A stretch of DNA of 21,721 nucleotides, from IMG/VR virus record IMGVR_UViG_3300045010_000739, positions 1 through 21,721 of that record. One strand, given 5' to 3'. The position numbers were made by a program, and so were the translations under genes. Shown in pieces: positions 1 to 21,721 of the stretch; the first letter of the stretch is position 1, and each line of letters begins with the position of its first letter. The DNA is from a virus. The notes beneath the pieces are model-generated. The model ran no database searches. It had not been told where the DNA came from and saw only the letters and a program-made list of their open reading frames with translations.

Positions 1-641
1 TGATGCTTATCATAGTTAGAGCTTATAGTTTTTTCATCATAAAAATGACCTAGCCAAAACTTAGGAGGAAAATTTGGAATAACAGTGATATTTTTATTGC
101 CTGTTTTTTCTTTATAATAGTCTTTCATAAAATCACAGGTAACAGTAATTTCATCACATAATGACATAATTTCTCTAGCATTTTCCCGTATCTGCGGATC
201 TACGAACGCTGATTTAAATTTATTATAATCTGGTATATCTTCATGAAACACTAGGTCATCAATTTCATATACAATTCTAAACCCTACTTGCTTTGATACT
301 TCCTTTAAAAACTTTACAAATTGTAGTTGGGATGAAGTTGCCTGCCGCTGAACTCTGACGACTTTTGTATTTATATAATATCTCGGATCGAGAATCATGA
401 CTGTAGTACCGTGAACACAGAATTCACCGTACGCATTACAAATATGCTCCGGCCATATCATTCTCCAAAATCCGCATCCTGAATAATCTGCGTAGTATTG
501 AATTACTCTAGGGTTAGTGGTTTCAGGTGGCTGGGGTGAAGTAGGCAAAATAACTGGTTTAGACTGTTGTTGTTGTATTAAGGATCCATTTAAATAAGGA
601 ACCTGCATCAACGGAGAAATAAAAGGATTGCCTGTGATCAT
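1..641 (-). CDS. Glycosyltransferase-like protein, N-terminal part (runs off the left edge)
   Basis: Open frame from ATG at 641-639 to base 1 with no stop, so 213 residues of a longer protein are visible. Residues 1-45 are a Q/P-rich linker. The body has a conserved-looking stretch YADYSGCGFWR (50-60), then RIVYEIDDLVF (122-132) and NITVIPNFPPKFW (184-196). The EIDD element and the 'V.PN...' element after a predicted strand-helix unit are what I expect in the N-terminal Rossmann half of GT-B (GT4-like) glycosyltransferases, including those of large phages. It follows the gp46 gene by 35 bases on the same strand. The only upstream in-frame ATG (664) meets a stop at once, which fixes the start. 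Target unknown: modified phage DNA, virion protein or host surface sugar are all possible. The family call is by motif only. Confidence 0.6.
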   Translation of the reverse strand, partial: MITGNPFISPLMQVPYLNGSLIQQQQSKPVILPTSPQPPETTNPRVIQYYADYSGCGFWRMIWPEHICNAYGEFCVHGTTVMILDPRYYINTKVVRVQRQATSSQLQFVKFLKEVSKQVGFRIVYEIDDLVFHEDIPDYNKFKSAFVDPQIRENAREIMSLCDEITVTCDFMKDYYKEKTGNKNITVIPNFPPKFWLGHFYDEKTISSNYDKH

Positions 642-676
642 AATTAATATGTAATGGGTAACATAACTAATATCAA

Positions 677-2482
677 CTACATAACCTTAAAAGGTATTCG
701 TGTTGTTGTACCGTTCTTCTTCTCTAGATATACAATCTCACCATTACAAAGCTTGGTGCACTCTTTTCTATGTGAAATAATAAAAATACCAAAATTATAT
801 TGATTGACCTGTTCATTTAATATATTCAATACTAGCTCAACACCCGTTTCATCTAAACTAGTATCTAATAACTCATCGTAAAACTGAATATTATAAAATA
901 CGTTTCCTTGCAATCTTAGCATATCTATAAAAGCAAACATAGTGGCCAAATCAATAACCTTTCTCTCTGCCCCACTATAATTAAAATAACTAGTGACCTT
1001 ACCTTTTTCGTTAACTATAGTTTCATCAAATAATTCATTAAAAGTTACTATTGCGTTTGAATTTAGCTTTTTAAGATATACATTTATTTTGTTATTAAAT
1101 AATTTAAGAATCTTTTTTACAATAAAGCTCTTAACACCTTCTTCACTCACAACAAACTTTGATACTTCTATTAAACTTAAAACATTTTGAAGTTTATTTA
1201 CCTTTTCAGATATTTCAAATAATTTTTTAGTATTCTCCTCTATTAATAAGTCTGAATTTTCATCAGTTATCTTAAGGTGATCAAAATCCTGTTGCAATTG
1301 TGTTAGTAGGGTATCTATTTCGATAAGTCTTTTTCTACTACTTTCTAGCTTATGTACATTTAAATTATGTGAATTTATGTTACTATTACCTTTCTTAATT
1401 GCATCCATTATTTTTGTTTTTAAAATATTAAGCTCTGATACCTTGCCCTCATTCAATTTAATCTCATGCTCTGAATTCAGAATTTGTCTTTTAAGTTTTT
1501 CTTTCTCTTCTTTAATGAGGCCTTTATCATGTTCTGTTATTGGTCTTAGGCACACAGGGCAACTTTGCTTATCAGTTCCTATTTTGGAAGAAGATGCTAT
1601 AGCAAATTCATTTTTAGTTTCTAAGGATGCAATGGATTTTGAGTAGTCCTTTAGTTTTGAATCACAATCCTCTAGTTTAGTATTTAATTTAGTTATATTA
1701 GATTCAATTTCTGATACATTAATAGGAATATAGCTATCGATAAATTTGGAAATGAACTCTTTTTCTTTGTGAAGTTCTTTCTGTCTTATATTGAGTTGTA
1801 TTCTACGGTTTTCAAAATCTTTTTTAGTTTTTTCTTTTTGTTTTAAAAAATTATCAAGCATGTTTTTTATTTCTTCTTCTCTAGCTATATTTGCTTCTAA
1901 TTCTTTTTTTGTGGTGTTAAGTTCATCTCTAACCACATTTAACATCTTACTAAACACTTCTAGGTTAAATATACCTTCGATAAATTTTCTCTTTTCAACT
2001 TTCTTCTTAGCCATGAAAGGTACTGTGTTATTTACTGTCATAACAACACAATTCTGAAATACTTCTGAGTTACACTGTATTAGCTCTGATATGTAGCTGG
2101 TAGTATTAGAGATACTGTCACGGGTAATATCTATTTGATTTTGATATAAAATACATTTGCTCGGCTCCAAAGTTCTTATAACCTCATATTCATCCACTTT
2201 CTTACCTACTTTAATGCTAAAAGTAAGTGAAACTTCACACGTTTTAGAAGTAGAATAATTAATAATATGTTCTTTTTTTAACTCTCTAATAGTATCGCCG
2301 AACAAAGCAAAATGCAAAGCGTCTGTTATAGTGCTTTTACCAACACCGTTTCTTCTATCTATTTGATCTCTATTAATACCTGTAATAGCATTAAGACCAG
2401 GAGAAAAAGTTATATCAACAACTTTATCTCCTACGCTAAGAAAATTTCTTATCTTTAATGTATTAAAAATTACACTCTTCAT
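677..2482 (-). CDS. 46: Recombination endonuclease subunit gp46 (SbcC/Rad50-like ATPase)
   Basis: ATPase subunit of the gp46/gp47 (Rad50/Mre11-type) complex that resects DNA ends for phage recombination-dependent replication. The 601 residues show the full plan: split Walker A ending in NGVGKST (45-51), a long coiled coil (about 170-455) with a zinc-hook CPVC at 308-311, the ABC signature YSGAERK (502-508), Walker B with D536-E537, and the switch histidine in ISHRKE (H571). Length and order match T4 gp46 (about 560 residues). Its ATG overlaps the stop of gp47 by 4 bases (ATGA), implying translational coupling. No Shine-Dalgarno is visible. Odd: about seven residues (RDQIDRR) are inserted between the G-x-N and NGxGKS halves of the P-loop compared with T4. 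I believe other phage relatives share this. Confidence 0.95.
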   Translation of the reverse strand: MKSVIFNTLKIRNFLSVGDKVVDITFSPGLNAITGINRDQIDRRNGVGKSTITDALHFALFGDTIRELKKEHIINYSTSKTCEVSLTFSIKVGKKVDEYEVIRTLEPSKCILYQNQIDITRDSISNTTSYISELIQCNSEVFQNCVVMTVNNTVPFMAKKKVEKRKFIEGIFNLEVFSKMLNVVRDELNTTKKELEANIAREEEIKNMLDNFLKQKEKTKKDFENRRIQLNIRQKELHKEKEFISKFIDSYIPINVSEIESNITKLNTKLEDCDSKLKDYSKSIASLETKNEFAIASSSKIGTDKQSCPVCLRPITEHDKGLIKEEKEKLKRQILNSEHEIKLNEGKVSELNILKTKIMDAIKKGNSNINSHNLNVHKLESSRKRLIEIDTLLTQLQQDFDHLKITDENSDLLIEENTKKLFEISEKVNKLQNVLSLIEVSKFVVSEEGVKSFIVKKILKLFNNKINVYLKKLNSNAIVTFNELFDETIVNEKGKVTSYFNYSGAERKVIDLATMFAFIDMLRLQGNVFYNIQFYDELLDTSLDETGVELVLNILNEQVNQYNFGIFIISHRKECTKLCNGEIVYLEKKNGTTTRIPFKVM

Positions 2483-3519
2483 TTACAATTATTATAAACC
2501 GAAACTGTATAGTCTGTTACCTCTTTTTTATTTTGAATATCTAGCATATCAATAAATTCCGATATTGCTTGAGGTATATTCACCCCACTTAAATCTACCT
2601 TTTCCTGACCTAGATCAAATTTATCAAAATTTGCAGAATGATCTACGGTAAAAGTAGACGGTTTAAATGAATTTAGCTTAAGTGACAGTTTATCTAAATC
2701 TGTAGAATCTATATTTCTATCTATTACCAATCTAACAATATTTTTTTCAAATATTTTTTTACCCGTATTTTCAAAATCATTTATTTTTATTAATTCTGAA
2801 AGCTTTATTTTCTTATGCTTAGGAGAAAAATTATTCTCTATAAATTCAAATGACATGGTCTTAAGGTCTAATATATAAAAACCTTTCGTAGATTCTAAAT
2901 CTCCAAAATCTAATTCAAATGGACAACCTACATAAAGAATTGTATTATTACCATATTTTCTTTCCTCTCTTAAATGAAAGTGACCTGACACTATTAATGA
3001 TGAATGCCTAAACAAGTCTTCAGGTTTTGCCCCATGGTCGCAAATCTTATAAGTATTCATCTTGAAGCTTTCTATCTCAAAATGACCAAACACAATATCG
3101 CAGCTTGGTATCTCATTTATTTCTGTACCCCAAGGCGCAAAGAACATTTCTCTTCCACATATTTGCTTTAGTGTAGGTACTTCAATGACTTCTATATTCT
3201 TACGACCATTGAACACACTTATACTATTAATTTTACTATTATGCCTGAAAAACGAATCATGATTTCCTGCAATCATTATTAATCTAAGGCCATCAAATAA
3301 CTGCAAAATTCTACCCGCGAGATGTAATGTGTTGACATTTATTTCGCTTCGATTATGAAAGAAATCACCGCAAAATATAATATCGGTAATATTTCTACTC
3401 TTAAGCTGAGCGGTATACCACTGAACCCACTCTAGAGATATATCATGCCAGGTAGAACTATTAGTATGTACGCCTAGATGAAGATCTGAAAAAATAGCTA
3501 CTTTACAGTCTTTAAGCAT
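2479..3519 (-). CDS. 47: Recombination endonuclease subunit gp47 (SbcD/Mre11-like nuclease)
   Basis: Metallophosphoesterase nuclease partner of gp46. All phosphoesterase motifs are present in order: SDLHLG (11-16, D12 and H14), GDFFHNR (51-57, D52 and H55), GNHD (85-88), GHFEIE, then SGHFH in the second half, so the di-metal centre appears intact. At 346 residues it is about the size of T4 gp47 (339). The C-terminal third (after about 230) would hold the DNA-binding and gp46-contact parts. It overlaps the sigma gene upstream by 8 bases and gp46 downstream by 4 bases, so the three are probably co-transcribed and coupled. Confidence 0.95.
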   Translation of the reverse strand: MLKDCKVAIFSDLHLGVHTNSSTWHDISLEWVQWYTAQLKSRNITDIIFCGDFFHNRSEINVNTLHLAGRILQLFDGLRLIMIAGNHDSFFRHNSKINSISVFNGRKNIEVIEVPTLKQICGREMFFAPWGTEINEIPSCDIVFGHFEIESFKMNTYKICDHGAKPEDLFRHSSLIVSGHFHLREERKYGNNTILYVGCPFELDFGDLESTKGFYILDLKTMSFEFIENNFSPKHKKIKLSELIKINDFENTGKKIFEKNIVRLVIDRNIDSTDLDKLSLKLNSFKPSTFTVDHSANFDKFDLGQEKVDLSGVNIPQAISEFIDMLDIQNKKEVTDYTVSVYNNCK

Positions 3520-4114
3520 TACTTTGATTATAATGGCTATTATCTAAATCTCCACCACCTGAGTCAGAATTAATTCTTATGCCCGTCTCTTCTTCATTTG
3601 CATTTATGAGGTCGTCGTAGTGTCTGTCCCTATAATCTACAATAAGCTGATGATATTTCTTTTCTTTCTTAATACGGCTAATAAAGGCGTGAAAGGCTAT
3701 AGTAGTAAAATAACTAAATGGGCTAAACCCTTTGTCTAGATGAAACTTCTTGTATTTTAATGCTTGATACATCTTTACAACTGCATCGCCGATCATTTCA
3801 TCTTTATAGCTATAATTTATAAAATTAGGCGCAAAAGATAAACCATAGGCAATACGTCGTATGCTATCGGCTAGATACTCTGTCATTTCAGCATCTTTAT
3901 AATATTTTCTAATTGCATCTTCAAATTCTCTACTATTTACATAGTGAGGTTTTTCTGACGCTTTTGTCTTCTTACCAATTTTAGCTACGCTCTTAAGACC
4001 TGTTTTAAGTGTCTGAAGTGCAACTTTCTCAAGTTGTAACTCGGGAGGTAGCTCTATCCCCCCTTTATTTTTCTTGGATTTCGGTGATCTTATATGGGAT
4101 GTTTTCTTGCTCAT
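3512..4114 (-). CDS. 55: Late-transcription sigma factor, gp55-like
   Basis: Divergent sigma-70-family factor that would direct host RNA polymerase to late promoters of the TATAAATA type. The diagnostic match is SYKDEMIGD (about residues 102-110), followed by FSPFSYFTTIAFHAFI and RIKKEKK. These correspond to the T4 gp55 region 2 sequence (YSYKDEMIGD, PFAYFTQI, RIQKEKK) as I recall it. The first 60 residues are a lysine-rich extension, and the tail is a short acidic S/G/N-rich stretch. Length 200 against 185 in T4. The ATG at 4114 lies 50 bases inside the upstream helicase gene, an unusually long overlap. The next in-frame Met is far inside the conserved part, so the start must be near here. 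The TATAAATA-like boxes elsewhere in the window fit this protein's role. Confidence 0.9.
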   Translation of the reverse strand: MSKKTSHIRSPKSKKNKGGIELPPELQLEKVALQTLKTGLKSVAKIGKKTKASEKPHYVNSREFEDAIRKYYKDAEMTEYLADSIRRIAYGLSFAPNFINYSYKDEMIGDAVVKMYQALKYKKFHLDKGFSPFSYFTTIAFHAFISRIKKEKKYHQLIVDYRDRHYDDLINANEEETGIRINSDSGGGDLDNSHYNQSNA

Positions 4115-5525
4115 AAAGTGTTTGTCTTTTTATTTCATGCCGTCTGCCATATGTTAATTGATCGGCAAAATCAAAAATATGTAATTTATTCTTATTTTCG
4201 TGTAGTCTTAATCCTCTACCTATACTTTGAATAACCTTTACTTTTGCTTTTCCACCTGCTACAAAGAAAATGTAATGCAAGTTTTTAACATTAATACCTG
4301 TACTGAAAATCTTACTAATAGCAATCGCAACTACATTAGATTCTGTTTCCATTAAATTTTTAATTTTTTCCCTATCTTCGATTTCAACACTGCCCTGAAT
4401 AAAGAATATTTTTTTACGCGATGCATGTTCAGATAGATATTTATATAATGCTTCACCGTGTTTTATAAAATCTACTAAAATCAACACATTATTAGTTGCA
4501 TTGTTTGCAAGTGTACAGATTATATTATTTCTAAATTTATTTTCAAATAAAAACTCTAGCTCCGTTCTATATCTTTCTGTTGGATTTAATGTTTCCACAT
4601 ATCTGGGTTTGTTTCTAAATGAAAGCTCTAAAATGTTGCACACTACACTTGTAACATATTTTTCTTGTCTTAATTCGAAGCTAGATTTTTCATATATAAT
4701 AGGTCCGATTTTGCCTATTATATTCCATTGATCGAGTTTACTTTCAGGCATAGTACCAGTAAAGCCAAACCTAATAGGGGTATTAATTTTTTTGAGAACC
4801 TTATTGATTTGATTTCCTCTTCTTGCTTTATGGATTTCATCAAACATGAGAATGTTTATACCCTCTAGCCATGATAAATCTGACTTCTCTGAAAGTATAA
4901 TACCTAGATTTGCTATAATAACATTAGCATTTATATCTAGTCTGTTGGAACCGGTCCATTTACTAAAGAAAAAAGGCACCCCATATTGTGTAAAATCTTT
5001 AAATGTCTGTGTTGCTAGTCCTAAATCTGGAACTATAAGTAAGCATTTAAATTGTTTATTGAGTAAAAAGAAATTCGATAACAACGATGCCATAACTAAC
5101 GTCTTGCCGCCTGCCGTAGCTAGGACGGATACTCCTCTGCCTTTTTCAAGACACTGATAAACTATTTCCTTTTGATAATCTCTAAGCTTTAGAGATAAAT
5201 TATCATAGGGTGTATTGGTAAAACTGATATTGTTTTTGTACAATTGTGAAGGTATAACCTGGGCAGCAAATTCTGTAGACGTCTTTATATCAGATTCTTG
5301 ACAATATTCATTCTTTACTAAAAATTTTATTATTTCGTAAAATAAACATGGATCGAATTGACCAGTAGGGGTAATTGCATAAGTTCTTGAGGGAATAAAC
5401 CTTCCTCTCATTCTAGCAAACCTAGCACCCTCATTAGTTACAGAGAAATGTTCTCGTATTTCAGACAAATGTTCAGTCTTAAGTATACCTATACCCTTAG
5501 TTTTATTATATTCAAACAAAACCAT
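4065..5525 (-). CDS. uvsW: UvsW-like superfamily 2 DNA helicase
   Basis: SF2 helicase expected to unwind D-loops, R-loops and stalled forks, as T4 UvsW does in the switch to recombination-dependent replication. Motifs: a Q-like region KLRDYQKEIV just ahead of motif I ATAGGKT (K141), motif II as DEIH (229-232), motif III GFTGTM, and motif VI QSIGRGLR (GRG at 436-438). The N-terminal 100 residues before the helicase core fit the extra UvsW N-terminal domain. 486 residues against about 500 in T4. A GGAG eight bases ahead of the ATG is one of the few good Shine-Dalgarno sequences here. The start overlaps the uvsY stop by one base (TAATG). The 3' end overlaps the gp55 gene by 50 bases. Confidence 0.92.
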   Translation of the reverse strand: MVLFEYNKTKGIGILKTEHLSEIREHFSVTNEGARFARMRGRFIPSRTYAITPTGQFDPCLFYEIIKFLVKNEYCQESDIKTSTEFAAQVIPSQLYKNNISFTNTPYDNLSLKLRDYQKEIVYQCLEKGRGVSVLATAGGKTLVMASLLSNFFLLNKQFKCLLIVPDLGLATQTFKDFTQYGVPFFFSKWTGSNRLDINANVIIANLGIILSEKSDLSWLEGINILMFDEIHKARRGNQINKVLKKINTPIRFGFTGTMPESKLDQWNIIGKIGPIIYEKSSFELRQEKYVTSVVCNILELSFRNKPRYVETLNPTERYRTELEFLFENKFRNNIICTLANNATNNVLILVDFIKHGEALYKYLSEHASRKKIFFIQGSVEIEDREKIKNLMETESNVVAIAISKIFSTGINVKNLHYIFFVAGGKAKVKVIQSIGRGLRLHENKNKLHIFDFADQLTYGRRHEIKRQTLYEQENIPYKITEIQEK

Positions 5526-5920
5526 TATGTGGTCTCCATTTTTATAATATCAACTAAGTTTTTTATATCAAACCCTATACTGTGTATGGTTTTTTCTACT
5601 TTCTCGAGAAACTCTATTATAATTTTCTTTTCATTAATTTGTTTGTTAATCTCTACAACAGCTTCGTGCTTTTCAGCGGTTTTTTCACAAACTATAGTAG
5701 TTAATCTAACTGGTGATTCCTTCCTTATCTCTTCCCCTATTTTACCGATTAATTGATTTTTTTCCTTGTTAAGCTCATTCAGTGCCGCTTTTTCTTTCAT
5801 AAGCCTAGAGACCCACTTAGCTTTTCTTGCAGGTAGCATTAAAGCATTTTCTTTTAAATTAAGTTCGTCTAGTGCAACATCTGAATCTAATTCAGATATA
5901 TATTTCTCTAATATGCTCAC
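5525..5920 (-). CDS. uvsY: UvsY-like recombination mediator
   Basis: Small helical protein that loads the UvsX recombinase on single-stranded DNA coated with gp32. The 131 residues match T4 UvsY (137) in size and at both ends: an N-terminal YISELDSDVALDELNL block, a central LPARKAKWVSRLMKEKAAL corresponding to the MLYSKWLNKHSSIKKEM region, and a C-terminal IHSIGFDIKNLVDI corresponding to IKSRGFAIKHIQDM in T4 (from memory). Its position directly before uvsW supports the call. The start is GTG (5920-5918): the overlapping ATG is followed by a stop. It is the first gene of the five-gene minus-strand block, so its promoter should lie in 5921-5957. UvsX itself is not in the window. Confidence 0.88.
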   Translation of the reverse strand: MSILEKYISELDSDVALDELNLKENALMLPARKAKWVSRLMKEKAALNELNKEKNQLIGKIGEEIRKESPVRLTTIVCEKTAEKHEAVVEINKQINEKKIIIEFLEKVEKTIHSIGFDIKNLVDIIKMETT

Positions 5921-5922
5921 AT

Positions 5923-5930
5923 CATAAATA
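5923..5930 (+). promoter_or_regulatory. Candidate late promoter box CATAAATA, in the divergent uvsY/5958 region
   Basis: Seven of eight bases match the T4 late consensus TATAAATA. It lies 27 bases before the ATG at 5958, in the 37-base gap from which the recombination block and the plus-strand virion-like genes diverge. A second, weaker box (GATAAATC, 5945-5952) lies five bases before the same ATG and fits the short-spacing pattern seen at other genes. Confidence 0.4.
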
Positions 5931-5957
5931 TAACATATACATTAGATAAATCAATAA

Positions 5958-6179
5958 ATGAAAAGCTTTAAACAATATATACTAGAATTAAATATTGCGG
6001 GCGCGGGCGGAGTATTCGGAGACGCACCTAGCATGGGTCACGGTGGTGATGTAGGTAATAAGGACTTTTATGCACCTGGAGATTCAAGAATACCTGTAAT
6101 ACTTGGAGCAAAAAAAATTAAAGATAAAAAAAATAAAACTAAATTTCCTATTCAACGTAGAACTCTATCAGGCATGTAG
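5958..6179 (+). CDS. Small conserved-looking phage protein with capsid-targeting-like leader
   Basis: A 73-residue protein of unknown function. The first ten residues, MKSFKQYILE, closely resemble the T4 capsid-targeting leader (M-K-T-Y-Q-E-F-I-A-E type), with a prohead-protease-like I-L-E site at 8-10. After it comes a glycine-rich stretch GAGGVFGDAPSMGHGGD, then NKDFYAPGDSRIP and a basic tail. I recall similar short proteins in T4-like marine phages but no assigned function. It is the first plus-strand gene, diverging from uvsY. By analogy with T4 internal proteins it may be packaged in the head. That is inference from the leader alone. Confidence 0.75.
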   Translation: MKSFKQYILELNIAGAGGVFGDAPSMGHGGDVGNKDFYAPGDSRIPVILGAKKIKDKKNKTKFPIQRRTLSGM

Positions 6180-6190
6180 TTAAATACAAG

Positions 6191-6604
6191 ATGGATTTAG
6201 GCCACTGGATTTTAGTAGATAATATTAAAATGGAAGAGCTACCCTTCGGCTTTATATATGAAATTACAAATACAATAAATAATAAAAAATATATAGGCAA
6301 AAAACAATGTTTTTCAAAATTAAAAAACGCCCCATTAAAAGGAAAAAAAAACAAAAGAATTAGAATAAAGGAATCTGACTGGAAAACTTATACGAGTTCA
6401 TCTAATGAGCTAAATAAAGATATTGCAAAACTTGGAAAAGATAAATTTATATTTAAAATTTTAAGGCTTTGTTGTAGTAAATGGGAATTAGGATATTTTG
6501 AAATAAAGGAACAAATAGAAAAAGAGGCAATACTTAAAGACGACTATTACAATGGTGTATTAAATGTAAGAATTGGTCGTCCTCCTAAATCTTTATTGAA
6601 TTAA
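6191..6604 (+). CDS. GIY-YIG endonuclease-like protein (SegE-type)
   Basis: A 137-residue protein with a variant GIY-YIG core: FGFIYEIT (residues 19-26) stands for GIY and KKYIGKKQ (33-40) for YIG, spaced as in this nuclease family. Downstream, SDWKTYTSSSNELNKDI and the C-terminal FEIKEQIEKEAIL with a conserved-type glutamate, then YYNGVLNVRIG, fit the SegE-like phage branch. Members are free-standing homing endonucleases of T4-like phages. Here it sits between virion-like genes and has no leader tag, in keeping with an inserted selfish gene, although GTTAAATA four bases before its ATG gives it a possible late promoter. Whether it cuts DNA, and where, cannot be read from the sequence. Confidence 0.7.
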   Translation: MDLGHWILVDNIKMEELPFGFIYEITNTINNKKYIGKKQCFSKLKNAPLKGKKNKRIRIKESDWKTYTSSSNELNKDIAKLGKDKFIFKILRLCCSKWELGYFEIKEQIEKEAILKDDYYNGVLNVRIGRPPKSLLN

Positions 6605-6629
6605 AAGAATTTTATAATATAATAAAATC

Positions 6630-7133
6630 GTGAAGAACGTTTTAATATTTAAGAACATTGAACTAAGGGATTTAGTAAGCAGCTTTTATGAGCAAGTAGA
6701 ACCACAAATAATATCTGACTCTCAAAAATATTCTCTTCTAAAGAATGATTTAATTAATAAATTTGCAATTTATAGATTTGTAGAGTTTCTTATAGCAACA
6801 AAATCCAGAAAAGTTAATAAGAAGCTAGCTTTTTTTATAGACGGCACACTATTGAAGAAAGATTTATTGGGCAACAATCTTAAAATATATAAAAAACTTT
6901 GCGATCTGTTAAATGTAAAAATTATAGAAAAAAATCTTGATTTTGAAGAATATAGCGAACTTCTTAACAGTAATTCAGGTAAGGGTAAGGAGGAAAGACT
7001 TTTATTACTACATAAATCATTAGAGCCTGGTAAGAATAGTCCTTCCAAATTTATGGAGTTTTTAAACAAATATGGTATATATAGATTAGATTATAAAAAT
7101 AACTCAATCAAGTTAGGTATCTTTTTAGCATAA
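6630..7133 (+). CDS. Unrecognised phage protein
   Basis: 167 residues, GTG start (6630), AT-rich like its neighbours. I do not recognise the family. It looks soluble and mainly helical, with a central strand-like KLAFFIDGTLL (about 64-74) and a lysine-rich middle. No signal peptide, membrane segment or cysteine motif is seen. The N terminus (MKNVLIFKNIELRDL) is not a clear capsid-targeting leader. An A/T box (TATAATAA, 6618-6625) lies four bases before the GTG. It lies between the GIY-YIG gene and the first of two similar small leader-bearing proteins. Confidence 0.7.
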   Translation: MKNVLIFKNIELRDLVSSFYEQVEPQIISDSQKYSLLKNDLINKFAIYRFVEFLIATKSRKVNKKLAFFIDGTLLKKDLLGNNLKIYKKLCDLLNVKIIEKNLDFEEYSELLNSNSGKGKEERLLLLHKSLEPGKNSPSKFMEFLNKYGIYRLDYKNNSIKLGIFLA

Positions 7134-7136
7134 ATA
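7129..7136 (+). promoter_or_regulatory. Candidate late promoter box CATAAATA, four bases before the 7141 start
   Basis: Seven of eight match to TATAAATA, followed by ATGT and then the ATG at 7141. It includes the stop codon of the preceding gene (7131-7133). If it acts like the T4 box, transcription would start about at the start codon. Confidence 0.45.
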
Positions 7137-7140
7137 ATGT

Positions 7141-7455
7141 ATGAAGTTTGATGCTCTTCTAGTAAAAGAATATAAAAAGTACAATCTCGTTTTGCCTAAT
7201 AACCTTACTTTCGGTGAAGATATAGATACCGGTGCAGATATTAACCTGGCTACTGAAATTCCTGGGGCTGAAAAGCAAAAAGCAGAAGTTGCAGCGAATG
7301 TAGATAAGCGATCAAAATTAAATTCCCTAATTTCTTCTACATTAGACTTATTAATAAAAAAAGCACAAGACAATCTAACTAAAACCAAATCACCTAATAC
7401 TGCTGCCACTTTGCTTTCCGGACGCACACCCTCAACAACTATGAACTCAGTTTAA
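7141..7455 (+). CDS. Small leader-bearing phage protein, possible paralogue of the next gene
   Basis: 104 residues, function unknown. The start MKFDALLVKE is leader-like (V-K-E as possible cut site). Then comes LPNNLTFGED, a helical region rich in A/K/D, and a T/S-rich C-terminal tail. The next gene begins in a parallel way (MKFCNILKE, then VPANLT), and both are short, so they may be old duplicates, though identity is low. The stop TAA shares one base with the next ATG (TAATG at 7453-7457), so the two are coupled. The candidate late box at 7129-7136 would drive both. Likely a head-associated or assembly protein, inferred from leader and context only. Confidence 0.7.
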   Translation: MKFDALLVKEYKKYNLVLPNNLTFGEDIDTGADINLATEIPGAEKQKAEVAANVDKRSKLNSLISSTLDLLIKKAQDNLTKTKSPNTAATLLSGRTPSTTMNSV

Positions 7456-7826
7456 TGAAATTTTGTAATATATTAAAAGAAAAATATATCGAATTAAACG
7501 AACAAGTTCCTGCAAATCTAACTGCAATGCAAGAACCTGTAGGTCAGCCTTTTGCCCCGACACCTGCTATAGCTGTACCACCACAAGCTAGTATCCCCCC
7601 TGGTCTAGAGCAAGAGACCTCTCCATTAACATCAGAAGGTGAAGTGTTTTTAGTGAGATTATTAAAAAAAGCCTTGTTTATGAATCCTGGTGATATTGAT
7701 GAAAAAGCACTAAAAGATTTACCGGAAATAAATGAAAATAATGCTGCCGAGGTTTTAAGCTCTATCATTAACATTATGAAGAAGTATTCTAATACAATAG
7801 ATGTAGAAATAGAAGCTAATAAATAA
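7455..7826 (+). CDS. Small leader-bearing, proline-rich phage protein
   Basis: 123 residues, function unknown. Leader MKFCNILKE (possible cut after L-K-E, residues 7-9; another L-N-E at 14-16). Then a P/A/Q-rich linker (residues 25-55: VGQPFAPTPAIAVPPQAS and onward) and a helical C-terminal half containing GEVFLVRLLKKAL and EVLSSIINIMKKYS. The linker-plus-helix layout resembles other virion-like proteins at 16767-20239. Its start overlaps the upstream stop by one base. The next gene starts only three bases after its stop. Confidence 0.7.
   Translation: MKFCNILKEKYIELNEQVPANLTAMQEPVGQPFAPTPAIAVPPQASIPPGLEQETSPLTSEGEVFLVRLLKKALFMNPGDIDEKALKDLPEINENNAAEVLSSIINIMKKYSNTIDVEIEANK
7818..7825 (+). 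promoter_or_regulatory. Candidate late promoter box AATAAATA, four bases before the 7830 GTG
   Basis: Seven of eight match to TATAAATA, followed by ATCT and the GTG at 7830. It overlaps the end of the preceding gene. Same spacing as at 7129, 11624, 16755 and 20971. Confidence 0.4.
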
Positions 7827-7829
7827 TCT

Positions 7830-9119
7830 GTGGCATACAAAAGTTTAAAGGATATCTATCTTAGTCAAACCTTTGGTAGAAGAGTACCTGTTCTTCCAAG
7901 ACAGAACATTTTACGCGAACAAATAGATTCGCCAGTTGAAGTTTCTCAAGAACCAGTACAATCAATAAATCTATCTTTAACTGATAAACAGGAATCAAAG
8001 CAGCCTATAGATACTAAATCTTCTGCTACGCCTAGAGCGCCATTCCCATTAAATGAAGTAAAAGAAGCCAGCTGGCCAGTCACTTCTGCTAGTGTACCTT
8101 TCTCTACAAAAGAATTTGTATCTTTGGAAGGTGAAGGTAACGGCGAAAGAAAGGTAGCATCCCTTTTTTATCCTCAAGTTACAGGGGAATCAGATCAAAA
8201 ATATATAGAAAGATTAAAAAACTTTATAGCCGGTCAAAATGATTCTTTTGATGTCATTTCTGATTTTGGAAATTTTGAAGTAAAAGAATTTAAATTAGCT
8301 AAAGGCGGTAAATATAAAGGTAGTGTTAGAATAGGAGCGGAGGGGAAGCACACTACCGGTACAATATTATATCAAGTTAAAGAATTATTAATAACCTTGC
8401 TTCAATTATATTCATCTTTAGATGAAGATTCAAAAAAAGTTATTAATAAAAATTTAATAGCAGATATAAAAACGAACAATAAAATTCCCGAATATTGGAA
8501 TTTAGAGAATTATATAGATGCAATAATGGATGTAGCTGTAGGCGATGATAGAGGTATTTCAGAGTTTCCCAAAACTCTTTTTAATAAAGAAAAAATAAAT
8601 CCTAAAAATTTCACAAAAAACATAAAGAGAGCTACGTATCTTGTTTATACTATTCCACAAATTTTAACGGCATTAAAAGATTTAGCATTAAAAAATAAAG
8701 ATAATAATAATTTAAATAATGAAATAAGTAGAGTTCATAATTTACAAAGCACTCTTAAGGGCATATATCTCAAAAAAGAAGATGATAAATTAAGTAGAGA
8801 AATAGATAAAGAAGCCGAAGCTTTAGATAGAAAGCTTATAAGCAAAGCATGTGTTTCAGATAAGGGTATTAATTGTATAACTGTAAATACTTTTCTACAA
8901 AAATTAGCAATTTTAAACTTACCTGAAGTATTTGCTAACATAGATAGCTTGAGACAAAGCGAGGTTGCTAATTTATTTCCATCAATAGTAACGGGATTTT
9001 TTGCAGTATTTGAAACCAAATTTAAATATATACCTAGGGATAAGTTAGGAAGCTTTTTAGTGATAGATAGCTTTACACAGAAAGGATTAAAGATAGCTTT
9101 AAGAAGTGAAGAAGTTTAA
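7830..9119 (+). CDS. Virion-associated-type protein with a possible PD-(D/E)XK nuclease core
   Basis: 429 residues, GTG start. Not a family I can name. The N-terminal 90 residues look disordered (P/S/Q-rich) after a leader-like MAYKSLKDIYLSQ that lacks the usual glutamate at its end (an L-R-E occurs at 28-30). A conserved-looking core follows: GEGNGERKVASLF (101-113), then SDFGNFEVKEF (144-154) and SVRIGAEG (165-172). A glutamate in an early helix (E106), an aspartate (D145) and an E-x-K (E150, K152) in that order match the PD-(D/E)XK nuclease plan. The rest is helical and lysine-rich. Its last 14 bases overlap the nucleotidyltransferase gene. The nuclease idea is a motif-level hypothesis. 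The coding call itself is firm. Confidence 0.8.
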   Translation: MAYKSLKDIYLSQTFGRRVPVLPRQNILREQIDSPVEVSQEPVQSINLSLTDKQESKQPIDTKSSATPRAPFPLNEVKEASWPVTSASVPFSTKEFVSLEGEGNGERKVASLFYPQVTGESDQKYIERLKNFIAGQNDSFDVISDFGNFEVKEFKLAKGGKYKGSVRIGAEGKHTTGTILYQVKELLITLLQLYSSLDEDSKKVINKNLIADIKTNNKIPEYWNLENYIDAIMDVAVGDDRGISEFPKTLFNKEKINPKNFTKNIKRATYLVYTIPQILTALKDLALKNKDNNNLNNEISRVHNLQSTLKGIYLKKEDDKLSREIDKEAEALDRKLISKACVSDKGINCITVNTFLQKLAILNLPEVFANIDSLRQSEVANLFPSIVTGFFAVFETKFKYIPRDKLGSFLVIDSFTQKGLKIALRSEEV

Positions 9120-9738
9120 ATTATTTTTCGAAAGTAACAATACTCTTGCTCTAGGATTATTTCCCGGAGCATTTAAACCGCCACACAGAGGCCATGTTCA
9201 AACTGTTTTAAATGCATTAAAAAATAATAAAATAGTTTTGGTTTTTATATCAAGTGAAGAGCGGGAGGGTATAACTCCAGAAAAATCTTTACTAGTATGG
9301 AATCAATTTAAGAAATTCCTTGATTTAAAAAATCTTGAAATTACTTTAATCTCTGGTTCACCGGTTACAGCTGTATATCAGTTAGTAGATATATTAAATA
9401 ATGGCAGCTTTTCACCTAAACATAAAACTTTAGCCCCACTACCAGAATCTAAGCTTATTGCAGAAAATTTATTAAAACAATCAGAATTATTTTCTGTTAC
9501 CTTGTATGCTAGTAATGAGGACATGGCAAGATACAATGCATTTTTTAATTCAAACACCTCAAAAATTTATATTGGTAAAAGAGTAAAGAGTATTAATAAA
9601 GGTGAAGTAAAGAGACTGGCCTCTGCAACCGAGGTAAGAAGAAGCATTATTACAGATAATTTTGATAAATTTAAAGCATTAATGCCTAACATAGAGGAAG
9701 ATAAATTAAAGGCTATTTTTTTAGGGCTTCAATCATGA
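9106..9738 (+). CDS. Cytidylyltransferase-like (HIGH-motif) nucleotidyltransferase with leader
   Basis: 210 residues, GTG start 14 bases inside the upstream gene. The nucleotide-binding motif GAFKPPHRGH (21-30) with H27 and H30, and the second motif SATEVRR (173-179), are those of the superfamily of NMN, pantetheine-phosphate and glycerol-3-phosphate nucleotidyltransferases. It joins a nucleotide to a phosphorylated substrate, releasing pyrophosphate. The substrate cannot be told; NMN is one candidate, given the NadR-like P-loop gene at 20269. The start MKKFKLFFES resembles the capsid-targeting leader. Its stop overlaps the next gene's ATG by 4 bases (ATGA), so it is made together with the KxDG protein. 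Such a leader on a small-molecule enzyme is unusual. Confidence 0.82.
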   Translation: MKKFKLFFESNNTLALGLFPGAFKPPHRGHVQTVLNALKNNKIVLVFISSEEREGITPEKSLLVWNQFKKFLDLKNLEITLISGSPVTAVYQLVDILNNGSFSPKHKTLAPLPESKLIAENLLKQSELFSVTLYASNEDMARYNAFFNSNTSKIYIGKRVKSINKGEVKRLASATEVRRSIITDNFDKFKALMPNIEEDKLKAIFLGLQS

Positions 9739-11111
9739 TTACATTTAAGGATTTTACTAATTCTAATATCTTGTTAGAGGATACCTCTCACATTAAAACT
9801 CATTTATCACACTTAGAGGATCTTGCTATAGAAAAGGGAAAACAAGGTTTTGCTGAATTTATTGAACAAGTAACTAGCTTAGTTAATAAAATAAAAGGAT
9901 ATGAAACTAATACCGAAATAAATGCTAAAATAGATGGTAGTCCGATGATATTATTCGGGGTAGATCCAAGAAAGAATTTTTTTAATAAATTTTTTATTTC
10001 ACTAAAAAGCGGATTAAGCGAAAAAAATCCAAAAATTATGCATGATGATAATGAGATAAATGCTTTTTACTCTAATGATGTATTCTTAGCTAATAAATTA
10101 AAAAATCTTTTAGCAAGCTTAAGACCTGCATACGATAATTCTGGCAATACCTATCAAGCTGATGTACTTTATTCTTCAATGCAAGATAAAAAACCAATGA
10201 TTATAAATGGAGAAAATTTTGTAGTTTTTAAGCCTAATACTATAGTTTATGCAGTTCCTATAGATAGTGAATCAGATATTAGTAGAAGGGTACTAGAATC
10301 TTCTGTTGGTGTTATTGTACATGAATCATTCAAGCCAGTTGTAGTCAATTCCACTTTAGTTCCCTCTGATTCCGCTATACCTCAAAATCAAACTATAAAA
10401 TTAACGTCTGCAGGTAGAAATGTTCAATCTATTGTTGAATCTGGTAAAAAAAATAATGTATTTATAGAAAGCAGTAATTATGGTGCGGTAAGCTATAATA
10501 TACCTGAGATTACTTTTGAAAAAATTGCATTCAATTTGTTACAAGCAAAATTCAGAATAGATTTAATTAACTCTAAATTTAATAAGGAATATATAACTAA
10601 CCCTACATTATCTTTATTAAAAATATATTTAAATAAACAAGTGGATAGCTCTCAATCAAGTATATTTACTTCTGCTTTGGAGGGCGGGGATTTAAATTTA
10701 AATCAATTTTTAAATGGGTTTATAGAATTTTTAAATCAGAGATTTAAAAAAGAGAAAATTACTAAAAAAACAGAATCAGGAAAAAGAAATGTACAATCTA
10801 AATTAAGTTTAATTTTAAAATTTATTAAAGAAAACAAAGAAAATTTTAAAAATTTAATAGAAGCAACTTTTTTCATGACAATAATAAAATATATTATTTT
10901 GAATATTTTGTCTAATTTAGATTCTAAAATAGGCAAAACTTTTATGCAGATGCCAGATGGTACTTTAGTTAAAACAAAGGATGAAGGTTATGTTTTGTTT
11001 GTAGGAACAAATCATGTTAAAATAGTAGACAGATTAGATTTTACTAAGATGAACAGGCAAACCGGAGGTAAAAGAAAGTCTACTCAGTCTTTAGTTCAAG
11101 CTGAAAGATAG
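9735..11111 (+). CDS. KxDG-motif protein, DUF6267-like (covalent nucleotidyltransferase/ligase-like)
   Basis: 458 residues. After a leader-like MITFKDFTNSNILLE (L-L-E, 13-15) come HLSHLEDLAIEKGKQGF and INAKIDGSPMILFGVDP with K65-I-D-G68, then FFISLKSGLSEKNPKI. This series matches a T4-like phage family I know as DUF6267. K-x-D-G is the nucleotide-accepting motif I of DNA/RNA ligases and capping enzymes. A motif IV-like EGYV (417-420) and a following lysine in HVKIVDR (K429) near the C terminus are compatible with that fold. The middle (190-400) has no recognised part. Coupled to the upstream nucleotidyltransferase (ATGA overlap). Its end overlaps the opposite-strand gene by 32 bases. Enzymatic activity is inferred. 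Confidence 0.72.
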   Translation: MITFKDFTNSNILLEDTSHIKTHLSHLEDLAIEKGKQGFAEFIEQVTSLVNKIKGYETNTEINAKIDGSPMILFGVDPRKNFFNKFFISLKSGLSEKNPKIMHDDNEINAFYSNDVFLANKLKNLLASLRPAYDNSGNTYQADVLYSSMQDKKPMIINGENFVVFKPNTIVYAVPIDSESDISRRVLESSVGVIVHESFKPVVVNSTLVPSDSAIPQNQTIKLTSAGRNVQSIVESGKKNNVFIESSNYGAVSYNIPEITFEKIAFNLLQAKFRIDLINSKFNKEYITNPTLSLLKIYLNKQVDSSQSSIFTSALEGGDLNLNQFLNGFIEFLNQRFKKEKITKKTESGKRNVQSKLSLILKFIKENKENFKNLIEATFFMTIIKYIILNILSNLDSKIGKTFMQMPDGTLVKTKDEGYVLFVGTNHVKIVDRLDFTKMNRQTGGKRKSTQSLVQAER

Positions 11112-11619
11112 CTTCACGGATAGCCTTTTGAATAGTATCTTTATTTTCCCCGGTTAAAAGGTCGCGAATTTTACTTACTACCTTGTATTCATGATCATCT
11201 TGTTGGCCTTCAAATTTACCTTTACCTTCGAACTCTTTATATTCTAAATAATGAAGAATACTATCTAGATAATCACCGGCTAGTGTTATTTTACTAAATA
11301 CCCAGGGCTCAATATCAGGGGTTCGTTCTACTATATCGTGTAATTTTTTACTGTAGTTATGTATTTTAAATAGTTCTGATTTAGCCATGTTAGTTTCCTC
11401 AGTATCAGGTATACTGCATGCCTCTCCTTCACAGTCCTCGCTACTACCAGCTGTTACAGCTTCACAATCTTCTGACTTTGCTGGTACTTTTTGAACCTTG
11501 ACATTGACTTCTCCCACCGTAGAAGGTACAACATTTTGTTCTATTGCAGGACTTAAGCTTAATTCATTGACTTGGACGTAAGCTTCTTTTAAGTTAATTA
11601 AATCAGCTTTTCTATTCAC
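11080..11619 (-). CDS. Conserved T4-like phage protein of unknown function
   Basis: 179 residues, GTG start at 11619. The N terminus MNRKADLINLKE is leader-like (L-K-E at 10-12, V-N-E at 17-19). Residues 20-75 are acidic and low-complexity with two SEDCE elements. The C-terminal half has a conserved-looking helical block: AKSELFKIHNYSKKLHDI, then WVFSKITLAGDYLDSILHYL. I recall similar blocks (SKI-x-A-x-DYL, HYL) in unnamed proteins of marine T4-like phages. It is a single minus-strand gene set among plus-strand genes, with its own late-type box 4 bases upstream. Its 3' end overlaps the convergent KxDG gene by 32 bases. Confidence 0.78.
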   Translation of the reverse strand: MNRKADLINLKEAYVQVNELSLSPAIEQNVVPSTVGEVNVKVQKVPAKSEDCEAVTAGSSEDCEGEACSIPDTEETNMAKSELFKIHNYSKKLHDIVERTPDIEPWVFSKITLAGDYLDSILHYLEYKEFEGKGKFEGQQDDHEYKVVSKIRDLLTGENKDTIQKAIREAIFQLELKTE

Positions 11620-11623
11620 TTAT

Positions 11624-11631
11624 TATTTATG
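11624..11631 (-). promoter_or_regulatory. Candidate late promoter box CATAAATA, four bases before the 11619 GTG
   Basis: Read on the minus strand: CATAAATA, ATAA, then GTG at 11619. The octamer is seven of eight to TATAAATA. It has the same four-base spacing as the plus-strand boxes, although the gene is on the other strand and stands alone, which argues against chance from a shared upstream gene end. Confidence 0.45.
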
Positions 11632-11635
11632 CTCT

Positions 11636-11643
11636 ATTAAATA
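11636..11643 (+). promoter_or_regulatory. Weak late-type box ATTAAATA, five bases before the 11649 GTG
   Basis: Six of eight match to TATAAATA in the 29-base divergent gap between 11619 (-) and 11649 (+). The same ATTAAATA plus five-base spacing occurs before the ATG at 13097 (13084-13091). Confidence 0.3.
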
Positions 11644-11648
11644 TATAT

Positions 11649-12065
11649 GTGAAGCTTTTTAAAACTTTTGTAAATGAACAGATTCTAGGTCTCACTGAAG
11701 GTATGACTATTCAATACATAGGTTTTGTTAAAGCTAAGGTGGATACAGGAAATAGTGCCTATAATGTACTACATGGTATTGTTAAAAATGAGGAAAATAA
11801 TAAAGTAACTTTTGTAACGGTGAATGATAAACAACTAACTCTACCAGTAATTGAGCATATACCTATTCATATAGGTAGTGGTAATGTAGAAGAGAGAATT
11901 GTTATAGAGTTAGATTGCAGTATTGGTAGCAAACAATTTAACAAAGTTAAGTTTAGTATAGCAGATAGATCTAAAAACGATTGCCCGGTACTTATTGGAG
12001 AGGATTTTATAAAGCTAAACGGTGGTTTTGTTAACGTTAAGATTAATAATAGTGAAAACCGTTAA
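11649..12065 (+). CDS. Retropepsin-like aspartic protease-type protein with leader
   Basis: 138 residues, GTG start (the overlapping ATG is followed by a stop). Residues 27-43 hold FVKAKVDTGNSAYNVLHG with D32-T33-G34, and near the end come IADRSKNDCPVLIGEDF (104-120). These two elements, in this order and spacing, match the retropepsin-like family first called 'ATP-dependent zinc protease' (PF05618; D-T-G-A and P-V-L-I-G-R-D-F in other members). The usual A after DTG is N here. One DTG per chain means it would work as a homodimer. The start MKLFKTFVNE resembles the capsid-targeting leader. It might process virion or host proteins. Activity is inferred. Its end overlaps a convergent gene by 23 bases. 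Confidence 0.68.
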   Translation: MKLFKTFVNEQILGLTEGMTIQYIGFVKAKVDTGNSAYNVLHGIVKNEENNKVTFVTVNDKQLTLPVIEHIPIHIGSGNVEERIVIELDCSIGSKQFNKVKFSIADRSKNDCPVLIGEDFIKLNGGFVNVKINNSENR

Positions 12066-12375
12066 ACCCTATACTCTTTAAAATTAACTGTAAATTAAAT
12101 ATATTTATTATATCTGTAACATAGACTGTTGGAGATAAATTAAATTCCTTATCTATTCTCATTCCAGCTTCTATTCCAAAAGGTAAAAAATCATCTATAA
12201 AATCTGTAACGCCAAAAGTTTTTAAAAATTTATAATAAAAATCTTTACTAGCATTACACTCTATAATTACATTTAGCTTTAAAAACTCATGAGCTACAAA
12301 CGTTACGTCCCTCACACAAGATATACTAGATGGAGGGTTTGTAATATCGCCGTTAATTAGCAGCGACCGACTCAC
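12043..12375 (-). CDS. Small unrecognised phage protein, faintly HAD-like
   Basis: 110 residues, GTG start at 12375, with CTAAATA five bases ahead of it. The first half (SLLINGDITNPPSS, then VTFVAHEFLKLNVIIE) and the segment FYYKFLKTFGVTDFIDDFLPFG resemble the helical cap and linker pattern of HAD-type phosphatases. However, the catalytic D-x-D is missing (N-G-D at 8-10 is the nearest). It may be a degenerate or unrelated fold. It is convergent with the retropepsin-like gene (23-base overlap) and lies 19 bases downstream of folE on the same strand. No leader tag. Confidence 0.6.
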   Translation of the reverse strand: MSRSLLINGDITNPPSSISCVRDVTFVAHEFLKLNVIIECNASKDFYYKFLKTFGVTDFIDDFLPFGIEAGMRIDKEFNLSPTVYVTDIINIFNLQLILKSIGFNGFHYY

Positions 12376-12394
12376 ATAATTATTTAGTTATATA

Positions 12395-13054
12395 TTAAAT
12401 AAGTTTTCTATTTTGTGCAAAATCAACGAATTTATAAAATTCATTACGAGAGTTATCTTTATCATCGAGAAATGCGCCCGACATCCTTGCAGTACGCATT
12501 GTAGAATCATGTCTAATACCACGATTAGAGCAGCAAGTATGAGCAGCCTCTATCATAACAGCGACGCCCTTATTTTTTATGCAAACCTCATCTATATATT
12601 TGTGAATTTGCATGGTTAAATTTTCTTGTACTTGAGGACGGCGTGAAAACCAGTCTACAATACGATTTAGTTTACTTAAACCAATCACCTTACCGTCTTT
12701 AGCAGGAATATATGCAACATGCGCGAATCCCATAAACGGTGCATGATGATGAGAACATAGAGAAGTAACTTTAATATTGGTCTGCGATACTATTCCATCA
12801 TATTTATCAACATTATCAAATGCTGTAATTTTAGGTGGCTCACTGTAACAGCCCCAGGCAAAATCTTCTACAAATGCCTTAGCTACTCTATGTGGAGTAT
12901 TGGCGCTATTCGGATCGTTTCTCCAATCATATCCAAGAGCATCCATATAAGCTTCATAAGCCAAGGCTGCTTTTTCTATAATCTGTTTTCTTTCTTCCTC
13001 AGAATGAGGATTATTATGATTGGCAAAAGCTAATTTTCTTTTAAACATATTCAT
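12395..13054 (-). CDS. folE: GTP cyclohydrolase I
   Basis: Converts GTP to 7,8-dihydroneopterin triphosphate, the first step of both folate and 7-deazaguanine (preQ0/queuosine) synthesis. 219 residues, full length. Motifs: TPHRVAKA (53-60), SLCSHHHAPF with zinc ligands C100 and H103, GLSKLNRIVDWFSRRPQVQE (about 125-144), and AHTCCSNRGI with H162 and the third zinc ligand C164, then RHDSTMRT. All expected catalytic and metal residues appear present. With the QueD-like (13613) and QueE-like (15948) genes it makes three of the four enzymes leading from GTP to preQ0; QueC is not in the window. Such phage sets serve either DNA modification with 7-deazaguanines or host tRNA queuosine. No Shine-Dalgarno or clear late box precedes it, so it may be an early or middle gene. 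Confidence 0.95.
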   Translation of the reverse strand: MNMFKRKLAFANHNNPHSEEERKQIIEKAALAYEAYMDALGYDWRNDPNSANTPHRVAKAFVEDFAWGCYSEPPKITAFDNVDKYDGIVSQTNIKVTSLCSHHHAPFMGFAHVAYIPAKDGKVIGLSKLNRIVDWFSRRPQVQENLTMQIHKYIDEVCIKNKGVAVMIEAAHTCCSNRGIRHDSTMRTARMSGAFLDDKDNSRNEFYKFVDFAQNRKLI

Positions 13055-13096
13055 TATTATAGTAAAAATTTAATTTAATCAAGATTAAATATTAAT

Positions 13097-13516
13097 ATGA
13101 AGGTTGACGGAATTATAGAAAAAACATTTCGTGAAGCTAATTTAAAAAAAATTAGAATAAAAGTCGACCCGAGACAATTTGTAAATCAAGGATTTGAACA
13201 TTGCAATAGTTTCGAAGGATATGTTCTCGAGGAATGGGGAAATACATTAAAAGTTTATCTTATAAATCCTCCACCTGATGTAGAGCCTGTTCAAATAATA
13301 GATAAGGAAAATGCAAGAGAACTGAAAAATACTTTTTTTAGTAAAGAAGTAATTTTAAAAATACTAGATATGTTAAATTTACCTGAAGGAACACCTGAAG
13401 TAGAGCAAATAAAAAATACTGATGATCCTGAATTTATTACAAAATATTTTAATGATTTACCTGTTGATCAGGAAAAGCTTTTAGACGTACTAAAAACTAT
13501 AGTTTTAAAGAGATAG
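13097..13516 (+). CDS. Unrecognised small phage protein
   Basis: 139 residues. I do not recognise the family. The first half looks like a small beta-rich fold (KKIRIKVDPRQFV, then SFEGYVLEEWGNTLKVYLI followed by a PPP loop). The C-terminal half is helical and acidic. No leader tag, membrane segment or cysteine motif. An ATTAAATA box lies five bases before its ATG. It is divergent from folE (42-base gap) and is followed by a palindromic A/T hairpin that may end its transcript. Confidence 0.7.
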   Translation: MKVDGIIEKTFREANLKKIRIKVDPRQFVNQGFEHCNSFEGYVLEEWGNTLKVYLINPPPDVEPVQIIDKENARELKNTFFSKEVILKILDMLNLPEGTPEVEQIKNTDDPEFITKYFNDLPVDQEKLLDVLKTIVLKR

Positions 13517-13545
13517 ATAATTATTCAGCTAAATCAGAAAAACAA

Positions 13546-13569
13546 AAAAAATTCTTTAAAGAATTTTTT
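13546..13569 (+). terminator. Perfect A/T palindrome, possible bidirectional terminator
   Basis: A 24-base perfect inverted repeat centred on TTTAAA between 13557 and 13558 (A6-TTC-TTT, then AAA-GAA-T6), 29 bases after the stop at 13516 and before the queD-like gene. It ends in a T run on both strands, as an intrinsic terminator would. With only two G/C pairs the stem is weak, so it may be inactive, or it may be a symmetrical protein site. Confidence 0.4.
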
Positions 13570-13600
13570 AGTTTGTAATTGATATCCGTAATATAGTAAG

Positions 13601-13608
13601 TATAATAT
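13601..13608 (+). promoter_or_regulatory. Weak late-type box TATAATAT, four bases before the 13613 start
   Basis: Six of eight to TATAAATA, followed by TTAT and the ATG of the queD-like gene. It also reads as a plain TATAAT -10 hexamer, so a host-type early promoter is equally possible. Confidence 0.3.
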
Positions 13609-13612
13609 TTAT

Positions 13613-14224
13613 ATGAAATATCAGAGTACTAAAATATTGGATTTAGGTAGCTGTGCATTCAGGCAGTGGAGAGCAGACCATAGTCATTGTCAATATATTC
13701 ATGGTTATAAATTGCAGGCTAAGTTTTGGTTTAATTGCACGGAGCTGGACAATAAGAATTGGGTAGTAGATTTTGGTGGCTTAAAGGGACTTAAAGACAT
13801 AATTGAAGAACAATTTGATCATACTTTTTGTGTATCTCAAGATGATCCTTGTCTTAAAGATTTTAAAGATTTAGCTACAAAAGGTGCATGCAAATTAAGA
13901 ATAATGGATGGGGTTGGTATAGAAAAGACAGCCGAATGGTGCTTTATAAATGCAAATAAATTTATTCGCAGCCATACTAAGGGCAGATGCTGGGTTTCAA
14001 GAGTTGAGGTATGGGAGCATGATAGGAATTCCGCTATAGTTTCAGCTGATTGCGAAAGTGTGCCCGAACATAATCCATACGTGGCCACACAACCTGATAA
14101 TATAATTGAATCATCAACACCTACAGTTTCAGATAACACAGATGATACAACTGCAGCTAGAGTAACCCCCAATGTTACTAGTGGCTGGGGCAATCCTTTG
14201 GGCGGTACTAGCTGGGGTCTATGA
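13613..14224 (+). CDS. queD: 6-carboxytetrahydropterin synthase-like protein (QueD)
   Basis: Expected to turn dihydroneopterin triphosphate into 6-carboxy-tetrahydropterin, the second preQ0 step. The active-site block FRQWRADHSHCQYIHGY (16-32) gives histidines H23/H25, the catalytic-type C26 and H30. WVVDFGGLK (50-58), FDHTF (68-72) and VEVWEH follow as in the family. Odd: the usual H-G-H zinc pair reads H-G-Y (Y32). I recall this in a bacterial and phage subgroup, so it may be a lineage trait and not damage. Residues 160-203 are a T/S/P-rich tail ending GWGNPLGGTSWGL, absent from typical QueD (about 120-145 residues). The stop overlaps the start of a small downstream gene (ATGA). Confidence 0.85.
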   Translation: MKYQSTKILDLGSCAFRQWRADHSHCQYIHGYKLQAKFWFNCTELDNKNWVVDFGGLKGLKDIIEEQFDHTFCVSQDDPCLKDFKDLATKGACKLRIMDGVGIEKTAEWCFINANKFIRSHTKGRCWVSRVEVWEHDRNSAIVSADCESVPEHNPYVATQPDNIIESSTPTVSDNTDDTTAARVTPNVTSGWGNPLGGTSWGL

Positions 14225-14398
14225 TTCATAGTAAAAGAGATCAATTTCAGATATACCTAATGAGAGAAGCATTAGAAAGAATAAGAGAAATAACTAAATA
14301 TAGCGATCCTGATAATTTTAAAAAAAAGAATTAATGACCGTAGTGTAGAAAAAACTCTTAGAGAGCTCTTAACAATTTTATTTAATACTAGTGGTTAA
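14221..14398 (+). pseudogene. Small phage gene split by a frameshift at an A8 run
   Basis: The ATG overlaps the queD stop (ATGA). The first frame runs 37 residues (MIHSKRDQFQIYLMREALER and on) to a TAA at 14332-14334. If one A of the A8 run at 14320-14327 is skipped, reading continues without a stop as FKKRINDRSVEKTLRELLTI, then LFNTSG and TAA at 14396-14398. That makes one sensible 59-residue helical protein. The second part has no good start of its own. Either the gene is broken, a sequencing or assembly error added an A, or the ribosome or polymerase slips here. Function unknown. The end overlaps the convergent phoH stop. Confidence 0.6.
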
Positions 14399-15135
14399 AT
14401 CTTAATATCAGATATTACCTTTACTATAAATTTAAGTAGCTTACTCCTGGTAATATCTTCATGATTAAAATGAAATGCGTTTATTCCGTGGCTATAACTT
14501 TCTTCTGAATTAAAAGCTTTCATAATTTTATCAAAACCAGATTTTGGAATATCAGATTGTAGTGAATCGCCTATTACAAATAACTTGCAATTTTTTCCAA
14601 AACGAGTTAATATAGTTACTAGTTCACTGTGTTCTAAGTTCTGAGCTTCATCTACTATCACGACGCTATTAGTAAATGTCGATCCTCTTAAAAAATTAAC
14701 AGGTATACATTTTAAATATCCACTTTCAAACAACATATTAGTAATTTGTTTACCTACAAGCTCATCACACTTTTCTACCAAAGGAATACTCCATGGCTTA
14801 AATTTATCATCTACTTCACCCGGTAGACTACCTAGCTTTCTTGAAGCTGATTCTACTATACTTCTTATATAAACTATTTCTTCTATCTTTTTCTCTTTTA
14901 ACATTGTTAGTGCTACATATGTTGCAAGGTATGTTTTAGAGGTACCTGCAGGTCCATCAGCAAATATTATATTAGTAGAGTCATCCATTGCCTTTTCTAC
15001 AAGGGTCTTGTGATTATCGTTTAAGTGAAATTTTTGATCTATTTTAAAATTTAAAAATATATCAGGTTTTAATATTCCAATATCATCTTTTATGTATTTA
15101 GCTGTCTTTTTATACTGCTTATCTTTTCTAGACAT
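14395..15135 (-). CDS. phoH: PhoH-like P-loop ATPase
   Basis: 246 residues. PhoH domain with Walker A GPAGTSKT (61-68), YIRSIVES and GSLPGEVDDKFKPW in the middle, Walker B VIVDEAQN (159-166), and LFVIGDSLQSD after it. PhoH-type ATPases are common in marine phages. The biological role in phage is unsettled; bacterial members are linked to phosphate stress and RNA metabolism. Some PhoH proteins carry extra PIN or RNA-binding domains, but this one is the bare ATPase with a 50-residue basic N-terminal extension. The gene is 10 bases downstream of the glycosyltransferase-like gene on the same strand. An AATAAATA box lies seven bases before its ATG. Confidence 0.93.
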   Translation of the reverse strand: MSRKDKQYKKTAKYIKDDIGILKPDIFLNFKIDQKFHLNDNHKTLVEKAMDDSTNIIFADGPAGTSKTYLATYVALTMLKEKKIEEIVYIRSIVESASRKLGSLPGEVDDKFKPWSIPLVEKCDELVGKQITNMLFESGYLKCIPVNFLRGSTFTNSVVIVDEAQNLEHSELVTILTRFGKNCKLFVIGDSLQSDIPKSGFDKIMKAFNSEESYSHGINAFHFNHEDITRSKLLKFIVKVISDIKI

Positions 15136-15142
15136 CTATTAA

Positions 15143-15150
15143 TATTTATT
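15143..15150 (-). promoter_or_regulatory. Candidate late-type box AATAAATA, seven bases before phoH
   Basis: Seven of eight to TATAAATA on the minus strand, but with seven bases to the ATG and overlapping the stop codon of the upstream gene, so it fits the spacing pattern less well than the others. Confidence 0.25.
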
Positions 15151-15913
15151 CTATACATACAGCCGTTTTACCGGATGTGAGTGCAGAAGTGCAGGCAAAA
15201 CCACCTTTTATGTAATAAATAAATTTACATTCTCTTAATGATAGAAAATCTTCGAATGTTTTGTGGTAGGCCTCCTTTGTACAGCCTGGATAGTCTATAT
15301 GAAAAGGAGTTCCTTTAGTAGAAAAAAATTTAAGTTTTCTTTCTTTACAATAATCAAGAAATTTAGAACTGTCAGAGCATATAAAAAAATTATCTATATT
15401 TTTTTCTTTTGAAATTTCAAGTAATTTATTTACTATAAAATTATAACTTATTTTCTTACTAAAATCATAATCTTTCCAGTCAGATTGATCTCCACCAAAT
15501 CTACATGAAAGCCCTATCAAATTTTCGAATTTTGATTTATTGATTAATTTAAATTTAAACAAGTCATTAAAACATTCACAAAACGAATAATTATATAGAC
15601 CTAAAAAATCTATATTAGTTTTTACACAAATAATATCTTCTTTAAAATCTCCAGATTTTAAAATGTCTTTGTTTTGATTAAATAAATCTATGTCCATGGC
15701 ATAAATTTCTCTATAAGTGCCTTCTATCTTTCTTGGAAGCCAGTTAATTTTATTGGGTTGTAAGCATTCTGTTAAAGGAAAAGGATAAGACCAGTTTATT
15801 ATAAATTCTCTATTAGTAAACTTAGATAAACCGTAACAGGATATTAATCCTTTTATTCTGTCAGCCAGACCGCCTGCTGGATATGATGTACAGTTATAAA
15901 CTATATATTTCAC
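15146..15913 (-). CDS. Glycosyltransferase-like protein (fucosyltransferase-type)
   Basis: 255 residues, GTG start (15913-15911). The opening AGGLADRIKGLISCYGLSK (13-31) with G14-G15-L16-A17-D18-R19, then FIINWSYPFPLTECL, is the pattern of GT-B enzymes related to O- and alpha-1,6-fucosyltransferases (G-G-L-G-D-R type, sugar-nucleotide site). The later GLSCRFGGDQSDW and FFICSDSSKFLDYCKER fit the second half, where the GDP-sugar is bound. Donor and acceptor are unknown; possible targets are host surface polysaccharide, virion protein or hypermodified DNA bases. It is upstream of phoH on the same strand and divergent from the QueE-like gene (34-base gap). A different fold branch from the gene at 1-641. 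Confidence 0.68.
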   Translation of the reverse strand: MKYIVYNCTSYPAGGLADRIKGLISCYGLSKFTNREFIINWSYPFPLTECLQPNKINWLPRKIEGTYREIYAMDIDLFNQNKDILKSGDFKEDIICVKTNIDFLGLYNYSFCECFNDLFKFKLINKSKFENLIGLSCRFGGDQSDWKDYDFSKKISYNFIVNKLLEISKEKNIDNFFICSDSSKFLDYCKERKLKFFSTKGTPFHIDYPGCTKEAYHKTFEDFLSLRECKFIYYIKGGFACTSALTSGKTAVCIE

Positions 15914-15947
15914 TTGTTTTTTACCGCATCGATATTATATTATACAT

Positions 15948-16694
15948 ATGCCAGATATCAAAACTATTTTTCTAAGCGACGATAAAATATTTTATACATT
16001 GGAAGGTGAGGGCGAATATGTAGGCCGGCCGTCAGTTTTTATGAGGTTATCCATGTGTAATCTAACATGTAGGGGATTTGCCTCTGCTGATTCTCCTAAC
16101 GGTTGTGATAGCTTTATAAGTTGGTCAGTAAAAAATAGAATGACTTTTGATGATGTTTTCAACCTTATGACACAAAATAGTTACAACTGTAATTTAAGAG
16201 ATGGTGCAATATGGAAGATTACAGGTGGCGAGCCTTTGATTCAGCAGAAAGTATTATTAGATCTTGTACGAGATTTTACAAAGCGCTTCGGGTTTGTACC
16301 TCATATTGATTTTGAAACTAATGCTACCATACAACCGCTCGACGAATGGTCGGTATATAAGGTAACATACACAACATCCCCTAAGCTCTCTAATAATGGC
16401 GATCCAGAGGAAAAGAGATATAAGCCGGCAGTACTTAAATGGCATGTTAATGCTGGGTCAGGTTTTAAATTCGTTATTAATAGTGAAAAGGATTTAGAAG
16501 AGATTCTAGCAAAATATATTCATCATCAAGATATCTTAGTACCGCCGGAAAGGGTTTGGTTAATGCCTTGTTGTGGTAGTAGATTAGAGCATATAGAGAA
16601 AGCCGCTATGGTTGCGGAAATGTGTAAGCAGCATAATTTTAAATTTAGCCCTAGACTACAACTTATTATATGGGATAAGGCTTTAAAAGTTTAA
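15948..16694 (+). CDS. queE: 7-carboxy-7-deazaguanine synthase-like radical SAM enzyme (QueE)
   Basis: Third preQ0 step: 6-carboxy-tetrahydropterin to 7-carboxy-7-deazaguanine by a radical SAM mechanism. 248 residues. Family features: TLEGEGEYVGRPSVFMRLS (17-35, the QueE G-E-G opening), CNLTC (37-41), KITGGEPLIQ (91-100), the SAM-side GGEP at 94-97, DFETNAT (122-128) and TTSPKLS (143-149). Odd: the [4Fe-4S] motif is not the usual CX3CX2C. The residue three after C41 is F44, and the next cysteine is C53, giving CX3CX11C. QueE is known for variable cluster motifs, so it may still be active. It pairs with folE and queD; queC is not in the window. Confidence 0.88.
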   Translation: MPDIKTIFLSDDKIFYTLEGEGEYVGRPSVFMRLSMCNLTCRGFASADSPNGCDSFISWSVKNRMTFDDVFNLMTQNSYNCNLRDGAIWKITGGEPLIQQKVLLDLVRDFTKRFGFVPHIDFETNATIQPLDEWSVYKVTYTTSPKLSNNGDPEEKRYKPAVLKWHVNAGSGFKFVINSEKDLEEILAKYIHHQDILVPPERVWLMPCCGSRLEHIEKAAMVAEMCKQHNFKFSPRLQLIIWDKALKV

Positions 16695-16754
16695 CAGTTT
16701 ATTATTTCATTTTAACATATTTTTAATTTTATAACATAACAATCTATTTAACCA

Positions 16755-16762
16755 TATAAATA
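16755..16762 (+). promoter_or_regulatory. Late promoter box TATAAATA, exact match, four bases before 16767
   Basis: Perfect match to the T4 late octamer, in a 72-base gap that holds no gene, followed by ATAT and the ATG. It is the best promoter call in the window and would drive the run of virion-like genes at 16767-20239. No Shine-Dalgarno lies between it and the start codon. Confidence 0.7.
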
Positions 16763-16766
16763 ATAT

Positions 16767-17585
16767 ATGGTTACATTTTCAAAATTTTTAGAGAATGTTG
16801 CAGTAGGAAAAACTAACTCTATTGTAGGATCTGGTCCAAGTGCAGCTAAAATAGGAGTGATACAATTAAAAGATCTAGATGGCTCTATAATTGGCACCTA
16901 TAATTATGTAAACGGTGGATATGGAAGAGGATATATACCTTCAGGTGAATATATAGTTTTACCTGAAAAACCAGTAAACCCTCATCAATATGACGCTATG
17001 TCGCGCGATGGAGTGGCTTATAAGTTTCCTGTTGCGTTGAATAACGGCTCAACAAAAATACCCGATAAAAGAGTCGAAAGTATACCTACAAAAGATAATC
17101 CAAAAGGGGGGCCGAGAGATTATATAATGATTCATCCCGATGGCGGTACAAAAGGCACAATGGGATGTATAGGTATTCAAGGCAACGGGCAAGTACAAAA
17201 AGATTTTTATGAAAAATTAAATTATTTAATTAAAAGAAATAATGGATTTTATCCGTTAATGTTTGATACATCTAAATCATCCGTAAGTTTAGGACATAAA
17301 AATGAAAGGTTACCCGAACAACCTTCTTTAGAACCCTTCTCAGAGCCAACAGAAACATCTCAGCAAGTATCATTAAGTACAAGAAATAATAACGTAGCTA
17401 AGGCATTTACTGTGCCTGGTAGTAATCAACCAACTGAACAACCATCTCAAATGCAGTCCGCACAATCGGTTGATCAGCCTAGCCTAGAAACGGATAAGCC
17501 ACAACAAATTGCACCGCAAACTACTGGTAGCTACAAACATAAAACAACACTTGATTTAATAAATAAACTAAATGAAGTTAAATAA
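16767..17585 (+). CDS. L,D-transpeptidase-like murein enzyme with leader and Q/P-rich tail
   Basis: 272 residues. After a leader-like MVTFSKFLEN and a G/S stretch, residues 30-180 hold a YkuD-type core: YGRGYIPSGEYIVLP, then RDYIMIHPDGGTKGTMGCIG (117-136) with H123 and catalytic-type C134 in the order H-x(10)-C. Typical YkuD enzymes read S-x-G-C-[IV]-R; here the arginine is replaced (GCIGI). It would cut or form peptide bonds in host cell-wall murein, so an entry role fits, especially if carried in the virion. Residues 185-250 are Q/P/S-rich, as in the next two genes, suggesting a shared surface or flexible linker. Ten bases separate it from the next gene. Confidence 0.72.
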   Translation: MVTFSKFLENVAVGKTNSIVGSGPSAAKIGVIQLKDLDGSIIGTYNYVNGGYGRGYIPSGEYIVLPEKPVNPHQYDAMSRDGVAYKFPVALNNGSTKIPDKRVESIPTKDNPKGGPRDYIMIHPDGGTKGTMGCIGIQGNGQVQKDFYEKLNYLIKRNNGFYPLMFDTSKSSVSLGHKNERLPEQPSLEPFSEPTETSQQVSLSTRNNNVAKAFTVPGSNQPTEQPSQMQSAQSVDQPSLETDKPQQIAPQTTGSYKHKTTLDLINKLNEVK

Positions 17586-17588
17586 ATA
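17581..17588 (+). promoter_or_regulatory. Late-type box AATAAATA, six bases before 17595
   Basis: Seven of eight to TATAAATA, overlapping the end of the L,D-transpeptidase-like gene, then TATAAT and the ATG at 17595. The following TATAAT could also act as part of a box, so spacing is ambiguous. Confidence 0.3.
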
Positions 17589-17594
17589 TATAAT

Positions 17595-18530
17595 ATGAAT
17601 ACTCTTACTACAAAAAATATATTTTCTGTTTATATAGATAGTGTTCTATTAGAATCTGCTAGCAAATTTAATAGACAACAATTTGTAGATAGACTTCATA
17701 AAAAATCAGAAGTTTTTAGGGATGCTTTACTTGATTTAGCAACCAGAATTGATATGAACGAAAAAGATCAAGCAGATGCTATAGATGAATTGTTTGACGC
17801 TGCACAAAAAAATATTTTTGATTTTATAGAAAGCTATAAGGATGAAATAACCACCAGTAAAAACAGTGGTGAGTACACCAATCAAGCATTAGTTGATGAT
17901 ATAAACTCTGCATTTTCTTCATATCTTGGAAAAGTTGCTTTCTTATCAGGTCCAGATCAATGGAAAATGACATTTCCTTCTTCTTCAAATTTCTATCCTC
18001 AAAATAGACCACAACAACCAACACAACAATCCACAGCGCAGCAATCTCAACCTACACCTCCCGCACAAGCATTTAATCCACAAGCACAAAACTCTACACA
18101 ACAACCAACACAACAATCCACAGCGCAGCAATCTCAACCTACACCTCCCGCACAAGCACAAAACTCTACACAACAACCATTTACTCCGACTAAAAATGTA
18201 CCTGGTGCAGTTCCTCTTAATCCGTCATTACCTGTATCTCAACAACAAGTAAATCCATTTACCGGTCTGCCAATTGTACCAATTGGTAGCAACAAACAAC
18301 CTGGTGGGGGTTGGAACCCTTTTGCAAATGCATTTAAAGCAGGACCCGGAAGTACAGCTAAATATGTTCCAAAATCAGGCCCTCTAGCTGGTACCCAGCA
18401 GCCCGTATACCCTACAAGACAACAAGCGTATGATCAAAAAGAGGCCGGACAATCGCCTCTGGCAAATACGGGCAATGTTTTAGCAGATTTTAATAGGAGA
18501 AGAGCCTATCTTTCCGGAAGAGGTTATTAA
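17595..18530 (+). CDS. Virion-like protein with Q/P-rich tandem-repeat linker
   Basis: 311 residues, function unknown. N-terminal leader-like region with IDSVLLE (L-L-E near 18-20), then a helical domain (about 25-125) containing FVDRLHKKSEVFRDALLD and QADAIDELFDAAQK. Residues about 135-200 are a low-complexity Q/P/T/A linker built from an in-frame 29-codon duplication (see repeats). The C-terminal 100 residues are G/P/N-rich (NPFTGLPIVPIGS, GGGWNPFANAF) and end in ADFNRRRAYLSGRGY. Its TAA shares a base with the next ATG (TAATG at 18528-18532). Likely a structural or internal head protein by context. Confidence 0.75.
   Translation: MNTLTTKNIFSVYIDSVLLESASKFNRQQFVDRLHKKSEVFRDALLDLATRIDMNEKDQADAIDELFDAAQKNIFDFIESYKDEITTSKNSGEYTNQALVDDINSAFSSYLGKVAFLSGPDQWKMTFPSSSNFYPQNRPQQPTQQSTAQQSQPTPPAQAFNPQAQNSTQQPTQQSTAQQSQPTPPAQAQNSTQQPFTPTKNVPGAVPLNPSLPVSQQQVNPFTGLPIVPIGSNKQPGGGWNPFANAFKAGPGSTAKYVPKSGPLAGTQQPVYPTRQQAYDQKEAGQSPLANTGNVLADFNRRRAYLSGRGY
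18011..18071 (+). repeat. 61-bp direct repeat, copy 1
   Basis: Identical to 18098-18158 over all 61 bases; start-to-start distance 87 bases (29 codons), so the duplication keeps the frame. It encodes QQPTQQSTAQQSQPTPPAQA. A shorter flank (agcacaaaactctacacaac) also occurs twice. Perfect identity implies a recent duplication. Confidence 0.97.
18098..18158 (+). repeat. 61-bp direct repeat, copy 2
   Basis: Second copy of the repeat at 18011-18071, separated from it by 26 bases and encoding the same Q/P/T/A-rich segment. A variable-number repeat of this kind in a virion-type gene may expand or shrink by slippage or recombination. Confidence 0.97.
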
Positions 18531-20239
18531 TGACCTTTGATGAACTGTTTGATATTATAGCAGAACAAACACTAAGTACGGGCGCTGCTGCCCCGGGTGT
18601 GATGGCTGACTTGAAGCAAAAAGGTGCAGAATCTATACCTGGCACTCAATCTTTAAATCCTGTAAAACGCGGTGTCATGGAATTGCCTATACCTGGAATA
18701 GATAATCCTGAACTATCATTAAGTGACTGGGAGGATATTAGTTTTGAAGTAATGAAGATTATAGATCCTACTGGAGTACTAAGCTATAAAGACGCATTAA
18801 TTGCAGCAGGTAGAATGAATGATGAATTTGCAAAAAAATTAAATGGAGAAAATAATCATTTTTGGTTGTCTTTATTAGTTTTTGTTTTGTGTGTGTACGC
18901 TGCACTACCTAACGTAGGTATTGTTGCTGGAGGTATAGGCGGTTTAATACAGTATACCGGTAAAATAGGTGCTAGAATAGCCAGACATGAAATAACTCAA
19001 ACCATGTCTAAAGCAGCTACCAAAGAATTAGGATTGTTAGCTAAAATCACAGAACAGTATTTTACTAAGCATCCTGAACAGCTAATATCAATAGTTAATT
19101 TTGCTGCTAAACATGAATTAATCAATCCTGAAGCAGCAAAAATAATAGATAACTATTTTATAAAAAATCCACAAATTAGTAAAAAGGTAAAAGAAATGCC
19201 TCAATTGCCTGATTATTTAGAAAATAATGACCTACTAAATCAAACATTAAAAGTTTATGAAGATAGAATAGCCGGTAAAATAAAAAGTGAAGATTTAATA
19301 AGATTTAATGAATTAACTAGAAGGAAAGTATTATATGGTCTTTCTAAGGTAGAAGAAAGAGAATTAAAAACTTTATCAAAAAAAACCGATTTAAACCAAT
19401 ATGATTTAGAAAATTATCAAGAAGCACTTTATGCAAAAAATATAAGAGACATGGCAGATTTACAAGGACCTGAAACTATTTCTCAGGTGCTTGGTGGGGC
19501 AAAAGCATCTCAAGCAAAATTTAAACCTGAGCCTGAATCTACTGGATTGTCTAGATCTATGCAGCAGATATATGGCAAATCGACTGGAAATTATTATGGA
19601 ATAACAGGCGTTAAGGGAAATATAATTACACCGCCTTCTCCAACTTTAGCCGGTATAGGTAGGGGCCTATTAACACCGTCTCAAGCTAAAGTTAGATTGG
19701 GCAAAAATCTAGCAGCAGGGTGGGGTACAATGAATGAACCGACCCCAGGTGGAGGTACATCACAAGTGTCACCTACCTACAGACCAGCAGCTCAACAATC
19801 AGGCCAAATGCCTTCATATAATTATGAGATAGACCCTATTACTATTTCGTCCCCGGCTTTGACTAATTTACCTCCCGTACCGTTACCTCCTCAGAAGGCA
19901 CCTACGGGCGATCGCCCTGCAGGAGTTAAATTTGCGCCTTTATTTCAAAGACCTGCAGCTGCTACCGACAAAGAGCCGCTAGGACGATATACACCGAATG
20001 CAAAAAACTATTCTATTCCTGATAATACAATGCAGCTATTTAATAAGAATAAAACAAATGATGAGGGTGAGAGGTCAGCAGGTCCTATGCCTCTCTTTCA
20101 ACAATTGAGTGTACAAAATCACAATAAAGAAGAAGATAGGAAAAGAATCTCCCGGGAAGTAAAAAAAGAAGTTAATAAAAATATAAAATCATTTAAAGAT
20201 AGTCTTGAAAATTTAGATAAAGACAATACCTCGCCTTGA
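18530..20239 (+). CDS. Large virion-like protein with hydrophobic segment and leader
   Basis: 569 residues, not a family I can name. The start MTFDELFDIIAEQ is leader-like with an I-A-E site at 10-12, the same tripeptide cut in T4 internal proteins as I recall. SLSDWEDISFEVMKIIDPTG (63-82) precedes a hydrophobic segment WLSLLVFVLCVYAALP (112-127) and a glycine-rich VGIVAGGIGGLI (129-140), so it may insert in a membrane. Residues 150-330 are helical and charged, 330-480 P/G/Q-rich linkers, and the end is a lysine-rich helix. A leader plus membrane segment plus linkers suggests an ejected protein acting at the host envelope, by inference. A GAGG lies 7-8 bases before the ATG, a fair Shine-Dalgarno. 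Confidence 0.78.
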   Translation: MTFDELFDIIAEQTLSTGAAAPGVMADLKQKGAESIPGTQSLNPVKRGVMELPIPGIDNPELSLSDWEDISFEVMKIIDPTGVLSYKDALIAAGRMNDEFAKKLNGENNHFWLSLLVFVLCVYAALPNVGIVAGGIGGLIQYTGKIGARIARHEITQTMSKAATKELGLLAKITEQYFTKHPEQLISIVNFAAKHELINPEAAKIIDNYFIKNPQISKKVKEMPQLPDYLENNDLLNQTLKVYEDRIAGKIKSEDLIRFNELTRRKVLYGLSKVEERELKTLSKKTDLNQYDLENYQEALYAKNIRDMADLQGPETISQVLGGAKASQAKFKPEPESTGLSRSMQQIYGKSTGNYYGITGVKGNIITPPSPTLAGIGRGLLTPSQAKVRLGKNLAAGWGTMNEPTPGGGTSQVSPTYRPAAQQSGQMPSYNYEIDPITISSPALTNLPPVPLPPQKAPTGDRPAGVKFAPLFQRPAAATDKEPLGRYTPNAKNYSIPDNTMQLFNKNKTNDEGERSAGPMPLFQQLSVQNHNKEEDRKRISREVKKEVNKNIKSFKDSLENLDKDNTSP

Positions 20240-20268
20240 TTTAGAACAAATATCTATATAATTAAAAT

Positions 20269-20979
20269 ATGAGAATTTCGTTTAGCGGGGCTGCATGTAC
20301 AGGAAAAACAACTACATTTAATGCTTTTTTAAATAAATGGAATAATTATAAGACCCTGCAACCAGACTATCGACATCTAATTAAGGGTAAAAAGCATAGT
20401 AAATTTACAGATAAGCGAACTCAAAAAAGTATCTTGGAGTTTATGTATAACTCTCAAAAAAACTTTACATTACACGATAACATAGTTTACGATAGAAGTC
20501 CTATAGATAATTTAGTCTATACACTATGGGCATATGAAAAAAATATAAAAGGATTTAATGAAAAATTTGTTAATGACTGTATGGGTATTGTTAGGGAAAG
20601 CATGAGATCGTTAGATATTATTTTTCTCTGTACACGAGATTTAATGGGGTCAATAGTAAATGATGGCAAAAGAGAGGTCGACCCGGTATACGTGGCAGAA
20701 ACTGATAATATTTTTAAAGCAATTTCAAAACAGTCTCAATCAGGTACGTCACCATTATTTCCTCCAAATGACAGTCCAGCCATAATTGAAATTTATGGTA
20801 CTACTAAAGAAAGAATAGCTCAGGTAGCATTGTATGTAACAGAAGAAGGTACTATGTATGGTGAAGAACAAAGTATAGTTAATTTTGACGAGTTAATAAA
20901 AATGAAGTCGCTTATTGAAGAACAAAGAGGACAAATAACTAAAGAAAACAAATTACCTATTATAAACCCTAATAAATAA
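20269..20979 (+). CDS. P-loop ATPase/kinase-like protein (AAA_28/NadR-like)
   Basis: 236 residues. Walker A GAACTGKTT (7-15) close to the N terminus, then NIVYDRSPIDNLVYTLW (71-87), where the D-R-S element is the substrate or lid side typical of NadR-like nucleoside kinases, and LDIIFLCTRD as the following strand. This fits the AAA_28 group, which includes the ribosylnicotinamide kinase domain of NadR. The substrate cannot be determined. With the HIGH-motif nucleotidyltransferase at 9106 it could make up an NAD-salvage pair, but they are 10 kb apart. No leader tag. TATAATTA (20257-20264) lies four bases before the ATG. Confidence 0.75.
   Translation: MRISFSGAACTGKTTTFNAFLNKWNNYKTLQPDYRHLIKGKKHSKFTDKRTQKSILEFMYNSQKNFTLHDNIVYDRSPIDNLVYTLWAYEKNIKGFNEKFVNDCMGIVRESMRSLDIIFLCTRDLMGSIVNDGKREVDPVYVAETDNIFKAISKQSQSGTSPLFPPNDSPAIIEIYGTTKERIAQVALYVTEEGTMYGEEQSIVNFDELIKMKSLIEEQRGQITKENKLPIINPNK
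20971..20978 (+). promoter_or_regulatory. Candidate late promoter box AATAAATA, four bases before 20983
   Basis: Seven of eight to TATAAATA, then ATAT and ATG. Apart from the first base, the 15-base string is identical to the one at 16755-16769. It overlaps the last two codons and stop of the preceding gene. Confidence 0.45.
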
Positions 20980-20982
20980 TAT

Positions 20983-21201
20983 ATGAGCTTTATTGGGGAG
21001 TACAAAAAACTATTTGAAAGTTTTTCTTCAATAAAAGTAACTAATAGAGTATTTTACCCTAGATCAAGAAATTTTAATTTATCTCCACAGTTTATTTTTG
21101 CCTTTAAAGCGGAATATAAAAGATTAAAGGAGCAAGGTCTTTCTGATAAAGCAATTCTACAGAGTATTGCCAAAGCTCTGTTTTTTCACGCCAAAGATTA
21201 A
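20983..21201 (+). CDS. Small leader-bearing phage protein
   Basis: 72 residues, function unknown. The start MSFIGEYKKLFES is leader-like (L-F-E at 10-12). The rest is basic and aromatic (VFYPRSRNFNLSPQFIFAF) followed by a helix (AEYKRLKEQGLSDKAILQSI). Lies three bases after the P-loop gene and overlaps the convergent fibre-like gene by four bases at its stop. Confidence 0.65.
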   Translation: MSFIGEYKKLFESFSSIKVTNRVFYPRSRNFNLSPQFIFAFKAEYKRLKEQGLSDKAILQSIAKALFFHAKD

Positions 21202-21721
21202 TATGGTGTTAATACGGTGTAATATACAGTTACCGGGGTTGCTAAATTCAAATTACAAGTAATTGTAAAAGAATAGCTAGTATTACCGGCACCGCCGTTA
21301 GTTAGAGAAGATATATAGAAATTCATGCCAGTATTAGCGGGCAAGCTAGTCATCATTAGGTTTATATCTGATTGTGTAATTACAGCATTCGAGGGTTTTT
21401 GTAAAGTAATTGTTGAGTTCGTATACGTCGAAACGAAACTCTTAACACAATAAATGTTATAAACACTAGCGTTATTTAAAGTCAGATTGGGTGTCCTGTT
21501 TAAAATATTAGCACTAGTTGTTACAAGGTCGGTAGACGATTGAGTGCTAACAGAATTAATACGGGTGGTTAAATCAGTCCTATCTGTAATACTCTGCGAG
21601 CTTAAGCTATTAATATTAGAGCTAAGATTAACTACGTTACTATAAAAACTTACATTATTCGGGCCCACAACAAAATTTTTGAAATCTAATATATTAGTGC
21701 CCTGTTCGTTTTCTACAATTA
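21198..21721 (-). CDS. C-terminal part of a fibre-like structural protein (runs off the right edge)
   Basis: The minus-strand frame is open from the right edge (codon at 21719) to the stop at 21198, so at least 174 residues are seen. A GTG at 21668 is an internal codon and not a likely start, since the frame continues upstream as ENEQGTNILDFKNFVVGPNN. The visible part is rich in S, T and N and poor in charge: a helical or coiled S/N/Q region (SNINSLSSQSITDRTDLTTR), then a beta-rich end (NGGAGNTSYSFTITCNLNL). This composition is typical of tail-fibre or baseplate adhesin ends. Exact role unknown. Confidence 0.65.
   Translation of the reverse strand, partial: IVENEQGTNILDFKNFVVGPNNVSFYSNVVNLSSNINSLSSQSITDRTDLTTRINSVSTQSSTDLVTTSANILNRTPNLTLNNASVYNIYCVKSFVSTYTNSTITLQKPSNAVITQSDINLMMTSLPANTGMNFYISSLTNGGAGNTSYSFTITCNLNLATPVTVYYTVLTPY

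What the first reader, a model, noticed from the sequence alone, without database searches (positions are those of the whole stretch)
9106..11111. Coupled pair: HIGH-motif nucleotidyltransferase and KxDG ligase-like protein, both with leaders
The two genes overlap by ATGA. The first has GAFKPPHRGH and SATEVRR (nucleotide transfer to a small phosphorylated substrate). The second has K65-I-D-G68 with a C-terminal EGYV and K429, like covalent nucleotidyltransferases. Together they suggest a two-step nucleotide chemistry, perhaps making a nucleotide conjugate and placing it on RNA, DNA or protein. Leaders on both hint at delivery with the phage genome.
Basis: partly seen in the sequence, partly recalled or inferred. 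Interest (0 to 1): 0.7.

Follow-up and report, generated by a model that had tools for sequence, protein, structure and literature searches.

The report
Phage ligase-fold enzyme with packaged nucleotidyltransferase
Hundreds of marine T4-like phages carry side by side (once fused) a protein of unknown function that folds like an RNA ligase and a small nucleotidyltransferase whose relatives have been found inside phage particles, which suggests that a nucleotide-handling tool kit is made and partly injected into the host.

Summary
9106-9738 (210 aa, GTG start) and 9735-11111 (458 aa) overlap by ATGA and carry the stated motifs. The second is Pfam DUF6267 (PF19782, E 4e-51), a family with no assigned function. 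K65, D67, G68, E417, G418, V420 and K429 are invariant in 78 relatives. An AlphaFold model (pLDDT 86) matches the covalent nucleotidyltransferase superfamily: ranks 1-41 in the VIA list are RNA or DNA ligases, best Naegleria RNA ligase, Z 8.7. The partner has the HIGH-superfamily NMNAT/PPAT fold (Z 12.9). The pairing recurs: in IMG/VR contigs, 53 of 61 DUF6267 genes with 1.5 kb or more downstream have such a gene there, and S-PM2 encodes both as one protein. Leaders like the T4 capsid-targeting sequence are enriched on both families. In S-CREM2 all five tight-leader proteins were detected in virions, the nucleotidyltransferase among them; the leaderless DUF6267 proteins of S-CREM2 and S-SZBM1 were not. 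The exact chemistry is inferred only: motif V lacks its second lysine, no sequence-level link to RNA ligases was found, and the window's nucleotidyltransferase is only weakly related to the common partner.

The parts
9106..9738 (+). HIGH-superfamily nucleotidyltransferase (NMNAT/PPAT-like fold), 210 aa, GTG start
   Evidence: Pfam CTP_transf_like E 0.0016 (below the gathering score), TIGR00125 2.7e-5, PHROG cytidyltransferase 4e-6; model pLDDT 74 with PPAT/NMNAT fold Z 12.9
9106..9132 (+). N-terminal leader MKKFKLFFE, like the T4 capsid-targeting sequence (MKTYQEFIAE)
9166..9195 (+). GAFKPPHRGH (HxGH nucleotide-binding motif)
9622..9642 (+). SATEVRR (SxTxxR-type motif; S173 and R178 invariant in the family alignment)
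9735..11111 (+). DUF6267 (PF19782, T4-like GC71) protein, 458 aa: covalent nucleotidyltransferase / RNA-ligase fold
   Evidence: (E 4.2e-51)
9735..9779 (+). N-terminal leader MITFKDFTNSNILLE, a non-canonical leader; the conserved domain starts after it
9927..9938 (+). ligase motif I K65-I-D-G68 (KWDGAP in most relatives)
   Evidence: K65, D67, G68 and P70 invariant
10155..10163 (+). motif III-like Q141-A-D143 (QGD in most relatives)
   Evidence: Q141 and D143 invariant
10506..10913 (+). helical insertion (residues 258-393) between the ligase core strands; much reduced in the short 295-315 aa relatives
10983..10994 (+). ligase motif IV E417-G-Y-V420
   Evidence: E417, G418 and V420 invariant
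11019..11033 (+). ligase motif V-like K429-I-V-D-R433; the second lysine of the canonical KxK is absent (V431)
   Evidence: K429 and R433 invariant

Best explanation
The two genes encode a functionally coupled pair of nucleotide-transfer enzymes of T4-like phages. DUF6267 is a new family of the covalent nucleotidyltransferase (RNA/DNA ligase, capping enzyme) superfamily: K65 would attack ATP (or NAD+) to form an enzyme-AMP intermediate and pass the AMP to an acceptor, most likely a 5'-phosphate end of RNA, which is then sealed or left adenylylated. The neighbour is a HIGH-superfamily adenylyltransferase acting on a small phosphorylated substrate, NMN-like being the best guess. At least the nucleotidyltransferase is sent into the capsid by an N-terminal capsid-targeting leader and would enter the host with the DNA; DUF6267 carries the same kind of leader in many relatives from phages other than cyanophages and none in most cyanophages. 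Shown here: reading frames, motifs and their invariance, predicted folds, recurrent pairing and fusion, leader enrichment. Taken from papers: virion detection of relatives. Inferred: catalysis, substrates, RNA as target, and that the two act in one pathway.
For: Fold of DUF6267: model pLDDT 86, pTM 0.84. VIA ranks 1-41 are all ligases of one superfamily (Naegleria RNA ligase Z 8.7 over 187 residues, REL1 7.8, T4 Rnl2 7.7, T4 Rnl1 7.1, DNA ligases about 6); the first unrelated row is at Z 5.2. In BFVD the first named hits outside the family are an iridovirus polynucleotide kinase/ligase and an RNA ligase 2, both weak. Motifs I, III, IV and V are invariant in 78 sequences. Nucleotidyltransferase fold. 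Pairing: 53 of 61 IMG/VR loci with 1.5 kb or more downstream, and DUF6267 followed by cytidyltransferase in many annotated phages. Fusion: S-PM2, one 591 aa ORF with DUF6267 (1.6e-111) plus CTP_transf_like (1.3e-6); BFVD lists a further DUF6267-fold protein named cytidyltransferase-like, 599 aa. Leaders: DUF6267 35/95 and nucleotidyltransferase 30/73 against 45/666 other plus-strand ORFs. Virions: S-SZBM1_140 and S-CREM2 gp154, both with leaders, detected (PMC9146016; PMC10665884).
Against: Plain Foldseek against the PDB gives nothing at E 0.001 or better (best ligase row E 0.2), and the VIA Z values lie near the level the tool warns about. No sequence-level link: hmmsearch against the PDB finds no ligase and hhalign against T4 Rnl2 relatives gives probability 1.2%. 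Motif V has KxV instead of KxK and motif III has D instead of E. The window's nucleotidyltransferase is only weakly related to the usual partner (16.8 bits leave-one-out), lies upstream instead of downstream, and may be a replacement rather than an orthologue. The nucleotidyltransferase also occurs in phages in which the DUF6267 search found no match (532 against 465 records), and in S-CREM2 the two genes are far apart. DUF6267 itself was not detected in either virion proteome read.
Confidence: 0.55

Rival explanations
1. Two independent enzymes that merely sit in the same block of internal-head or host-takeover genes: an NMNAT-like enzyme that keeps up NAD+ after infection, and an RNA-repair ligase. 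No shared pathway.
For: The nucleotidyltransferase occurs without DUF6267 in other phages; in S-CREM2 it lies next to gp55 while DUF6267 is elsewhere; the papers read the packaged enzyme as NMNAT acting on NAD+ (PMC9602691, PMC10665884).
Against: Recurrent adjacency in both gene orders, overlapping genes and a fusion protein.
Confidence: 0.25
2. DUF6267 keeps the ligase fold but is no ligase: it stops at self-adenylylation, or it transfers AMP to a protein or to another small molecule.
For: Second motif V lysine missing and motif III Glu replaced by Asp; no DNA/RNA-binding domain of known ligases recognised; unique conserved residues H23, H26, E28 and H196.
Against: The motif I and IV residues and the first motif V lysine are invariant, which argues for a working nucleotidyl transfer step.
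Confidence: 0.25
3. DUF6267 is NAD+-dependent: it uses NAD+ as AMP donor and the HIGH enzyme recycles the released NMN to NAD+.
For: Would explain the pairing and the fusion directly; the partner fold is closest by Foldseek to archaeal NMNAT.
Against: No NMN-binding domain Ia of NAD+ ligases is recognisable; the closest folds are ATP-dependent ligases; NMN specificity of the partner is untested and VIA scores PPAT equally.
Confidence: 0.1
4. The leaders are ordinary N-termini and the virion detections are carry-over of abundant proteins.
For: The authors of PMC10665884 and PMC9602691 name carry-over as possible; few peptides (2 in S-SZBM1, 3 in S-CREM2).
Against: In S-CREM2 all five tight leader proteins are in the virion list and none of the 167 undetected proteins has one (the tight form was chosen after looking, the looser form gives 5/28 against 4/167, P 0.004). 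Leaderless DUF6267 of the same phages is absent from the lists.
Confidence: 0.15

Closest known systems
ATP-dependent RNA ligases: Naegleria gruberi RNA ligase (Rnl5), T4 Rnl2, T. brucei REL1
   Same: Predicted nucleotidyltransferase core, motif I KxDG, motif IV EG(Y/F)V and first lysine of motif V in the expected order
   Different: No detectable sequence similarity; KxV in motif V; Asp in motif III; helical insertion between the core strands; unique conserved N-terminal HxxHxE; own Pfam family DUF6267
HIGH-superfamily NMNAT (archaeal NadM) and PPAT (CoaD)
   Same: Fold (Z about 12.9), HxGH and SxTxxR-type motifs
   Different: Scores fall below every NMNAT or PPAT equivalog cut-off; substrate unknown; capsid-type leader; paired or fused with DUF6267
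T4 internal proteins IPII and IPIII with capsid-targeting sequence
   Same: N-terminal leader of the form M-K-x-(F/Y)-x-x-F-(I/L)-x-E ahead of an unrelated cargo
   Different: Cargo is an enzyme; cleavage by a gp21-like protease not shown for this phage
Cyanophage virion-associated cytidylyltransferase / NMNAT-like proteins (S-SZBM1, S-CREM2, S-SCSM1, S-CBWM1)
   Same: The first two are the same gene family as the usual DUF6267 partner
   Different: The link to DUF6267 and to the leader was not found in the passages read; the window's enzyme is a divergent member or a replacement; the other two sequences were not examined here

Membership tests
Pfam DUF6267 (PF19782) | profile score above the gathering cut-off | tested here: met
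   174.9 bits against cut-off 27
ATP-dependent RNA ligase | nucleotidyltransferase-domain fold | tested here: met
   predicted model only; VIA ranks 1-41 all of this superfamily; plain Foldseek weak
ATP-dependent RNA ligase | motif I Kx(D/H)G nucleophile | tested here: met
   K65, D67 and G68 invariant in 78 sequences
ATP-dependent RNA ligase | motif III acidic residue (GE) | tested here: inconclusive
   Q-(G/A)-D143 with Q141 and D143 invariant, Asp instead of Glu
ATP-dependent RNA ligase | motif IV EGxx | tested here: met
   E417 and G418 invariant
ATP-dependent RNA ligase | motif V KxK, both lysines | tested here: not met
   K429 invariant, the second position is V431; R433 invariant
ATP-dependent RNA ligase | profile-level sequence similarity to a known RNA ligase family | tested here: not met
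   hhalign against T4 Rnl2 relatives probability 1.2%; no ligase in hmmsearch of PDB sequences
ATP-dependent RNA ligase | covalent AMP adduct and strand sealing | not testable with these tools
   needs purified protein
HIGH-superfamily nucleotidyltransferase | (H/T)xGH and SxTxxR-type motifs with NMNAT/PPAT fold | tested here: met
NMN adenylyltransferase | equivalog-level match | tested here: not met
   best nicotinate/nicotinamide-nucleotide adenylyltransferase equivalog 22.8 bits against cut-off 240; activity not testable
T4-type capsid-targeting sequence | N-terminal M..(F/Y)..F..E leader | tested here: met
   nucleotidyltransferase of the window: MKKFKLFFE; DUF6267 of the window is a longer variant
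T4-type capsid-targeting sequence | presence and cleavage in the virion | not testable with these tools
   relatives detected in S-SZBM1 and S-CREM2 virions; nothing for this phage

The most novel reading that the evidence does not exclude
T4-like marine phages package a ligase-fold nucleotidyltransferase and its partner adenylyltransferase and use them right after entry to mark or repair host or phage RNA ends: an injected RNA-end modification system, accompanied by a hypervariable nuclease-like gene just upstream.
Probability: 0.2. Interest if true: 0.9.

Novelty: new variant of a known kind. Interest (0 to 1): 0.62.

Why it matters
DUF6267 relatives are found in 465 phage records of the collection searched, nearly all cyanomyoviruses, yet no paper in the library searched names the family. 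A fold and catalytic lysine for it, a recurring partner enzyme, and a leader that predicts which proteins are packaged turn an anonymous, very common cyanophage gene into something a single adenylylation assay and a virion mass-spectrometry run can test. The leader also gives a simple way to list likely injected proteins in marine T4-like phages.

Tried and rejected
Sequence search of DUF6267 against solved structures, single and profile: no ligase found. hhalign of DUF6267 against 14 T4 Rnl2 relatives: no similarity. PADLOC: no defence-system match for either enzyme or for the upstream genes. Literature: no held paper names DUF6267 or spells cytitidyltransferase; a search for NMNAT with RNA ligase and virion gave one paper, which was not followed up. 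Search for close relatives of the window's nucleotidyltransferase in IMG/VR: only contigs of the same virus; best phage matches are Prevotella Lak phages and a Flavobacterium phage with no DUF6267 hit in the 12 kb fetched around them. Hits in bacterial or archaeal genome records were taken as phage contigs because nearly all are marine MAGs with the same phage gene order, not as cellular genes. A scan with wrong coordinates failed and was repeated.
Full report
What is there. The window is a 21.7 kb fragment of a T4-like myophage: gp46/gp47-type SbcCD subunits, the late sigma factor gp55, a DNA helicase and a UvsY-like protein lie at 677-5920 on the minus strand. Two IMG/VR contigs carry the same pair at 99-100% identity.

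The second protein. It is a member of Pfam DUF6267 (E 4e-51), known in cyanophage annotation as T4-like GC71 and without assigned function. tblastn with the window protein finds 113 phage records; with the S-SZBM1 homologue 465 records, nearly all cyanomyoviruses, plus phages of Pelagibacter, Methylophilales, Stenotrophomonas and others. Hits in cellular genome records are 37 contigs, mostly of marine metagenome bins, with the same phage gene order, so the gene looks phage-borne. In 78 aligned relatives K65, D67, G68, P70, Q141, D143, H196, E417, G418, V420, K429 and R433 are invariant.

Fold. AlphaFold with 78 sequences gives pLDDT 86 and pTM 0.84. Plain Foldseek against the PDB is weak, the best ligase row being a Naegleria RNA ligase at E 0.2. 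Re-alignment of the same candidates by VIA puts ligases of the covalent nucleotidyltransferase superfamily in ranks 1-41: Naegleria RNA ligase Z 8.7 (187 residues, 3.9 A), T. brucei editing ligase 7.8, T4 Rnl2 7.7, fungal Trl1 7.2, T4 Rnl1 7.1, archaeal RNA ligases and DNA ligases; capping enzymes follow at about 4.8, while the first unrelated row is at 5.2. The Z values alone are middling; the uniform identity of the list and the invariant motif I, IV and V residues in the expected order make the assignment convincing to me. In the library of predicted viral structures the top rows include two DUF6267-fold proteins named cytidyltransferase-like, and the first named hits outside the family, both weak, are a polynucleotide kinase/ligase and an RNA ligase 2. 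What does not fit a textbook ligase: motif V is K-x-V instead of K-x-K (R433 is invariant nearby), motif III has Asp for Glu, an alpha-helical block (258-393) is inserted in the core and is much reduced in the short relatives of 295-315 aa, and there is a conserved HxxHxE near the N terminus. No sequence-level relation could be shown.

The first protein. Family scans place it in the adenylyl/cytidylyltransferase (HIGH) superfamily at low scores. The model (pLDDT 74) has the NMNAT/PPAT fold: Z 12.9, with NMNAT and PPAT tied, and archaeal NMNAT first by Foldseek. It is not an NMNAT by NCBI cut-offs. It is only weakly similar to the usual DUF6267 partner (16.8 bits with a profile that excludes it) and its closest phage matches are in Lak phages and a Flavobacterium phage, so it may be a replacement from the same superfamily.

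Pairing. In annotated phages the common order is polymerase - uvsX - gp41 - often mazG - variable gene - DUF6267 - cytidyltransferase. In 80 IMG/VR loci, which were not used to build the search profiles, 53 of 61 DUF6267 genes with at least 1.5 kb of downstream sequence have a nucleotidyltransferase gene there, at a median distance of 422 bp. In this window the order is reversed. In Synechococcus phage S-PM2 both domains form one 591 aa protein. Exceptions exist: in S-CREM2 the genes are far apart, several loci lack the partner, and the nucleotidyltransferase is found in 532 phage records, more than DUF6267. The phages are related to each other, so the counts are not independent events.

Leaders and delivery. 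T4 IPII and IPIII start MKTYQEFIAEA; their propeptides are capsid-targeting sequences removed by gp21 (review PMC9026906). A leader of this form is found on 35 of 95 DUF6267 and 30 of 73 nucleotidyltransferase proteins, against 45 of 666 other plus-strand ORFs of the same loci. The DUF6267 leader is detachable: C48C1 has MMLDFKNFITE|QKNTHMTHIED, cyanophages start MAKNTHLEHLED, so cleavage after the leader Glu would give nearly the same N terminus. Published virion proteomes agree with the leader rule. In S-SZBM1 the cytidylyltransferase S-SZBM1_140 (leader MRFRQFIIEA) was detected and its leaderless DUF6267 neighbour S-SZBM1_141 is not in the table (PMC9146016). In S-CREM2 the five proteins with a tight leader (SAM hydrolase, APH-like kinase, cytidylyltransferase gp154 and two hypotheticals) are all in the virion list, none of 167 undetected proteins has one, and leaderless DUF6267 (gp87) is not listed (PMC10665884). 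The tight form was defined after seeing the data; the looser form gives 5/28 against 4/167, P 0.004. The authors warn that carry-over in CsCl is possible. NMNAT-like proteins were also reported in virions of S-SCSM1 and S-CBWM1 (PMC9602691); I did not check that these belong to the same family. In the window the nucleotidyltransferase leader is a good match; the DUF6267 one is longer.

Reading. I take DUF6267 as a new family of covalent nucleotidyltransferases, most likely acting on nucleic-acid ends and coupled to a HIGH adenylyltransferase, with the latter and, outside most cyanophages, probably the former packaged in the virion. Adenylylation, substrates and the shared pathway are inference. 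An NAD+-linked cycle between the two enzymes is attractive but has no direct support here.

Noticed in passing
window 7830-9119 and the gene upstream of DUF6267 in L001, L002, L021, L023, L041, L052, L087, L099 and others: The gene just upstream of DUF6267 (in this window, of the pair) is hypervariable (many unrelated clusters) yet many versions carry a PD-(D/E)XK-like pattern such as TPKTDFTIGNNKISLK, SSDIVIKKGTQFYGVSLKKK or GLDVIVGSTGYEVKA; the window version has DVISDFGNFEVKE. No Pfam or PADLOC match to a nuclease.
   Followed up: partly
window 5958-6179 and 11649-12065: Two more genes of the window start with a capsid-targeting-like leader: MKSFKQYILELN (73 aa) and MKLFKTFVNEQ (138 aa, PF05618 putative zinc protease, E 5e-8).
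   Followed up: partly
window 12395-13054, 13613-14224, 15948-16694: GTP cyclohydrolase I, QueD-like and QueE-like genes, as in 7-deazaguanine synthesis.
   Followed up: no
window 6191-6604: PHROG 447 labels this ORF NAD synthetase, but four other PHROGs call it homing endonuclease and the sequence (FIYEITNTINNKKYIGKKQ) looks like GIY-YIG; the label is probably wrong.
   Followed up: no
L105 (S-CREM2) 3837-5081, 7704-10313, 10579-12846: In S-CREM2 a SAM hydrolase and an APH-like kinase with capsid-type leaders, and a Cas9-like protein with a similar stretch a little inside its annotated start (LRFASFMAEAA), are all in the published virion list.
   Followed up: partly
L141 5137-7860: Flavobacterium phage immuto encodes a 907 aa protein with a HIGH nucleotidyltransferase domain in the middle, a Pol-beta-like GS...DxD stretch at the N terminus and a metallopeptidase-like stretch near the C terminus.
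   Followed up: no
L001 7736-8398: Pelagibacter phage HTVC008M has a zeta-toxin-like kinase gene (PF06414, E 3e-13) between DUF6267 and the nucleotidyltransferase.
   Followed up: no
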